Source of the DNA: Solirubrobacterales bacterium
GTDB lineage: Bacteria; Actinomycetota; Thermoleophilia; Solirubrobacterales; 70-9
Length of the DNA: 64,000 nt
Direction of reading: 5' to 3'
Assembly: GCA_035573435.1 (NCBI GenBank)
Contig: DATMZR010000028.1
Span: forward strand, 1 to 64,000
The translations under genes were made by a program, and so were the position numbers. A model generated the notes under the pieces. It saw only the letters and a list, made by a program, of their open reading frames with translations. It was not told where the DNA came from and did no database searches. Below are positions 1 to 64,000 of the stretch, one piece after another. Each line of letters starts with the position of its first letter. Within the stretch, counting starts at the first letter, position 1.

Positions 1-293
1 TCGCCTGCCAGGCGGTATTCGACGTCGACCGTCTCGTGCTTGCGATAGGTGCCGAAGAGGCCGAGCAGCATTGCCAGCCAGCGAAATCCGCTCACCTTTC
101 CCTCTTTGACGATCGGATGCTCGAAGACGATCTCGCCGCGGCGAATCCGGAAGTCCGATCCCTCGCTCTGCTCGACTCCGTTCACGTAGACGCGGATCGG
201 CGGCTCGGCGCCACGTGGTAGGCGCACTCGGCGTCCCACCTCGACACCCTCGGAGACCCGGTCGAGCTTCACCTGGGGTTCGTTCGGGCTCAT
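1..293 (-). CDS. hypothetical protein, 3' end beyond window
   Basis: I do not recognise a family. The visible 97 residues begin MSPNEPQVKLDRVSEG and include a probable beta-rich stretch (IRVYVNGVEQSEGSDFRI) and one short hydrophobic segment (WLAMLLGLFG). The ATG at 293 overlaps the TGA of the upstream gene as ATGA, so the two are probably translationally coupled and work together. The C-terminus lies past coordinate 1, so full length and function cannot be judged. Confidence 0.6.
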   Translation of the reverse strand, partial: MSPNEPQVKLDRVSEGVEVGRRVRLPRGAEPPIRVYVNGVEQSEGSDFRIRRGEIVFEHPIVKEGKVSGFRWLAMLLGLFGTYRKHETVDVEYRLAG

Positions 294-634
294 CCCGTCA
301 ACGCCTCGCGGACGGCGTCGAATGCCGACCGATCCCGGCTCGGCTCGAGCCGGCGCTTGCGGATCACGCCCACATAGGGGACAAGCGCGCCGTCCCCCAT
401 AACATCGATCCCGGCCTCGCGGCCGCGCAGGACCCCGCCGGTGGACAGCTCGAGACGAGCGTGGACCCGCTGACCCGGCTCGTAGTCGCGCAGGGTGTTG
501 ACCCTCGTCAGCGGCCCTTCCCGGCGGACCGCCTCGGCGCGCCGCTCGAGTGCGTCGACGGCCTCGTCCACCGTTTCGAAGCTCTCCCGTTCGACGTTGG
601 GCCCGTGTCGAACCGTCAGGCGATACGCGGCCAC
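290..634 (-). CDS. conserved-looking hypothetical protein, 114 aa
   Basis: This small soluble protein has no family I can name. Its N-terminal half (RLTVRHGPNVERESFETVDEAVDALERR) looks like a small alpha/beta fold; its middle is charged, and GVLRGREAGIDVMGDGALVPYVGVIRKRRLEP follows in two blocks. The start is GTG at 634. A TAGCAT hexamer six bases upstream (641-646) and the lack of a Shine-Dalgarno point to a leaderless transcript. The stop overlaps the next start as ATGA, making a two-gene operon. Confidence 0.6.
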   Translation of the reverse strand: MAAYRLTVRHGPNVERESFETVDEAVDALERRAEAVRREGPLTRVNTLRDYEPGQRVHARLELSTGGVLRGREAGIDVMGDGALVPYVGVIRKRRLEPSRDRSAFDAVREALTG

Positions 635-640
635 CGATGC

Positions 641-646
641 ATGCTA
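641..646 (-). promoter_or_regulatory. -10 hexamer TAGCAT, leaderless type
   Basis: The hexamer TAGCAT ends six bases before the GTG at 634. That spacing would put transcription initiation at or next to the start codon. No clear -35 element is visible. Confidence 0.4.
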
Positions 647-674
647 AGCGCCTGGCTAGCGGCGAAGTCGCGGG

Positions 675-2075
675 TCAGGCGCCGCGGCGCTGGCGCTTGG
701 GCCGGCGGGCGGGCGGCCCGACGATCTTCTCCGGCCCCTCGCGCTGCCCGATCGGGATGTAGTCGCGATCCCTCTCTCCGGTGTAGATCTGCCGCGGGCG
801 AGCGATCTTCTGCTCGGGATCGTCATTCAGCTCCATCCACTGGGCGACCCAGCCCGAGGTGCGAGGGATCGCGAAGATCACGGTGAACATCTCGGTCGGA
901 ATCTGGAGTGCCTCGTAGATGATCCCCGAGTAGTAGTCGACGTTCGGGTAGAGCTTTCGCGAGGTGAAGTACTCGTCGTCCAGAGCGCGCTTGGCGAGCT
1001 CGCGAGCGATCTCGACCAGCGGGTTGTACTCGGTGGCCTCGAACACCTCGTCCATGTGCTGCTCGATGATCCGCGCGCGCGGGTCGTAGTTCTTGTAGAC
1101 GCGGTGCCCAAACCCCATCAGGCGCTCTTCGCGGTTCTTGACCCCTTCGAGGAAGCCGGGCACGTTCTCGACCGTCTCGATCCGGCGGAGCATGCGCAGC
1201 ACCGCCTCGTTGGCACCGCCGTGAAGGGGGCCGTAGAGGGCCGCCACCCCGGCGGCGACGGCAGAGTATGGGTCGACCTGTGAGGAGCCCACGCCGCGCA
1301 CCGCGTTGGTCGAGCAGTTCTGTTCGTGGTCGGCGTGGAGGATGAACAGCACGTCGAGCGCGCGCTCCAGCCGAGGGTCGGGCTCGTATCTGGCCTCGGT
1401 CTTCCTGAACATCATCGAGAGGAAGTTCCCGGGATAGCCCAGGTCGTTGTCGGGGTAGACGTAGGGGAGTCCCATGTTGTGCCGGTAGGCGAAGGCCGCC
1501 AGCGTCGGCACCTTGGCGATCATCCGAATCGCCGCCATGTAGCGCTCCTCGGGATCGTCGATGTGCTTGGCGTCGGGATAGAAGGTGGACAGCGCCCCGA
1601 CGCTCGCCAGCAGCATGCCCATCGGATGGGCGTCGTAGCGGAACCCCTGCAGGAACTGCTTGATGTCCTCGTGGACGAAGGTGTGGTGCGTGATGTCGAA
1701 GACCCACCGTTCGAGCTGCGCCTCCGTCGGCAGCTCCCCGAAAACCAGCAGGTAGGCGACCTCCAGGTAGCTCGATTGCTCACAGAGCTGCTCGATCGGG
1801 TACCCGCGGTGCTGGAGGACGCCAGCCTCGCCGTCGATGAACGTGATCGCCGAGCGACACGAGGCCGTGTTGGTGAACGCGGGGTCGTACGACATCAGGC
1901 CGAAGTCGTCGTCCGAGACCTTGATCTGGCGTAGGTCCATCGCCTTCACCGTCCCGTCCGTGACCTCGACCTCGTAGGTCTGGCCGGTTCGGTTGTCGGT
2001 GATCGTCAGCGTGTCCTGGCCGACGGTGGCCACGCCGCCGTCGCCTGCTGGCTGGGTGCGCTCGTCGGTGGCCAT
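675..2075 (-). CDS. gltA: citrate synthase
   Basis: Condenses oxaloacetate and acetyl-CoA to citrate, the entry step of the TCA cycle, in the cytoplasm. The 466-residue length fits type II GltA. Recognisable blocks are HADHEQNCST (about 247-256), GPLHGGANEAV with catalytic His285, MGFGHRVYK with His324, and YPNVDYYSG with the catalytic Asp380. An acidic N-terminal extension of about 45 residues and a basic C-terminal tail (RRPKRQRRGA) flank the core. I chose the ATG at 2075 because AGGAGA precedes it by a proper spacing; an upstream in-frame start at 2126 would add unconserved residues. The gene appears monocistronic. Confidence 0.96.
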   Translation of the reverse strand: MATDERTQPAGDGGVATVGQDTLTITDNRTGQTYEVEVTDGTVKAMDLRQIKVSDDDFGLMSYDPAFTNTASCRSAITFIDGEAGVLQHRGYPIEQLCEQSSYLEVAYLLVFGELPTEAQLERWVFDITHHTFVHEDIKQFLQGFRYDAHPMGMLLASVGALSTFYPDAKHIDDPEERYMAAIRMIAKVPTLAAFAYRHNMGLPYVYPDNDLGYPGNFLSMMFRKTEARYEPDPRLERALDVLFILHADHEQNCSTNAVRGVGSSQVDPYSAVAAGVAALYGPLHGGANEAVLRMLRRIETVENVPGFLEGVKNREERLMGFGHRVYKNYDPRARIIEQHMDEVFEATEYNPLVEIARELAKRALDDEYFTSRKLYPNVDYYSGIIYEALQIPTEMFTVIFAIPRTSGWVAQWMELNDDPEQKIARPRQIYTGERDRDYIPIGQREGPEKIVGPPARRPKRQRRGA

Positions 2076-2134
2076 GGCAATCTCCTGGTTGGGGGAGGTT
2101 CGTCTAAGGGTTCTCTCTCCCCTCATTTTGTCAG

Positions 2135-2914
2135 TTGCGGACTGCCCCGCGGCGCTTCTGGGAGGCTTCCCGCAAGTTGGCCACCGGGGAGACCGTCAGC
2201 TCGGAGCGAAAGCGCGGTGCGCTGGAGCTCTTCACGGGGCTTCAGCACCGCTACGACCTGCTCTCGGCGCTGCTCAGCTTCGGGCAGGATCCGCGCTGGC
2301 GCCGGACGATGGTCGCGGCTGTGGACGCCCGTCCGACCGAGCGCGTGCTCGACATCGCCACGGGCACCGGCCTGGTGGCGCGGGAGCTGGTGCGCCGCTA
2401 CGGGTGCTCCGTTGTGGGCGTCGACCAGAGCGTCGAGATGCTCGGCGGGGCCCGGCGGAGACTGGAGCGGGACCCCGAGCTTGCAGCGCACGTCGAACTG
2501 GTACAGGGCGAGGCGGAGCAGCTCGCGTTTGCCGACGCTGAGTTCGACCACCTCACGTTCACCTACCTGCTGCGCTACGTGGACGATCCCGGGGCGACGC
2601 TGGCGGAGCTGGCCCGGGTGGTGAGGCCGGGCGGGCGGATCGCCTCGCTCGAGTTCGGAGTTCCCGCGCCGCCGCTCTGGCTACCGCTCTGGCGCCTCTA
2701 CACCCGAGTTGGCTTGGCGGGCCTCGGTCGCCTGTTCGGTCGCGACTGGTACGAGGTGGGCCGCTTCCTGGGACCGAGCATCGAGGACCTGTACGAGCGG
2801 TGGCCGCTCGGGCGCCAGCTCGAGCTCTGGCAGGACGCCGGCATCTCGCGGGTGCGCCAGCGGCTCATGAGCCTTGGCGGTGGGGTGGTGACGTGGGGCG
2901 TCCGCGATGAATGA
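2135..2914 (+). CDS. UbiE/MenG-like SAM-dependent methyltransferase
   Basis: Likely C-methylates a quinone precursor or similar lipid using S-adenosylmethionine. The Rossmann SAM-binding motif is VLDIATGTGLVAREL (about 70-84), followed by VVGVDQSVEML and the FDHLTFTYLLRYVDD block; all match the UbiE/COQ5/MenG family, and 259 residues is a normal length. The start is TTG at 2135 with no strong ribosome site, and a slightly later start is possible. It overlaps the next gene by eight bases, so the pair is probably cotranscribed. The true substrate is not shown by sequence. Confidence 0.8.
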   Translation: MRTAPRRFWEASRKLATGETVSSERKRGALELFTGLQHRYDLLSALLSFGQDPRWRRTMVAAVDARPTERVLDIATGTGLVARELVRRYGCSVVGVDQSVEMLGGARRRLERDPELAAHVELVQGEAEQLAFADAEFDHLTFTYLLRYVDDPGATLAELARVVRPGGRIASLEFGVPAPPLWLPLWRLYTRVGLAGLGRLFGRDWYEVGRFLGPSIEDLYERWPLGRQLELWQDAGISRVRQRLMSLGGGVVTWGVRDE

Positions 2915-3653
2915 GGCGGCTGAGAGGCCTGCTTTCTACGCGCTCCGCACGGGAGGATGGCGCGACCTCGTCACCCTCCTGCACCCGCCGTACACAGCTT
3001 GGCATTTGAGCTACGTGGCGTTCGGTGCGGCCGCGGCGCCCGAGCTTCATCCGGTGCGCCTCTGGGCGGCGCTCGGCGCATTCTTTCTGGCCGTCGGGGT
3101 TGCGGCCCATGCGCTCGACGAGCTCAAGGGACATCCGCTCCGCACCCGGCTTTCAGACCGCGCCCTGACGCTGCTTGCCGCGGCCGGGCTCGCCGGCGCG
3201 GTGGCGATCGGGATCGCCGGCCTATTCGTCGTCTCCGCCAGCCTCCTCCCCTTCGTCGTCGCCGGCGCCTTGATGGTTCTCGCCTACAACCTCGAGCTGG
3301 CAGGTGGACGCTTCCACACGGATTTCTGGTTCGCCGTTGCCTGGGGGGCCTTCCCGGCGCTGACGGGCTTCTGGGTGAACGCCCTCGGCGTCCACTCGCT
3401 GGGGGATGCAGTCGCGGGTGCCGGCGTGACCGCGGCCTGCTTCGGCCTCAGCGTCGCCCAGCGCCGGCTCTCGACCCCGGCTCGCGAGCTTCGCCGCCGG
3501 ACCGTCGCGGTCAGCGGGGAGCAGCGGCTCGCCGATGGCACCAGCCGCGAGCTCACCGCCGCACGCCTCGCGGCCCCGCTGGACGGCGCGCTGGCGGCGC
3601 TCTCCGTGGCGCTCGTCCTGCTGGCCACCGCCCTGGTCGCAGTTCGCCTCTGA
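2907..3653 (+). CDS. polytopic membrane protein, UbiA-prenyltransferase-like
   Basis: The 248-residue protein has about seven hydrophobic segments. The stretch HALDELKGHPLRTRLSDRAL after the second segment resembles the polar, Asp-containing loop of UbiA-type prenyltransferases, but a clear NDxxDxxxD motif is missing, so this is a weak family call. Its ATG lies inside the end of the methyltransferase gene. That coupling supports a joint role in lipid or quinone modification, for example a membrane partner that binds the hydrophobic substrate. Function is inferred from context. Confidence 0.6.
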   Translation: MNEAAERPAFYALRTGGWRDLVTLLHPPYTAWHLSYVAFGAAAAPELHPVRLWAALGAFFLAVGVAAHALDELKGHPLRTRLSDRALTLLAAAGLAGAVAIGIAGLFVVSASLLPFVVAGALMVLAYNLELAGGRFHTDFWFAVAWGAFPALTGFWVNALGVHSLGDAVAGAGVTAACFGLSVAQRRLSTPARELRRRTVAVSGEQRLADGTSRELTAARLAAPLDGALAALSVALVLLATALVAVRL

Positions 3654-3697
3654 GTGGCGACGGGCGCGCGGCGTTTCAATCGCGGGAGCAGCAGCCG

Positions 3698-4630
3698 CTA
3701 GCCACCGAGCTCGAAGTGCGTCATCGCGCGCAGCTGCTCGTAGCGCTCCGCGATCTCCGGCTCCGTGAGCCGAGCAACGCGCTCGGTGCCGAACGCCTCG
3801 ACGTTGAACGAGGCGAGCACGGTCCCGTAGGCGAGCGCCCGGCGCAGAGCTGCGTCACTGAGGCGCTCAGTCCCCTGCATGTCGAGATAGCCGAGAAAGC
3901 CGCCCGCAAAGCTGTCCCCGGCGCCCGTGGGGTCGCGGACGTCCTCGAGCAGGAACCCCGGTAGCGCGAAGGACGTGTCGGCCGTGAACAGCACCGCGCC
4001 GTACTCACCGCGCTTGGCGACCACGATTCGGGGGCCGATGTCCATCAGCGCCCGGGCGGCGCGCGCAAGGTTCGGTTCCTCGGTGAGCATTCGCACCTCG
4101 GCGTCGTTGAGCAATACGCAATCGACCTCGCCGACGGCCGCGATCAACGAGTCCCTCGTGGTGTCGATCCAGAGATTCATCGAGTCGAGGGCTGTGAGCC
4201 GAGCCGATTCGCACTGGGCCCGCACGCGCCGCTGGAGGTCGGGCTGGATGTTGCCGAGGAACAGGCCTTCCGCGCGGCTCGACGCCTCGGAGAGCTTCGG
4301 CTCGAAGTCGGCGAACACGCCCAGCTGCGTGTCGTCCGTATGGGCGACGTTGAGGTCGGCCGCATAATGGCCTCGCCAGTAGAACGTCTGGCCTCCGGCG
4401 ACTCGCTCGATGTCGGTGACGTCCACTCCCCGCGAGCTGAGCAGCTCGACGTGCTCTTCTCCGAAGTCATCGCCCACCGGGCCGACCACGTGGACGGTGG
4501 TGAAGAAGCTGGCCGCGAGCGCGAAGTGCACGGCGGAGCCGCCAAGCATCCGCTCGCGCTCCCCGAACGGGGTGCTGACGGAGTCGAATGCGATCGAGCC
4601 GACCACGGTGAGAGACACGAGGTCGTGCAT
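3698..4630 (-). CDS. PfkB-family carbohydrate/nucleoside kinase
   Basis: Predicted ribokinase-like sugar or nucleoside kinase of 310 residues. It has the N-terminal glycine pair in MLGGSAVHFALAAS and the C-terminal signature DPTGAGDSFAGGF, whose Asp is the catalytic base and whose GAGD forms the anion hole. The start at ATG 4630 gives MHDLVSLTVVGSIAFDS, a typical first beta strand; upstream extension to 4717 would overlap the divergent gene. It is divergent from a GH15 gene (start 4686). The substrate cannot be read from sequence. Confidence 0.88.
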   Translation of the reverse strand: MHDLVSLTVVGSIAFDSVSTPFGERERMLGGSAVHFALAASFFTTVHVVGPVGDDFGEEHVELLSSRGVDVTDIERVAGGQTFYWRGHYAADLNVAHTDDTQLGVFADFEPKLSEASSRAEGLFLGNIQPDLQRRVRAQCESARLTALDSMNLWIDTTRDSLIAAVGEVDCVLLNDAEVRMLTEEPNLARAARALMDIGPRIVVAKRGEYGAVLFTADTSFALPGFLLEDVRDPTGAGDSFAGGFLGYLDMQGTERLSDAALRRALAYGTVLASFNVEAFGTERVARLTEPEIAERYEQLRAMTHFELGG

Positions 4631-4672
4631 CCTAAGAGCCAGCCACTCAGGCGGCTCTCGAAGCCAGGTCGA

Positions 4673-4678
4673 TAGCGT
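4673..4678 (+). promoter_or_regulatory. -10 hexamer TAGCGT, leaderless type
   Basis: TAGCGT sits seven bases before the ATG of the GH15 gene and there is no Shine-Dalgarno sequence, consistent with leaderless transcription. Confidence 0.4.
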
Positions 4679-4685
4679 TCCCGAG

Positions 4686-6626
4686 ATGGAGCTCGCCGCG
4701 GAAGCACAACGGCTCACAGCGCGGGCGGCGGGACCCGACTTCCACGCGATCGGCGACTACGGGTTCCTCTCCGACTGCCACACCGGCGCCCTGGTCGCCT
4801 CGGACGGGACGGTGGAGTGGCTCTGCCTACCGCGATTCGACTCGCCGAGCATCTTCGCCGCCCTTCTCGACCGCGCGGCTGGCGCCTTCCGGGTCGGGCC
4901 GCGGGGGCTTCGGGCCCCTGTGGCGCGCCGTTACGTCCCGGGCACGAACGTGCTCGAGACGAGCTGGATGACCGAGACGGGTTGGTTCGTCGTCCGCGAC
5001 GCGCTGGCCCTGGCTCCGAGCGGCGACGAGGGGGACGGCGTACACATGCACGCGCGCGAGCTGGGGCCGCACGATGCGGAGCATCTGCTCATTCGCACGG
5101 TGGAGTGTGTGCACGGACGGGTCGAGATCGAGACGGTCTGCGAGCCGGCGTTCGACTACGCCACGGAGGCGGCCCGCTGGACGCTTGTGGACGGAGACGC
5201 ATTGGCGGCCGATGCCAGCGGTGGCGAGCCTCTTCGCCTGCTCGGAGACATCCCGCTTCAGATCGATGGACCGGTCGCCCGCGGCACGCGAATCCTGGAG
5301 GCGGGAGACCGGTGTTTCTCGTGCCTTTCCTGGCGCGAGGAGCTGAGCGGCCCCAAGGACGCCACGGACGCCGCCGCCCGGGTCGATTGCACCGTCCAGC
5401 TCTGGCGCCGCTGGCTCGAGGCGGGTACGTTTCCCGACCACCCCTGGCGCTGGACCCTGCAGCGCTCGGCGCTGGTGCTCAAGGGACTCACGTACGAGCC
5501 GACCGGGGCGATGGTCGCGGCGCTGACCACCTCGCTGCCCGAGACGCCTGGCGGAGAGCGCAACTGGGACTACCGCTACACCTGGATCCGGGACGCGACC
5601 TTCACCCTCTGGAGCCTGCACGTGATCGGCTTCGACCAGGAGGCCCGCGAATTCATGGAGTTCGTCGGCGATCTCTTCCACGGGCGGGGGCCCGCGACCC
5701 AGATCATGTTCGGGATCGGCGGCGAGACCGAGCTCACCGAGAGGACGCTGGACCACCTCTCCGGCTACGTCGGCTCGCGTCCTGTGCGGGTCGGCAACGC
5801 CGCCTATGACCAGCGCCAGAACGACGTCTACGGTGCCCTGCTCGATTCGATCTACATCCACTCCAAGACCCGCGAGGGCGTGCCCGAGCAGATGGCAACG
5901 ATCGTCTCCGAGCAGGCGGAGGGGGCCGCTTCCGCCTGGCGCCTCCCCGATCAGGGAATCTGGGAGGCGCGCGGCGAGCCCAAGCACTATGTCTCATCGA
6001 AGCTGATGAGCTGGGTGGCGCTCGACCGCGCTACGCGGCTCGCCAAAGACCGTGGCACCGAGGGGCCGGCCGAGAGCTGGCAACAGGAGGCGGACACGGT
6101 GAAGGCTGAGATCCTCGAGCGGGGCGTGAGTGAGCGGGGCGTCTTCCGCCAGCACTACGAGACCGACGCCCTCGATGCCTCACTGCTGCTGATCCCGCTG
6201 GTTCGTTTCCTGCCGGCGCGCGACGAGCGCGTGCGTGCCACGGTGCTGGCGATCGCGGACGAGCTCACCGAGCACGGGCTCGTGCTCCGATACCGCGTCG
6301 ACGAAACCGAGGACGGGCTCAGCGGAAAGGAGGGGACCTTCACGATCTGCTCGTTTTGGCTGGTCTCCGCGCTATCGGAGATCGGCGAGCGAAAACGGGC
6401 GCGGAAGCTCTGTGCGCGAGTGCTGACGCATATGACGCCGATCGGCCTCTATGCGGAGGAGATCGAGGGGATGAGCGGTGCTCAGCTCGGCAACTTCCCG
6501 CAGGCCTTCACGCACCTGGCGCTGATCAACGCGGTATCGCATGTGATCGCGGACGAGCAGCGGGGCGACCAGGACGAGCCGAGCGCCGTCTTCACGGAGC
6601 TGCGGGCCGCCGGTGCAGCCGGCTGA
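4686..6626 (+). CDS. glycoside hydrolase family 15 (glucoamylase/trehalase type)
   Basis: Likely hydrolyses alpha-linked glucosides such as trehalose or malto-oligosaccharides in the cytoplasm; no signal peptide is seen. The N-terminal domain (IGDYGFLSDCHTGALVASDGTVEWLCLPRFDSPS in two parts, about 18-51) is the DUF5911-type domain found before bacterial GH15 catalytic modules. The (alpha/alpha)6 barrel has NWDYRYTWIRDATFTLW, the substrate-binding region, and later EGTFTICSFWLVSAL and AEEIEGMSGAQLGNFPQAFTH with the catalytic acids expected in the two glutamate-containing blocks. The 646-residue length is typical. The ATG at 4686 was chosen over upstream codons because homology begins there. 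Trehalase activity is known for mycobacterial relatives, but specificity is undetermined here. Confidence 0.92.
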   Translation: MELAAEAQRLTARAAGPDFHAIGDYGFLSDCHTGALVASDGTVEWLCLPRFDSPSIFAALLDRAAGAFRVGPRGLRAPVARRYVPGTNVLETSWMTETGWFVVRDALALAPSGDEGDGVHMHARELGPHDAEHLLIRTVECVHGRVEIETVCEPAFDYATEAARWTLVDGDALAADASGGEPLRLLGDIPLQIDGPVARGTRILEAGDRCFSCLSWREELSGPKDATDAAARVDCTVQLWRRWLEAGTFPDHPWRWTLQRSALVLKGLTYEPTGAMVAALTTSLPETPGGERNWDYRYTWIRDATFTLWSLHVIGFDQEAREFMEFVGDLFHGRGPATQIMFGIGGETELTERTLDHLSGYVGSRPVRVGNAAYDQRQNDVYGALLDSIYIHSKTREGVPEQMATIVSEQAEGAASAWRLPDQGIWEARGEPKHYVSSKLMSWVALDRATRLAKDRGTEGPAESWQQEADTVKAEILERGVSERGVFRQHYETDALDASLLLIPLVRFLPARDERVRATVLAIADELTEHGLVLRYRVDETEDGLSGKEGTFTICSFWLVSALSEIGERKRARKLCARVLTHMTPIGLYAEEIEGMSGAQLGNFPQAFTHLALINAVSHVIADEQRGDQDEPSAVFTELRAAGAAG

Positions 6627-6665
6627 GGCTCAGCGCTCCGTACACTCCTGCGCGATCAATTCGAG

Positions 6666-7616
6666 ATGAAGGCGATCCAGATCGACGAATTCGGCGGACC
6701 GGAGGTCATGAGCCTGACCGAGGTCCCGGACCCCGAGCCGGCCGCCGGCGAGGTCCTCGTGGAGGTGACGCGGGCGGGCATCAACTTCGCCGACACCCAT
6801 GTGACCCGCAACGACTACCTCGCAAGCCAGGAGCTACCGCTCATACCCGGCGGGGAGATCGCGGGCCGGACGGCCGACGGCAGCCGAGTCGCGGCGCTTC
6901 TGGCCAAGGGCGGCTACGCCCAGAAGGTGGCCGTCAACGAGGCGGTCCTGGTGCCGGTCCCCGACCAGGTGTCGGACGAGCAGGCCGCCGCCTTGCTCCT
7001 ACAGGGGCTCACGGCGCGCAGCGTGCTGCGAATCTCCGCCCGACTTCAGGAGGGCGAGTCCGTGGTGGTCCAGGCCGCCGCCGGGGGCACCGGCTCGCTC
7101 GCCGTGCAGCTGGCCAAACGCATGGGCGCCGGTCGGGTGATCGGGCTGGCGTCATCCGAGGACAAGCGCGAGCTGGCGCAGCGGTTGGGCGCCGACGTCG
7201 CGATCGACTCTCGAGCCGGTGACCTGCAGGCGGCGATCCTCGAGGCGAACGAGGGCAAGCCGGTCGACGTGGTCCTCGAGATGACCGGCGGCGAGTGCTT
7301 TGAGGCGTGCCTGTCGGCACTTGCACCCTTCGGCCGGCTGGTCACCTACGGGCTCGCCTCGCGGGAGCCGGTGGAGGTCCGAAACGCGGACCTGATGCGA
7401 ACCAGCCGCGCCATCGTCGGATTCTGGCTCGTGAACCTGTTCAGTCGCCCGCACGAGGTTCGCGAGGGAATCGCCGAGCTGCTGTCGGCGGTCGCTGCTG
7501 GGGAGCTGGAGGTGGTGATCGGTGGCGTGTACCCGCTGTCGGAGGCGCAGCGCGCCCACGAGGACATCGCCGCACGGCGAACACACGGCAAGCTGTTGCT
7601 CGACCCGAGTCAGTGA
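6666..7616 (+). CDS. zinc-independent quinone oxidoreductase, MDR family
   Basis: NADPH-dependent medium-chain reductase of 316 residues, similar to QOR (zeta-crystallin type). The GroES-like half begins MKAIQIDEFGGPEVM and contains INFADTHVTRNDY; the nucleotide-binding fold has VVVQAAAGGTGSLAVQLAKRMG, where AAxGGxG replaces the zinc-ADH GxGxxG. The catalytic-zinc cysteines are absent, as in the QOR subfamily. A TACACT hexamer about 18 bases upstream of the ATG is a possible -10. It probably reduces quinones or enones; the substrate is unknown. Confidence 0.88.
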   Translation: MKAIQIDEFGGPEVMSLTEVPDPEPAAGEVLVEVTRAGINFADTHVTRNDYLASQELPLIPGGEIAGRTADGSRVAALLAKGGYAQKVAVNEAVLVPVPDQVSDEQAAALLLQGLTARSVLRISARLQEGESVVVQAAAGGTGSLAVQLAKRMGAGRVIGLASSEDKRELAQRLGADVAIDSRAGDLQAAILEANEGKPVDVVLEMTGGECFEACLSALAPFGRLVTYGLASREPVEVRNADLMRTSRAIVGFWLVNLFSRPHEVREGIAELLSAVAAGELEVVIGGVYPLSEAQRAHEDIAARRTHGKLLLDPSQ

Positions 7617-7629
7617 CGGCCGCCACTCA

Positions 7630-9069
7630 GTGACCACCTTTCGCGAGCTGGGGCTTTCGGACGAGCTCACCGAGGCCCTCGACGAGCTCGGCTACACCGA
7701 CCCGACGCCGATTCAGGAACAGGCCATTCCCGCGCTGCTCGCCGGTCACGATGTGATCGGCCAGGCGCAAACGGGGACGGGCAAGACGGCGGCTTTCGGG
7801 CTGCCGATGCTCCAATTCCTCGATCCGGACTCGAGCGACACCCAGGCGCTGGTCCTGACGCCTACCCGTGAGCTCTGCATCCAGGTGACCCAGGCGCTCC
7901 GGACCTACGCCGAGCACCTGCCGGTCGAGGTCACCGCTGTTTTCGGAGGCCAGGCCGTCCAGACACAGCAGTCGAGGCTTCGAGCGGGCGCCCAGGTCGT
8001 GGTGGCGACCGTGGGGCGAACGCTGGACTTGGTCTCGCGCGGCTCCCTGGACCTCGCCGCAACCCGCTACATCGTCCTCGACGAGGCCGACGAAATGCTC
8101 GACCTCGGCTTCATCGACGAGGTCGAGCGCATTCTGCGGCTCAGCCCCTCCGGCCGGCAGACCTCGCTGTTCTCGGCCACCATCCCGCCCCCGATCGAGC
8201 GGCTCGCCGACCGCTATATGTACGACCCCGTCACGATCAAGGTGACCCCGCAGCAGATCACCGTCGACGCAATCGAGCAAGCCTTCGTAGAGGTGCCCGC
8301 GCGGGGCAAGGTCGATCGCCTGGTCGAGGTGCTGCGAGCCGAGGATCCCGAGCAGGCGATTATCTTCTGCCGCACGAAGATCGGCACGGCGAGGCTCGAC
8401 GAGACGCTTCGCGGCCGCGGGCTCCAGGTCAAGGCGCTCCACGGAGACCTGAGTCAGGGCCAGCGCGATGGCGTGATGCTCGCCTTCAAGGACCACCGGC
8501 TCCGACTGCTGGTGGCGACGGACGTCGCCGCCCGCGGCCTCGACATCGAGCACGTCACCCACGTGATCAACTACGACGTCCCGGACACCTCCGAGGGATA
8601 CGTCCACCGGGTTGGTCGCACGGGGCGAGTTGGCCGGACGGGGCGCGCGATCACCTTCGTGACGCCGAAGCAACGCCAGGAGATCCCGCGCATCGAGCGC
8701 GAGGCCCGAACCCGGATCGGCGAGTGGGAGCCTCCCGAGGAGCGGCTGGAGCACGCGCCGCGGCCGCGACTGCGCGAGCACCGTCCCGCTGCAGGCGCCG
8801 CGCCTGCCGAACGAGCGGCGGACTCCGGCGAAGGGCCCGTGAAGCTGTTCGTGAACCGCGGCCGGCGCAGCGGCATCGACGAGCGGGATGTCCGCTGGGC
8901 GCTTACCGACGGGGCGGTGATCCCCGAGGACGCGATCGGCTCCATCAGGGTCCTCGATCGCTTCTCCTTCGTCGAGCTCGACGCCGGGCACGCCGAGCAG
9001 GCGGTGGAGCGCCTCGAGGGCACCAAGCTGAAGGGAAAGCAGATCCGGGTGGAGTACGCGAAGGGCTAG
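7630..9069 (+). CDS. DEAD-box ATP-dependent RNA helicase with DbpA-type RNA-binding domain
   Basis: Unwinds RNA duplexes during ribosome assembly or cold adaptation, as known for CsdA/DeaD and DbpA. The 479-residue protein has all core motifs: Q motif in TPIQEQA, Walker A AQTGTGKT (46-53), PTREL (78-82), DEAD (151-154), SAT (182-184), RGLDI and HRVGRTGRVGRTGR. The C-terminal 75 residues (KLFVNRGRRSGIDERDVRW onward) match the DbpA RNA-binding fold. Motif Ib is TVGR rather than the usual TPGR, a small oddity. The GTG at 7630 starts the conserved TFRELGLS block. It follows the oxidoreductase by 13 bases and may be cotranscribed. Confidence 0.95.
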   Translation: MTTFRELGLSDELTEALDELGYTDPTPIQEQAIPALLAGHDVIGQAQTGTGKTAAFGLPMLQFLDPDSSDTQALVLTPTRELCIQVTQALRTYAEHLPVEVTAVFGGQAVQTQQSRLRAGAQVVVATVGRTLDLVSRGSLDLAATRYIVLDEADEMLDLGFIDEVERILRLSPSGRQTSLFSATIPPPIERLADRYMYDPVTIKVTPQQITVDAIEQAFVEVPARGKVDRLVEVLRAEDPEQAIIFCRTKIGTARLDETLRGRGLQVKALHGDLSQGQRDGVMLAFKDHRLRLLVATDVAARGLDIEHVTHVINYDVPDTSEGYVHRVGRTGRVGRTGRAITFVTPKQRQEIPRIEREARTRIGEWEPPEERLEHAPRPRLREHRPAAGAAPAERAADSGEGPVKLFVNRGRRSGIDERDVRWALTDGAVIPEDAIGSIRVLDRFSFVELDAGHAEQAVERLEGTKLKGKQIRVEYAKG

Positions 9070-9080
9070 GAATCATTCTG

Positions 9081-9180
9081 CCGGAAGCCTCGGCTTCGCC
9101 TACGTTTCCGGCGGGCGAGGGTCTCCGCCTGACCCGGCAGGTCCACACTCAGCTAGCGCGACCTTTGTCGCTAGCCCGGA
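9081..9180. repeat. two-hairpin dispersed repeat, copy 1
   Basis: This 100-bp element lies between two convergent genes. It has a first stem CCGGAA/TTCCGG (9081-9086 with 9106-9111), a conserved linker GCCTGACCCGGCAGGTCC, and a second stem GCTAGCGcGAC/GTCGCTAGC (9152-9162 with 9167-9175). An inverted copy is at 15539-15640. Stems are conserved while the loops differ. It may act as a bidirectional terminator; the end sequence CTAGCCCGGA supplies the stop of the neighbouring minus-strand gene. Confidence 0.7.
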
Positions 9181-10163
9181 CCGGCCTCCGCGCGGGCGGC
9201 TTCCCCCTCGCGGATCAGGGTGCGCCAGTCACTGACCCGGAAGAAATAGATCAGCGCCGCGAACGCGAGCGTCACCGACCAGGCGGTCACGGCGAGCTGC
9301 TGGCCGACCGAGTAGGCGAGGACGACCGTGTGCGAGGCGCCTCCGAGCGTGGCCACCAGGAGCGCCTGTTGCGCGCCCGCTCCGCCCGGGGTGAACGGAA
9401 GCGCGCCCGTGATCGACTGGACGCTCATCACCAGGAGCACGTTCTCGACCGAGCCACCCACGTGAAAGGCCTCGAGAAAGAGCCAGAACGACGCGAACCT
9501 GCAGAACCAGCCGACGAGCTGCCAGGCGGCCACCTCGCGCACGTACCTGGACGGCTCGCGGAAGATCGCCACCCCCTGCTTGACCCGCTGCCAGAAGGAC
9601 TCGACGTGTCGGGAGAGGACCGCGACGAGGACCACAGCCCCGATCCCGAGCACGGTCAGGGCAAGCATCAGGACCTCTGGATGCGCGGCCCAGAAGCTGA
9701 TCTCGAAGGCGGGCAGATGTGGGATGCGCGGTGCGCGGGGCAGGAGTCCCTGGGTGATCGCGTACAGCAGCACCAAAACTCCGATCGCGAAGTCGAAGGG
9801 CGTCAGGACGGCGAACGACGAGATGATCGTGGGGTAGGAGGAGCGCTCGACACTGCGTTTCGCCAGGACGATCTTCAACGCGTCGCCGCCGCGCGCCGGA
9901 AGGACCCCGTTCATGCCCGCACCGACGAGGAACGAGGCCGCGATACCGGTCTCCGAGACCCGAGAGCGGGGATAGGCGGCGCGCAGCGCATTCGCCCAGC
10001 CGTGCGCTCGGGCGAGCTGCAGCGCGAGCGAGAGAATCAGGGCGGCAGCCAGGTATCCGCAGGCGATATCCGCAATGCTCTGGAAGAATGCCTCGGCCGC
10101 ATTTAGGAAGCGGTGAAAGCTGGCGCCGAGGTCCGGGGTATCAATTGCTGCGGCCACCCTCAT
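9171..10163 (-). CDS. flippase-like membrane protein (LPG synthase TM region / UPF0104 type)
   Basis: The 330-residue protein has about eight hydrophobic segments with the family marks PARGGDALK (about 90-98) and PFTPGGAGAQQALL (about 258-271), seen in the membrane half of MprF, AglD and YbhN. Members move or protect lipid-linked molecules; the substrate here is unknown. It begins at ATG 10163, only 15 bases from the divergent start at 10179. The stop codon falls in the end of a dispersed repeat. Confidence 0.82.
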   Translation of the reverse strand: MRVAAAIDTPDLGASFHRFLNAAEAFFQSIADIACGYLAAALILSLALQLARAHGWANALRAAYPRSRVSETGIAASFLVGAGMNGVLPARGGDALKIVLAKRSVERSSYPTIISSFAVLTPFDFAIGVLVLLYAITQGLLPRAPRIPHLPAFEISFWAAHPEVLMLALTVLGIGAVVLVAVLSRHVESFWQRVKQGVAIFREPSRYVREVAAWQLVGWFCRFASFWLFLEAFHVGGSVENVLLVMSVQSITGALPFTPGGAGAQQALLVATLGGASHTVVLAYSVGQQLAVTAWSVTLAFAALIYFFRVSDWRTLIREGEAARAEAGPG

Positions 10164-10178
10164 AAGCTAGCCCCCCTC

Positions 10179-11726
10179 ATGCTCGTCGCTGCCATCCTCT
10201 CGCTCGCCTATCTGCTCCTGGAGCCCTCCAGCGCCGATCTCGCTGCGCAGACGTTTCGCTCCGACCTGTTCGCCTCCCACGGCTTCCTGCTCTGGAACAA
10301 CGACTGGTACGGGGGCCACTACCTGCCCGGCTACAGCGTGCTGTTCCCCCCGCTCGGGGCGGCGCTCGGGCCGCGAATGGTTGGCGCTCTCGCCGCCGTG
10401 ACGGCCGCCGGTTTGTTCAGCGCCCTCACCCGTCACCGGTACGGCGAGCGCGCACGCCTCGCAAACCTCTGGTTCGGGGCGGGTGCCGCGGCGCTCCTGT
10501 TCTCCGGTCGCCTCACATTCACACTGGGGATCGCGATCGGCCTGGGGTCGCTGCTAGCTCTGCAGAGGCGGCGTCCGCTGCTGGCGGCCGTGCTTGCCGT
10601 GCTCACCGTTTGCGGCAGCCCGGTTGCCGGCGTCTTCCTGGCACTCGCGGGCGTTGCCGTGATGCTCGCGGGGGATCGGCGCGGTGGGGCATTCGTCGCG
10701 CTCCCGGCGGGCGCGACGCTCGGCGCACTGTCGCTTGCCTTTCCCACCAACGGCCATGAGCCGTTCGTGTTCTCGGCCTTCATCGGTGTGCCCCTGCTCG
10801 CCCTGGCCGCCCTCTTCCTGCTGCCACCCTCCGAGCGTGCGCTGCGGTGGGGCGTCGCCGTGTATGCGATTGCGGCCGCCGTCGCCTTCGCGCTCGCCAA
10901 CCCGGTGGGTGGGACGATGGCTCGCCTGGGAGCTCTCGCCGGGGGGCCGGTCCTGGCCCTGGGGCTCGCCGGCCGGCGCCCCGTGGCACTTGCCGCTGTG
11001 GCCCTGCCGTTGCTCTACTGGCAATGGGTGGCCCCCGTCCGTGACGTTGCCAAGGCGGCCGGAGACGCGTCCCTGCACTCCTCGTACTACGAGCCGTTGC
11101 TCGGCGAGTTGCAGCGACGCACGCAAGGATGGCCGGCGCGGGTTGAGATCCCACCGACCGAGAACCGCTGGGAGGCCGACTACATCGCGCCGCATTTCCC
11201 GCTGGCGCGCGGCTGGCTGCGACAGCTCGAGTCGGACGACCACGACCTGTTCACCGATGGGAGCCTGAGGGCGGCCACCTATCGGGCCTGGCTTCGCGCC
11301 AACGGTGTCTCCTACGTGGCAGTCGCGGACACCGAGCTCGACTACCTGGCCAAGGACGAGGCGGCCTTGATTCGCCGCGGGCTGCCGTACCTGGACAGGG
11401 TCTGGAGCAATCGCCACTGGCGCCTGTATCGGGTGGAGCACTCCATTGGGCTGGTGTCGCGGCGTGGCCATGCGAGCCGCGGCGCGTCCGGTGCGCACCT
11501 CACCGCTCTCGGGCCGGCCAGCTTCACTCTGTTCGCCTCGCACTCGGGCACCTTCATCGTTCGCGTGCGGTACACGGGCTATTGGACGGTGACCTCCGGG
11601 CATGCGTGCGTGGAGCGCCATGGCGACTGGACGAAGATTCGGGTGCGCCGGCCGGGGGTCGTCAACGTCGCCGCCAGATTCAGCCTCGATGGCTTGGTCG
11701 GGCGCGACGCTGAATGCTCGGCATAG
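10179..11726 (+). CDS. large integral membrane protein, glycosyltransferase-C-like
   Basis: A 515-residue protein with roughly ten hydrophobic segments in its first 330 residues and a soluble C-terminal part (about 340-515). The early extracytoplasmic loop WNNDWYGGHYLPGYSVLFPP resembles membrane proteins annotated as 6-pyruvoyl-tetrahydropterin-synthase-related or GT-C transferases, but no DxD-type acidic pair is clear in loop 1. I chose ATG 10179 because it begins the first membrane helix (MLVAAILSLAYLLL). It overlaps the next gene by 13 bases. Involvement in envelope glycan or lipid assembly is only inferred. Confidence 0.65.
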   Translation: MLVAAILSLAYLLLEPSSADLAAQTFRSDLFASHGFLLWNNDWYGGHYLPGYSVLFPPLGAALGPRMVGALAAVTAAGLFSALTRHRYGERARLANLWFGAGAAALLFSGRLTFTLGIAIGLGSLLALQRRRPLLAAVLAVLTVCGSPVAGVFLALAGVAVMLAGDRRGGAFVALPAGATLGALSLAFPTNGHEPFVFSAFIGVPLLALAALFLLPPSERALRWGVAVYAIAAAVAFALANPVGGTMARLGALAGGPVLALGLAGRRPVALAAVALPLLYWQWVAPVRDVAKAAGDASLHSSYYEPLLGELQRRTQGWPARVEIPPTENRWEADYIAPHFPLARGWLRQLESDDHDLFTDGSLRAATYRAWLRANGVSYVAVADTELDYLAKDEAALIRRGLPYLDRVWSNRHWRLYRVEHSIGLVSRRGHASRGASGAHLTALGPASFTLFASHSGTFIVRVRYTGYWTVTSGHACVERHGDWTKIRVRRPGVVNVAARFSLDGLVGRDAECSA

Positions 11727-12553
11727 CGCTCGGGCTCGGGTCAAGCGTCGCCTGGGGCGTCTCCGATTTCCTCGGCGGCCTTCAAAGCCGCCGGATCTCC
11801 GTCCTCACCGTGCTGCTGGTCAGTCAGCCGGTGGGGCTCGCCCTCGCCCTGGTGGTCGCGGTGGCAGTGGGCGGCGACCCTTTGGGGACGGGCGATGCCG
11901 CGATCGCGATCGCGGCAGGCGCCGCCGTGGTGATCGCGTTGGGGGCTTTCTATCGGGCGATGGCGCTCGGCTCGGTCAGCGTGGTCGCGACGATCGGCGC
12001 ACTGGGGGTGATGGTGCCGATCGTCGCCGGCCTCGTTCAGGGCGAGGAGCCGGCCACGATCCAGGCGGTCGGCGTGGTGGCGGCCGTGGTCGGAGTCGTC
12101 CTGGTGGCGCGCGAGCCCGATCCCGAGTGGCGTGCCGCCGGCCGCACTGCTGTCGGCCTGGCCGCCCTTGCGGCGCTGGGCTTCGGGACGTTCTTCCTGG
12201 CCCTCGACGAGACTTCCGGCCCAGAGCCCACCTGGACCATCGTCGCGGTGCGCTGCGGGGGGGTTGGGACCCTGCTGGTCGTCGCCGCCTTCCTGCGGCC
12301 GTCGATGCGGATCGATAGCGCGCTGCTCCCCGCCCTGCTCACGATTGGTTGCTTGGACGTGCTCGCGAACTCGCTGTTCGCGGTTGCCACCAACCACGGC
12401 CTCCTGTCGCTTGTCGCGGTTGCGGGCTCGCTCTATTCGGCGGTCACCGTTCTGCTAGCCCGGTTCGTGCTCGGAGAGCGGCTGGCGCCCATCCAGCGGA
12501 GCGGGGTGATCGCGGCCTTGGTCGGGGTCGCCTTGATCGCCGCGGGCTCTTAG
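11714..12553 (+). CDS. EamA/DMT-superfamily transporter
   Basis: Ten predicted transmembrane helices arranged as two EamA repeats (about 1-135 and 145-279). The N-terminal LGSSVAWGVSDFLGGL and the C-terminal GERLAPIQRSGVIAALVGVALI are typical of drug/metabolite exporters. It starts inside the end of the preceding membrane-protein gene, so the two are coupled. Its last four bases overlap the end of the convergent HAD gene. The substrate is unknown. Confidence 0.88.
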   Translation: MLGIALGLGSSVAWGVSDFLGGLQSRRISVLTVLLVSQPVGLALALVVAVAVGGDPLGTGDAAIAIAAGAAVVIALGAFYRAMALGSVSVVATIGALGVMVPIVAGLVQGEEPATIQAVGVVAAVVGVVLVAREPDPEWRAAGRTAVGLAALAALGFGTFFLALDETSGPEPTWTIVAVRCGGVGTLLVVAAFLRPSMRIDSALLPALLTIGCLDVLANSLFAVATNHGLLSLVAVAGSLYSAVTVLLARFVLGERLAPIQRSGVIAALVGVALIAAGS

Positions 12554-13197
12554 TGCTCGGCGGGGGCCGTGAAGCCCAGGAGCTCCTCCATCCGTGCGAC
12601 GGTGTCGGCCACCTCGCGGTGGAGGATCGCGGTCATGCCGACGGCTTCGGCCCCGGAGCAGTTCTCCCGCAGGTCGTCGACGAACACGCATCGCTCAGGC
12701 TCGACGGCGAGGCGCTTCGACGCCAGCCGGTAGATCTCGGGCTGGGGCTTGTGCAGTCCCACCTCCGCCGAGATCACCACCGCGTCGAACAGCTCCGCCA
12801 GCAGGGCACGGTCGTAATGCGAGGTGCTCCAGGAGTTCGACACCAGCCCCGTCCGGACGCCGCCGGCCCGCGCCGCGCCCACCGCGGCGACCATCGGCTC
12901 GCAAGGCTTCATGCCGCGGAACATGCTGTCGATCAGGTCCGCGGCATCCCCCAGGCCGAGACGTTCCGCAAAGCGCCGCTCGAACTCCGGCTCCTCCATC
13001 CGCCCGGTCTCCAGCTCCCTCAGATCGGCCAGGGCGGCGGGGTCTTCGCGGAACAGCCGCCGCATCGAGTCCTCCGGGAGGCCCTTTTCCCGGCAGAAGT
13101 CCGCGAAGCTGTTCCACACCGAGGTGGTGAGAACGCCGCCGAAGTCCACCAGCAGGCCAGTGTGATGCCGCTCCGCCCGCATAGGATTGGCGCCCAT
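12550..13197 (-). CDS. HAD-family phosphatase, ACAD10 N-terminal-domain type
   Basis: Haloacid-dehalogenase hydrolase of 215 residues. Motif I is VDFGGVLTTS, with the nucleophile Asp but GG where phosphatases have an acid/base Asp; the motif II region is TGLVSNSWS, motif III Lys is in GLHKPQPEIY, and motif IV is VFVDDLREN. The final ELLGF matches the HAD domain of animal ACAD10. It is divergent from an APH-like kinase and both are beside an ACAD10/11-type dehydrogenase, so I infer a shared pathway. ATG 13197 is used because a TAGCCT hexamer lies eight bases upstream; an in-frame ATG at 13182 is possible. Confidence 0.85.
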   Translation of the reverse strand: MGANPMRAERHHTGLLVDFGGVLTTSVWNSFADFCREKGLPEDSMRRLFREDPAALADLRELETGRMEEPEFERRFAERLGLGDAADLIDSMFRGMKPCEPMVAAVGAARAGGVRTGLVSNSWSTSHYDRALLAELFDAVVISAEVGLHKPQPEIYRLASKRLAVEPERCVFVDDLRENCSGAEAVGMTAILHREVADTVARMEELLGFTAPAEH

Positions 13198-13211
13198 GGC
13201 GGACGAGGCTA
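13182..13211. promoter_or_regulatory. overlapping divergent leaderless promoters around CCATGG
   Basis: On the plus strand TAGGAT (13182-13187) lies eight bases before ATG 13196. On the minus strand TAGCCT (13211-13206) lies eight bases before ATG 13197. The two start codons share the palindrome CCATGG, so the arrangement is symmetric about it. Neither start has a Shine-Dalgarno sequence and no convincing -35 is seen. Confidence 0.5.
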
Positions 13212-14233
13212 TCGACCAGCCGAATCTCGAAGCCTGGTTCGAGGCGCATGTCCCCACGGCCACTCCGCCGCTGGCCTTCGAGCGCATCTCCGGCGGCCAC
13301 TCGAACCTCACGTACTCGGTCGCCGACGCCGCTGACGGGCGCTGGGCGCTGCGGCGCCCGCCGCTGGGCAGACGCCTCGCCTCCGCTCACGACATGGCCC
13401 GCGAGCACAGGATCATCTCCGCTCTCCAGCAGACGGAGGTGCCGGTGCCGCCGATCGTCGGCCTCTGCGAGGACGAAACCGTGAACGGCGCGCCGTTCTA
13501 CGTCATGGACTTCGTCGAGGGCCCGATCCTGCGCTCTCGCACCGAAGCCGAGCGCAGCTTCGACGAGGCCCAGCGAGGCCCGATCGGGGAGCGAGTCGTG
13601 GACACCCTGGTCTCGATTCACTCGATTGACCCCGACCGGGTCGGGCTTGGGGAGCTGGGTAAGAAGCAGGACTACGTCGCCCGCCAGCTTCATCGCTGGC
13701 AGGGGCAGTGGGAGAAGTCGAAGACGCGGGAGCTCGAGCTGATCGACGACGTCCACAGGCGCCTCTCCGAGCGCATTCCCGAACAGGGACCGGCGACCAT
13801 CGTGCACGGCGACTACAGGCTCGACAACATGATCCTGACGGACTCCGGCGAGGTGGCGGCCGTGGTCGACTGGGAGCTCTGCACGCTCGGCGACCCGCTC
13901 GCGGACGTCGGCATGCTGATCGTCTATTGGTCTGAGGAGGGCGACGAGCTGATGCCGCTGCTCGAGGCCCCGACCACCGCCGCCGGCTTCCCCGCACGCG
14001 AGCAGGTCTGCGAGCGTTACGCCGAGCGCTCCGGGCGCGACCTCTCGGAGATCGACTTCTACGTCGCGCTCGGCTGGTGGAAGCTGGGGATCATCCTCGA
14101 GGGGGTCTACTCGCGCTACGCGGCCGGCCAGTACGGCAAGCCCGAGGAGGGAATCGAGGGCATGGAGCGCTTCGCCGCCATCGTCGAGAACCTCGCACAG
14201 GCGGCCGACGAGGCGGAGCGCCGCCTCGGCTAG
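13196..14233 (+). CDS. APH-family kinase, ACAD10/11-type (probable 4-hydroxyacyl-CoA kinase)
   Basis: Protein-kinase-like phosphotransferase of 345 residues. Visible motifs are ISGGHSNLTYSV (glycine-rich loop), the catalytic loop HGDYRLDNMIL (Asp acting as base, Asn binding magnesium) and VDWELCTLGDPLADVG with the metal-binding Asp. The DWEL.TLGDPLADV wording is specific to the ACAD10/11 kinase domain and to LvaA-like proteins, which phosphorylate the 4-hydroxyl of 4-hydroxyacyl-CoA. It converges on the acyl-CoA dehydrogenase with only five bases between stops. Substrate assignment is inference from family and neighbours. Confidence 0.88.
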   Translation: MADEAIDQPNLEAWFEAHVPTATPPLAFERISGGHSNLTYSVADAADGRWALRRPPLGRRLASAHDMAREHRIISALQQTEVPVPPIVGLCEDETVNGAPFYVMDFVEGPILRSRTEAERSFDEAQRGPIGERVVDTLVSIHSIDPDRVGLGELGKKQDYVARQLHRWQGQWEKSKTRELELIDDVHRRLSERIPEQGPATIVHGDYRLDNMILTDSGEVAAVVDWELCTLGDPLADVGMLIVYWSEEGDELMPLLEAPTTAAGFPAREQVCERYAERSGRDLSEIDFYVALGWWKLGIILEGVYSRYAAGQYGKPEEGIEGMERFAAIVENLAQAADEAERRLG

Positions 14234-14238
14234 AAGCC

Positions 14239-15513
14239 CTAGGCCTTGGCCGTCTCCTTCGGCGCGGCCTCCGGGCGGGTGGCGCCGTCATCGGTGGCGG
14301 CCTCCGCTTCCTTGGCCCACCGGTGCAGCTCGCGGCGGGCGATGACCATCTTGTGGACCTCGTCGGGGCCATCGGCAACCCGCAGCATGCGGCTGAAGCG
14401 CCACATCCAGGCCAGGGGGGTGTCGTCGGACATGCCGAGCGCGCCGTGCACCTGGATCGCGCGGTCGAGCACGTCCATGACCACGTTTGCGGCCACGACC
14501 TTGATCATCGAGATCGCCTGCCGGGCCGCCCGCTTGCCCTGGGTGTCCATCTGCCAGGCGGCGCTCAGGGTCAAGAGGCGCGCCTGGTCCACCTCCATGC
14601 GAGACCGGGCCACGAAGTCCTGAACGAACTGCTTCTCCGCGAGCTTGCCGCCGAACGTCTCGCGCTCGTTGGCGCGGCGGCACATCAGCTCGATCGCACG
14701 CTCCGCGGTCCCGATCGCGCGCATGCAGTGGTGGATGCGGCCGGGGCCCAGCCGATCCTGGGCGATCACAAAGCCGGCGCCCCGCTCGCCGAGCAGGTTC
14801 GAGGCCGGCACGCGGCACGCGTCATAGCGGATCTCGCAGTGGCCTGGTCCGCCCGAATGGCCCATCACAGAGACCGGCCGGACCAGGTCGAAGCCTGGGT
14901 TGTCGGTGGGGACGAGGATCATGCTCGCCCGGGCGTAGGGATGCGCGTCGGGATCGGTGACGCACATGACGATTGCCACCGCGGCGCCCACCGCTCCCGA
15001 GGTGAACCACTTGTGGCCGTCGATCACCCACTCGTCGCCGTCGAGCTCGGCGCGGGTCCTCAGCGTGGTGGGATCGGAGCCTGAGACCTCGGGCTCGGTC
15101 ATGGAGAAGCAGCTGCGGATCTCGCCGTCCAGCAGCGGCGCCAGCCATTCCTGTCGCTGCTGCTCCGTGCCGTGCTCGGCGAGGATCTCCATGTTGCCGG
15201 TGTCGGGCGCCGAGCAGTTGAAGGCCATCGGGGCCGCAGCGGGACTGCGCCCCATCTGCTCGCAGAGGATCCCGTACTCCCAGTTGGTGAGCCCGGCGCC
15301 GTAGCGCTCGTCCGGCATGAACAGGTTCCAGAGCCCCTCTCGGCGCGCCGCCGCGCGGATCTCGACCAGGATCTCCGGGTAGGGCGTGCCCGAGGCGACC
15401 TCCGCGTCGAGCGCCCGCATCACCTCGAGCTCGACCGGATAGACGTGCTCGTCCATGAACACGCGCACCCGGTCGCGAAGCTCCTCGACCCGGGGCGTGA
15501 CTTCGAAGTCCAT
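14239..15513 (-). CDS. acyl-CoA dehydrogenase, ACAD10/11 type
   Basis: FAD-dependent acyl-CoA dehydrogenase of 424 residues. The signatures FNCSAPDTGNMEILAEHG, CFSMTEPEVSGSDPTT, KWFTSGA, QDRLGPGRIHHCMRAIG and LRVADGPDEVHKMVI closely follow human ACAD11 and ACAD10, which process 4-phosphorylated acyl-CoA during catabolism of 4-hydroxy acids. Together with the neighbouring kinase and HAD gene, all three ACAD10 domains are present as separate genes. Start ATG 15513 gives MDFEVTPRVEELRD. A hydrophilic C-terminal tail of about 25 residues follows the core. Confidence 0.93.
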   Translation of the reverse strand: MDFEVTPRVEELRDRVRVFMDEHVYPVELEVMRALDAEVASGTPYPEILVEIRAAARREGLWNLFMPDERYGAGLTNWEYGILCEQMGRSPAAAPMAFNCSAPDTGNMEILAEHGTEQQRQEWLAPLLDGEIRSCFSMTEPEVSGSDPTTLRTRAELDGDEWVIDGHKWFTSGAVGAAVAIVMCVTDPDAHPYARASMILVPTDNPGFDLVRPVSVMGHSGGPGHCEIRYDACRVPASNLLGERGAGFVIAQDRLGPGRIHHCMRAIGTAERAIELMCRRANERETFGGKLAEKQFVQDFVARSRMEVDQARLLTLSAAWQMDTQGKRAARQAISMIKVVAANVVMDVLDRAIQVHGALGMSDDTPLAWMWRFSRMLRVADGPDEVHKMVIARRELHRWAKEAEAATDDGATRPEAAPKETAKA

Positions 15514-15538
15514 CGGGGTGGAGAGTAGTGGAGCTGGG

Positions 15539-15640
15539 TCCGGGCTAGCGACGCAGTCGCGGTCGCTACGTGTGGACCTGCCGGGTCAGGCTGGCGCCCT
15601 AGCCCGGCGGAACCGTAGGCGAAGCCGAGGCTTCCGCCGG
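15539..15640. repeat. two-hairpin dispersed repeat, copy 2 (inverted)
   Basis: On the minus strand this reads like copy 1 at 9081-9180: CGGAAGCCTCGGCTTCGCC, then GCCTGACCCGGCAGGTCC, then TAGCGAC/GTCGCTA. The CTAG within it supplies the stop of the TauE gene (15599-15601), and the last 12 codons of that gene (EASASPTVPPG) are repeat sequence. Confidence 0.7.
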
Positions 15641-16558
15641 GGTGGGTCCCGAGGATGTCGCCGGTATATGTCTTCGGCTCTGGGCCCTGCGGTGGATTCC
15701 GATCTGCATCGCGAACAGGCCGCCAATCGCCGCGGTGGCCACCACGAGCGACGGGATGAGGACGGCAAGCGGCGGCTGCTCCTTGGCGATCAGCGTGATC
15801 GCCGCGGCGATCATCACCGTGCCCAGGGCGCCCCGGAGGAACCCCTGTGGCACCCTCACCGCGAAGTGGGCGCCGAGGAGCACACCGGGGATGGAGCCGA
15901 GCAAAATGGTTCCCGCGAGCCCGAGGTCGACGTTGCCGCCGATCCAGTGAGCTATGCCGGCTGCCCAGAGCAGGATCGCGGCGTGGAACACGTCCGTGCC
16001 GACGACTCGCTGTGGCGTCAGCCGGTACAGCGCGATCAAGACGATCGCGATCACCGTGCCGCTGCCGGCTGAGGTGAGGCCGATGACGAACCCTGTGGTC
16101 GCACCCGTGACGATCGCCGCGATGATGTGGCGGCGGTACAGGTGCAGCGCCGAACGCTCTGGAATCACGTCCCGCAGCAGCGTTCCCCGAACCAGGGTCG
16201 CGATCCCCACCACCATGAGCGCCGCCCCCAGCATCCCCAGCACCAGGTGGTTGACCTCATCCTCGCCGTATGCGTTCTGGAGCACCTCGATCAGCCACAC
16301 GCCCGCGAGCGCCGAGGGGACGCTGCCGACCGCGAGCCAGAACGCGAGCCCGCGGTGAACGGTCTTGTGCTTGAGATGGCGCCAGCCGCCGGCCGTCTTG
16401 GTGATCGCGCCGTAGAAGATGTCCGTGCCGACTGCGGTCACGGGCTGCACGCCGAACACCAGGATCAGGAGTGGCGTCATCAGTGAGCCGCCGCCCATCC
16501 CGGTCATCCCGATGAGCAGGCCCACCCCGAAGCCGAATACGACGATGACTGGATCCAT
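15599..16558 (-). CDS. TauE/SafE-family sulfite exporter-like permease
   Basis: Integral membrane protein of 319 residues with about eight helices in two repeats. The start GFGVGLLIGMTGMGGGSLMT is the classic TSUP first helix, and SAGSGTVIAIVLIALY opens the second repeat. The family moves sulfite, sulfonates or organic anions. Its position beside an Rrf2 regulator and the sulfate-reduction operon suggests a sulfur-oxyanion substrate. The C-terminal tail EASASPTVPPG is encoded within a dispersed repeat, so it is probably a late addition. An inverted repeat lies upstream (16576-16608). Confidence 0.9.
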   Translation of the reverse strand: MDPVIVVFGFGVGLLIGMTGMGGGSLMTPLLILVFGVQPVTAVGTDIFYGAITKTAGGWRHLKHKTVHRGLAFWLAVGSVPSALAGVWLIEVLQNAYGEDEVNHLVLGMLGAALMVVGIATLVRGTLLRDVIPERSALHLYRRHIIAAIVTGATTGFVIGLTSAGSGTVIAIVLIALYRLTPQRVVGTDVFHAAILLWAAGIAHWIGGNVDLGLAGTILLGSIPGVLLGAHFAVRVPQGFLRGALGTVMIAAAITLIAKEQPPLAVLIPSLVVATAAIGGLFAMQIGIHRRAQSRRHIPATSSGPTPAEASASPTVPPG

Positions 16559-16575
16559 GGGTCCATCGGCGCCGT

Positions 16576-16608
16576 CTTCTGACGATTCCTGACCAGCTTA
16601 GTCAGAAG
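16576..16608. promoter_or_regulatory. inverted repeat CTTCTGAC-n17-GTCAGAAG, candidate operator
   Basis: Perfect 8-bp arms (16576-16583 and 16601-16608) enclose another CTGAC, so CTGAC-n7-GTCAG also forms a 17-bp imperfect palindrome (16589-16605). It lies upstream of the permease and downstream of the Rrf2 gene, so it may be an Rrf2 operator or a terminator of the Rrf2 transcript. There is no direct evidence for either. Confidence 0.35.
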
Positions 16609-16694
16609 CGTCGCCGCAAACACGTTAGCGAGTCAACAGCGAGGGTTGGAGCACCAGCCTTCGGCGGGTGCAGATTCGCTCGGCCCGACGTCGG

Positions 16695-17153
16695 CTACCG
16701 AACCTGCCAGGCGTCCGGGTCGGCGATCAGCTTGGCGACCGGCTCGGGCAGCTCCCCCGTGATCAGATCGGCGAGCGTGACGGTCTCCAACACAGCGCGC
16801 AGGTTGGCCCGGACGGCGACCCAGACATCGCGCAGGTGCTCGGCCGCGCCCGGGTAGTTGGTGGCTTCCGGGGCCGAGTCCTGAATGTTGGCGAGCGGGC
16901 CTTCCACAGCCCGGATCACGTCGGCGAGGGTGATGGTCTCCGGCTTGCGGGCGAGCCAGTAGCCTCCCCGAGCGCCTCGCCGGGCGCGCACCAGGCGCGC
17001 GTGCTTCAGCTCCAGCAGGATGTGCTCCATGAACTGGAGCGGGATGTCCTGGGCTTCGGAAAGCTTCTCGCCCTTGACCGGTTCCTCATCGGGCGCGGCC
17101 GCCAGCTCGAGCGCAGCGCGCAGCGCGTAGTCGGCTTTTGCGGAGATCCTCAC
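16695..17153 (-). CDS. Rrf2-family transcriptional regulator, cysteine-free
   Basis: The 152-residue protein has the Rrf2 winged helix: MRISAKADYALRAALELA, IPLQFMEHILLELKHARLVRARRG in two blocks, then the wing GARGGYWLARKPETITLADVIRAVEGPLA. It contains no cysteine, so unlike IscR or NsrR it cannot hold an Fe-S cluster and is more like CymR or RsrR-independent types. It sits between a sulfite-type permease and sulfate assimilation genes, so regulation of sulfur metabolism is a reasonable inference. The start is GTG 17153, divergent from a PHP gene 23 bases away. Confidence 0.88.
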   Translation of the reverse strand: MRISAKADYALRAALELAAAPDEEPVKGEKLSEAQDIPLQFMEHILLELKHARLVRARRGARGGYWLARKPETITLADVIRAVEGPLANIQDSAPEATNYPGAAEHLRDVWVAVRANLRAVLETVTLADLITGELPEPVAKLIADPDAWQVR

Positions 17154-17176
17154 TTCGTCACAATGGCCCGTTCTCG

Positions 17177-17995
17177 ATGCTTGACCTTCAGGCGCACTCG
17201 ACCGTATCGGACGGGCAGCTGGAGCCGTCGGCAGTGGCCGCTGCCGCTGCCGCTGCAGGCGTCACCGTGATGTCGCTGACGGACCATGACGCGGTGGCGG
17301 GCGTTCCGGAGGCGATCGCGGTGGCGGAGCAAGAGGGAATCGAATGCGTCCCCGCCGTCGAGATGTCCTGCGTGCACGCCTACTCCGACGATCTGCACAT
17401 GCTGGGCTATTGGGTGGACACCGACGCGATCGCTCCGGCCTGCGAACGCGCCCAGAGGGAACGCGCGGACCGGGCGCGCGAGATCATCGAGCGACTGAAT
17501 GGCCTGGGGCTCGAGGTCAGCTTCGAGGCCGCACTCGCCGAGGCGGGAGCCGCAGACTCGATCGGGCGTCCCCACATCGCCCGCGCCGCCGGCGCGGGTC
17601 CGGATCTCGGCCCCTTCTTCGAGGAGTATCTGGTGCCGGGCGCGAAGGCGTTCGTGGCGCGACGTTGGCCGACCGCCGAGGAGGCGATCGAGCTGATCCA
17701 CAAGGCCGGAGGCGTCGCCGTGGTCGCTCATCCCTACTGGGATGTATCGGAGCCCAGCCAGGTCAGTGACCTGGTGGTGAGCCTGAAGCGCGACGTGGGC
17801 CTGGAAGGGATCGAGACCTTCTATCCACCCCACACGAAGGAGCAGACGGCACATTGCCTCGAGCTCTGCCACGAGCTCGACCTGGTTCCGACCGCCTCCT
17901 CGGACTTCCACGGCCCCACGCACAAGACCTTCGCACGCTTCGGCGCCTACGACACCTACGGGCTCGGCGAGCCGAGGGTGCCGGAGCGCCCCTAA
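17177..17995 (+). CDS. PHP-domain phosphoesterase (TrpH/RNase AM-like)
   Basis: Metal-dependent phosphoesterase of 272 residues with the PHP motifs LQAHSTVSDG (about 4-13), TDHDAVAGV, VPAVEMSC, GRPHIA, VAHPYWD and SSDFHGP, which supply His and Asp ligands for a trinuclear centre. Relatives hydrolyse 3',5'-nucleoside bisphosphates (pAp) or trim RNA ends. pAp removal would suit the adjacent PAPS-forming genes, which is an inference. ATG 17177 is used because MLDLQAHST is the family start. Confidence 0.9.
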   Translation: MLDLQAHSTVSDGQLEPSAVAAAAAAAGVTVMSLTDHDAVAGVPEAIAVAEQEGIECVPAVEMSCVHAYSDDLHMLGYWVDTDAIAPACERAQRERADRAREIIERLNGLGLEVSFEAALAEAGAADSIGRPHIARAAGAGPDLGPFFEEYLVPGAKAFVARRWPTAEEAIELIHKAGGVAVVAHPYWDVSEPSQVSDLVVSLKRDVGLEGIETFYPPHTKEQTAHCLELCHELDLVPTASSDFHGPTHKTFARFGAYDTYGLGEPRVPERP

Positions 17996-18001
17996 ACCGG
18001 G

Positions 18002-18547
18002 CTACGTGCCGCGAGGGATGAGCTCCCGCTCCTCGAGGTAGTCGAGGATCTGCCGGGCGGATTCCTCGGGCGTCTGGCTCTCGGTGTCGATCACCAGCTC
18101 CGGGTTCTCGGGCGCCTCGTAGGGATCGGAGACCCCGGTGAACTCCTTGATCTCGCCGGCGCGGGCCTTTGCGTAGAGCCCCTTGACGTCGCGCCTCTCG
18201 CATTCCTCCACTGACGCCTTGACGTACGCCTCGATGAAGTAGCCGTCCATCTTCGCGCGCGCCTCGTCGCGAATCTCGCGGTAGGGCGAGATCGCCGCCG
18301 TGATCACGGGCACGCCGTTGCGCGCCAGAAGCGAGGCGACGAAGGCGACTCGGCGGATGTTGGTGTCGCGGTCCTCCTTCGAGAACCCGAGCCCCTTGGA
18401 GAGGTTTTGGCGCACGATGTCACCGTCCAGGACCTCGAGCTTCGAGTCGCGCCGGCGAAGCTCCTTGACCAAAACGTTCGTGATGGTGGTCTTCCCGGAC
18501 CCGGAGAGGCCGGTGAACCAGAGGCAGAATCCCTGCTCACCCGCCAT
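18002..18547 (-). CDS. cysC: adenylylsulfate kinase
   Basis: Phosphorylates adenylylsulfate (APS) at the 3' position to PAPS, using ATP. The P-loop GLSGSGKTT is near residue 14; [20 protein letters not shown] and [14 protein letters not shown] are APS-binding blocks, and 181 residues is the expected length. It overlaps the upstream sulfurylase gene by 11 bases and is the last gene of the operon. Because the local reductase looks like an APS-type enzyme, PAPS may be made for sulfation instead of reduction. Confidence 0.95.
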
Positions 18548-19631
18548 CTGAGGCTGCTCCCGTTGTGTAAGCGTCGATCAGGATCTCGGCCACCTCCTCG
18601 CGGGTGAACTCGTGCGGTGGGGTCTCGCCGCGAGCGAGCATCTCTCTCACCTTTGTACCGGACAGGAACAGGTGCGATTCCTGCGGGTGGGGGCAGGTCT
18701 TGTCGGAGGCCATCCCCTCGCACTGGTGGCACCAGAACGTGTGCTCGAAGAAGAGCGGCTGGATCCCGAGCTCCCCGATGTCGATGTCGTCGAAGATCCG
18801 CTGCGCGTCGTACGTGCCGTAGTAGTCGCCCACTCCCGCGTGGTCGCGACCGACGATGAAGTGGGTGCAGCCGTAGTTGCGGCGGATGATCGCGTGCAGC
18901 ACGGCCTCACGGGGGCCCGCGTAGTGCATCTTCGCGGGGTTGACGCCGAGAATCACCCGCTCCGGGTGGTAGTAGCGCTCCATCAGCACCTCATAGCAGC
19001 GCATTCGCACGTCCGCCGGGATGTCGCCTGGCTTCGTCTCGCCGATCAACGGATGCAGGAACAGCCCGTCGGAGACCTCCAGCGCGGCCTTGGTCAGGTA
19101 CTCATGGGCGCGGTGGATCGGGTTGCGGGTCTGGAAGGCGACGATGCGCCTCCATCCCCGGTCGGCGAACGCCTGCTTGGACTCCGCGGGGGTCAGGTAG
19201 CGGCGGTTGAAGGCCTCCTCGTGGTCGGGCAGCGCGTCTGCCTCGATCGGGCCCGCCAGGCAGCGAGAGCCCTCCCGGCGAATGGCGGCCACCCCCGGAT
19301 GCTCGTCGTCGGTGGTCAGGTAGACGAGCTCCGCCTCCTTGTCCACTTCGCGGTCGAAGACCTCTTCGACCGTCAGGCGTCCGAGCGCCTTGCCGTTCGG
19401 AGCGCTGAGCTCGATCGAGTCGCCGACCGATGCCTCGAGGTCGGTGGCCAGCGTGATCGGGATCGACCAGAGCTCACCACTTGCGAGGCGCATCTGCTCG
19501 CACACGGAACCCCAATCCTCGGAGCCCATGAACCCGCGAAGCGGCGCGAAGCCCCCGTTTGCGAGCAACTCGAAGTCAGAGGCCTGGCGGGGGCTCAGCC
19601 GCAGCGCCAGGCCGGTCTCCGCGTTACCCAT
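18537..19631 (-). CDS. sat: sulfate adenylyltransferase (ATP sulfurylase), Sat type
   Basis: Forms APS and pyrophosphate from ATP and sulfate. Active-site motifs are [10 protein letters not shown] (167-176) and [10 protein letters not shown] (261-270). A probable zinc site is [15 protein letters not shown] (Cys301, Cys304, Cys313 and a nearby His), as in sulfurylases from thermophiles and chemolithotrophs. It is the single-chain Sat type, not the CysDN heterodimer. It overlaps cysH by eight bases at its start and cysC by 11 at its end. Normal length at 364 residues. Confidence 0.95.
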
Positions 19632-20427
19632 TCAGACCGCACTCCGAGCGAGCTGTGCCGGCCCAGCGGCCCGAGCGTGGATCGCCGCTTTCGTCCGGCA
19701 CCGACGTGCACGGCATGCAGCCGATGGAGGGATACCCCTCGTCGTGTAGCGGGTTGTAGGGCACTTGGTTTTCCTTGATGTAGGCCCAGACCTCTTGATC
19801 GGTCCAGTCCACCACGGGGTTCAGCTTCCAGCGGTCGAACCGCTCATCCCAACCGAAGCGGACCGCCCCGGCACGGGTCTCCGAGTCCACTCTGCGAACC
19901 CCCGAGACCCAGCAGTCGAGCCCTTCGAGAGCCCGGTGCATCGTCTCGACCTTCCGGGACGCGCAGCACTCGTCGGAATCGCGCCACAGGTTAGCCTCCC
20001 ACCGCTCGCGAAGCCCGGGCGGGTTGGCCTGAACGAACCGCTCGAACTCGATCCCGTAGCGCGCCGCAAGCGCGTCGCGGGTGGCATACGTCTCGTCGAA
20101 GAGCAGCTCGGTGTCCAGGTAGAGGAAGCGAGCGTGCGGATCGATCCCGTGGGCGAGGTCGATGATCACGGAGCTCGTCTTCTGGAACGAGACCGCGAAG
20201 CCGAGCTTCGGACCAAAGGTCTCGATGGCCCAGGCAACCGACTCCCTGGCGCTCATCTCCTCGAGCTCGGCCGCGAGGCGCGCGGGGTCTACGAGCGTCC
20301 CGTTGATGGTCGGGAGTCGCTCGGCTCGGCCGTGTCCGTTCGCGCCGTTGCCCGAGGAGGCGTCGAAGTCCTCGTGCAGCGGCCGGGGCCGCGCCTCGAC
20401 CAGCTCGAGCTGTCTGGGGGCGGCCAT
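19624..20427 (-). CDS. cysH: assimilatory adenylylsulfate (APS) reductase
   Basis: Reduces APS (or PAPS) to sulfite with thioredoxin. The 267-residue protein has both Cys pairs of the 4Fe-4S type, DECCASRK (Cys154-Cys155) and GCMPC (Cys237, Cys240), which separate APS reductases from cluster-free PAPS reductases, plus the catalytic Cys263 in SECGLNG. The usual ending is ECGLH; here Asn replaces His. The ATG at 20427 overlaps the sir stop as ATGA. A Gly/Asn-rich linker of about 20 residues precedes the domain. Confidence 0.93.
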   Translation of the reverse strand: MAAPRQLELVEARPRPLHEDFDASSGNGANGHGRAERLPTINGTLVDPARLAAELEEMSARESVAWAIETFGPKLGFAVSFQKTSSVIIDLAHGIDPHARFLYLDTELLFDETYATRDALAARYGIEFERFVQANPPGLRERWEANLWRDSDECCASRKVETMHRALEGLDCWVSGVRRVDSETRAGAVRFGWDERFDRWKLNPVVDWTDQEVWAYIKENQVPYNPLHDEGYPSIGCMPCTSVPDESGDPRSGRWAGTARSECGLNG

Positions 20428-22322
20428 CAGACTGCGCACTCTCCCTCGCCGCGCTCGACCTTGTAGGGGTCCGAGCGGCTCCAGTCGATGAACTGGTCGA
20501 GCGTCTCGAGCCCGAACTCCACCGGCATCGCCAGGTCCTTGACCTGCGCCTCGAACGGGTCGGTCCCGATCCTCTCGACGAGGTCGTTGAACTCCTCGCC
20601 GTCACGGCGCTCGGACTCGTAGAAGCGCACCCAGCGCTCCACCGCGTCGGGGACGCGCTTGGCAGGCAGCCGCGCCTTGAGCCGGTGGCCGTACACGACC
20701 TCGCCGCCCTCGTAGTTGCCCGCGAGGTGGGCGATGTAGGCGGGGATCTGGCGCTCTCCGATCTTCAGCGAGGCGCCGGTGAAGCCGATGTTGGCGATGT
20801 GGTGCTGGGCGCAGCCGTTCGGGCAGCCGGACATCTTGATGTGGATGCGCTTGGTCAGCGGGTCGGTGATCTGCATCGTCTCGAGCCGCTCCTGGACCGC
20901 CTGGTTGAGGCCCATCGAGCTGGTGATCCCGAGCTTGCAGCTGTCGGTGCCGGGGCAGCTCACCACGTCGGTGATCTCGCGGGGGCCGCTCCCGTCGAGG
21001 CCCAGTTCGCCGAGTTGCTCCCAGACGTCGTAGACCGACTCGTCGCGCACCCAGCGCAGAACCAGGTTCTGCTGCACAGTGGTACGGGCGTAGCCGCCGC
21101 TGAACTCGCGCGTGATCGCGGCCAGGCCACGAAGCTGCTCGGGGGTGAGATCGCCACGAGTCACCTTCACCTCGACTGAGCTGAATCCCTTCTGGCGCTG
21201 CCGCTTGACGTTCGCCTCGAAGAAGCGGTCGAACTCAGAGCGATCGCCGTTGGGGCTGCCGTAGGTGCCGGGCGGCGGCGGCGCCTTCGCCTCCTCGTCG
21301 TCGATGAGCTTGAGGCGCTCGACGTCGAAGTCGCGCTCTTCCACCCAGTCACCCTGGAGCTCCTCCTCGACCATCTCGCGGAAGGCGTCGATGCCGATCT
21401 TGTCGATCAGCACCTTGATCCGGGCGCGGGCACGGTTCTCCCGCAGCCACTCCTGCCGGTCGAAGATGCGCCAGCAGGCCTCGGCGACCTTCAGGTAGTC
21501 GCCGTTCTCGAGCTCGACGAACTCGTACAGGGTGGGGGCGATCCGGGGCATGATCGAGGTGCCACCGCCGACCCGGATCTCCACCCCGCGGACGCCGTCA
21601 CGGAGGCGGGGGATGAAGCCGATGTCGTGGATCCCGGTGATCGCGACGTCCTCGTCCGTCGCCGTGAAAGCCGTCTTCACCTTGCGGGGCATCAACTGGG
21701 TGACGGGGTGGCGGACGAAGTAGCGGACGTAGGCCATCGCGTACGGGGTGATGTCGAACAGCTCTCCCTCGGTGATCCCGGCCCAGGGGTCGCCGGTGAC
21801 GTTGCGGATCGTGTTGCCGCAGCCCTCGCGCGAGGAGAGCCCGGCGTCGGAGATCTCGCGGATGAACTTCGCCGCGTCGGGAAGCGGTATGTGGTGGATC
21901 TGAATGTTCTCGCGCGTCGTGATGTGGCCCTTTCGCAGCGGTGCGTACTTCTCGATCGCGCTCGCGAAGGCCTCCATCTGCTCCGGGTTGATGCCGCCCA
22001 GCGGCAGCTTGACGCGGATCATCTGCACGTCGGGTTGGCGCTGGCCGTAGACGCCCTGCTTGAGGCGAAAGCCGATGAACTTGTCCTCCGGCAGCTCGTC
22101 GCGCATGAACCGTCCGGCCTCGGTGTCGAAGTCGTCGAACTCCCGCTCGATGACCGGGATCACGTGGCCGGGGACGTTCTCGTACACCTCCGGGTTCTCG
22201 AGCGACCCGATGCGGCCCTTGCCGGCCTGGTCCTTGTGGCTGACCTTCAGGTCGTGCTCTTCGTAAACGCGCTCGGCTGCGGTTTCGGGCGCCGACGCCT
22301 GTTCCACGGCTGTGGGCTCCAT
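20427..22322 (-). CDS. sir: ferredoxin-type sulfite/nitrite reductase
   Basis: Six-electron reduction of sulfite to sulfide, with siroheme coupled to a 4Fe-4S cluster. Cluster ligands are in SCPGTDSCKLG and SGCPNGCAQHH near the C-terminus, and the duplicated ferrodoxin-like half-domains are present (YGQRQPDVQMIRVKLPLGG; TRENIQIHHIPLPD). Being first in an operon with cysH, sat and cysC indicates sulfite, not nitrite, as substrate. ATG 22322 is chosen because TAATAT lies seven bases upstream, suggesting a leaderless mRNA; a TTG at 22340 is an alternative. Length is 631 residues. Confidence 0.93.
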   Translation of the reverse strand: MEPTAVEQASAPETAAERVYEEHDLKVSHKDQAGKGRIGSLENPEVYENVPGHVIPVIEREFDDFDTEAGRFMRDELPEDKFIGFRLKQGVYGQRQPDVQMIRVKLPLGGINPEQMEAFASAIEKYAPLRKGHITTRENIQIHHIPLPDAAKFIREISDAGLSSREGCGNTIRNVTGDPWAGITEGELFDITPYAMAYVRYFVRHPVTQLMPRKVKTAFTATDEDVAITGIHDIGFIPRLRDGVRGVEIRVGGGTSIMPRIAPTLYEFVELENGDYLKVAEACWRIFDRQEWLRENRARARIKVLIDKIGIDAFREMVEEELQGDWVEERDFDVERLKLIDDEEAKAPPPPGTYGSPNGDRSEFDRFFEANVKRQRQKGFSSVEVKVTRGDLTPEQLRGLAAITREFSGGYARTTVQQNLVLRWVRDESVYDVWEQLGELGLDGSGPREITDVVSCPGTDSCKLGITSSMGLNQAVQERLETMQITDPLTKRIHIKMSGCPNGCAQHHIANIGFTGASLKIGERQIPAYIAHLAGNYEGGEVVYGHRLKARLPAKRVPDAVERWVRFYESERRDGEEFNDLVERIGTDPFEAQVKDLAMPVEFGLETLDQFIDWSRSDPYKVERGEGECAV

Positions 22323-22329
22323 CGACGCA

Positions 22330-22335
22330 ATATTA
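22330..22335 (-). promoter_or_regulatory. -10 hexamer TAATAT of the sulfate-assimilation operon
   Basis: TAATAT lies seven bases before the sir ATG and would drive the sir-cysH-sat-cysC operon as a leaderless transcript. A CTAATTCCGGTCGGGA stretch just upstream loosely resembles CTAAGCTGGTCAGGA upstream of the TauE gene and may be a shared regulator site. Confidence 0.45.
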
Positions 22336-22375
22336 CACAAATCCCGACCGGAATTAGGCTATTTACGTCGTCACG

Positions 22376-22426
22376 CCGGCGGCTCCTCGTCGAACATGGC
22401 ATCCGTGCCCGACTCGGAGCCGCCGG
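22376..22426. terminator. inverted repeat downstream of dodecin
   Basis: CCGGCGGCTCC (22376-22386) pairs perfectly with GGAGCCGCCGG (22416-22426) across a 29-base loop. It is placed right after the dodecin stop and before the sir promoter. No U-tract follows and the loop is long, so it is a terminator candidate only. Confidence 0.35.
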
Positions 22427-22434
22427 ATTCAGGT

Positions 22435-22644
22435 CTAACTGACGTCGGTTCCCTCGACCAGGAACGCGACCCGGACGTGGGCGCGGTACTCGTCGAGGTT
22501 CTCGCCCCGGATGCCGGTGCTGACGATGTCGACCGCGCGGATGTTCCGCAGCGATGTCTGGGCCTGCTTCAGCGCTTGCATCGCCGCATCGTCGCTGGAC
22601 GTCTTCGAGCTACCCACCAACTCGATGATCTTGACTACGGCCAC
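22435..22644 (-). CDS. dodecin (flavin-storage protein)
   Basis: Small 69-residue protein that forms a dodecamer binding flavin or CoA. VVKIIELVGSSKTSSDDA and the C-terminal EYRAHVRVAFLVEG are typical of the family. The start is GTG with a strong AGGAGG ribosome site six bases upstream, one of the clearest in the window. It is probably monocistronic. Confidence 0.93.
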   Translation of the reverse strand: MAVVKIIELVGSSKTSSDDAAMQALKQAQTSLRNIRAVDIVSTGIRGENLDEYRAHVRVAFLVEGTDVS

Positions 22645-22692
22645 TCTCTCCTCCTGTTCGTCGCTGCTCTTCGTCTTGTTGCCGCCCGTGTT

Positions 22693-22971
22693 CTATCCGG
22701 AACCGGCCCGCGCGGCAAGCCAGGCTGACGGCGCTGGCTCGCGTCCCCAGCCCTTTGAGGATCCACCGACATCGTGGGCAGACACGCCCTCTTCGAGCGC
22801 GGCCCGCTGCCAGCGACTGGCGGGCGGGCCCCCGGCGGATGGCCGCGGCGCCGTCTCGGCGAGGAACTGCTCCACAGCAGAGACGATCGCGGCCGCCTCG
22901 CTGTCGGAGCTCGGCTTGGTGATCAACTCGATCCGCGGTCGGCGGGGATGGCGCTCGCCGTTTCGTCCCAT
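22693..22971 (-). CDS. acyl-CoA carboxylase epsilon-like subunit
   Basis: The 92-residue protein has a short strand (RIELITKPSSDSEAAAIVSA), a helix (EQFLAET) and a Trp-centred tail (SRWQRAALEEGV), the layout of actinobacterial AccE/PccE subunits that bridge alpha and beta chains. The last 30 residues are low complexity. Normally this gene directly follows the beta-subunit gene; here an ornithine-cyclodeaminase-like gene of opposite strand lies between. The assignment is by pattern and is moderately sure. Confidence 0.6.
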   Translation of the reverse strand: MGRNGERHPRRPRIELITKPSSDSEAAAIVSAVEQFLAETAPRPSAGGPPASRWQRAALEEGVSAHDVGGSSKGWGREPAPSAWLAARAGSG

Positions 22972-22982
22972 CTCGCCACCGG

Positions 22983-22992
22983 ACTCTAGTCT
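22983..22992. promoter_or_regulatory. overlapping divergent -10 hexamers
   Basis: ACTCTAGTCT holds TAGTCT for the plus-strand OCD gene (eight bases before GTG 23001) and, on the minus strand, TAGAGT for the epsilon-subunit gene (11 bases before ATG 22971). The two hexamers share three base pairs, so only one direction could be initiated at a time. Confidence 0.4.
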
Positions 22993-23000
22993 GAGGCGAG

Positions 23001-23951
23001 GTGGCCCAGATTCCCGTCCTCGACGCGAACTCCGTGCTGGCGGCGGTCAGTCCCGCGGATGCGATCGAGCGGACGCGACTGGCCTTCGAGCGGCATGCCG
23101 TAGGCGAGTGGACGATGCCGCCCAAGGTCTATGTCGACTCGCCGCCGAACGGCGACTTTCGCGCCATGCCCGCACGCGGCGACGGATTCGCGTTGCTCAA
23201 GTGGGTGACCTCGTTCCCCGGCAACTCGGATCGGGGCTTGCCGGTCGTCACCGGAGCGGTGTTCCTCTCCGACGCCGGCACTGGGGAGCTGCGAGCGATC
23301 ATGGATTGTGCCTCGATCACCTCGCTTCGCACCGGCGCCGCTGCCGCGCTGTCCGCTCAGGTCCTGGCCCGCGACAACGCAAGATCAGTCGGCCTGGTCG
23401 GCTGCGGGGTTAACGGCGCCTGGGCGGCGCGCTGCCTCGCGGCAGCCGGTTATGAGATCCGGGTTTGTGCCGACCCCCGCAGAAAGTCCGCCGAAGCGCT
23501 CGCCGCGGAGTTTGGCGGGCGCGTCGGCCCCCGCGAGGAGGCCGCAGCGCAGGATGTCGTGGTGACCGTGACGCCCGGGGCCGTGAGGGTGATCCTGGCC
23601 GCCGACCTGCGTCCTGGCCAGCATCTGGCCGTGCTGGGCGCTGACGCGGCCGGCAAGTCCGAGGTGGAGCTTGCCGCGGTGGAACGCTGCCGGCTGTTCT
23701 GCGATGAGTGGGAGCAGGCGGTGGGCGGCGGCGAGCTGGCCGGCCCGGTGGCCGCCGGCGTGGTGAGCCGGGGCGACGTCACCCAGCTGGGGGACGTGAT
23801 CGCTGGCGGCGCTGAGGGACGGCGCTCGGACGATGAGCTGACGCTGTTCGACTCGACCGGCCTCGCGATTCAGGACCTGGGCGTCGCCACCGCTGCGTAT
23901 GAGGCGTGGCTAGAGCAAAGGATCGAAGCGGCCACGGTCGATCTCGGATAA
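23001..23951 (+). CDS. ornithine cyclodeaminase / mu-crystallin family oxidoreductase
   Basis: NAD(P)-dependent enzyme of 316 residues. Family marks are WTMPPKVYVDSPPNGDFRAMP, ASITSLRTGAAAALSAQ and the Rossmann loop VGLVGCGVNGAWAARCL. Members act as ornithine cyclodeaminases, alanine dehydrogenases or ketimine reductases; sequence alone does not choose. The start GTG 23001 lacks a ribosome site and follows a leaderless-type hexamer. It lies between the epsilon and beta carboxylase genes but on the opposite strand, so a metabolic link is unproven. Confidence 0.88.
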   Translation: MAQIPVLDANSVLAAVSPADAIERTRLAFERHAVGEWTMPPKVYVDSPPNGDFRAMPARGDGFALLKWVTSFPGNSDRGLPVVTGAVFLSDAGTGELRAIMDCASITSLRTGAAAALSAQVLARDNARSVGLVGCGVNGAWAARCLAAAGYEIRVCADPRRKSAEALAAEFGGRVGPREEAAAQDVVVTVTPGAVRVILAADLRPGQHLAVLGADAAGKSEVELAAVERCRLFCDEWEQAVGGGELAGPVAAGVVSRGDVTQLGDVIAGGAEGRRSDDELTLFDSTGLAIQDLGVATAAYEAWLEQRIEAATVDLG

Positions 23952-23958
23952 GCCCGCG

Positions 23959-25527
23959 CTACAGGGGGATGTTGCCGTGCTTTCGCTTCGGCTGCTCGAC
24001 CCGTTTGGTTTGCAGCGTGCGCAGGGCGCGGATCAGCTTCGGACGCGTCTCGTGGGGCACGATCACGTCGTCGATGTAGCCGCGCTCCGCTGCGGAGTAC
24101 GGGTTGGCGAACTGGGCCTTGTAGTCCGCGATCAGCTTCTCGCGGCGCTCGTCGGGGGTGGGGGAGCTCTGGATGTCCCGCCGGAAGATGATGTTGACCG
24201 CTCCCTCCGGGCCCATCACCGCCACCTCCGAGGTCGGCCAGGCGAAGTTGAAGTCGGCGAGCATGTGTTTGGAGGCCATCACGTCGTAGGCCCCCCCGTA
24301 AGCCTTCCGGGTCACGACGGTCAGCTTCGGCACCGTCGCTTCGGTGAAGGCATAGAGCAGCTTGGCCCCGTGGCGGATGATCCCGCCCCACTCCTGGGAG
24401 GTGCCGGGCAGGAACCCCGGCACGTCCGTGAAGGTGATCAGGGGGATGTTGAAGGCGTCGCAGAAACGCACGAACCGCGCGCCCTTCACCGAGGAGTCGA
24501 TGTCCAGCACCCCGGCGAGGTGTCGCGGCTGGTTGCCGACCACGCCGACCGGATAGCCGTCGAGGCGGGCGAAGCCGACCACGATGTTCTGCGCGTAGTG
24601 CTCGTGGACCTCGAAGAACTCGCCGTCATCGACGATTCGCGAGATCACGTCGCGCATGTCGTAGGGCTTCGAGGGATCGTCGGGGACGATCCGGTCGAGC
24701 GCCTCGTCGGCGCGGTCGGGATCGTCGTAGGGCTCGACCCGCGGAGGCATCTCGAGGTTGTTGAGTGGCAGGAAGGACATCAGGAAGCGGACGTCTTCGA
24801 GGCACTGATCCTCGTTGTCGGCCGCGAAGTGCGCGACGCCGGACTTCGTGTTGTGGGTCATCGCCCCGCCCAGCTCCTCGAACGTGGGCTCCTCGCCGGT
24901 CACCGTCTTGATCACGTCGGGGCCGGTGATGAACATGTGCGAGGTCTCCTTGACCATGAAGATGAAGTCGGTCATCGCCGGCGAGTAGACGGCGCCGCCC
25001 GCGCACGGCCCCATGATCACGCTGATCTGCGGGATCACCCCTGAGCACTGGACGTTGCGCACGAAGACGTCGCCATAGGCGCCCAGCGACACAACCCCCT
25101 CCTGGATCCGCGCCCCGCCCGAGTCGTTGATTCCGATCACCGGCGCGCCGATCTTGGCGGCCAGGTCCATGACCTTGCACATCTTTTCCGCCATCACCTC
25201 GCCCAGCGAGCCGCCAAAGACGGTGAAGTCCTGCGAGAAGACGACCACCGGCCTGGAGTCGATGGTGCCCCAGCCCGTGACCACCGCGTCGCCCCAGGGC
25301 CGGCGCTTTTGCATGTCGAACTCGTACGTGCGGTGCCGGACGAAAGTGTCGAGCTCCTCGAACGAGCCCGGATCCAGGACCTTGTGGACTCGCTCCCGGG
25401 CGGTGAGCTTGCCCTTCTCGTGCTGCTTGGAGACCGCCTCCTCGGAGGCGGAATGGAGCGCCTGCTCGCGCAACTCGCGCAGGTAGGCGAGCTTCTCGTC
25501 GTGGGTCTCGGGGAACTTCTGGCGCAC
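23959..25527 (-). CDS. acyl-CoA carboxylase carboxyltransferase (beta) subunit, propionyl-CoA type
   Basis: Transfers carboxyl from carboxybiotin to acyl-CoA, probably propionyl-CoA, giving methylmalonyl-CoA. The 522-residue chain has both crotonase-like halves: oxyanion glycines in [12 protein letters not shown] and [12 protein letters not shown] (N half), and [23 protein letters not shown] and [11 protein letters not shown] (C half). The start is GTG 25527, with TAGAAT nine bases upstream. No biotin carboxylase gene is in the window. The methylmalonyl-CoA mutase about 1 kb away supports a propionate role. PccB/AccD5 are the natural names but the exact substrate is open. Confidence 0.94.
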
Positions 25528-25536
25528 GCCGCGCCG

Positions 25537-25542
25537 ATTCTA
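25537..25542 (-). promoter_or_regulatory. -10 hexamer TAGAAT before the carboxyltransferase gene
   Basis: TAGAAT ends nine bases before the GTG at 25527 and overlaps the stop codon of the preceding gene, consistent with a near-leaderless promoter. Confidence 0.35.
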
Positions 25543-26178
25543 TTTCGCCGTTGCGCGCTCGAGCATCGTGGTCAGGGCCAAGGTGACACGAGGGTCGAGC
25601 TCGGAGCCGGCGGCGGCTCGAAGCGAGTCGACTGCCATCCGCCGACGCTCGTCCTGGGACGTGGCGCTCGGCGTCGGAGCCGCCAGGGCCGCGTCGCAGG
25701 CGCAGGCAACGCGCATGATCCGCGACTCGATCGGGATCCGCTCGCCGGCCAGGCCGCCCGGGCCGCTGCCGTCGAAACGTTCCCGAATGGCGCCGATCCA
25801 CTCCGAGACATGCTCCGGAATGCCCGCGCCGCGCGCCAGTTCGGCGCCGCTGGCGAACGCCGAGTCGAGCAGTTCCTGCTCCTCGGGCGTCAGCTCGCCG
25901 CGCGGCTTTGCCACAACCGCGGCCGGGACGTAGACATTGCCGACCTCGTGCAACCTCGCGGTTTCGCGCACCGCCTCCGCGTGATCCCGGTCAAGATCCA
26001 ACTCGACGGCCGCAGCGAATGCGTAGGCCGCCGTCCCGTCAGCGTGGTCTCGCGCACCCGGAGCATGGCGCTCCAGCGCCTCGAGGAGCTCCGTGCCCCG
26101 CGCCTTCACGCGCTCCGCCAAACCTGCGGTCGGCTCAGGCTCGCTCGAACGGGCGTCGCTCGGGGGATCCGAGCTCAT
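25540..26178 (-). CDS. degenerate HD-GYP-like protein
   Basis: The central part aligns by eye with HD-GYP phosphodiesterases: ARLHEVGNVYVPAAVVAKPRGEL follows the HDIGKIGIP...KPGKL block, and RFDGSGPGGLAGERIPIESRI follows the E.WDGSGYP.GL.G..IP...RI block. The HD pair is HE, the GYP motif is GPG and the His-His-Glu before it is missing. Catalysis on c-di-GMP therefore seems unlikely; a sensor or scaffold role is more plausible. ATG 26178 overlaps the upstream gene by 44 bases; GTG 26109 would avoid the overlap. Confidence 0.65.
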   Translation of the reverse strand: MSSDPPSDARSSEPEPTAGLAERVKARGTELLEALERHAPGARDHADGTAAYAFAAAVELDLDRDHAEAVRETARLHEVGNVYVPAAVVAKPRGELTPEEQELLDSAFASGAELARGAGIPEHVSEWIGAIRERFDGSGPGGLAGERIPIESRIMRVACACDAALAAPTPSATSQDERRRMAVDSLRAAAGSELDPRVTLALTTMLERATAK

Positions 26179-26485
26179 CGAGCAGCCGCTCCAGGACGGC
26201 GTGGACATCGCGAGGGTTGGGCCGCGAGTGCTGGGCGATGATCGAGACACAGGTCCCAAAGCCCTTCTCGGCGAGCTGCAGGGCGATTCGCGCTCGTCCC
26301 ACCTCGGTCTCGCTCGTGCGCCAGGCGAGCATGCGCTCGCGCTCGCGGTGGGTGACCTCGACCGAGACTGGTTCCGACCCGCCTACCACGCCTGCCATCC
26401 ACGCCTCCATGCGCTCCAGGTCGTCCGCCAGCTCCCAGAGCTCGGGGGCGGACTTGACCAGGGTCCGCTTTGTCTTCGATTCCAT
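26135..26485 (-). CDS. SRPBCC/START-like small protein
   Basis: A 116-residue protein. KRTLVKSAPELWELADDLERMEAWM resembles the first strand and helix of SRPBCC ligand-binding proteins, and ARIALQLAEKGFGTCVSIIAQHS and the long C-terminal helix fit the fold. No ligand can be predicted. It precedes the HD-GYP-like gene with overlap, so the two are probably cotranscribed. The ATG at 26485 starts the recognisable domain; upstream in-frame codons look non-coding. Confidence 0.6.
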   Translation of the reverse strand: MESKTKRTLVKSAPELWELADDLERMEAWMAGVVGGSEPVSVEVTHRERERMLAWRTSETEVGRARIALQLAEKGFGTCVSIIAQHSRPNPRDVHAVLERLLDELGSPERRPFERA

Positions 26486-26638
26486 GGCCCCGGGCTTCTG
26501 CCATCCGCCGCCGACTCCTTCCGCGGGGCACGATTGCACATCGCAGCCCATGCGCCGGCGAGGCGTGAGCTTCCCCGGACATCGTGGCCGTTGGCGACTT
26601 TGTGGCGCTATGCGCACCAAAGACGCCAATCGCCTAGT

Positions 26639-28297
<1,659 letters not shown>

Positions 28298-28303
28298 GGA
28301 ACT

Positions 28304-29599
28304 TCAAGGATAGGGACGGCGGCGGGTCCTGGCCACGGCCACGGCCCCGGCCGCGACCTCGGCCATCCGCTCGGCGACGTGGGGGTAGGAATAGGCGCTG
28401 CTCATCCCCGCCGTGGGCGCCTTGAGCTCGCCCCTGGCGAGCCGCTGCAGGCCACCGACGATCGCCGCAACGTCGTCGGCGGGAACGGCCGTGCCGCCGG
28501 CCTCCTCGACGACTCGCCCCGCCTCGGTTCCCGCGGCCAGCGCAAGCATCGGGCGTCCGCTTGCCAGGTACTCGAAGACCTTGAAGTTGAGCAGCTGGGT
28601 GCGCCGGGGGGAGGCGATCAAGAGCAGCGCGTCTGCGGCCCGCTGAAGGGCGAGAGCCTGTTCGCGGGGCAGGCTGCCGGCGACCACGATCCGGGCCGGC
28701 GAGACGTCCGTTTCCATCAGGCCGGCCTCGGCGTCCGTCAAGGGGCCCGCGACAACCAACTCGAGCCGGGAGGCCAGCTCAGGCTCGGTCCGCGCCAGGT
28801 CGCCCAGAGCGCTGACCAGCGGGCCTGGGTCGCGACCGTAGCTGCCGAAGCGGCCCGTGTAGACGAGCGAGACACGCTCGGGGTCAATGATGCTCGCTGC
28901 CCGGCCGTCCGGCCTTGGCTCGCGTCGCTCACCCGGCGGCTCGCGCTCCTCGACGAGGTCCGGATCCCAGCCGTTCGGGACCAATGAGGCCTCGATCCCG
29001 AGGCGCCGGCGCAGGTCGTCCGCCACGGGATGGCTGACGCAGACCACCGCGTCGGCGGCGCTCAGCCAACGTCCTTCCAGGCGCTGGTCGAGGCGGCGCT
29101 GGAGGGCGGTGGGGAACCGCGGCCGAATCGGCTCGAAGGTCCAGGCGTCGCGGAGGTCGGCGACCCAGGCGACACCCCGCCGGGCGAGGGCCCGGCCGAC
29201 GGCGTGGGCCGACTCGGGCGGGGAGCTCGTGATCACGCAGTCGAACCGCCGCCGACGATTGAGCCGCAGCGCGCGCGAGCGGGCGAACGGGGCCCAGGCG
29301 GCGATCAGCGGCTCGGGAACGAGCGCCTTGCTGAGCGGGTGCGCCCCACCCGCGTAGGTGTCTGCGTCGAACAGGGCGTCGACGCGATCGTGGCCGCGCA
29401 GGCGCGCGCGCAGGCGTTGGAGGTCGAAGGTGCGCACCACGTCCTCTTCAGAGGCACCCTCACCGGCGCCGTAGGCGGAGGTGGTCAGGACGGTGACGCT
29501 GTGCCCGAGCCGTCGCAGCCACTTGGCCATCGCGGCGGGCCGGTGGGCGCCGGTGTCGCGGCAGGGGGGAAAGAAGTAGGCGACGAGCAGCAGGTTCAT
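28304..29599 (-). CDS. GT4-family glycosyltransferase
   Basis: A 431-residue GT-B transferase. The N-terminal domain begins [20 protein letters not shown]; the linker LVPNGWDPDL and C-terminal AGSLPREQALALQRAADALLLI and FKVFEYLASGRPMLAL, with the donor-binding Glu in the ExxxxG-like FEYLASG motif, identify the family. The ATG at 29599 overlaps the upstream GT stop as ATGA. It likely adds a sugar to a cell-surface glycan or secondary product, possibly using UDP-xylose made by the operon's first gene. Confidence 0.9.
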   Translation of the reverse strand: MNLLLVAYFFPPCRDTGAHRPAAMAKWLRRLGHSVTVLTTSAYGAGEGASEEDVVRTFDLQRLRARLRGHDRVDALFDADTYAGGAHPLSKALVPEPLIAAWAPFARSRALRLNRRRRFDCVITSSPPESAHAVGRALARRGVAWVADLRDAWTFEPIRPRFPTALQRRLDQRLEGRWLSAADAVVCVSHPVADDLRRRLGIEASLVPNGWDPDLVEEREPPGERREPRPDGRAASIIDPERVSLVYTGRFGSYGRDPGPLVSALGDLARTEPELASRLELVVAGPLTDAEAGLMETDVSPARIVVAGSLPREQALALQRAADALLLIASPRRTQLLNFKVFEYLASGRPMLALAAGTEAGRVVEEAGGTAVPADDVAAIVGGLQRLARGELKAPTAGMSSAYSYPHVAERMAEVAAGAVAVARTRRRPYP

Positions 29600-30804
29600 C
29601 CGAGCTTCAGCCGGCGGGACGCGATCGCCTCCGCGTAGACACCCTCCATGCGGTCCAAGAGGCGCGGCCAGCTCCAGAGGCGCTCGGCCTTCTGGCGGCC
29701 GGCGGCGCCCATTCGCCCCCGCCCCGCCGGGCCCGCTTCGACCAGCCCCCGGATCGCGGCGGCCACGGCCTCCGGGTCTCCGGGCTCGACCACGACGCCG
29801 GTCTCGCCGTCGTCGATCACGGCGCGCACGCCCGGATACTCGGTGGCGATGGTGGGAAGCCCGCATGCCATGGCCTCGATCAGAACGATCCCGAACGACT
29901 CGGGAGGCTCGGTGGTGAGCAAGAGGAGGTCGGCGCCCCGTAGTGTCCCCGGCAACTCCGCGTGTGGGACCGGGCCGAGAAAGTGGACTCGGTCGCCCAC
30001 CCCGGCGGCGCGCGCCTGATCGCGATAGCGGTCGAGCAGCTCGCCTCCCCCGGCCACGATCAGGTGCACGGGCGCCGCGCCATCCGTGACGCGCGCTATG
30101 GCCTGGACGGTCAGATCGAGGCGCTTGAAGTGATGTGCACGGTCCAGCGTCGCGACGAAGGCCGCCACGGGCGCCGCATCCGGGATGCCGAGAGAGCGAC
30201 GCAGCTCGACCCCGTCCCCGCCCGGGGCGAACTGCTCGGTGTCGACGCCGTTCGGCATCTCGACCAGCTTCCCGGAGTGACGCGCGCCGGTCCGGCGCAG
30301 ATAGGGGACCGAGCCCGCGTGGTCCGGCGAGAGCACGCAAATCCGGTCCGCCGCGCCTACGAGCAGCGGCGCCACCGTGTGCTCGTAGCCCTCGAACAGC
30401 GCCCCCCGGGCGCCGCTTCCGATCAGCCGGTTCTTGTAATGGACCAGCAGCGCCTGGCGCCGCTGCCGACGTCGCAGGCGCCCGAGCAGCGTCAGCTCGG
30501 AGCCGAAGATGAACGGATAGTGCAGGTGGAGGAGGTCGAAGCCCTCGATCCGGGCGATGCTCGGGATCAGCGGCGCGTTCCCGATCGCGAACAGGGGCTC
30601 GATCCGGTGGACGACGGCGTCTCCGGCGTCAGGCGGCTCGCCGGCCGCCGGCGCCGTGAACACCTCGACCTCATGGCCGCGGTCCGCCTGGCCCCGGGCC
30701 AACCGGTAGCAGGTGTTGCCCGCCCCGCCGGGATACGGAGGGAAGGTCGCCGTCAGATGGGCGATTCGCAGGCAGCCGGTTTGTGACCCAGGACCGGCGC
30801 TCAA
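29596..30804 (-). CDS. GT4-family glycosyltransferase
   Basis: A 402-residue GT-B transferase beginning [20 protein letters not shown], the family's acceptor-side loop. [12 protein letters not shown] links the domains, and the C-terminal nucleotide-sugar site includes [17 protein letters not shown] and [16 protein letters not shown] with the family EX7E pair. The TTG start at 30804 overlaps the epimerase stop as TTGA. Overlapping both neighbours, it is the middle gene of a three-gene operon. Confidence 0.92.
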
Positions 30805-31763
30805 TCGGTGGCGCCGACGAGTCGCTCCACGCCCGCCTGCTCGATCGTGCGCCGCAGCCCGTCGCGGAGCTCGATCTCCGGCTCCCAGCCGAGGAGTTGC
30901 TTTGCCCGCGTGATGTCGGGCTGCCTGACCTGGGGGTCGTCCACCGGGAGCGCCTCGAAGACGATCTCCGAGCGGGCCTCAGCGGCCTCGATCACCGCTT
31001 CGGCCAGCTCCAGCAGGGTCATCTCATCGGGATTGCCCAGGTTCACGGGCAGGTGCACGTCCGACTCGGCGAGCAGCACGAACCCGCGAATCATGTCGTC
31101 CACGTAACAGAAGCTCCGGGTCTGGCTGCCGTCGCCGAAGACCGTGACCGGCTTGTCCTGCAGGGCTTGCCGGAGGAAGGTCGGGATCGCCCGCCCATCG
31201 TGTGGCCTCATCCTCACGCCGAAGGTGTTGAAGATCCGGGCGATGCAGGTGTCCACGCCCTGCTGGCGGTGGTAGGCCATCGTCAGCGCCTCGGCGTAGC
31301 GCTTCGCCTCGTCGTAGACGCCGCGAGGGCCGATCGGGTTGACGTTGCCCCAGTAGTCCTCGGGCTGCGGATGAACCTCGGGGTCGCCGTATACCTCTGA
31401 CGTCGAGGCGATCAGGAATCGAGCTCGTTTGAACTTGGCCAGCCCGAGCATGTGATGGGTCCCGTAGGAGCCCACCTTGAGCGTGTGCAGCGGCAATCGC
31501 GCGTAGTCGATCGGGCTCGCGGGCGAGGCCAGGTGGTAGACGAAGTCGACGTCGTCGTCGATGAACAGCGGCTGGGTCAGATCCAGGTTCAGGAAGGTGA
31601 ACTTGGGATTGCTGATGTGCTCGAGATTCTGGAGCGAGCCGGTGTCGAGGTTGTCGACGCAGATCACCCGATGGTCCTTCGCCAGCAGGTGGTCGCAAAG
31701 GTGGGAGCCGAGAAATCCGGCTCCGCCGGTGACGATGCAGGTGCTCACGGCGAGGCTGAGCAT
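30801..31763 (-). CDS. UDP-glucuronate decarboxylase-like NAD-dependent epimerase/dehydratase
   Basis: Extended SDR of 320 residues: NAD loop [15 protein letters not shown] (about 13-27), [17 protein letters not shown], catalytic [11 protein letters not shown] (YxxxK), and [16 protein letters not shown]. The wording is closest to UDP-xylose synthase, which converts UDP-glucuronate to UDP-xylose; dTDP-glucose 4,6-dehydratase is the main alternative. Two GT4 genes follow in a coupled operon, which could use the product. ATG 31763 is given; a GTG at 31748 gives a more standard N-terminus. Confidence 0.88.
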
Positions 31764-31853
31764 AGCGCCGCCTGCGCCGCACCTGGCCGGTTGGCTGAGA
31801 CTCGCATGCTCCTTGCCGGGGCATCAGGAAGCGGTTCGGGCTTTACCCGGGCG

Positions 31854-32387
31854 ATGCGGGCCGATCCAGCCGAGCCACCTGCCGGCTCTCGGCGCCGGGC
31901 GCTGGCGGAGCTCGCCTCTTCAGAGGCGTCGCTGCGGCGCACTGCCCGTCGCCACTCCCTATGCACGGATGACGCCGAGGATGCCTACCAACGGGCGGTC
32001 TTGATTCTGCTCACCAGGCCTCTACCCGCCGACCCGGGGCGTCTGGCCGCCTGGATGCAGGTGGTGATCCGCCACGAGGCATTGGCCGTCCGGCGGGCGC
32101 GCGAACGGCTGCTTTGGCCGGGCGACGAGGATCGCGGTGACCCGTTCGACCGCATCGTCACGGACGAACCCGGCCCGCAGGAGACGCTCGAGCGCCGCGA
32201 GCAGGTCGCCGCCGGCATCCGGCTTCTTTTGGGGCTGAAACCCCAGGAACGCGTGGCGCTGATTCTCCAGGCCCAGGGCTACTCCTATGCGGAGATCCGT
32301 GAGCTCTGCGGCTGGACGTACACCAAGGTGAATCGGTGCTTGGCGGAGGGAAGGGCGAGGCTGCGCCAGCTCAAGCAAGAGGTCTGA
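31854..32387 (+). CDS. sigma-70 family (ECF-like) RNA polymerase sigma factor
   Basis: A 177-residue sigma factor with region 2 (RRTARRHSLCTDDAEDAYQ then RAVLILLTRPL) and region 4 (LGLKPQERVALILQAQGYSY then AEIRELCGWTYTKVNRCLAEGRARLR). No anti-sigma gene is adjacent. ATG 31854 starts the domain; ATG 31806 would add 16 residues. It is divergent from the UDP-sugar gene, with 90 bases between starts. The last 26 bases encoding KVNRCLAEG recur at 33010-33035 in a gene fragment. Confidence 0.85.
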   Translation: MRADPAEPPAGSRRRALAELASSEASLRRTARRHSLCTDDAEDAYQRAVLILLTRPLPADPGRLAAWMQVVIRHEALAVRRARERLLWPGDEDRGDPFDRIVTDEPGPQETLERREQVAAGIRLLLGLKPQERVALILQAQGYSYAEIRELCGWTYTKVNRCLAEGRARLRQLKQEV

Positions 32388-32416
32388 GCCACCGGAAACC
32401 GGGAACACCGATCGAA

Positions 32417-32461
32417 GGATTGACGGGCGAGGATTGACGGGCGATGTGTCGGGTGTAGGGT
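32417..32461 (+). promoter_or_regulatory. tandem 14-bp repeat with duplicated -35, then -10
   Basis: GGATTGACGGGCGA occurs twice head to tail (32417-32430 and 32431-32444). Each copy has a TTGACG hexamer. The second (32434-32439) is 16 bases from TAGGGT (32456-32461), a good sigma-70-type promoter for the NTF2-like gene whose ATG is at 32509. Confidence 0.5.
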
Positions 32462-32508
32462 CGGTTGGCTGGACTAGGCGACCTCTGTCCGAGAAGGGAG
32501 CACCCGTC

Positions 32509-32898
32509 ATGAGCGAGTTGACCGAGCGGACGAACGAGGCAGTCATCGCCGCGGTGACCGAGGTGGTGCTCGCGTACTACGACGGGATGATCGCGGGAGA
32601 CGAAGTGAAGCTCGCCCATGCGTTTCACCCGCGCGCCTGCATCGTCGGCAACAACCAAGGAGAGTTGGAGTGGCAGACCTTGGAGGACTTTGTCGCCGAG
32701 TGCAAGGAGGCGGCAGGCGACGCGGCGGGAGCCTACGAGTGGCGGATCGACGGCCTGTCGTTTCAGGGTGACACGGCATTGGTCAGGATCGGTGGCCAAT
32801 TCGCGGGCGAGTGGTACAGCGACGATCTGTCCATGCTTCGGATCGACGGCGCTTGGCGCATCGTCCACAAGACGTGGTACGTCCATCGCGCCACCTAG
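32509..32898 (+). CDS. NTF2-like protein (Lumazine_bd_2/SnoaL type)
   Basis: A 129-residue cone-shaped alpha/beta fold. Motifs are VLAYYDGMIAGDEVKLAHAF, FHPRACIVGNN, and C-terminal GEWYSDDLSMLRIDGAWRIV then HKTWYVH, typical of the Lumazine_bd_2/DUF4440-like clan. Such proteins bind small ligands or have unknown roles. ATG 32509 is preceded by GAGAAGGGAG. It has its own promoter with a duplicated -35 region and lies between a sigma factor and a sigma fragment. Confidence 0.8.
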   Translation: MSELTERTNEAVIAAVTEVVLAYYDGMIAGDEVKLAHAFHPRACIVGNNQGELEWQTLEDFVAECKEAAGDAAGAYEWRIDGLSFQGDTALVRIGGQFAGEWYSDDLSMLRIDGAWRIVHKTWYVHRAT

Positions 32899-33009
32899 CC
32901 CTGCTCAGGCGGGCCGGCTGTGTCGAACGGAGCGACCATCAGGCTTTCCCGGGCCGGCACAGCCACGGGTATGGGCGCAAACAGGTCGTCCGACAATTGC
33001 GCCTTAAGC

Positions 33010-33072
33010 AAGGTGAATCGGTGCTTGGCGGAGGGGCGGGCGCGACTGCGCGAGCTCGGCGCGATTGCTTGA
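33010..33072 (+). pseudogene. 3' fragment of a sigma factor paralogue
   Basis: The reading frame KVNRCLAEGRARLRELGAIA-stop matches the C-terminal region-4 helix of the sigma factor at 31854-32387. The first 26 bases are identical to 32325-32350. Nothing upstream resembles the remaining sigma factor, so this is a short duplicated or decayed remnant. Confidence 0.6.
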
Positions 33073-33124
33073 TCAGCTGCACCACCCTCGTCCCGAGCCG
33101 CAGATGGCCGTCAGCACGAGACGC

Positions 33125-34054
33125 TCAGCGGGGGCGCGCGAGGCCCGCCTCGCGCGCCTTCTTCATGCGGAAGGCGATGCTCGCGCTGCCCAGGATGAAG
33201 GCGAGCTTCGAGGTCGGAAGCCGGTAGCCGGCCTTCGTGTGCGGCGCGAACTCCACCCGGTCCGAGCCGTCGTTCCCCAGCCAGCCGGTGTGAACGCGCT
33301 GCTCCTGGCCGATCATGCGCGGCTGGAATTGGTGGGACGTGAGACCGGCGCGTCTGCCGCCGGCGGGAACCGAGCCCGCCGGGACGCTCAGCTTTACCCC
33401 GGAGTCTCCGCTCTCGACCGCTGCGGTCGGGACGACCTCGGGCATGGCGTCCGAACCGCACCAGCCGAGCAGGGTGTGCGGCAGCCGCTGGGCGTGAGCC
33501 GCCACCTTGGTGACGTCGACCCGTGGCCCTGTGCCGCCGCCGGGTGGCTTCTGGGGCCGGGCGGGTTCCGCCGGCGGCCTTCCCAGGATCTGCGGTTCGC
33601 TGGCGGCCGCGTCGTCGGGGTAGGCGACGATCCGCTCCACCTGGATCGTGATCGGCACCCGGTGCCAGTAGTAGACCTCCAGCATGCGTCCGGTCAGGCC
33701 GGCGAAGCGCGGCCCAAGGAAGCGCTCCCACTGAGGCGTGATCGACTCAAGCCAGTCGCGGTCTGGAGTGATCGGGAAGCTCGCCCGGCCCTGGACTAGC
33801 ACGAATCCGGACCTGCCCGTCAACCCGTGCTCGCGCGCGTGGTAGGCGACGGCCACGCCGGGGTTGCGACGGATCCGGTCGAGCTTCTTCCACAACGCCT
33901 GCGACGTCGTGAGGGTGACGGTGCCGGCCTGGCGGTTCCGCAGCGCGAGCGGCGCCATCGGGGTGATGACCACGCCCTTCGCGGGCGTGAGATAGGCGAA
34001 GCCCGCCGCGAGATCGGACGCCAGGATCTGGTCGACATCGTCGGTCCAGCTCAT
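33125..34054 (-). CDS. tandem split-barrel flavin/F420-binding oxidoreductase
   Basis: A 309-residue protein of the pyridoxamine-phosphate-oxidase-like superfamily. The first barrel (about 1-150) contains FAYLTPAKGVVITPMAPLAL, NPGVAVAYHAREHG and VLVQGRASF; the second (about 185-300) is a divergent copy ending with a KAGYRLPTSKLAFILGSASIAFRMKKARE helix pair. The family binds FMN, F420 or heme. TATCGT six bases before ATG 34054 suggests leaderless transcription. The cofactor cannot be decided. Confidence 0.75.
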   Translation of the reverse strand: MSWTDDVDQILASDLAAGFAYLTPAKGVVITPMAPLALRNRQAGTVTLTTSQALWKKLDRIRRNPGVAVAYHAREHGLTGRSGFVLVQGRASFPITPDRDWLESITPQWERFLGPRFAGLTGRMLEVYYWHRVPITIQVERIVAYPDDAAASEPQILGRPPAEPARPQKPPGGGTGPRVDVTKVAAHAQRLPHTLLGWCGSDAMPEVVPTAAVESGDSGVKLSVPAGSVPAGGRRAGLTSHQFQPRMIGQEQRVHTGWLGNDGSDRVEFAPHTKAGYRLPTSKLAFILGSASIAFRMKKAREAGLARPR

Positions 34055-34060
34055 GGCACG

Positions 34061-34066
34061 ACGATA
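34061..34066 (-). promoter_or_regulatory. -10 hexamer TATCGT, leaderless type
   Basis: TATCGT ends six bases before ATG 34054 and no Shine-Dalgarno is present. Confidence 0.4.
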
Positions 34067-34151
34067 AAGCCCCCTCCGCGACGCGGGCGCCCTGGTTCCG
34101 TCGCTGAGCCATCACACGGCACGTCGTCGTAGGACGCGGCCTCGCGCCCGC

Positions 34152-34157
34152 TACCCT
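34152..34157 (+). promoter_or_regulatory. -10 hexamer TACCCT, leaderless type
   Basis: TACCCT ends six bases before ATG 34164; no Shine-Dalgarno is present. Confidence 0.4.
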
Positions 34158-34163
34158 CGCTTC

Positions 34164-35771
34164 ATGGGAGACCCAACCAGCCCGCTCAGCCCCGCCCTCT
34201 CCGAAGGGCAGCTCCGGACCCTTGCGGCCAACGGCGAGGAGCACACGGCCGCCGAGGGGGAGTTCTTGTTCAGGATCGGTGATGCGAGCTATCCGTTGAT
34301 CGTCGTCCTCGAAGGCGAGGCGGCGATCCTGGACTCTGCCGGAAACGAGATCGTGCGCCAGGGTGCCGGCGGCTTCATGGGTGAGGTGGGCCTGCTCAGC
34401 GGGCAGACGGTCTACGTGGACGGCGTCGTGACCAAGCCGATGCGCTACATCGCAGTCGACCGCGACGATCTGCGGCGCCTTCTGTTCGAGGACGAGGCGC
34501 TCGCGGACATGTTGCTGAACACGTTCATCAGGCGCCGCGAAATCCTCCAGCGACGGGAGGGCGTTGGCTTCGAGATCCTCGGGCCCCGCTCGTCGGCGCC
34601 CACCCGCGACCTGCTCGACTATGCGCGGCGCGGTCGCGTCCCGCACTTCTGGCGCGATACCGAGGGCGCCGACGATCGGGAGGCGGCGGCTCTGGTCGCC
34701 GATCTCAAGCCGACGGAGCTGCCGCTCGTGCGCCTGCCGGGTGGGGCCGAGCTTCGCAACCCGAGCAACGGCGAGCTCTGGCGAGCGCTCGGGATCGGAC
34801 TGGAGCTGGAGCCACGCGAGGAGGTGGATCTCGCCGTGATCGGGGGTGGGCCCGCCGGCCTCGGCGCGGCCGTCTACGGAGCATCCGAGGGGCTCAACAC
34901 ACTCGTCGTCGAGAGCACGGTGCTCGGCGGCCAGGCCGGGACCTCACGCCGGATCGAGAACTACCTCGGCTTTCCGGCCGGGATCAGCGGCACCGGGTTG
35001 ACGAGCCGGGCGATCACCCAGGCGCGGAAGTTCGGTGCGCGGACGGCGACGCCCTACCGGGCGCTTGCACTGGAGCCGGGCAACGGCTCGCACCGGATCC
35101 ACCTCGAGGAGGGCCGCGAGATCGTCGCTCGCGCAGTCGTCATCGCCACCGGCGCCGACTACCGGCGCCTCCCGTGCAAGCGGCTCGAGGAGTTCGAGGG
35201 CCTGACCATCTTCTACGCAGCCGGTCCGCCGGAGGCCCGGGCCTGCGCGGGCACCCGGGTCGGAGTGGTCGGCGGCGGTAACTCCGCCGGTCAGGCTGCG
35301 GTCTGGCTGGCCCGCGGCGGCGCCCTCGTCACGCTTCTTCATCGTCGCGCCGATCTCCGCGAGACGATGTCCGACTATCTGATCGCCGAGCTCGACCGCT
35401 ACGGCGTCTCGGTTCGTAACCGCAGCGAGATCGGCGAGCTCCACGGCCATAACGGCGAGCTCGAGGCGGTGACGCTCAAGGACGGGGAGAAACTCCCGTT
35501 CGGCACTTTGTTCTTCTTCCTGGGAGCGGACCCGTGCACCGATTGGGTCGACGATGCGGTCGCCCGATGCGACAACGGATTCATCCTCACCGGCGGCGAC
35601 GCTGGAGTGGATGGACTGCTCGAGACCAGCGTCCCCGGTATCTACGCCGCCGGGGACGTCCGCGCCGGCTCGACGAAGCGGTGCGCGACCGCGGTCGGCG
35701 AGGGTGCGGCGGTGGTCAGCTACATCCACCAGCGCCTCGCGAGCGTGCCCGCCAGCGCCTCCGCGAGCTGA
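34164..35771 (+). CDS. cyclic-nucleotide-binding domain fused to thioredoxin-reductase-like flavoprotein
   Basis: A 535-residue fusion. Residues about 1-130 form a cNMP-binding fold (GEFLFRIGDASYPLIVVLEG; GGFMGEVGLLSGQTVYV), and about 220-535 a thioredoxin-reductase-like flavoprotein with FAD loop VIGGGPAGLGAAVYG, VLGGQAGTSRRIENYLGFP, NAD(P) loop VGVVGGGNSAGQAAV and PGIYAAGDVRAGSTKR. The redox CxxC of thioredoxin reductase is absent; YAAGPPEARAC stands in its place, so it cannot reduce thioredoxin in the normal way. A ferredoxin/flavodoxin-type or NADPH-sensing role is possible. Such fusions are known in actinobacteria. Confidence 0.9.
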   Translation: MGDPTSPLSPALSEGQLRTLAANGEEHTAAEGEFLFRIGDASYPLIVVLEGEAAILDSAGNEIVRQGAGGFMGEVGLLSGQTVYVDGVVTKPMRYIAVDRDDLRRLLFEDEALADMLLNTFIRRREILQRREGVGFEILGPRSSAPTRDLLDYARRGRVPHFWRDTEGADDREAAALVADLKPTELPLVRLPGGAELRNPSNGELWRALGIGLELEPREEVDLAVIGGGPAGLGAAVYGASEGLNTLVVESTVLGGQAGTSRRIENYLGFPAGISGTGLTSRAITQARKFGARTATPYRALALEPGNGSHRIHLEEGREIVARAVVIATGADYRRLPCKRLEEFEGLTIFYAAGPPEARACAGTRVGVVGGGNSAGQAAVWLARGGALVTLLHRRADLRETMSDYLIAELDRYGVSVRNRSEIGELHGHNGELEAVTLKDGEKLPFGTLFFFLGADPCTDWVDDAVARCDNGFILTGGDAGVDGLLETSVPGIYAAGDVRAGSTKRCATAVGEGAAVVSYIHQRLASVPASASAS

Positions 35772-35988
35772 GCTGACGCCTCCTCCCGCGTGAAACGAGA
35801 GCGGCGTATTAGGCGTGGGTCGGGAGCTGCAACGGCGGGAGCCGGAGGCGACAAACCGTGCCATGGACCAAGCTGGAACGCCAGCCGCGGCGTCCTTGGG
35901 GCTTTAGCTCGTCGCGCGAAGCAGAAGTACCGCATTTCGTCCGAAGCGGCTACTGCGCGCCGCCGTAAGCTCCTGCCGCAGAAGCCCT

Positions 35989-36798
35989 ATGGATCTCCAC
36001 TTGCGCGATCGGGTCTACGTCGTCACAGGCGGCAGTCGCGGCCTTGGGTTCGCGGCGGCTGACGCTCTCATCGCAGAGGGTGCCCGCGTCCTCGTGAGTT
36101 CGCATGGCAAGGGTTCCGCTGCCGCGGCGGCGGACCGCCTCGCGGGCAATGCCGCCGCCGACAGGGTCGCCTGGCTTACCGCGGATACCGCCGATGCCGC
36201 GACACCCGAGCGCCTGATCAAGACGGCCAAGGATCGGTTCGGCCGCCTGGATGGTGCGCTGGTCAGCTTTGGAGGGACGCCACCGGGAACCGTCGCCACC
36301 ACCCCCGATGACGCGTGGCGTGGCTCGTTCGAGAGCGTTTTTCTCGGTGCGGTTCGCCTGGCAAGGCTCCTCGCGACACATCTGACCGGCGGCGCCGACG
36401 GGCGGGGAGGCGGCGCGCCCGCGGGCACGGGCGGGTCGGTCGTGTTTGTGCTCGCCTCGTCGGTGCGGGTGCCGCTCGCGGAACTCGCCGTCTCCAACGG
36501 CCTGTTCCCGGGCCTCGCCGGCGTCGTCAAGATGCTTGCCGAGGATCTCGGGCCATCTGGGATCCGGATGAACGGGATCCTCCCGGTCAGGATCGCTACC
36601 GAAAGAGTGCGCCAGCTCGACGCCCTGAGCGGCGACCCAGATGAGGTGCGTGCTCGCAAGTCCGAGGACATCCCGTTGCGCAGGTACGGCGAGCCCGAGG
36701 AGTTCGGTCGAGTCGCGGCGTTCTTACTTTCCCCGGCGGCGTCGTACATCACGGGGGCGATGATCCCGGTCGATGGCGGCTCCATCCGAGCAATCTGA
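35989..36798 (+). CDS. short-chain dehydrogenase/reductase-like protein with substituted active site
   Basis: Classic-length SDR of 269 residues with an intact NAD(P) loop TGGSRGLG (13-20) and the C-terminal GAMIPVDGG motif. The catalytic YxxxK is not present: aligning the helix, Tyr is replaced by Ser169 and Lys by Phe173 in SNGLFPGLAGVVK, though the Ser157/158 pair of ASS remains. It may be inactive or use a different mechanism; some SDR subfamilies share this SN...G pattern. A 217-base leader precedes it with a possible TAAGCT -10 and no ribosome site. I found no known riboswitch in the leader. Confidence 0.82.
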   Translation: MDLHLRDRVYVVTGGSRGLGFAAADALIAEGARVLVSSHGKGSAAAAADRLAGNAAADRVAWLTADTADAATPERLIKTAKDRFGRLDGALVSFGGTPPGTVATTPDDAWRGSFESVFLGAVRLARLLATHLTGGADGRGGGAPAGTGGSVVFVLASSVRVPLAELAVSNGLFPGLAGVVKMLAEDLGPSGIRMNGILPVRIATERVRQLDALSGDPDEVRARKSEDIPLRRYGEPEEFGRVAAFLLSPAASYITGAMIPVDGGSIRAI

Positions 36799-36962
36799 AC
36801 CGTGCGATCTTGCTTCGCGCGAGAAGCACGAGCGCAGCCCAAGCCGCTGCAGAGGAGAAGCGAGTTCGTTGCGTGTCAAGATCGAGGGGTCCAGCGGCAA
36901 CGGCTTGCGGCCGTCACCGAGTGCCTGTTGCCCGCGGCCAAGCGCTCGGATAGGTTCCCGAC

Positions 36963-37147
36963 GTGGGGACGGGGATTTATCGGTGGGGGACAGCCGCCAT
37001 GCTGGGAGTCATGCTGGCTCTCGCAGCGTGCGGCGGCAATGGTGAGAGGCGACCGACAGCGAGCCACTCACCGACGAGGAGCTAGCCCGGCGGACCGCGG
37101 AAGTGGCAATCGCTGCCCTCGCCGAAGGGAACGCGGACCAGGGGTGA
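36963..37147 (+). pseudogene. frameshifted small lipoprotein gene
   Basis: From GTG 36963 the frame reads VGTGIYRWGTAAMLGVMLAL then AACGGNG, a lipoprotein signal with lipobox LAAC. A GA dinucleotide insertion near 37044-37047 shifts the frame. In the other frame the sequence continues EATDSEPLTDEELARRTAEV then AIAALAEGNADQG and stops at 37145-37147, overlapping the next GTG as GTGA. This fills most of the 345-base gap between annotated genes. The indel could be real or a sequencing error. Confidence 0.55.
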
Positions 37148-38868
37148 AGCGCTTGGCGATTCTCGTCGCCGTGCTGGCAGTGACGCTGTGCGCCGCGTCC
37201 ACGGCCGGGGCGGCGGTCCGTACGGAGTTCTACGGCATCGTCCAAGGCGTGCTCGACCCCCAAGACCGCCAGGGGATAGCCGAGGTCCGGGTTCAAACGA
37301 CGCGCTTCATGCTCAAGTGGCGGGATATCGAGAATGTCCGGGGCACCTACGACTGGAGCAAAAGGGACCGCATGATCGGCGGTCTCGCCTCGAAGGGGAT
37401 CCGGTCGCTCCCGTTCGCGTTTGGCTCGCCGTCCTGGGTGGGCAATGGGGCCGTCGGGCACCCCCCGATTGCCACCTCGGCCGAGATCACGGCGTGGCAG
37501 AACTTCCTGAAGGCGGCCGTGGCGCGTTACGGGCCCGGCGGCACCTACTGGGCCCCCGGGGGGAAGTACGACCAGGACTATGGAACGAGCGCCCCGTCGG
37601 TGCCGATCACGCAGTGGCAGGTCTGGAACGAGCCCAATCTGAAGAAGTTCTTCAGCCCCGGGTCGACGACCCAGGAGACGGCCAACAAGTACGGCAGGCT
37701 GCTGGCGATCTCCCACGACGCGATCAAGGCCAAGGATCCGAAGGCCACGATCGTGCTCGCCGGCATGCCGAGCACCCCGGCCGGGTACCCGACCGCTTGG
37801 GACTTCCTGAACGCCCTCTACAACGTCACCGCGGTCAAAGGAGACTTCGACGCCGCCGCGCTGCATCCCTACGGCTGCGACCTGGATCAGGTTCGCACCG
37901 GGCTCCAGAAGTTCAGCGCAGTGATGAAGAACCGCGGCGACGGGGCAACGCCGCTGTGGATCACCGAGTTCGCCTGGGGATCGGGACCCCCGGACAATTT
38001 CTGCAAGAACAAGGGCCTCACGGGCCAGCGCGACCTGCTGATCAGCTCCTTCAAGCTGTTCCTGCAAAACCGCAAGGCCTGGAACATCCAGCATGTCTAC
38101 TGGTTCCTGTGGCGCGATCCCGCGCCCGGTGCGCATAGTTGGACGCTGTGCAGCATCTGCGGCACCGCGGGGCTCCTGCGCTACGACCGCACTCCGAAGC
38201 CTGCCTACTACGCCTTCAAGGGCTTCACGGCAGAGACCACGCCGCCGGTGGCGAGCATCACGGGCGGGCCAACCCAGGGAAGCTTCACGAACGACTCGAC
38301 CCCGACCTTTTCCTTCGCCTCCAACGAGGCCGGCTCGACCTTCGTCTGCCGGTATGACTCGACCCCATTCGTGGCTTGCTCCTCCCCGTACACCCGGTCC
38401 ACGACGCTCACGAATGGCGCCCACACCTTCTCCGTGAAGGCGATCGACGCCCCCGGCAACGAGAGCACGATCGTCTCGCGCTCCTTCACCGTCGACACCG
38501 TGGCGCCCCAGACGACGATCACCTCCGGGCCCTCGGGGTCGACCGCCGACACCACGCCCACCTTCACCTTCTCCTCCAGCGAGTCGGGCTCGACCTTCCA
38601 GTGTCGCTTCGACGCCAGACGCCAACCCGTTCGCGGCCTGCTCGGGGCCCGGCGCCAGCCACACCCCCTCGACCCAGCTCTCCGCCGGCGGTCACAGTTT
38701 CGACGTCCGGGCCATCGACAAGGCCAAGAACATCGACCCCACTCCCGCCAGGCGCAGCTTCACCGTCGCCCCCCTGACGCATCGAGCGCAATTCGACTCG
38801 TCGAAGGTCCTACAAGGAGGCCGCCGAAGCTTGGAATGACATCGATTGGGGTGAGCTGGGGGTTATAA
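37144..38868 (+). CDS. secreted GH39-like glycoside hydrolase with Ig-like repeats, frameshifted near the end
   Basis: GTG 37144 gives a signal peptide (KRLAILVAVLAVTLCAASTA). The TIM barrel (about 27-370) has WQVWNEPN with the probable acid/base Glu163 and PLWITEFAWGS with the probable nucleophile Glu275, as in clan GH-A (GH39/GH5-like). Two Ig-like modules follow from about 365 (TPPVASITGGPTQG; APQTTITSGPSGS). In the second module an extra A at 38617 changes the frame. Without it, FDADANPFAACSGPG and the normal module ending SFDVRAIDKAKN...RSFTV appear, with a stop at 38839. Substrate unknown; extracellular polysaccharide expected. Confidence 0.8.
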   Translation: MKRLAILVAVLAVTLCAASTAGAAVRTEFYGIVQGVLDPQDRQGIAEVRVQTTRFMLKWRDIENVRGTYDWSKRDRMIGGLASKGIRSLPFAFGSPSWVGNGAVGHPPIATSAEITAWQNFLKAAVARYGPGGTYWAPGGKYDQDYGTSAPSVPITQWQVWNEPNLKKFFSPGSTTQETANKYGRLLAISHDAIKAKDPKATIVLAGMPSTPAGYPTAWDFLNALYNVTAVKGDFDAAALHPYGCDLDQVRTGLQKFSAVMKNRGDGATPLWITEFAWGSGPPDNFCKNKGLTGQRDLLISSFKLFLQNRKAWNIQHVYWFLWRDPAPGAHSWTLCSICGTAGLLRYDRTPKPAYYAFKGFTAETTPPVASITGGPTQGSFTNDSTPTFSFASNEAGSTFVCRYDSTPFVACSSPYTRSTTLTNGAHTFSVKAIDAPGNESTIVSRSFTVDTVAPQTTITSGPSGSTADTTPTFTFSSSESGSTFQCRFDARRQPVRGLLGARRQPHPLDPALRRRSQFRRPGHRQGQEHRPHSRQAQLHRRPPDASSAIRLVEGPTRRPPKLGMTSIGVSWGL

Positions 38869-38946
38869 ATACGTAGCTCGCCGTCGGGTGGAGTAGGAGC
38901 CTCTCCCCTAAGGTCGTCGCGGACCCTGTACGCCTGGAAGCCACCG

Positions 38947-39621
38947 ATGACGGATATCGACACATCGCTCGCCAAGTATCAGGAGATCGAGACCGGAGAG
39001 GCGTTCACGCTTCAGGGCCCGCGCCTGTTGAAGGTGGAGTTGGCCGAGGCCTCGGTGATGGCGAAGAACGGGGCCATGGTCGCGTACCAGGGCGAGGTCC
39101 GGTTCGAGCACAAGGGGGGTGGGCTTGGACGCCTCCTGAAGAAGGCCGCCACGGGGGAATCTCTGCGCCTGATGAAGGCCGAGGGCACCGGCGAGGTGTT
39201 CCTCGCCCACCAGGCGATGCTCGTCCACGTGCTGCGCCTCAGTAACGAGTCGATCACGGTGAGCGGGGAGAACATCCTCGCGTTCGAGACCGAGATCGAG
39301 TGGGATGTGACGCGGGTGAAGGGAGGCACGGCCGGGATGCTTGCCGGCGGGCTCTTCAACATCCATCTGCGCGGAACCGGGTTGGTTGCGCTCGTCTCGG
39401 ACGGCGAACCGGTGAAGCTCGACGTTGGTAGCGCGCCCACGTTCGCGGACCCGCAGGCGGCGATCGCTTGGTCGGGCGGCGTCTCGACGAGCCTGAAGAC
39501 CGACGTCCAAGCGAAGAGCCTGGTCGGGATGGGCTCGGGCGAGAGCATCCAGCTCGGCCTCTCGGGCCAGGGTTGGGTCTTGGTGCAGCCCTCCGAGGGT
39601 CGGCCGATCCAGTCCGGATAG
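38947..39621 (+). CDS. AIM24-family protein
   Basis: A 224-residue protein of the AIM24/TRAP-like beta-helix fold. VMAKNGAMVAYQGEVRFEHK, GTGEVFLAHQAMLVHVLRL and WDVTRVKGGTAGMLAGGLFN are family-like blocks. Homologues help organise mitochondrial membranes in yeast and are of unknown function in bacteria. It follows the glycosidase gene by about 80 bases on the same strand. Confidence 0.85.
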   Translation: MTDIDTSLAKYQEIETGEAFTLQGPRLLKVELAEASVMAKNGAMVAYQGEVRFEHKGGGLGRLLKKAATGESLRLMKAEGTGEVFLAHQAMLVHVLRLSNESITVSGENILAFETEIEWDVTRVKGGTAGMLAGGLFNIHLRGTGLVALVSDGEPVKLDVGSAPTFADPQAAIAWSGGVSTSLKTDVQAKSLVGMGSGESIQLGLSGQGWVLVQPSEGRPIQSG

Positions 39622-39709
39622 GCGACGCCCGTGCCCGCCTCGGTAGCCCGGAGTGGTTGAGGCGTCCTAAGCAACCCCTATTTGAGGGTTGAGTCTGCGA
39701 CGCGAGAGG

Positions 39710-41143
39710 TCAGTAGCACCCGGACGAGCACCGCGTCTGCATCGCTGCGCGCAGATCCTCAGCCGTCAGCGCGCCCGGCGGTACCGGCTCGGCCCGATAG
39801 GTGCTGCGGGGGGGGAACGTCAAGAAGAACGTTCTCTCACCATTTGGCTTGTATCCGCCAACCGGATGGTTCCGCGTCATGGCCCAGTTGATCAGCCAGT
39901 CACCGTTGGCCAGGCGCCTTGCCGAACCGCAGCACCCCGAATCGGAAACAGCGGGATCGGTGATCGACCCTAGGAAGGTCGCAGTTCGGGCCTGCTCGTC
40001 GATCCGGAACCGCACCGCCCGCGGCATGGGGTTGGACAAGTTCGTGCGATTGTCGAACACGCTCAGGGTCCCGTCGGGCAGCAGGCGCGCATCATGCTGA
40101 GCCCCGAAGGTATAGGCGCGCGGATCCCCAATCACGGTGAGGCTCTCGGGCGTAGTGGTGCCGCCGAGCTTCCAGACGATCTCGCCGGTGCTCTTCTTGA
40201 TCTTGTAGACGGCGTCGAGGTGTCTGAAGGAGGCGATCACCGAGTCGCCGGCCGACTCGATCGAGTTCCAGTGAACGATGTCATAGGGCTGCTGGTCCGT
40301 AGGCGGCGCGTTCCACCAGCGACCGGTTTCCGCCAGGGAGATGTGGTCGTAGGTGTTCCACCTCCAGACCAGTTGGCCGCTTGACGTTACCTGCTGCAGC
40401 TCGGCGCTCTTGACGGTGGCGTCGCTCGATCCGCCGTATGCGCTCGTGTCGACGTGGCGCTGCAGGACCGGAGCGCTGACCAGGTGATCGCCGTTGGGCA
40501 GGAACTGCAGGTCATGGCCATCCACGTCGTAGCCAACAGACTTGAGGGCGCGGATCATGGTTCCGTCGAGGCGGTGAATCTCGAACCGGTGGGATGGCCC
40601 CCGGTACCAGAGAACGTTTCCGTTCGGGAGCACCCTGATTGCCCAGCTGGTAGCACGAATCCACCAGATCGGCACCCCGTGGTTGTCGAAGATAATCCCG
40701 TAATTCAGGTCGCTGCGGGAAACCGCGAAATACTTCGGCGATACCGGCCCGTAGCGGGTGAAGGTGTAGGTCGGGAAGCTGTTCGGCAGGCAGCGCACGT
40801 GGTACCGATAAAGCTCCGCTTGCTTCTGCGCCCTGACGACGAATGCGCGCCCTGAACCAAGAGGCACAGTCGCGCTGAAGTCGCCGCTGTGGAAGGGCTG
40901 GCCGCCCAGCGACACCTGCCAGCCTTCGGATGCGTGGGCCTGCACCGTCACCGGCGCGTCGTGGCAACGAACGACGTAGTCCTCGATGTTTGGCCCGAAG
41001 GCGGGGAACAGGCTTAGCGTGCTGAAGCTCACCTGCCCTGGTGCCGGGGCTGCCTCAGCCACGCGCGGGGGGCTGAGCAGCGTGGCGACCATGAGCAGCG
41101 AGGTGGCTGCCAGGACAAGACAACGTCGACTGCCTTCCAGCAC
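39710..41143 (-). CDS. secreted arylsulfotransferase-like (ASST) beta-propeller protein
   Basis: A 477-residue protein with a signal peptide (LVLAATSLLMVATLLSPP), then a propeller of the arylsulfotransferase family: YFAVSRSDLNYGIIFDNHGV, IRVLPNGNVLWYRG, HDLQFLPNGDHLVSA, HWNSIESAGDSVIASFRHLD, and FGAQHDARLLPDGTLSVFDN. In bacterial ASST a catalytic His moves sulfate between phenols without PAPS; the conserved HD-LPNG/DG blocks suggest the fold, but I cannot fix the catalytic His. A C-terminal CxxxC (CSSGC) may form a disulfide. The start is GTG 41143. Confidence 0.82.
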   Translation of the reverse strand: MLEGSRRCLVLAATSLLMVATLLSPPRVAEAAPAPGQVSFSTLSLFPAFGPNIEDYVVRCHDAPVTVQAHASEGWQVSLGGQPFHSGDFSATVPLGSGRAFVVRAQKQAELYRYHVRCLPNSFPTYTFTRYGPVSPKYFAVSRSDLNYGIIFDNHGVPIWWIRATSWAIRVLPNGNVLWYRGPSHRFEIHRLDGTMIRALKSVGYDVDGHDLQFLPNGDHLVSAPVLQRHVDTSAYGGSSDATVKSAELQQVTSSGQLVWRWNTYDHISLAETGRWWNAPPTDQQPYDIVHWNSIESAGDSVIASFRHLDAVYKIKKSTGEIVWKLGGTTTPESLTVIGDPRAYTFGAQHDARLLPDGTLSVFDNRTNLSNPMPRAVRFRIDEQARTATFLGSITDPAVSDSGCCGSARRLANGDWLINWAMTRNHPVGGYKPNGERTFFLTFPPRSTYRAEPVPPGALTAEDLRAAMQTRCSSGCY

Positions 41144-41264
41144 CGAAGGTGGACCATAGTCGGCCTCTGGACCTCACCCCAGCCCGCACCGGGTAGCTAA
41201 CGACGACGCGGTGTCGCTCGCTCCGCTGGAGTGCTGCTTCAGCGTGGGTGAATTCGTCAGCGGC

Positions 41265-41270
41265 TAGTCT
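41265..41270 (+). promoter_or_regulatory. -10 hexamer TAGTCT, leaderless type
   Basis: TAGTCT ends six bases before ATG 41277; no ribosome site is seen. Confidence 0.4.
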
Positions 41271-41276
41271 GGCCCG

Positions 41277-41480
41277 ATGAGCGAGTCTGTCCATGGTTTC
41301 AAGGAAGGCCAGGCGGTCTGGGTCGAAGACGGCAACGGGAAGCAGCATCCCGGGATATTCGTTGGCGAGAACGAGAGCGCGGGTTGGTTCGGTGGCGGTC
41401 CGAGCGCCTACGTGGTGCACCCTGAGGCTCACCAAGCAGAGGTGGTCTCGCTCTTCCGAATCACGCCAAGAGACGAGTAA
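41277..41480 (+). CDS. small hypothetical protein, SH3-like
   Basis: A 67-residue soluble protein. KEGQAVWVEDGNGKQHPGIF then VGENESAGWFGGG, and VVHPEAHQAEVVSLFRITP suggest a small beta-barrel of the SH3/Tudor kind, which often binds peptide or nucleic acid. No family is recognised with confidence. It is leaderless-type and convergent with the SnoaL-like gene. Confidence 0.55.
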   Translation: MSESVHGFKEGQAVWVEDGNGKQHPGIFVGENESAGWFGGGPSAYVVHPEAHQAEVVSLFRITPRDE

Positions 41481-41490
41481 TACGCTGGCG

Positions 41491-41913
41491 TCACGAATGG
41501 TCGAGATCGTGAACGGTAGACGGGTGCTCGTGAACGATGCGGTAGCCGCCCGGCCGCCGCTCCCAGACCTCGGAGATGCGAGCTTCTAGTTCGTAGCGGC
41601 GGCCGTCCGCGAAGCCGTAAGCCAACCGAAACGGGTAGCTAGTGACGACGACGCGGCTGCCGGCGAGCCCCTTTGCCTCGACCGGACCGGTTCTCTGGAC
41701 GTCGATGGTCGCCAGTCCGGGGTAGATGGCCTCGCGCATTTGCTCGAAGCCCCGAAAGCCAGCTAACGGCGCCAAACTGTCGTAGATGACGACGTCGGGG
41801 TCGGGCGCGTAGAAATCGGCCAGCCGGGCGTAGTCTGGCCGACCCACATCGCTACTCCAGGCCTGGCAGAACTCGTCGGCTACACGATCCCAGTTCGGGG
41901 TTGTCTCGCTCAC
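41491..41913 (-). CDS. SnoaL-like / ketosteroid-isomerase-fold protein
   Basis: A 140-residue NTF2-like protein: WDRVADEFCQAWSSDVGRPD, YARLADFYAPDPDVVIYDSL and ISEVWERRPGGYRIVHEHPS. The C-terminal W...GGYRIVHEHPS is the usual last strand pair. Function cannot be assigned. The start is GTG 41913, lying 12 bases after the stop of a 22-codon ORF, to which it may be coupled. Confidence 0.8.
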   Translation of the reverse strand: MSETTPNWDRVADEFCQAWSSDVGRPDYARLADFYAPDPDVVIYDSLAPLAGFRGFEQMREAIYPGLATIDVQRTGPVEAKGLAGSRVVVTSYPFRLAYGFADGRRYELEARISEVWERRPGGYRIVHEHPSTVHDLDHS

Positions 41914-41925
41914 CAGGAATCGTTC

Positions 41926-41994
41926 CTAACGCTGAGTCATCTGCTCCCATGGGGTGAACCCGATCGCGTAGGGGATTCGGTAGGCGACGCTCAT
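41926..41994 (-). CDS. 22-residue ORF with strong ribosome site, possible methyltransferase remnant
   Basis: ATG 41994 is preceded by GGAGGAAAAG, an ideal ribosome site. It encodes MSVAYRIPYAIGFTPWEQMT then QR and stops. The wording resembles the very start of some actinobacterial class I SAM methyltransferases, so it may be a truncated gene, or a leader peptide coupled to the SnoaL-like gene 12 bases downstream. The rest of the 41914-42217 gap shows only the leader of the lipoprotein gene. Confidence 0.4.
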   Translation of the reverse strand: MSVAYRIPYAIGFTPWEQMTQR

Positions 41995-42217
41995 CTTTTC
42001 CTCCAGTGGTAGGCGACCGCAGTGTCGCATTGCGCGACAAGCCGGCGTCTCTACGTGCGTAGTCGGATCGGTAGCTCCAATGGTGGCATCCGTGTCACGA
42101 GGCTTTCATCTTCGGTTGGGATAAAAGGCGCGTCCACGACAGCCGATAGCGCTGTCCTTCAACGTGTCATCCGGAGGCCTGGTGCAGCGCACCGGCCCCG
42201 GGGAAAGGGAAGGCATC

Positions 42218-42988
42218 ATGGTCAAGCACCCCCGAGCGATCGTCGGCACCCTCGCGGGCCTGTTCGCGGCGTTTGTGTTGTCAGCTTGCGGGGGCGACGA
42301 TACGAGCGGCGCGCAAACCGTCCCGCAGGGAAGCGCGCTCCCGCAGGGAAGCGAGCCGGTAAACCTGGAGCCGGCCGACTTCACCACCCGGATCGACAAC
42401 CCGTACTGGCCGATGGCGCCGGGCAGCCGCTGGGTCTATCGCGAGACAGACGCCGAAGGCGCAGAGCTGCGGGTCGAGGTGACGGCCACCCACAAGACCA
42501 AGAGGATCGCCAACGGAGTTGAAGCGCTGGTCGTGCACGACCTGGTCACCGAGCACGGTCAGCCGGTCGAGAACACATTCGACTGGTACGCCCAGGACTC
42601 AGACGGCAACGTCTGGTACATGGGGGAGGACACCAAGGAGTACGAGAACGGCAAGGTGACCTCGACCGCAGGGTCCTGGGAAGCGGGAGTGGATGGAGCC
42701 CAGCCCGGGGTCGCACTCCCCGCCGACCCGCAGCCCGGCCTTGCGTATCGACAGGAGTACTACGCGGGTGAGGCCGAGGACAACGGCGAGATCGTGAGCA
42801 TCGACGAACAGGCCGAGGTGCCGGCCGGCCACTACAAGCCTGTCTTGATGACCAAGGACACCACTCCGGTGGAGCCGAAGGTCCTCGAGTTCAAGTTCTA
42901 TGCGAGGGGAGTCGGCCCGGTTTTGGAGCTCACTGCATCGGGCGGCTCCGACCGCGACGAACTGGTCAGCTTCCACCCCGGCCCGTAG
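42218..42988 (+). CDS. lipoprotein of unknown family, paralogue of the 60579 gene
   Basis: A 256-residue protein with a lipobox (LAGLFAAFVLSAC) and a Gly/Asp-rich spacer, then a conserved domain: FTTRIDNPYWPMAPGSRWVY, NTFDWYAQDSDGNVWYMGED, GSWEAGVDGAQPGVALPADP, EVPAGHYKPVLMTKDTTPVE and a final FYARGVGPVLEL. The same blocks occur in order at 60579-61346. I infer a beta-sandwich surface protein of unknown role. ATG 42218 is preceded by GGGAAAGGGAAGG. Confidence 0.82.
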   Translation: MVKHPRAIVGTLAGLFAAFVLSACGGDDTSGAQTVPQGSALPQGSEPVNLEPADFTTRIDNPYWPMAPGSRWVYRETDAEGAELRVEVTATHKTKRIANGVEALVVHDLVTEHGQPVENTFDWYAQDSDGNVWYMGEDTKEYENGKVTSTAGSWEAGVDGAQPGVALPADPQPGLAYRQEYYAGEAEDNGEIVSIDEQAEVPAGHYKPVLMTKDTTPVEPKVLEFKFYARGVGPVLELTASGGSDRDELVSFHPGP

Positions 42989-43054
42989 CCGCTCAACGGT
43001 GGAACGGCCTGCGCTCAGCCGCCCAATCGAGGAGCGGCTGAGCGCAACCGCCGC

Positions 43055-43393
43055 TCAGTCGTCCGAGCCGGAGCCGTCGCCCGACGCGTCGAGGACGTTG
43101 AGGTTGCGATCCAGATGGACGTCGACCTGGCTGCCGTCGTCGCGCCTCACCTCGACCTCGTAGTAGCCCTCCTCGTCGCGAACCTCGGTCGCGGTGACCT
43201 GGCCGCCACCGGTCTCCTGCAGAGCGGCCGCCTTGGCCCGATGGAGCGCGCTGCCCGTGATGGGCGTTCCGCTGCCGTCATCTCCGCCGGCCTCGTCGCC
43301 ACCGCCGGTCGCCCCCGCGATTGCCGCGCCCCCGGCGCCCAGCGCCGCGATCACAGCTCCGGCGATCAGTGTGCCCTTGAGTCTCTTCGACAT
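43055..43393 (-). CDS. secreted/anchored PepSY-domain protein
   Basis: A 112-residue protein with one N-terminal hydrophobic segment (LIAGAVIAALGAGGAAIAG), a Gly/Asp-rich linker and a PepSY unit (HRAKAAALQETGGGQVTATE then VRDEEGYYEVEVRRDDG). PepSY domains usually inhibit proteases or act as periplasmic binders. GGAGGTAGACG before ATG 43393 is a strong ribosome site. A perfect palindrome lies upstream at 43474-43499. Confidence 0.82.
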   Translation of the reverse strand: MSKRLKGTLIAGAVIAALGAGGAAIAGATGGGDEAGGDDGSGTPITGSALHRAKAAALQETGGGQVTATEVRDEEGYYEVEVRRDDGSQVDVHLDRNLNVLDASGDGSGSDD

Positions 43394-43473
43394 CGTCTAC
43401 CTCCAGTCGTTTGCGGAACGCGCGAGCCTAGGAATCCGAGATGAAATGGCTGTGAAAGTGCGGCTGGCATGCA

Positions 43474-43499
43474 AGAGGCCGGGGCATGCCCCGGCCTCT
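43474..43499. terminator. perfect 26-bp palindrome
   Basis: Two 13-base arms pair with no loop (arm AGAGGCCGGGGCA and its complement). It lies 28 bases beyond the stop of the gene at 43527 on the minus strand and upstream of the PepSY gene, so a rho-independent-type terminator is likely, although it lacks a U-run. Confidence 0.5.
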
Positions 43500-43526
43500 G
43501 CACGCAGCTAGGTGACTTCGGATAAG

Positions 43527-44045
43527 TCAGAGGATGCCTTCCGCCTCCGACCGGACCCGGTGCGCCAGTCCCTCGGCGGCGGTCTGGGCACTGTCGACGC
43601 GACGCTCGAATCCATCCTGGGTGGACTTCACTTGTCGCTCGGCTTCGCGGCGGTTTCGTTTCAGCTGTCGAACCGCCTGGTCGCGCTTCCGCCTCCAGGT
43701 CACGTCCGCACGGCGGCGCGTGGTGGCGCCGCGCCGCTCGGCTTTGCGGAGCTGCGTCGATGCTCGGCGCTGCAGGGTGGAGATCTGCCTGTTGACTCCG
43801 CTCTGACTCCGCAGGGGTTTGACCGTCTCGGCGACCTTCTCACCTGCCGTAACGGCCGCCCCGACCGCTGTATCGGCAACCCGTTGCGCTCGCCAGCCCA
43901 ATGACTTCAAGGTGCTGGCCTGTGCTCGGGCGCGGGTCTCCGCAGCCTTGCTCGCGGATCGGCTGCGTCGAGCGGCGTTTCTACGCCGCGTTGCGACGGC
44001 TTTTTGCGCGGCAGCCTTTCGTTGTGTCTCGGTTCGGGTTGCGAT
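43527..44045 (-). CDS. basic coiled-coil / histone-H1-like protein, probable ATC start
   Basis: Arg/Ala/Lys-rich helical protein. From TTG 43910 it reads MKSLGWRAQRVADTAVGAAV, then repeated charged helices. The same frame is open upstream to 44051 and encodes IATRTETQRKAAAQKAVATR then RRNAARRSRSASKAAETRAR, the style of actinobacterial Ala/Lys/Arg-rich tails. No ATG/GTG/TTG is available there; ATC at 44045 follows AGGAAGG by 10 bases and would give 172 residues. DNA binding is a guess from composition. A conventional call would start at 43910. Confidence 0.5.
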   Translation of the reverse strand: MATRTETQRKAAAQKAVATRRRNAARRSRSASKAAETRARAQASTLKSLGWRAQRVADTAVGAAVTAGEKVAETVKPLRSQSGVNRQISTLQRRASTQLRKAERRGATTRRRADVTWRRKRDQAVRQLKRNRREAERQVKSTQDGFERRVDSAQTAAEGLAHRVRSEAEGIL

Positions 44046-44176
44046 GTTGAATCACCCTTCCTGCGGATCGCTTGCAACTTCATCGCACCTACCCAGCCGC
44101 AAGGCCAGGAAAAGGTAGATCCCTTACCTACCGGCTCAACGGCCCGCTGCCGAGGTTCGATTCGTTACCAGGCGGC

Positions 44177-46582
44177 CTAGTGCCGCGTCTTGATCTCGCA
44201 GTTTGCGACTGTGGAGTCGGGATCCATCGGAAGCAGGTCCAGGTCCACCGTGTCCGCGGGGCCCCGGCTGGTCCCGCCGTCGCAGTCGAGCATCGTGTCG
44301 GGGCTCAGGTCGCGAGCGTAGAGCTTGTCGCTTCCGTTCCTTCCCTTCATCACGTCCGCACCCGTTCTCCCGATCAGCGTGTCGTTGCTCTGGCCGCCCG
44401 CCAAGAGGTCGCTTCCGGCCCCGCCGTCGAGCTGGCTCCGGACCGCGTTCGCGTTGACCACCCGGTCGTTCTCTCCCCCGGCGCTGACGTTGACGAGGCT
44501 GATCCCGTGAACGGTGCAAAAGGCCGTGTAATCCCCGCTTCGGGTACACCCCGGGCCCCCGTGAACGCCCGACCCCGCGTAGCCGCCGCTGGGGGAGTCT
44601 GTCACCCGCAGCACCGACGCGGACACACGGGTGATCTCGAGGTTGTCCTTGGCCCCTTGCGCGGCCGTGACCACGAGAGCCGAATCCACGACACTGACAG
44701 ATCCCGTCCGCACCGTGAAGGTCCGGGATGCCGGGGTGGGGTCGGTGTTGCCCGCCGCGTCCGTGGCGCGGGCGGAGAAGGAGTGGGTGCCGTCGGTGAG
44801 GTGGGGGGTGGCCTCCGCCGAATCGCACGGCTGATAGGAGCCCGAATCGACCTTGCACTCGAAGCTCGTCCCAGGCTCTGATGAGAAGGTGAAGGTGGGC
44901 GTTGGGTCATTGGTCCCGTTGGTTGGGCCGCTGGTGATCGTCGTGGTCGGCTCGTTGCTGACCCGCGCCATCTTCGCTACGGAGGGGACGCCGTCCGCGT
45001 TGATCAGGAAGAGCATGTAGATGCCCGGTGGTGCGATGTTGGCGTTCGGCGGGGCGGCGGCGCTGATCTCTCCGCCGTCCACGGTGAAGTCGAGCGGCAC
45101 ATAGCGCTGCTCCATGTTCACCGAGTGCGTGACCGCACCCAGGCGGACCAGCGCTACCTTGCGGATGGAGGCCGGGTCCGGGGTGGAGACTGAATACGAC
45201 GCGTCGTAGGTCATCTCGTCCGGGCCGGAAGTGATCTCGGGTCGTGGCGCGAGCTCGCTTGACCCGTCCTTCTTGAACAGGTAGGGCGGGGAGAACACTT
45301 CGGCGTTCTTCGCCAGGTAGCCAACCGAGTCGCAGATGGTGCAGATGCCGCCGCCGGCAGACAACACCCGCCCGTCGGGCAGCAGAAGCGCCGTCGAGTG
45401 GTACTGGCGGGTCACCTGCATCGCCGCCAGCGTCGTCCACCGGCCGGTGGCGGGATCCCACAGCTCGGCCGGGTAGACACTGTGGTCCAGGTCCACGAAC
45501 TTGGCCCCGGACGAGTTGCCACCTGTGGCGAGCACCTTGCCGTCCGCCAGCACGGTGAGGTTGTGTTGCCGGCGACCGTAAGCCATCGGCCGGGTGGCTG
45601 ATGGCTGTGGCGTCGGTCCGTTGAGGTCGATGATGCGGGCGTCGGTGCTCGAGGACGCTCCACCCGCGACGAGGATCTTGCCCACGTCGTAGAGCGCGTG
45701 GCTGCCGTAGCCGCGCCATAGCCGGTCGCGCTGGCCGTAGGTTTGCCAGGAGCCTCCTCCGGCGGTATCGAGGCTGCGCATCGTCTGGTCGGGACCCGAG
45801 TAGAAGGCGCGGCCATCGGGGGCCACGTCGAGCCAGGGGTAGAGCGGCAGATCGAGGGAGGCCGTATCGAGCGCCCGCAGGCCACCGTCGATCTTGAGCA
45901 CCTCCGGCATGTCGGGCCCGCCCTCGGTGATCAGCATCTCCCCGTTGTCAAGGGGAGTGACGCTCGGATACCAGCGGCCTTCCGCCATGTCCGGCCCACG
46001 GCTCCATTCGTTGCCGTCCGGGTCGAAGACATGCGTCTGGACAATGCCCTCGAGCTGGGCGTTCTTGTTTCCGCCGGCGACGAAGATGGACCCGCTCATG
46101 AGATGCGCCAGTCCGCTGCAGAAGAGGTTGTACCCCTCGACGTTTACGGGCGTCTGTGTGCCCGTGGCCGGGTCCCAGACCGTGGCCCGGGTGTGATCGT
46201 GGACGGGGTAGGTATCGGCGGCGCGGTCGCCGACCGAGTCATACGCCAGCACCTTCCCATTGGCCAGCAGCGCCGTGTGCTCCGCCACCACAGGCCAGTC
46301 GACAACCGGCCCCCACTGGCCGACTTGGCCCGCGTCCCCCGGGACCGCCGCGGCGGCCGCCTGAGCATCCCTCGCGGTGGCCGTGTGGGTGCGCCGTTCG
46401 AGCCGCCGCTCCTTGGCCGGGCTGTGGATGACGAAGTCCTCCTCCATGTGGCGGAGGGCAGTGTCTGCCGCCCCGCCATGGGCAAACGCGGCCGAAGTGG
46501 GTGCGCCGGCGAAGACGGACGCGATGAAGACGGCGCAAAGGACGAGCAGACCGCGCCGCCGGTTGACCCCGGCACTCTCCAT
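44177..46582 (-). CDS. secreted galactose-oxidase-like radical copper oxidase with Ig-like and RTX modules
   Basis: An 801-residue protein with signal peptide (RGLLVLCAVFIASVFAGAPT). The kelch propeller and DUF1929 domain (about 85-545) carry all cofactor residues of galactose/glyoxal oxidases: Cys155 (NLFCSGLAH) for the thioether with Tyr205 (GRWYPSV), Tyr394-His395 (TRQYHST) and His486 (VTHSVNM). An Ig-like module follows (TTITSGPTNG to TPASRTFTV), then RTX nonapeptides (GGAGSDLLAG; GQSNDTLIG; GRTGADVMKG; GRNGSDKLY). The closest known role is GlxA-type oxidation of surface glycan in Streptomyces. A strong GGGGGAGGTG ribosome site precedes ATG 46582. Confidence 0.92.
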   Translation of the reverse strand: MESAGVNRRRGLLVLCAVFIASVFAGAPTSAAFAHGGAADTALRHMEEDFVIHSPAKERRLERRTHTATARDAQAAAAAVPGDAGQVGQWGPVVDWPVVAEHTALLANGKVLAYDSVGDRAADTYPVHDHTRATVWDPATGTQTPVNVEGYNLFCSGLAHLMSGSIFVAGGNKNAQLEGIVQTHVFDPDGNEWSRGPDMAEGRWYPSVTPLDNGEMLITEGGPDMPEVLKIDGGLRALDTASLDLPLYPWLDVAPDGRAFYSGPDQTMRSLDTAGGGSWQTYGQRDRLWRGYGSHALYDVGKILVAGGASSSTDARIIDLNGPTPQPSATRPMAYGRRQHNLTVLADGKVLATGGNSSGAKFVDLDHSVYPAELWDPATGRWTTLAAMQVTRQYHSTALLLPDGRVLSAGGGICTICDSVGYLAKNAEVFSPPYLFKKDGSSELAPRPEITSGPDEMTYDASYSVSTPDPASIRKVALVRLGAVTHSVNMEQRYVPLDFTVDGGEISAAAPPNANIAPPGIYMLFLINADGVPSVAKMARVSNEPTTTITSGPTNGTNDPTPTFTFSSEPGTSFECKVDSGSYQPCDSAEATPHLTDGTHSFSARATDAAGNTDPTPASRTFTVRTGSVSVVDSALVVTAAQGAKDNLEITRVSASVLRVTDSPSGGYAGSGVHGGPGCTRSGDYTAFCTVHGISLVNVSAGGENDRVVNANAVRSQLDGGAGSDLLAGGQSNDTLIGRTGADVMKGRNGSDKLYARDLSPDTMLDCDGGTSRGPADTVDLDLLPMDPDSTVANCEIKTRH

Positions 46583-46753
46583 GCTCGCACCTCCCCCTTC
46601 CCGCCCTCGGGACTGTCCGAGGCGAAGCTAGCATCGGCGCGGCGGGCGGTCAAAACGCTCCTCCCCGAAACCAGGTATGCGCAGGCTCGCAGGGTCTCAG
46701 GGTCGCAGCCGGATGAGGTGCCAGGCGCGACCGCCGCGGCTGCGATACTGCCG

Positions 46754-46772
46754 CCGGCCAGTCAGCGGCCGG
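46754..46772 (+). promoter_or_regulatory. hairpin in the leader of the 46796 gene
   Basis: CCGGCC (46754-46759) and GGCCGG (46767-46772) form a 6-bp stem just before the GGAGGTGA ribosome site of the 46796 gene. It could affect translation or be chance in GC-rich DNA. Confidence 0.2.
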
Positions 46773-46795
46773 TGTGATGACGATGGAGGTGACAC

Positions 46796-47422
46796 ATGAG
46801 TGAAAGCAAGGGGTGGATGGTCCCGCTCACGGGCGCGGCGTTCATCGTTGTGGCGATTATCGGCTTCATCGTCAGCGGGGAGCCAAAGGACGCGAGTCAT
46901 CCGGCCAATGAGATCGTCGACTGGTACGTCGACAACAAGGACTCAGTGGAGATAGGCGCGTTCGTCGGCGTGGCCGCGACCGTCCTGCTGGTGTTCTTCG
47001 GGGCCTACCTTCGCAACGTGTTGCGGGCGGCGGCGGGCGGGACCGACATGCTCTCGCTCGTCTCCTTCATCGGGTTGGTCGTGGTCGGGGTGGGCTTCTC
47101 GATCGACGCCACGATCTCGATTGCGCTCGCAGAGCGGGCTGACGACATCGATCCGATCGCGGTCCAGTCGCTGCAGGCGCTCTGGGACAACGACTTCGTG
47201 CCGATCGCGCTCGGGATCCTGCTCTTCCTCTGGGCGACTGGGATCTCGGTGGTGAGGAGCGGGGCGCTCCCGAAGTGGATCGGCTGGGTCATGATCCTGT
47301 TCGGCATCGTCGCGCTGACACCGATTGGCTTCGTCTCGTTCATCGCGACCGCGATCCTGATCCTGGTGATGAGCCTGCTGCTGGCGGTCCGGGCTCGCTC
47401 GGCTGCGCCGGCGACCGCATAG
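46796..47422 (+). CDS. hypothetical membrane protein, about six helices
   Basis: A 208-residue protein with hydrophobic segments at GAAFIVVAIIGFIVSG, GVAATVLLVFFGAYL, LVSFIGLVVVGVGF, FVPIALGILLFLWATG, WIGWVMILFGIVAL and FIATAILILVMSLLLAV. The loop NEIVDWYVDNKDSVEIG is extracytoplasmic or cytoplasmic. I do not recognise the family. The ribosome site GGAGGTGA precedes ATG 46796. Confidence 0.75.
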   Translation: MSESKGWMVPLTGAAFIVVAIIGFIVSGEPKDASHPANEIVDWYVDNKDSVEIGAFVGVAATVLLVFFGAYLRNVLRAAAGGTDMLSLVSFIGLVVVGVGFSIDATISIALAERADDIDPIAVQSLQALWDNDFVPIALGILLFLWATGISVVRSGALPKWIGWVMILFGIVALTPIGFVSFIATAILILVMSLLLAVRARSAAPATA

Positions 47423-47427
47423 GTCGC

Positions 47428-48636
47428 CTAGCGTCGTCCGGCGAGGTTCACGTAGGCCTTCCAGGCTGGCTTGTGGCGCCCACCACGATGCAGTAGGCCG
47501 GAGCCGTAACAGAAGTCGCAGGTTGCCCTGCCCAGGCTGGGGTCTCTCCAGGAATACCAGGCAACCCGTCGCAGTCGTAGCGCTTTGGCGTTTCTGAGGA
47601 AGCGCCTGTACATTCGAGTCAGGTAGCGGCGCTGACCGGTTTCGTCCCTGGCCAGGGGGTTGTTGCGACACCTCGCCGGATACGAATGGCCCTGCTGCAA
47701 GCAACTCGACCACGCGACCTCACTGACCCAGATCCGCTTGCGTGAAGCGCCGTGGGCGTTGGCGGTGCGCCGAAGGCTCCTCAAGAGCTCGAGGGAGTTC
47801 CGAGGAGTGGTGGCGTAGGCGTGCTGGTCGAACACGTTTACGCGTGCGTTGAGGTGGGGCACCGCCTTGTAGAGGGCCCTCAGGAAGGCACTTGACCGGC
47901 TGCCGGTCAGCCCGCCGAGCACCGTCTTGGCGTGCGGGTTGATGGATCCGTTGATGGCGTTGTCGGCGGCCGTCAAGAGCTGCCCGTAGCCCTCGGCGGT
48001 GGCCTTTTGGCCTCCGTAGTAGCCCATCACATTCGGCTCGTTCCAGACTTGCCAGATGCGCGAGGGTCGCTTGGGGACCCGGCCCTGGCCACCAAGGCAG
48101 CGGTGCCGTTTTTTCCAATAGGAGCCACCCGCTCCGTATCGGGCTATGACCCGCCGGATCATGGCCTGGAACTCGGGCAGGTGCGTCGGCAGCGGTGGGG
48201 CGATCGTGCTGGACCTTCCCGACGCCCATCGCGGCGATCCAATGAACATCGGAAGCGCGACCAAGCCGCTGCACGCCGCTGCGGCAAAGAAGCGGTCGGT
48301 GCTGCGCCATCGATAGGTCCCCTTGGTCCTTTCGATGTACCACCAGTAGACGCCAAAGCGGACCCAGCGCGCCCCGGCCCTCCTGAGGCGCTTGTAGTTG
48401 GCGCTCAGGGTGTTGTCGGACACGGTGCCGAAGTCTGGAGTGAAGCCGAAGAAGTGTCTGGGTGCCGATGGCGCCGCGCTGGCCGGCGTGACGGACCGCG
48501 AGCCGGGGACGGCGCCGGACCAGGAGATGGCGAGAGACGCGGCAAGGCACAAGCACAGGAGAGAAACGTGTCTCCGGTGATTCAGTGACTGCGCGTATGC
48601 GATTGCCGTCCCTGAACGGGTCGAGCCGTGATGCAT
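47428..48636 (-). CDS. secreted GH39-like glycoside hydrolase
   Basis: A 402-residue protein with an N-terminal secretion signal (VSLLCLCLAASLAISWSG). The clan GH-A barrel has IWQVWNEPNVMGYYGG with the acid/base Glu and RIWVSEVAWSSCL with the nucleophile Glu. It is related to the enzyme at 37144 (shared VRFGVYWWYIERTKGTY/RWRDIENVRGTYDW layout and the final W..W..WRDP..C.FCYGSGLL.R). Extracellular glycan degradation or remodelling is inferred. ATG 48636 is preceded by AGAGAAG. Confidence 0.85.
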   Translation of the reverse strand: MHHGSTRSGTAIAYAQSLNHRRHVSLLCLCLAASLAISWSGAVPGSRSVTPASAAPSAPRHFFGFTPDFGTVSDNTLSANYKRLRRAGARWVRFGVYWWYIERTKGTYRWRSTDRFFAAAACSGLVALPMFIGSPRWASGRSSTIAPPLPTHLPEFQAMIRRVIARYGAGGSYWKKRHRCLGGQGRVPKRPSRIWQVWNEPNVMGYYGGQKATAEGYGQLLTAADNAINGSINPHAKTVLGGLTGSRSSAFLRALYKAVPHLNARVNVFDQHAYATTPRNSLELLRSLRRTANAHGASRKRIWVSEVAWSSCLQQGHSYPARCRNNPLARDETGQRRYLTRMYRRFLRNAKALRLRRVAWYSWRDPSLGRATCDFCYGSGLLHRGGRHKPAWKAYVNLAGRR

Positions 48637-48740
48637 CTTCTCTTCGATCGCTTACGGGGTTAGCTGACGGGCTCGCGCCGAAAGAGAAGGCGCTACGCGG
48701 CAGTCGCCTGCGATTCGCCCCAAAGGACTCTGGGTCCCCC

Positions 48741-48799
48741 GATCCCCGCGGATATGAGACGGGGATTCAGCGGCTCATCGCATCCTAGAAGGCGATGAG
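48741..48799. terminator. two adjacent hairpins
   Basis: ATCCCCG/CGGGGAT and then CTCATCGC/GCGATGAG (48774-48781 with 48792-48799) follow the stop of the Zn-ribbon gene on the minus strand. They likely end its transcript. Confidence 0.4.
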
Positions 48800-48826
48800 G
48801 CGGAAGCTTGCGTTCGGTGAGCCCCC

Positions 48827-49039
48827 CTAATCGGAGCCGCGGGCGTCCCGACGCGCGAAGAGCCCACCGGCCTTCGCCACAGCGAGCGGCTTCATCCGCC
48901 GCCGGTGAATCGATTCGGGCTCGACCTTCACGATCAGCTCGGTTCCGCACCACTGGCAGCCACGGCCGATGCCGAAGCCCTGCCTGTGGACCCTTGCGGC
49001 GCATTCGGGACAGATCACCCGCCCGCTCCAGAATCCCAT
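48827..49039 (-). CDS. small zinc-ribbon protein
   Basis: A 70-residue protein with two CxxC pairs (CPEC and CQWC) spaced 18 residues apart, a minimal zinc ribbon, followed by a basic tail (HRRRMKPLAVAKAGGLFARR). Such proteins often bind nucleic acid or ribosomes. Start ATG 49039. Confidence 0.6.
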   Translation of the reverse strand: MGFWSGRVICPECAARVHRQGFGIGRGCQWCGTELIVKVEPESIHRRRMKPLAVAKAGGLFARRDARGSD

Positions 49040-49077
49040 CCAAGAGCGCTATACCCACTCCACGGTCTGTTCAATCC

Positions 49078-50208
49078 CTATCGATGCCTTCGGCGCGGGT
49101 GCAGGCCTGGGGCGTAGGGGGCGAAGCGGTGGCGGTTCAGCGTGTGACGCAATACTCGCTTCGCCCTCGGCCATGCGTCGATGTCGTACGTGGTGCCGGA
49201 TTTCACGCTGCGGTAGTAGATCAGCATCCTCACTCGGCGGTGCCGCAGGGCGAACTTGAGCAGCCTGCGGGTGAAGCTGCCCCGGTAGTCGTTGTCCCAA
49301 GGCGAGTATTCGCCGACCGCGAACGGGAAGTGGCGCCACTTGCGGTAGAAGCGCTTGAACGCCGACCATACTCCGGGGGTCGCGTAGGCCGAGTAGATGT
49401 CGGCTCCGACCCAGTCGACGAAGCGCTTGCCGGGCCAGTAGTGCCCCGGTTCGTTGCCTCGGACATAGGGTGAGCCGATCGTCTGCGGCGACCACATGAA
49501 GGCGACCTTGGGGTGGGGGAGGCGCCGGCCAACCTGCTCGCGCCGGTAGACCGCGGCGTGGTTGGAGGATGCCCGCAGGATGCGCGGCATGTGCCACCGC
49601 CGCAGCTTCCGGTTGATCGCTCTTCGTTTGCCGCCTCGGATGATCACCACGATTCGCCGCCAGGCGCGACGGAAGCTGTTCAGGGAGTGGCTTCGGTCCT
49701 TCTTGGTGCCGTTGGCGTTGAAGGCGCAGTAGGGATTCCAGTACCCGTTCATCTCCGGGAACAGGCGGATGTAGACGACCTGCTTCGACTCCGCGATCGT
49801 CTGGTTCAGCCGCAGGACGTAGTCGTCGCCGCGGCCCCTTGCGATCTGGCGCGGACTGATCATCTCGGCACCCCCACCGGGCGCGGTCGAGAGGCTGAGC
49901 ACGCCCCGAGTACGGGTCTGGCGCCAGCGCTGGAGCGCCCCCGAGGTCAGGGGCGTGTCCCAGTGGTAGAAGTCCTGAAGCACGGCGGGATGAGCCCCGA
50001 CCCGCTTGCGGAAGCGGTGGAAGTCCTTGTTGTGCGTGGTGTCGGAGACCCCGTGGAAGATCCGGTGGTGCCGCGGCGTGAAGCTGCGCCCCTCGGCCGA
50101 GCCGGCAACCGCCAGCGACAGCACGGCCGCCGCCACCGAGAACCCGAGTACCCGCGTCGATCGCAGCCCGCCGCGAACGGAGCGTCCACCCACCATCACT
50201 GTCGCCAT
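49078..50208 (-). CDS. secreted GH26-like glycoside hydrolase
   Basis: A 376-residue protein with a signal peptide (LGFSVAAAVLSLAVAGSAEG). Clan GH-A catalytic residues appear as PEMNGYWNP with Glu152 and FAVGEYSPWD with Glu300, the pattern of GH26 beta-mannanases and related beta-glucanases. Long basic patches are unusual. ATG 50208 follows AGAGGGG. The substrate is uncertain; a beta-mannan or mixed-link glucan would be typical. Confidence 0.85.
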   Translation of the reverse strand: MATVMVGGRSVRGGLRSTRVLGFSVAAAVLSLAVAGSAEGRSFTPRHHRIFHGVSDTTHNKDFHRFRKRVGAHPAVLQDFYHWDTPLTSGALQRWRQTRTRGVLSLSTAPGGGAEMISPRQIARGRGDDYVLRLNQTIAESKQVVYIRLFPEMNGYWNPYCAFNANGTKKDRSHSLNSFRRAWRRIVVIIRGGKRRAINRKLRRWHMPRILRASSNHAAVYRREQVGRRLPHPKVAFMWSPQTIGSPYVRGNEPGHYWPGKRFVDWVGADIYSAYATPGVWSAFKRFYRKWRHFPFAVGEYSPWDNDYRGSFTRRLLKFALRHRRVRMLIYYRSVKSGTTYDIDAWPRAKRVLRHTLNRHRFAPYAPGLHPRRRHR

Positions 50209-50277
50209 CGGCCCCTCTGGCAGCCGACTTGAGCCGGCTCCCGGAGGCGATTCGGGGCCCCTGGCTGCATACTGCCA

Positions 50278-50730
50278 GTGGTGGAGATCGACCCGGCGAC
50301 CGAGAACGACCTGGGCGCGCTGCTCCCCATGCTGCGAGGCTACTGCGACTTCTATGGGACCTCGCCCTCGGACGATGGACTGATGGCGATGGCGAGGGCG
50401 CTGATCGCGGGGCCGGACGCGGACGGGATGCTGCTCGTTGCTCGCGACGGCGACGGGGTTGTAATTGGGTTCGCGACCGTGGGCTGGAAGTGGTCGAGTC
50501 TGCGGGCCGCGCGGATCGCCGTGATGGAGGACCTCTTCGTGGCGCCCGAGGCGCGCGGCCAGGGGGCCGCCGGCGGCCTGATCGGCGCCTGCGCCGACCG
50601 GACCCGTGAGCTCGGGGCACCCATCCTCAGCTGGATGACCGCGACCGACAACCACCGCGCCCAAGCTGTGTACGAACGTGCCGGCGCGACCGGCAGCACC
50701 TGGCTCGAGTACGAGCTGGAACTCGCCTAG
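50278..50730 (+). CDS. GNAT-family N-acetyltransferase
   Basis: A 150-residue GNAT fold. The acetyl-CoA loop is EARGQGAAGGL (Q/RxxGxG/A) after the VMEDLFVAPE strand, and the C-terminal HRAQAVYERAGA follows. The start is GTG-GTG at 50278/50281, with CATACT about seven bases ahead of the second. The substrate is unknown. Confidence 0.88.
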   Translation: MVEIDPATENDLGALLPMLRGYCDFYGTSPSDDGLMAMARALIAGPDADGMLLVARDGDGVVIGFATVGWKWSSLRAARIAVMEDLFVAPEARGQGAAGGLIGACADRTRELGAPILSWMTATDNHRAQAVYERAGATGSTWLEYELELA

Positions 50731-50748
50731 CGGTCCTGCTGGGGCGAG

Positions 50749-51609
50749 ATGGCCGAGCGAATGATCGCCACCAACGGCGGTGAGCTGTGCACGGAGCCGT
50801 TTGGCGACCCGGAAGACCCGCCGATTCTGCTCATCATGGGGATTGGGGCGTCGATGCTGTGGTGGGAGGAGGGCTTCTGCGCGCTGCTGGCGGACGGCGG
50901 GCGATTCGTGATCCGCTACGACCACCGCGACACCGGGCATTCGGTCACCTACCTACGGGGACGCCCCGGCTACAGCGGCGCCGATCTGGTGGCCGACGCC
51001 ACCCGCGTGCTCGATGCCTACGAGATCCCGATTGCCCATCTGGTGGGGGTTTCGGCGGGCGGAGCGTTCGCACAGCGCCTCGCTGTCGACCACCACGATC
51101 GCGTCTCGTCGCTCGTCCTCATCAGTACCTCGCCCGCGCTGCCTGGCGAGCGTGAGCTGCCGCCGCCGACAGATGAGTTCGGCCGGTTCGCGTCGTCCGC
51201 CGCCGTCGATTGGTCGGACGCAGGCTCAGTCATCGATTACCTCGTCGCCTACTCCCGCGTGCTCGCCGGAGGTCAGCGTCCATTCGCCGAGGCACCGACG
51301 CGACGCCTCGTGCGTCGCGACGTCGAGCGCGCCCGTGACTTTGCGGCCCTGCAGAATCACGACGTGCTGCCGGAAGGCGAGGCATCGAGCGCATCGCTGT
51401 CCTCGATCGCGTCGCCAACCCTGGTGATTCACGGCACCGCGGATCCGATGTTTCCGATCGAGCACGCTGAGGCGCTGGTGGAGGAGATCCCACGAGCGAG
51501 GCTGCTGCGGCTGGAGGGAGCCGGCCACGGCGTTTACCGGGCCGACTGGGAGGCGATCGCTGGTGCCATCCTCGAGCACACTGCGGCAAGCGTTAGGTCA
51601 TCTGCCTGA
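50749..51609 (+). CDS. alpha/beta-hydrolase (esterase/RdmC-like)
   Basis: A 286-residue alpha/beta hydrolase. The nucleophile elbow is GVSAGGA with the catalytic Ser, the oxyanion loop is ILLIMGIGASMLWW, and the likely Asp and His are in HGTADPMFP and GAGHGVY. It follows the GNAT gene by 18 bases and is probably cotranscribed. The substrate is unknown. Confidence 0.9.
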   Translation: MAERMIATNGGELCTEPFGDPEDPPILLIMGIGASMLWWEEGFCALLADGGRFVIRYDHRDTGHSVTYLRGRPGYSGADLVADATRVLDAYEIPIAHLVGVSAGGAFAQRLAVDHHDRVSSLVLISTSPALPGERELPPPTDEFGRFASSAAVDWSDAGSVIDYLVAYSRVLAGGQRPFAEAPTRRLVRRDVERARDFAALQNHDVLPEGEASSASLSSIASPTLVIHGTADPMFPIEHAEALVEEIPRARLLRLEGAGHGVYRADWEAIAGAILEHTAASVRSSA

Positions 51610-51613
51610 CGAG

Positions 51614-51700
51614 CGGAGCGGGAGGGATTCGAACCCCCGGGCCCTCGCGGGCCGGCTGCTTTCAAGGCAGCTGCAATAAACCGGACTCTGCCACCGCTCC
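51614..51700 (-). tRNA. tRNA-Ser(UGA)
   Basis: The minus strand folds as a class II tRNA. The acceptor GGAGCGG pairs with CCGCTCC, the anticodon loop CTTGAAA holds UGA, a long variable arm is GGCCCGCGAGGGCC-like, and the T loop is GGTTCGAATCC-like. CCA is not encoded. The discriminator base is G, as in serine tRNAs. Confidence 0.93.
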
Positions 51701-51772
51701 CGAGTCTTGCTCTGAGGCCCAGAGCGTAGCCGTCCCGCGGTGGCGCATTACTCGAAATAGGCTTCCTCGGCG

Positions 51773-53068
51773 ATGGCTCACGAGTGGCGAAACTGGACCG
51801 GCGATCAGCGTTGCTCCCCAGCCGTGATCGAGCGACCCCGGACGCTCGAGGGCCTCGCTGAAGTAGTGAGGCGGGCCGCGGACGTAGGCCTGACCCTCCA
51901 CGCCGCCGGTTCGGGCCACTCCTTCACCGAGGCGGCGCTCACCGACGGAGCGATGATCAGGCTCGAAGCGCTCAACCGGGTCCTCGACGCCGACCCCGGC
52001 TCGGGTCTCGTCAAGGTTGAGGCTGGGATCACCCTGCGGGATCTGAGCGCTGCCCTCTGGGAGCGCGGCCTGGCGATGGAGAACCTCGGCGACATCGACC
52101 GCCAGACTCTCGCGGGGGCCATCTCGACCGCCACCCACGGCACCGGGGCCGAGTTCCGGAATCTCTCCGCCCAGGTGGAGGCGCTCGAGCTGATACTGGC
52201 CGACGGGAGCCTCCTCGAGGTGTCGGAACAGACCGATGGCGACGCCTATCGAGCGGCGCGCGTCGGGCTGGGCGCCCTCGGGTTGATCTACTCCGTCACC
52301 CTCCGGGCCGTTCCCGCCTTCACATTGCACCGTGTCGACTCGCCGCAGCCGTTGGACCAGACCTTGGCGAGCCTCGACGAGTTGGCGGCGCGCAATGACC
52401 ACTTCGAGTTCTTCGTCTTCCCCTACACGGACAAGGCCCTGACCATCGAGCGCAACCGCGTTGAGGGACCGCCACGCCCCCGCGGGCGCGTCAGCGCCTA
52501 CCTGAACGAGATCGTGCTCGAGAACTACGCGATGGACCTGCTCTCGAGAGTCGGGCGCCGTTTTCCCTCCACGATCCCGCGCCTGGTCGGCTTTGCCGCG
52601 CGACAGTTCTCCCGGACCGAGAGGACCGACCGCAGCTACAGGATTTTCGCCTCGGAGCGCCGGGTCCGCTTTACGGAGATGGAGTACGCGATCCCGCGTC
52701 AGCATGGCCCGGAGGCGGTCCGCAGGGTCCTGGCCCTGGTCCGCGAGCGCCGGCTCCCGATCGGTTTCCCGATCGAGTTCCGGCTGGTGGCACCCGATGA
52801 CGCGCTGCTCAGTCCCGCCCACGAACGCGAGACCGCCTATGTCGCGGTCCACCAGTACCAGGGGGCGGCGTGGGAGCCCTACTTCCGGGAGGTGGAGAGG
52901 ATCATGTCCGAGTACGAAGGCCGCCCGCACTGGGGCAAGCGCCACTTCCAGACCGCTGAGACGCTGGAGCGCCTCTACCCGCGCTTTGGCGACTTCCGCG
53001 CCGTCCGCGCCCGGCTCGACCCTCAGGGCCGCTTCCGAAATGCGTATACCGACCGGGTGCTCGGCTAA
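51773..53068 (+). CDS. FAD-linked sugar-lactone oxidase (D-arabinono-1,4-lactone oxidase type)
   Basis: A 431-residue VAO-family flavoprotein. The FAD domain has AAGSGHSFTEAAL, with His49 as the probable covalent flavin attachment, ETLAGAISTATHGTGAEF-like sequence at about 116-131, and the C-terminal ALO domain ends with WGKRHFQTAETLERLYPRF. Homologues oxidise arabinono- or gulono-lactone or alditols. It converges on an amino-acid deaminase/aldolase-like gene with a four-base overlap, a neighbour pair often seen in actinobacteria. Confidence 0.92.
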   Translation: MAHEWRNWTGDQRCSPAVIERPRTLEGLAEVVRRAADVGLTLHAAGSGHSFTEAALTDGAMIRLEALNRVLDADPGSGLVKVEAGITLRDLSAALWERGLAMENLGDIDRQTLAGAISTATHGTGAEFRNLSAQVEALELILADGSLLEVSEQTDGDAYRAARVGLGALGLIYSVTLRAVPAFTLHRVDSPQPLDQTLASLDELAARNDHFEFFVFPYTDKALTIERNRVEGPPRPRGRVSAYLNEIVLENYAMDLLSRVGRRFPSTIPRLVGFAARQFSRTERTDRSYRIFASERRVRFTEMEYAIPRQHGPEAVRRVLALVRERRLPIGFPIEFRLVAPDDALLSPAHERETAYVAVHQYQGAAWEPYFREVERIMSEYEGRPHWGKRHFQTAETLERLYPRFGDFRAVRARLDPQGRFRNAYTDRVLG

Positions 53069-54315
53069 AGGAAGGCCTTGCCGTCGCCTCGGTAGGTCGG
53101 CACCTGGTCGACGATTCGATCGCCCTCCACCAGGTACAGCCAGTTGAAGCGCTCGCAAAGCTCGCCCGCCTTGGCGTGGCGCATGTAGACGCGATCGCCG
53201 ACGCGCAGGCGCCTGGCCGCGATCCCGAGCAGGGGCGTCTGCACTTCGCCTGCTCCCTCCTGCTGGTCGAGCTGGAGGCCCTGGGGAAGGTATGGCTCCG
53301 GCAGCCGCTCCCGAGAGGCCACGCCGGAGGCGATGTAGCCGCCGCCGAGCGCGGTGACCACACCGGGGGCGGGCCGGCGAACGATCGGCAGCACGAAGTA
53401 GGCGGCCGGCGTCAAGGTCAGGGAGCGGTAATGGTCGAAGAGCACCGGGTCGTAGAAGCCGGAGCCGGCAGTGAGCTCGGTGACCACGCCCGCCGCAGCT
53501 GTCCTGGCCAGACTCCCGGTCCCGCCGCCGTTCACGAACTCGAGCGATGCCTGCTCGCGAACAGCATCGACCATCAGGGGCAGGCGACCGCGGATGTCGC
53601 GCTCCGAGGCCGTCTGCATCAGGCGGATCAGGGTGCTGCGCAGGGGCCGGCCGGGGATCCGGTCGCCGACGCCGGCGATGTGACCCTCGTATGCCATCAC
53701 CCCGACCAGGCGGGTGCCGGGCCGTCCCTCGATCTCGGCCGCCGTCTGACGGGCCTGCTCCGGCGTTCGCACCGGCGAGCGCTTCGGTCCGATCCGCACC
53801 AGCTTGCCCCCGAGCGGCCACCAGCCGACGTCCACATCCAGGCAGACCCGAAGCTCGGCGCGGCCACCCCTGATCGCCGACTCGATCAGGTCGAGGTGAG
53901 CCGGGCTGTCGACCATCGGCACCGGCGCGCTGGCCGGCTCCGTGGCGGCCAGCTCGACCAGCTCCGTGAGTGCCTCTCGGTCTGCGGTCGGGTAGGCGAC
54001 GACGATGTCCTCGAAGCCCTGCCGGGCGAGGAACAAGGCCTCGGGCAAGGTGAAGGAGAGGACGCCCGCAAAGCCGGAGTCGAATTCGAAGATGCGGCGC
54101 AGGACCGCCACCGAGCGCACCGACTTGGAGGCGACGCGGATCGGCTTGCCGGCGGCCTGGGCGAGCATGAACCGCGCGTTGGCGCGCAGAGCGTCGAGGT
54201 CGACGAAGGCGAACGGCGCAGCGATCGAATCGAAGATCGCCTCGTAGCGAGTGTGGAGCGCCTCCAGGTCGGCCGCCGGGGCCACGGCTGGAAGGCTGGT
54301 ACGGGTTGCGCTCAC
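53065..54315 (-). CDS. PLP-dependent alanine-racemase-fold enzyme (D-threonine aldolase / amino acid deaminase-like)
   Basis: A 416-residue fold type III PLP enzyme. AFVDLDALRANARFM and IRVASKSVRSVAVLRR carry the PLP lysine (K in ASKSVR); the C-terminal beta domain has GDRVYMRHAKAGEL, typical of D-threonine aldolase/DSD1-like proteins with a metal site. GTG 54315 is chosen since upstream frame runs into the tRNA gene. Convergent with the lactone oxidase. The substrate is unknown. Confidence 0.88.
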   Translation of the reverse strand: MSATRTSLPAVAPAADLEALHTRYEAIFDSIAAPFAFVDLDALRANARFMLAQAAGKPIRVASKSVRSVAVLRRIFEFDSGFAGVLSFTLPEALFLARQGFEDIVVAYPTADREALTELVELAATEPASAPVPMVDSPAHLDLIESAIRGGRAELRVCLDVDVGWWPLGGKLVRIGPKRSPVRTPEQARQTAAEIEGRPGTRLVGVMAYEGHIAGVGDRIPGRPLRSTLIRLMQTASERDIRGRLPLMVDAVREQASLEFVNGGGTGSLARTAAAGVVTELTAGSGFYDPVLFDHYRSLTLTPAAYFVLPIVRRPAPGVVTALGGGYIASGVASRERLPEPYLPQGLQLDQQEGAGEVQTPLLGIAARRLRVGDRVYMRHAKAGELCERFNWLYLVEGDRIVDQVPTYRGDGKAFL

Positions 54316-54384
54316 CGCGGCGCGAGGGTATCGAGTGCAGGCGCTGAGCTTCGCGGGAGCGAGGCTAGAATCGGTGGCGGCCCC

Positions 54385-54473
54385 GGAGAGGTGGCCGAGT
54401 GGCTGAAGGCACTCGCCTGCTAAGCGAGTAGGGGGCGCAAGCTCTCTCGAGGGTTCGAATCCCTCCCTCTCCG
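54385..54473 (+). tRNA. tRNA-Ser(GCU)
   Basis: Class II tRNA. The acceptor GGAGAGG pairs with CCTCTCC, the anticodon loop is CTGCTAA with GCU, the variable arm is GGGGGCGCAAGCTCTCTC-like, and the T arm is GAGGGTTCGAATCCCTC. The discriminator is G and no CCA is encoded. Confidence 0.94.
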
Positions 54474-54509
54474 CTACCCGACCAACACTCGAACCAGGAG
54501 GAAAATCAG

Positions 54510-55169
54510 ATGGCATTGCAGCTTGGCGACACGGCACCGGATTTCGAGGCCGATTCGACTGAGGGCCCGATCCGCTTCCACGACTGGATCGGCGACTCGT
54601 GGGCCGTCCTGTTCTCGCACCCGAAGGACTTCACTCCGGTGTGCACGACCGAGCTCGGCTACATGGCGAAGATCAAGCCCGAGTTCGACAAGCGGAATGT
54701 GAAGATCATGGGTCTCTCGGTCGACACGACCAGTGACCACGAGGGGTGGGCGCGCGACATCGAGGAGACACAGGGCCAGGCGCCCAACTACCCGATCGTC
54801 GCCGACGGCGACTTCAGCGTCTCGAAGCTCTATGGGATGCTGCCCGCCGAGACCTCGGGGGACCCGGGCGAGCGCACCCCGGCCGACAACCAGACGGTCC
54901 GGAACGTGTTCGTCATCGGCCCCGACAAGAAGATCAAGCTGATCCTGGTCTATCCGATGACCACGGGCCGCAACTTCGATGAGGTGTTGCGCGTCATCGA
55001 CTCCCTGCAGCTGACCGCCAACCACAAGGTCTCGACGCCGGTCAACTGGCAGCAGGGCGAGGACGTGATCATCGCCGGCTCGGTCTCAGACGACGCAGCG
55101 AAGGAGATCTGGCCCGACGGCTGGGAGTCGCCGAAGCCCTACATCCGGATCGTCCCCCAGCCGCGCTGA
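54510..55169 (+). CDS. 1-Cys peroxiredoxin (Prx6 type)
   Basis: Thiol peroxidase of 219 residues. The peroxidatic Cys45 is in PKDFTPVCTTELG. No second Cys is present, so a resolving Cys must come from another thiol. The C-terminal extension (WQQGEDVIIAGSVSDDAAKE) matches Prx6-like enzymes. A strong AGGAGGAAAATCAG ribosome site precedes ATG 54510. Confidence 0.95.
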   Translation: MALQLGDTAPDFEADSTEGPIRFHDWIGDSWAVLFSHPKDFTPVCTTELGYMAKIKPEFDKRNVKIMGLSVDTTSDHEGWARDIEETQGQAPNYPIVADGDFSVSKLYGMLPAETSGDPGERTPADNQTVRNVFVIGPDKKIKLILVYPMTTGRNFDEVLRVIDSLQLTANHKVSTPVNWQQGEDVIIAGSVSDDAAKEIWPDGWESPKPYIRIVPQPR

Positions 55170-55217
55170 GCGGGGCAGGAGGACGGGACTCAGGCCGGGT
55201 CTAGCGGTGGTTTGTCT

Positions 55218-56075
55218 ATGAGCCGCGCCACGAAGGCGATCGGGGTGCTTGCGGTGGTGGCCCTGGTCGGGGAGGCGGTCGTGTTGGCCGTCCTGCTCCG
55301 CGGGGATTCCAACGGGAACAGCGCAGGCTCGAGCCCGCCCGTGGTGACCGTGGGGAAGGCGCCACGCCCCAAGCCGCCGGCCGCCCCGGCCGCGGCGGAG
55401 TCGCCACCTCACAAGCCGCCGCCCGCCCCAGAAGTGGCGAAGCGGCCGCAGCATGAGCCGCAGCTCTTGCTGTCCGATCGCAAGCACCCCATAGTCTGGC
55501 TGCGGCATGGCGCCCAGATCCAGATCCGCAGCGCTCCGGGCGGGAAGGTGGTCAAGACCGTGCGTTGGCGGACGCAGTTCGATTCCAGGACGGTGCTGGC
55601 TGTGTTTCGCCGCGTCGGTCAATGGGCGGGCGTCCCCACGCCGTTGGTGCCCAACGGCGACCTCGGCTGGGTGAAGCTCGACCCCTCGAAGCTGCGCTCC
55701 GGCTCGACGCCCTACGCGATCGACATCGACCTCTCGAGGCGAGCCGCCCAGCTTCGCCGCGGCGATCGGGTCTTGCGCTCGTTCACGGTCACCGTCGGAG
55801 CCCCGGGCACTGCCACCCCAACTGGGCACTTTGCGGTCACGGACACCTTCCGCGGCAATATCAACCCGGCCTACGGGTGCTGCGCGGTAGCGACTACGGC
55901 CCGGCAGCTCAGCCTGCCCTCTGGCTGGCTCGGAGGGGACCGGATCGCGATCCATGGCACCACCGGCCCGCTGGGCGTGGCGGCGTCGCATGGTTGTGTG
56001 CGGGCCACCGACCAGGACGTCAACGCGCTCGTCAACACGGTCCAGCCCGGAGCGCCGGTGATCATCCGCCAGTAG
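55218..56075 (+). CDS. membrane-anchored L,D-transpeptidase (YkuD domain)
   Basis: Peptidoglycan cross-linking enzyme of 285 residues. There is an N-terminal membrane helix (AIGVLAVVALVGEAVVLAVL), a Pro-rich linker (38-72), an SH3-like part (85-155) and a YkuD catalytic domain with His246 (IAIHGTTG) and His258-Gly-Cys260 (SHGCVRATD). A CC pair at 221-222 is unusual for the family and may form a disulfide. ATG 55218; a TTG at 55212 is possible. Confidence 0.93.
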   Translation: MSRATKAIGVLAVVALVGEAVVLAVLLRGDSNGNSAGSSPPVVTVGKAPRPKPPAAPAAAESPPHKPPPAPEVAKRPQHEPQLLLSDRKHPIVWLRHGAQIQIRSAPGGKVVKTVRWRTQFDSRTVLAVFRRVGQWAGVPTPLVPNGDLGWVKLDPSKLRSGSTPYAIDIDLSRRAAQLRRGDRVLRSFTVTVGAPGTATPTGHFAVTDTFRGNINPAYGCCAVATTARQLSLPSGWLGGDRIAIHGTTGPLGVAASHGCVRATDQDVNALVNTVQPGAPVIIRQ

Positions 56076-56082
56076 CGACCTA

Positions 56083-56187
<105 letters not shown>

Positions 56188-56197
56188 TCAGCTTCGC

Positions 56198-56214
56198 CAG
56201 GATCGAACCTGTGA
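56198..56214. repeat. inverted copy of the tRNA-Arg T arm
   Basis: AGGATCGAACCTGTGAC is the reverse complement of GTCACAGGTTCGAATCCT of the tRNA (56159-56177) with one base missing. With the tRNA T arm it could form a hairpin that ends or competes with tRNA folding. Confidence 0.5.
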
Positions 56215-56221
56215 CATCGCT

Positions 56222-56264
56222 CGCCTTCCAGGCTCGCTGAGGTTCGAATCCTGTCGGGCGCGTT
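56222..56264 (+). repeat. tRNA-Arg 3'-end fragment, copy B
   Basis: CGCCTTCCAGGCTCGCTGAG followed by GTTCGAATCCTGTCGGGCGC repeats the T arm and acceptor end of tRNA-Arg(ACG) with a foreign 18-base piece before it. The first 37 bases match copy C at 58900-58936. Confidence 0.7.
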
Positions 56265-56474
56265 CGCTGCATTCAAGCCAAATGCGGGCAGATCAAGCCG
56301 ATCAGGACAGGACGGCCGATGGGACTTGGCAGGACATCAAGTCACCAGCGTGATACCAGCATGTCCGGCCGTGCCGCCTCGTATGGGAAGCCGTAGCGCG
56401 CGAGCTAGCGCTGCTGCTTCTCGGGCCGCGGGCCGTAGCTCCGCCGCCGGCCGCCAGCTCGGCCGTCGGGCTTC

Positions 56475-56825
56475 TCACCGTGCCCAGAGCTCTGGGATAT
56501 GGCGCTCCAGGTGGACGGCGATCGTCTCGCGAACCCAGCGCTGCGTCTCGGCGTCGGCGATCCGGTAGCGGCCCAGCAGTATCGCCTGCTCCGTCAGTGG
56601 CCGCCCGGCGATCTCCCAGCGGACGGCGAGCCGCTCGAAGAGCATCTCGGTTCGCCGCCGCCAGGCGTCGTCGAGAGAGGTGGCCGCACCAGGCGGCGCC
56701 TCGCCGATCTTCGCGATCGTGCCGGCGCTTAGCGACTGCCGCAGGCTGAGGACGTTGCCTTCGGGATCGGTGTAGTCCACGGTCGGCACAGGTTGCCTGC
56801 GTCGGTGCCGCCGTCGCTTCGCCAT
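56475..56825 (-). CDS. conserved-looking hypothetical protein
   Basis: A 116-residue soluble protein that starts with a basic stretch (MAKRRRHRRRQPVP), followed by TVDYTDPEGNVLSLRQSLSA and a helical region (RRTEMLFERLAVRWEIAG then RPLTEQAILLGRYRIADAET). No family is recognised. The basic start suggests nucleic-acid binding, without proof. The 56187-56474 gap before it holds only tRNA-like fragments. Confidence 0.6.
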   Translation of the reverse strand: MAKRRRHRRRQPVPTVDYTDPEGNVLSLRQSLSAGTIAKIGEAPPGAATSLDDAWRRRTEMLFERLAVRWEIAGRPLTEQAILLGRYRIADAETQRWVRETIAVHLERHIPELWAR

Positions 56826-56953
56826 ACGCGCTCAAGTTTGGCAGCGAGGCCAGGCCGTACGGTAATCACGGAGGCCGAGTTAAGGGCTAGGGCTCCCTAC
56901 CCAGCGGGCACGTCCCCGGTGTCCGCATGGCCGCGCCCCGTAGCGTGTCCCCG

Positions 56954-58804
<1,851 letters not shown>

Positions 58805-58831
58805 AAGCTGTTGCCGGCGGGCGCCGGTCGA

Positions 58832-58850
58832 GGTCGGTCTACGAAACCGA
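58832..58850 (+). repeat. tRNA-Arg anticodon-arm fragment, copy D
   Basis: GGTCGGTCTACGAAACCGA repeats the anticodon stem-loop of tRNA-Arg(ACG) outside a tRNA gene, just after the typA stop. Confidence 0.6.
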
Positions 58851-58883
58851 GGCGTCGTTAGCGGAGCGCAGCTGACTCCATGC

Positions 58884-58942
58884 CTACGAAACCGAAGGTC
58901 GCCTTCCAGGCTCGCTGAGGTTCGAATCCTGTCGGGAGCGTT
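58884..58942 (+). repeat. tRNA-Arg fragment, copy C
   Basis: CTACGAAACCGAAGGTC, a foreign 18-base piece, and GGTTCGAATCCTGTCGGG give anticodon arm plus T arm and acceptor end without a 5' half. The 37 bases at 58900-58936 equal those at 56222-56258. Confidence 0.7.
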
Positions 58943-59004
58943 CCCTCCTCCTCACCCGTGCCGCGAGGCGGCGATACGATCAGCACCGCTGGGAGGCCGC
59001 CGAC

Positions 59005-60462
59005 ATGAGGGAGATCTGGACTGACACGGGGAGCGGAAGGGGGCGGCCCGCCGCGCGCTCGGCCCGGGGCCTGATTGGACGGTCCCTTCGCTGTGCGTGC
59101 GCGAGCCTGCTGGCGCTTCTCTTTCTCGGGCTGGGGGCTGCGCCCGCCCTCGCCCTCGATCCGGCGAGCCTCGTCAAGGACATCCGGCCCGGCAGCGGCA
59201 ACTCGGGTCCCACCTCCCTCACCAACGCCGCCGGGACGCTCTTCTTCGGGGCCAAGGACGACACCCACGGCGTAGAGCTCTGGAGATCGGACGGGACCGC
59301 GCCGGGGACGAAGCTCGTCAAGGACATCCGCCCTGGCGAGGGCCCATACGGGAAGAAGTCCTCGATCCCCGCCTACCTCACGAACGTCGCTGGGACGCTC
59401 TTCTTCGCGGCCAACGACGACACCCACGGCGTAGAGCTCTGGAGATCGGACGGGACCCCAGCGGGGACGAAGCTGGTCAAGGACATATACCCCGGCGGGT
59501 CCTCGTCCCCCTCCTTCCTCATGAACGTCGCCGGGACGCTCTTCTTTCTGGCCGACGACGGGACCCACGGCACGGAGCTCTGGAGATCGGACGGGACCGC
59601 CGCGGGGACGACGCTCGTCAAGGACATCTTGCCCGGCACCGGCAACTCGGGTCCCACCTCCCTCACCAACGTCGCTGGGACGCTCTTCTTCGCGGCCAAC
59701 GACGACACCCACGGCAGGGAGCTCTGGAAGTCGGACGGAACCGCGGTGGGGACGAAGCTGGTCAAGGACATCCGCCCCGGCGGGTCCTCGTCCCCCGCCT
59801 ACCTCACCAACGTCGCCGGGACGCTCTTCTTCGCGGCCGATGACGGCAGCGACGGCGTAGAGCTCTGGAGGTCGGACGGCACCGCGGCGGGGACGAAGCT
59901 CGTCAAGGACATCCGCCCCAGCGGGTCCGTGTACGGCGAATCCTCGCGTCCCTCCTATCTCACGAACGTCGCCGGGACACTCTTCTTTCAGGCCCAGGAC
60001 GGCACCCACGGCATAGAGCTCTGGAAATCGGACGGGACGGCGGCGGGGACGAAGCTCGTGGCGAACATAAGGCCGGGCGGGTCCTCGTCACCCGTCTACC
60101 TCACGAACGTCGCCGGAACGCTTTTCTTTCAGGCCGACGACGGCAGTCGCGGCACCGAGCTCTGGAGGTCGGACGGGACCTTGGCGGGGACGAAGCTCGT
60201 CAAGGACATAAACCCCGGCGGGCCCTCGTTTCCTGGCTTATTCACCAACGTCGCCGGAACGCTTTTCTTTCAGGCCGACGACGGCTCCCACGGCACAGAG
60301 CTCTGGAGGTCGGACGGGACCGCGGCAGGGACGAAGCTCGTCAAGGACATCAACCCCGGCGGGGCCTCGGTGCCCTACTCCCTCACCAACTTCGCCGGGA
60401 TCCTCTTCTTTGGGGCCGATGACGGCACCCACGGCACGGAGCTCTGGAAAGCAACGCCCTAG
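59005..60462 (+). CDS. secreted ELWxxDGT-repeat protein
   Basis: A 485-residue protein with a signal-like segment (CACASLLALLFLGLGAAPAL). It holds nine ELW repeats of about 48 residues with consensus GTKLVKDIxPGGSS..PxxLTNVAGTLFFxADDGTHGxELWRSDGT (given here as pattern blocks), a possible beta-propeller. The last ends ELWKATP. Similar repeats occur in surface proteins of diverse bacteria and their function is unknown. High identity between repeats suggests recent expansion or gene conversion. ATG 59005 follows GGGAGG. Confidence 0.9.
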   Translation: MREIWTDTGSGRGRPAARSARGLIGRSLRCACASLLALLFLGLGAAPALALDPASLVKDIRPGSGNSGPTSLTNAAGTLFFGAKDDTHGVELWRSDGTAPGTKLVKDIRPGEGPYGKKSSIPAYLTNVAGTLFFAANDDTHGVELWRSDGTPAGTKLVKDIYPGGSSSPSFLMNVAGTLFFLADDGTHGTELWRSDGTAAGTTLVKDILPGTGNSGPTSLTNVAGTLFFAANDDTHGRELWKSDGTAVGTKLVKDIRPGGSSSPAYLTNVAGTLFFAADDGSDGVELWRSDGTAAGTKLVKDIRPSGSVYGESSRPSYLTNVAGTLFFQAQDGTHGIELWKSDGTAAGTKLVANIRPGGSSSPVYLTNVAGTLFFQADDGSRGTELWRSDGTLAGTKLVKDINPGGPSFPGLFTNVAGTLFFQADDGSHGTELWRSDGTAAGTKLVKDINPGGASVPYSLTNFAGILFFGADDGTHGTELWKATP

Positions 60463-60479
60463 TCCCACGTAACCGGGAC
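60462..60479 (+). terminator. small GTCCC/GGGAC hairpin after the ELW gene
   Basis: GTCCC (60462-60466) and GGGAC (60475-60479) flank an 8-base loop directly after the ELW stop codon. The stem is short, so this is a weak terminator candidate. Confidence 0.25.
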
Positions 60480-60578
60480 GGGTGGCCGGGACCCCGCTCG
60501 GCTTGCTTTCACGGCAATTTCATTCCGCTCCGCCACAACTGCGCAACCACGCAATTCCAAAGCGAGAGGAGCGCAACA

Positions 60579-61346
60579 ATGGCCAACAGAGCACGGAATA
60601 TCAAGCTGGTCGCTGGCAGCGCAGTCGTCGTGGCTGCAGCCGGAGCCGTGGTCCTGGCTGTGACGGCAAGTGGCGGCACCTCGCACCGAAGCTCGGGGCT
60701 GCCGCAGGGAGATGACCCTGTACACCTCCACGCGGCCAGCTTCAGCGCAAACATCGACAACTCCCGCTGGCCGATGACGGTTGGTAGCCGCTGGGTCTAC
60801 CGAGTCGTTGACACCTCCGATGGCTCGGTTCAGCGGGATGTGATCAGAGTCACCAAGCGGACGAAGCTGATCGCCGACGGGATCAGGGCCCGGGTCGTGA
60901 GCGACATTGTCACCGACCATGGCGAGCCGACAGAGGTGACCAAGGATTGGTACGCCCAGGACAAGCACGGAAATGTCTGGTACTTCGGCGAGCACACGGT
61001 CGAATACGTCAACGGCCATCGGACCGATAACGGCTCATGGGAGGCCGGGGTCGACGGGAACCTGCCCGGAGTCGCGCTGCCTGCGAAGCCAAAGGTCGGC
61101 ATGTCCTATCGCGAGGAGTACTCGAAGGGCGTCGCCGAGGACCAATCACGGGTCCTGGCTCTCGACGAGCAGGCCAAGGTTCCCGCTGGCCATTTCAAGC
61201 CTGCGCTGATGACCGAGGACTTCTCGCCGATCGAGCCAAACGTCTCCGAGCTGAAGTTCTACGCCCACGGCAGCGGGCAGGCGGTGCTGGCGGTCGACGT
61301 CTCTGGCGGATCAGACATCGAGCAACTGGTGAAGTACACGCACTGA
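60579..61346 (+). CDS. membrane-anchored protein, paralogue of the 42218 lipoprotein
   Basis: A 255-residue protein with an N-terminal hydrophobic segment (LVAGSAVVVAAAGAVVLAVT) but no lipobox Cys, then the same blocks as the 42218 lipoprotein: NSRWPMTVGSRWVYRVVDTS, KDWYAQDKHGNVWYFGEHTV, GSWEAGVDGNLPGVALPAKP, KVPAGHFKPALMTEDFSPIE. Anchoring differs (signal-anchor versus lipid), so the two may sit in different places. AGAGGAGCGCAACA precedes ATG 60579. Function unknown. Confidence 0.8.
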   Translation: MANRARNIKLVAGSAVVVAAAGAVVLAVTASGGTSHRSSGLPQGDDPVHLHAASFSANIDNSRWPMTVGSRWVYRVVDTSDGSVQRDVIRVTKRTKLIADGIRARVVSDIVTDHGEPTEVTKDWYAQDKHGNVWYFGEHTVEYVNGHRTDNGSWEAGVDGNLPGVALPAKPKVGMSYREEYSKGVAEDQSRVLALDEQAKVPAGHFKPALMTEDFSPIEPNVSELKFYAHGSGQAVLAVDVSGGSDIEQLVKYTH

Positions 61347-61357
61347 TGCCCGGCTGA

Positions 61358-61390
61358 GGGCGTCGAAACGGGCGGCTGATTGGGACGCCC
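61358..61390. terminator. bidirectional terminator between convergent genes
   Basis: GGGCGTC (61358-61364) and GACGCCC (61384-61390) form a 7-bp stem with a 19-base loop between the stops of the two convergent genes. Confidence 0.35.
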
Positions 61391-61397
61391 GCGCACG

Positions 61398-62381
61398 CTA
61401 GAGCGCCGCAAAGTGCACCAGGCTGACCGCGCCGGCGATCAGGCAGTACACGGCAAACGGCCGCAGGCTTTTGGTCTCGAAGTAGCGCACCAGGAAGCGG
61501 ACAGAGAAGTACGCCGTAACGCCGCAGACCAGCATCCCGACGACGACCTGGCCATGGATGTGCTCGCCGGCGCTGCCGAAGAGGCTCGGCAGTTTGAGCA
61601 CGCCGGCCGCGAGGATCACGGGGGTCGCCAAAAGGAACGCGAAGCGGGCCGCGTCCTCGTAGGACAGGCCGCGCCAGAGGCCTCCCACCATGGTGATGCC
61701 GGAGCGACTGATCCCGGCGAAGAGGGCTGCGATCTGAAGGGAGCCGACGAGCAGGCCATCGGCATAAGGGATTCGCGAGATGCGCACGTCCGAGGCGTAG
61801 GCCTCAGCGACGTCCGCCTCGGTGCGGCCGGCGGCGGCCTTGGTCGCCAGCGTGGGGGTCTCATCGGGCGCCGTGAGCGGCTTGTGACCGTGCTCGGACT
61901 GCCTGCGCGCTACATGATCGCCTGCCAGCAGGATCAGCCCGTTCACGAGCAGGAAGGCGCTCGCCGCGACGGGCTTGGCGAGCGCCGTGCGGAAGAGGTG
62001 CTCGAACAGAAGCCCGGTGATCCCGACCGGGATCGTCGCAATCACTATCAGCCAGGCCAAGCGCTCGTCCGAGCCCTCGATCTGCACCTCACGCGCGCGC
62101 AGACTGCGTACGCAGCTGCGAAAGAAGCCCGCGATGATCCTGATCCAGTCGGCGCGAAAGAACCACAAAAGCGCCAGCGCCGTCGCGACGTGAAGGGCCA
62201 CGATGAAGGCGAGGTAGAAGGAGGACTCGCTGTGTGCCTGCGAAGACTGGGTGACGAGCGTCTCCCAGCTGCCGCCGAGCCAGGCCGGAACGAGCACTGA
62301 ATGCCCGAGGCTGGAGACTGGAAAGAGCTCGGTGACCCCCTGCACGAGGGCGATGACGATCGCTTGCACGTAGCTGAGCAT
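61398..62381 (-). CDS. uppP: undecaprenyl-diphosphate phosphatase
   Basis: Membrane phosphatase of 327 residues that recycles the C55 lipid carrier for peptidoglycan. Motif 1 QGVTELFPVSSLGHSVL (about 14-30) and motif 2 GISRSG are present; eight helices are visible. A hydrophilic insert of about 40 residues (SEHGHKPLTAPDETPTLATK) lies between the halves, longer than usual. Start ATG 62381. Confidence 0.93.
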   Translation of the reverse strand: MLSYVQAIVIALVQGVTELFPVSSLGHSVLVPAWLGGSWETLVTQSSQAHSESSFYLAFIVALHVATALALLWFFRADWIRIIAGFFRSCVRSLRAREVQIEGSDERLAWLIVIATIPVGITGLLFEHLFRTALAKPVAASAFLLVNGLILLAGDHVARRQSEHGHKPLTAPDETPTLATKAAAGRTEADVAEAYASDVRISRIPYADGLLVGSLQIAALFAGISRSGITMVGGLWRGLSYEDAARFAFLLATPVILAAGVLKLPSLFGSAGEHIHGQVVVGMLVCGVTAYFSVRFLVRYFETKSLRPFAVYCLIAGAVSLVHFAAL

Positions 62382-62506
62382 TGGCGGTTCGGCTCCGGAG
62401 CTCGGACAAGTTCTACCTCAGTGCACGGGTGAGCTCCGTGCGCTCCGCGAGGGAACGCCATATAGTCCGGGCCCGGAGGCTAAGGAAGGAAGCGCTTCAG
62501 GGACGG

Positions 62507-63433
62507 ATGAAGCCGGATCCTCGCAAGCTCGGCGCAGCCGTCACTGCGGTGGTGACACTGGCAGTGGCCGGAACCGCGGTTGCAGGGTCGTTCGACCCAC
62601 GTCCCGGAGATACGACGATCGGTAATGCGGGCGGGATCAAGTACGTCAAGGATTCGGCTGCCTTCGATCCCGGTAACAGCAACTACGCGAACGACGCGAT
62701 CTGGTGCGGCCACAAGCCACGGGCGACGGGCGGCGGGGCGCGTCTCCGGGGAGCCACGGCGTCGAAGTACATCGAGAGCTCGCTGCCTCGTGATGTTTAT
62801 CTCGACTACGGCGATCCGGACGAGGTCGAGGACGATAGTTGGGAGGCGTCGGGGTACGGACCGGCTGGCAAGCGGCTGACGACCTTCGGGATCTGCGCTC
62901 GCGACGCCAACCTGCGTTACGTCTTCCTCGATGTGCCGGACTCGCCGACCGGCAACCGGACCGCAGTGGTGGGTTGCGGCGGTGACGGCTATCACGCGGT
63001 CGGGGGTGGAGGACTGATCGCCCCATCGCAGTCCTGGACCAACTCCTCCCATCCGTTCGACGGTGGCGACACCGACAAGCGACCAGATGACGGCTGGAGG
63101 CTGCGGGTCTTCGATCCCGTCGGCGGGATTGGTGGGTTCGTGGCGGAGGCGATCTGCATGCGCGGCGCCGACCTCGCCTACGAGAGGAAGACGGCCACCG
63201 GCCTCGAGGCTGGCGAGGCGGCGAGCACGACGGCCGTCTGTGGCCGCGGGCGGCACGTGCTCGGCGGCGGGCTGCGGATCAGCGGCCCGCAGGATGAGGC
63301 CCGCGCGGCGAGCTCGTTTCCCTTCGACGGCAATGATCGCTTCAAGGTTCCGGACGACGGCTGGAAGTCAACCGCTTACAACCTCTCTGGCGGGCCCAAG
63401 ACGCTCACCACGTTCGCGATCTGCCTCGGCTGA
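62507..63433 (+). CDS. secreted protein with three Cys-paired repeats, unknown family
   Basis: A 308-residue protein with a signal peptide (LGAAVTAVVTLAVAGTAVAG). Three units of about 60-65 residues each start C-x(6-9)-GGG and end [TE]xxICxR/G: Cys67/Cys130, Cys157/Cys217, Cys245/Cys306. Each has a middle S-x-P-[FR]-D and a DD[GS]W motif. Paired Cys suggest one disulfide per unit. I do not recognise the family. ATG 62507. Confidence 0.75.
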   Translation: MKPDPRKLGAAVTAVVTLAVAGTAVAGSFDPRPGDTTIGNAGGIKYVKDSAAFDPGNSNYANDAIWCGHKPRATGGGARLRGATASKYIESSLPRDVYLDYGDPDEVEDDSWEASGYGPAGKRLTTFGICARDANLRYVFLDVPDSPTGNRTAVVGCGGDGYHAVGGGGLIAPSQSWTNSSHPFDGGDTDKRPDDGWRLRVFDPVGGIGGFVAEAICMRGADLAYERKTATGLEAGEAASTTAVCGRGRHVLGGGLRISGPQDEARAASSFPFDGNDRFKVPDDGWKSTAYNLSGGPKTLTTFAICLG

Positions 63434-63478
63434 GCAAACAGCTACCAAGAGCCATCAACACACATCGAGATCAAGCCC

Positions 63479-64000
63479 ATGTCCCGCATCCGAATCGCCG
63501 GCGTGATCGCGCTGGCCGCCACGGCGATCAGCGGAGTTGACGCGCGGGCCGGTGACCCGGAGGATCACAGCGGCCAAGCGCTGGAGGCGGCCATGGCACG
63601 GCTCGTCCAGATGCGCAGCGGGCCGCCCGGCGTCGCGGCGGTGGTCCAGCGCGGCGGTCGCCGGGAGTATCACGCCGCCGGCGTCCGAAACCTCCGGACC
63701 CGTCAACGCTGGCGCGCCAAGGACCACATGCGCATCGCAAGCGTTTCCAAGGCATTCAGCGGCGCCGTCGCCCTGTCGCTGGTGGAGCGCGGAAAGCTGA
63801 GGCTGAGCGACACGATCGCCGATCTCCTGCCGGAGTTGCCCACGGCCTGGGCTCCGGTAACCCTGGGCCAAGCCCTGCACCACACGAGCGGCTTACCCGA
63901 CTACACGCAAACGAAGGCCTTCCGCGACTCCCTGACGGAAAACCCGCGGAAGCACCTGACCCGGCGTGACGTGATCGACTTCGTCAGGAGCAAGCCGCTC
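63479..64000 (+). CDS. secreted serine hydrolase, beta-lactamase class C/DD-peptidase-like (partial)
   Basis: The 3' end lies beyond the window. ATG 63479 gives a weak signal peptide (RIRIAGVIALAATAISGVDA). The catalytic SxxK is SVSK in MRIASVSKAFSG and the downstream block is HHTSGLPDYTQ, typical of class C beta-lactamase-like esterases and D-Ala-D-Ala peptidases. A cell-wall or ester-hydrolysing role is likely; the YxN and KTG boxes are outside the window. Confidence 0.85.
   Translation, partial: MSRIRIAGVIALAATAISGVDARAGDPEDHSGQALEAAMARLVQMRSGPPGVAAVVQRGGRREYHAAGVRNLRTRQRWRAKDHMRIASVSKAFSGAVALSLVERGKLRLSDTIADLLPELPTAWAPVTLGQALHHTSGLPDYTQTKAFRDSLTENPRKHLTRRDVIDFVRSKPL

What the first reader, a model, noticed from the sequence alone, without database searches (positions are those of the whole stretch)
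12550..15513. All three ACAD10 domains as separate adjacent genes
A HAD phosphatase, an APH-like kinase and an acyl-CoA dehydrogenase, each closely resembling the matching ACAD10/11 domain, lie side by side (HAD divergent from the kinase by overlapping start codons, kinase convergent with the dehydrogenase by five bases). ACAD10/11 handle 4-hydroxy acids through 4-phosphoryl-CoA; LvaA/LvaC in Pseudomonas do related chemistry. This looks like an unfused bacterial version with a HAD component of unknown role, and it lies about 10 kb from carboxylase and mutase genes that could use propionyl-CoA, a product of C5 (4-hydroxyvalerate) breakdown.
Basis: partly seen in the sequence, partly recalled or inferred. 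Interest (0 to 1): 0.75.

Follow-up and report, generated by a model that had tools for sequence, protein, structure and literature searches.

The report
Split ACAD10 genes with phosphatase-like partner
A soil bacterium keeps the three parts of the animal enzyme ACAD10 (which lets 4-hydroxy fatty acids be burned) as three neighbouring genes, and relatives show that the puzzling phosphatase-like part is a long-standing partner of the kinase part, so its unknown role can be tested in bacteria.

Summary
The kinase (13196-14233 +) and dehydrogenase (14239-15513 -) carry every residue tested that marks the ACAD10/11-LvaA/LvaC 4-hydroxyacyl-CoA pathway; ten other acyl-CoA dehydrogenases of this genome do not. 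The HAD gene starts at 13197, its ATG overlapping the kinase ATG in one CATG. The HAD is not a chance neighbour: 63 of its 80 nearest relatives in public genomes lie within 400 bp of such a kinase, and 12 of 12 do in the window's own family. In 57 loci the two genes are head-to-tail, with a possible HAD start within about 15 bases of the kinase stop; in the window's family they diverge from overlapping starts. The kinase in the window's family belongs to a different clade from the one beside the same HAD in sister families, so the HAD apparently stayed while its kinase was exchanged. The dehydrogenase is often elsewhere in the genome, so the conserved core is kinase plus HAD. The HAD keeps all catalytic residues except the second Asp (DxG), as reported for ACAD10; E. 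coli YihX, an active phosphatase, has the same gap, so catalysis is not excluded. The propionyl-CoA link is not supported. HAD function (phosphatase or brake on the kinase) is inferred, not shown.

The parts
12550..13197 (-). HAD-family gene (215 aa from ATG at 13197); motif I DFGGVLTT (D-x-G), SN, K, DD conserved
   Evidence: Pfam PF00702 1.5e-13; nearest NCBIfam model TIGR02247 at 104 bits, under its cut-off 125; residues invariant in relatives; AF2 pLDDT 93.6; PDB neighbours sEH phosphatase domain and YihX
13196..14233 (+). LvaA/ACAD10-11-type 4-hydroxyacyl-CoA kinase (345 aa)
   Evidence: PF01636 1.6e-52; mouse ACAD11 kinase domain 5e-39 and bacterial relatives 9o56, 3dxp; Arg-Glu of helix C, Arg163, Asp206, Asn211, Asp225 kept
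14239..15513 (-). LvaC/ACAD10-11-type phospho-eliminating acyl-CoA dehydrogenase (424 aa)
   Evidence: 4hr3 6e-113, ACAD11 3.6e-111, next family member about 3e-51; DRLGPGRIHHCMR and catalytic Asp aligned with R626, R631, H634, R637, D753 of ACAD11
13195..13198 (.). CATG palindrome in which both start codons overlap
   Evidence: conserved in most genomes of the family that have the HAD
13182..13187 (+). TAGGAT, possible -10 element (TANNNT) of a leaderless kinase transcript, 8 nt before ATG
   Evidence: TANNNT 6-9 nt upstream of the kinase ATG in most family members; consensus match only
13206..13211 (-). TAGCCT, possible -10 element of the HAD transcript, 8 nt before its ATG, inside the kinase gene
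   Evidence: same spacing in most divergent loci of the family; consensus match only
11714..12553 (+). EamA-type transporter convergent with the HAD (stop codons overlap); also beside the HAD in several sister-family loci
   Evidence: PF00892 6.4e-21; loci L038, L040, L044, L080, L081, L083, L090

Best explanation
This is an unfused ACAD10-type module. The kinase phosphorylates the 4-OH of a 4-hydroxyacyl-CoA; the dehydrogenase, using its FAD as a hydride shuttle, eliminates the phosphate and gives a 2-enoyl-CoA for beta-oxidation. The HAD protein is a dedicated third partner that works against the kinase step, keeping 4-phosphoacyl-CoA from building up. I think it most likely does so on the metabolite, as a Mg2+-dependent phosphatase of 4-phosphoacyl-CoA or its free acid (about 0.5), less likely by holding back the kinase protein directly, as reported for the ACAD10 HAD domain (about 0.3). 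Steps one and two are inferred from complete residue signatures and published biochemistry of relatives; that the HAD belongs to the module is shown by conserved linkage; what the HAD does is inference.
For: Kinase: all diagnostic residues in the window and in 112 of 112 fully covered homologues. Dehydrogenase: R626/R631/H634/R637/D753 pattern present; ten other dehydrogenases of this genome lack it; in ACAD11, substitution of R626, H634 or R637 disrupts the activity (PMC12440821). HAD linkage: 63 of 80 nearest relatives beside the kinase, 12 of 12 in the family; in 57 of 57 head-to-tail loci a HAD start is possible within -14 to +11 nt of the kinase stop. Three-gene sets in other geometries: L071/L072 (two genomes of the same order), Frankiales L151, L152, and one-strand gene clusters in Tsukamurella and Rhodococcus plasmids. 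Kinase exchanged beside the same HAD: HAD 57-62% but kinase 40-44% identical in sister families, against 58-64% and 67-74% in the more distant members of the window's family; one kinase clade matching the HAD grouping is rejected (p-AU 1.6e-5), while the dehydrogenase orthologue is 70-79% identical. ACAD10 precedent: HAD fused to this kinase, only the first Asp of DxD, mutation of it raises kinase output (PMC11342911). Catalysis possible: YihX also has D-x-G and is a glucose-1-phosphatase (PMC4251788).
Against: No substrate or activity is known for any protein here. The ACAD10 HAD showed negligible phosphatase activity (PMC11342911). The HAD is dispensable: several genera of the family keep kinase and dehydrogenase without it, and one genome (L063) holds only a remnant. 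About 15 relatives of the HAD (for example in Dactylosporangium) have no such kinase beside them. No CoA ligase or 4-oxoacyl reductase was seen beside the window genes.
Confidence: 0.68

Rival explanations
1. The HAD is a protein-level brake: a non-catalytic or barely catalytic subunit that binds the kinase (and perhaps the phospho-product) and lowers its rate, as proposed for the HAD domain of ACAD10.
For: ACAD10: Asp-to-Ala in the HAD raises kinase output without measurable phosphatase (PMC11342911); the same D-x-G motif here; overlapping or near-overlapping genes in 57 loci would favour making the two proteins together.
Against: The HAD stays beside kinases of several separate clades, easier for an enzyme acting on the shared metabolite than for a specific protein contact; all other catalytic residues are invariant or nearly so; D-x-G does not exclude catalysis.
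Confidence: 0.3
2. Kinase and dehydrogenase do the 4-hydroxyacyl-CoA chemistry but the HAD does something separate, such as removing phosphate from a different metabolite of the same catabolic route, or general housekeeping.
For: HAD phosphatases are often broad (general knowledge); some relatives sit without a kinase.
Against: Linkage to this one kinase type in three or more gene arrangements.
Confidence: 0.15
3. Chance or inherited neighbourhood: three unrelated genes kept together by slow rearrangement.
For: The wider locus is syntenic in the family.
Against: The pair persists through inversion, apparent exchange of the kinase, and in plasmid gene clusters of Mycobacteriales.
Confidence: 0.03

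Closest known systems
Mammalian ACAD10 (HAD-kinase-ACAD fusion)
   Same: Same three protein types; D-x-G HAD; kinase and ACAD residue signatures
   Different: Three separate genes, HAD and kinase divergent, dehydrogenase convergent; HAD orthology to the ACAD10 HAD not testable here
Mammalian ACAD11 (kinase-ACAD fusion)
   Same: Kinase and ACAD signatures complete; alignable over the full domains
   Different: No HAD in ACAD11; fused
Pseudomonas putida lva operon (LvaA, LvaC)
   Same: Separate kinase and dehydrogenase genes of the same two families
   Different: No HAD in the lva operon (PMC12440821); no reductase or CoA ligase gene found beside the window genes
E. coli YihX / soluble epoxide hydrolase phosphatase domain
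   Same: Fold and catalytic residues of the HAD; YihX shares D-x-G
   Different: 23% identity to YihX; substrate unknown; sEH domain is linked to an epoxide hydrolase

Membership tests
LvaC/ACAD10-11 subgroup of acyl-CoA dehydrogenases | R626, H634, R637 (HCMR helix) and catalytic Asp753 in place of Glu | tested here: met
   RRHRD at aligned positions; ten own-genome paralogues do not match
[quoted passage not shown]
   needs purified protein
LvaA/ACAD10-11 kinase | APH fold with HGDxxxxN, DWE and the CoA-contacting Arg residues | tested here: met
   the Arg beside the helix-C Glu is numbered R86 in the paper but falls at another index in the PDB sequence, so it was matched by its description
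LvaA/ACAD10-11 kinase | Phosphorylates 4-hydroxyacyl-CoA | not testable with these tools
   needs purified protein
ACAD10 HAD domain | Only the first Asp of DxD present | tested here: met
   DFGG; D-x-G in 99 of 100 fully covered relatives, some of them the same locus fetched twice; the genome scan used DFGGVLT as one of its two search patterns, so this is biased, but plasmid and whole-genome hits found without it agree
ACAD10 HAD domain | Fused to the kinase | tested here: not met
   separate genes; no fusion among 57 head-to-tail loci
ACAD10 HAD domain | Closest relative is the ACAD10 HAD | not testable with these tools
   no ACAD10 HAD sequence in the libraries searched
TIGR02247 (epoxide hydrolase N-terminal domain-like phosphatase) | Score over the curated cut-off | tested here: not met
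   104.4 against 125.4 bits, but best of all NCBIfam models
lva operon | lvaA-lvaC with lvaB, lvaD (SDR) and lvaE (CoA ligase) in one operon | tested here: not met
   Pfam scans of the larger flanking genes between 4.4 and 22.3 kb found transporter, Rrf2, PHP and sulfur-assimilation genes but no SDR or CoA ligase; no LvaB search was made

The most novel reading that the evidence does not exclude
The D-x-G HAD is a specific 4-phosphoacyl-CoA phosphatase (or brake) that forms a conserved kinase-antagonist pair across Actinomycetota, and the HAD domain of ACAD10 is the fused form of this pair.
Probability: 0.35. Interest if true: 0.66.

Novelty: new variant of a known kind. Interest (0 to 1): 0.52.

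Why it matters
The role of the HAD domain of ACAD10 is an open question: one paper found that it restrains the kinase without clear phosphatase activity, the other did not study it. Free-standing bacterial HAD, kinase and dehydrogenase let each part be added or left out, so the question becomes a simple reconstitution. The find also suggests 4-hydroxy acid catabolism in a broad group of soil actinobacteria, and shows that the HAD belongs with the kinase rather than with the dehydrogenase.

Tried and rejected
Propionyl-CoA/C5 link: the mutase is about 12 kb from the kinase here and about 14-46 kb in other genera, so it is loose synteny, not an operon. Fusion of HAD and kinase in bacteria: none among 57 head-to-tail loci. 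HAD tree against kinase tree: the kinase data reject one clade matching the HAD grouping, but the HAD data do not reject the kinase-like split (p 0.6); so an ancient pair duplication is not excluded by topology alone, and the exchange argument rests on distances and on EamA synteny. Consensus sigma-70 scan: nothing over background. My simple gene caller merged unrelated antisense ORFs into one cluster, so only tblastn-based neighbours are used. Literature: nothing found in the held library on bacterial HAD partners of these kinases; a 2008 paper says only that similar proteins exist in bacteria (PMC2223070).

Full report
Observation. The window holds a HAD-family gene (12550-13197, minus), an APH-type kinase gene (13196-14233, plus) and an acyl-CoA dehydrogenase gene (14239-15513, minus). 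The HAD start is most likely the ATG at 13197: HAD and kinase start codons then overlap in CATG (13195-13198), and the same overlap occurs in most relatives that have the divergent pair. Kinase and dehydrogenase converge with five bases between them.

Kinase and dehydrogenase. The dehydrogenase matches 4hr3 (6e-113) and ACAD11 (3.6e-111) far better than any other solved dehydrogenase (about 3e-51 and weaker). Aligned with mouse ACAD11 it has R626, R631, H634, R637 and D753, the residues that hold the substrate and phosphate and act as base in ACAD11 (PMC12440821). Ten other dehydrogenases of the same genome do not have this pattern. The kinase matches 9o56, 3dxp and the ACAD11 kinase domain and keeps the catalytic and CoA-contact residues; so do 112 of 112 fully covered homologues. 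The genome has only one kinase of this type, and thiolases, enoyl-CoA hydratases and other dehydrogenases for downstream beta-oxidation.

The HAD is a real partner. A scan of named bacterial and archaeal genomes gave 80 nearest HAD relatives, nearly all named as Actinomycetota; 63 have such a kinase within 400 bp, and a few of the rest lie at contig ends. In the window's family, 12 of 50 genomes have the orthologue (231 bits and more; the next hits score 148 and less), and all 12 have the kinase beside it. By chance a given gene would be beside a single-copy gene in about 1 genome in 1,000 (estimate: two neighbours out of roughly 2,600 genes).

Arrangements. In the window's family the two genes diverge. 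In 57 loci of other groups they are head-to-tail, always with a possible HAD start within -14 to +11 nt of the kinase stop, many as GTGA or ATGA overlaps (the nearest possible start was chosen, which flatters this number). Three-gene sets with the ACAD11-type dehydrogenase occur in other orders in L071/L072, L104, L116, L151 and L152, and on one strand in plasmids of Tsukamurella (thiolase, SDRs, HAD, fabG, maoC, kinase, dehydrogenases, phosphotriesterase-like protein, CoA ligase) and Rhodococcus koreensis; a Rhodococcus opacus plasmid has SDR, HAD, fabG, maoC and kinase in a row. In most head-to-tail loci no such dehydrogenase is seen within 6 kb. Eleven genomes with the pair were searched; the eight outside the window's family all carry one or two dehydrogenases of this type elsewhere (all RRHRD except RRHRE in L176), and in G133 of the family it lies on another contig.

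Exchange of the kinase. At equal HAD divergence (57-62% to the window in sister families, 58-64% in the more distant members of the window's family) the kinase is 40-44% in sister families but 67-74% in the family. The dehydrogenase orthologue is 70-79% in sister families. The window-type kinases form a separate supported clade together with kinases that have no HAD, and holding them with the sister-family kinases is rejected (p-AU 1.6e-5; the group was named after seeing the HAD tree). An EamA transporter lies on the far side of the HAD in both arrangements. The simplest reading is that the HAD stayed in place and its kinase was exchanged and turned round. An old duplication of the pair is not excluded by topology alone.

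Loss. Several genera of the family keep kinase and dehydrogenase without the HAD. In L063 only about the first 30 residues remain, next to an intact start region. The HAD is therefore helpful, not essential.

What the HAD may do. The relatives keep the nucleophile Asp, the Ser/Thr-Asn pair, Lys and the Asp pair of a HAD phosphatase, but have Gly at the second position of DxD. ACAD10 was reported to lack the same Asp, to have negligible phosphatase activity, and to make more phospho-product when the remaining Asp is mutated (PMC11342911). But E. coli YihX, a structural neighbour, also has D-x-G and is a glucose-1-phosphate phosphatase (PMC4251788; PMC8938923). So the missing Asp does not show that the HAD is dead. 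Invariance of the other catalytic residues and the exchange of the kinase favour action on the shared metabolite; the ACAD10 data favour a brake on the kinase. I put phosphatase at about 0.5 and brake at about 0.3.

Propionyl-CoA. A carboxyltransferase gene and a methylmalonyl-CoA mutase gene lie at 24-28 kb. In relatives the mutase is on the same contig at distances of about 14 to 46 kb, and the genome has two more mutase-like genes on other contigs. This is loose synteny. Nothing in the sequence indicates a C5 substrate.

Limits. Trees are quick trees with LG+G4; many loci come from metagenome bins; some loci were fetched twice under different names (duplicates removed for the trees, not for the residue counts). 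No ACAD10 HAD sequence was available, so direct kinship of the bacterial HAD with the ACAD10 domain is untested. I found no earlier description of the kinase-HAD pair in the held papers; most subscription journals were not searchable.

Noticed in passing
window 13182-13211: Face-to-face possible promoters: TANNNT lies 8 nt before each of two overlapping divergent start codons, each inside the other gene's start region, with no room for a leader; spacing is similar in most family members. Looks like divergent leaderless transcription.
   Followed up: partly
L154 508-10915; L164; L165: Tsukamurella and Rhodococcus plasmids carry the kinase and HAD in one-strand clusters, with fabG and maoC where annotated; in Tsukamurella also a phosphotriesterase-like protein, which might open lactones to 4-hydroxy acids.
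   Followed up: partly
L156 6565-7269: A Deinococcus plasmid has a histidine phosphatase gene shortly after the same type of kinase, a possible unrelated stand-in for the HAD.
   Followed up: no
L063 10691-10777: Broken HAD remnant beside an intact kinase and dehydrogenase.
   Followed up: partly
L045, L048, L049, L051, L176: Dehydrogenases with the phosphate-binding residues R/R/H/R but another residue (L, R, Q, E) aligned at the catalytic Asp; may be alignment error or a different reaction.
   Followed up: no
window 11714-12553: EamA transporter beside the HAD recurs in sister families, perhaps part of the same function or only synteny.
   Followed up: partly
window 18537-22340: ATP sulfurylase, PAPS reductase-type and NirA-like reductase genes form a sulfur-assimilation group, with an Rrf2 regulator and a TauE-type transporter between it and the dehydrogenase.
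   Followed up: no
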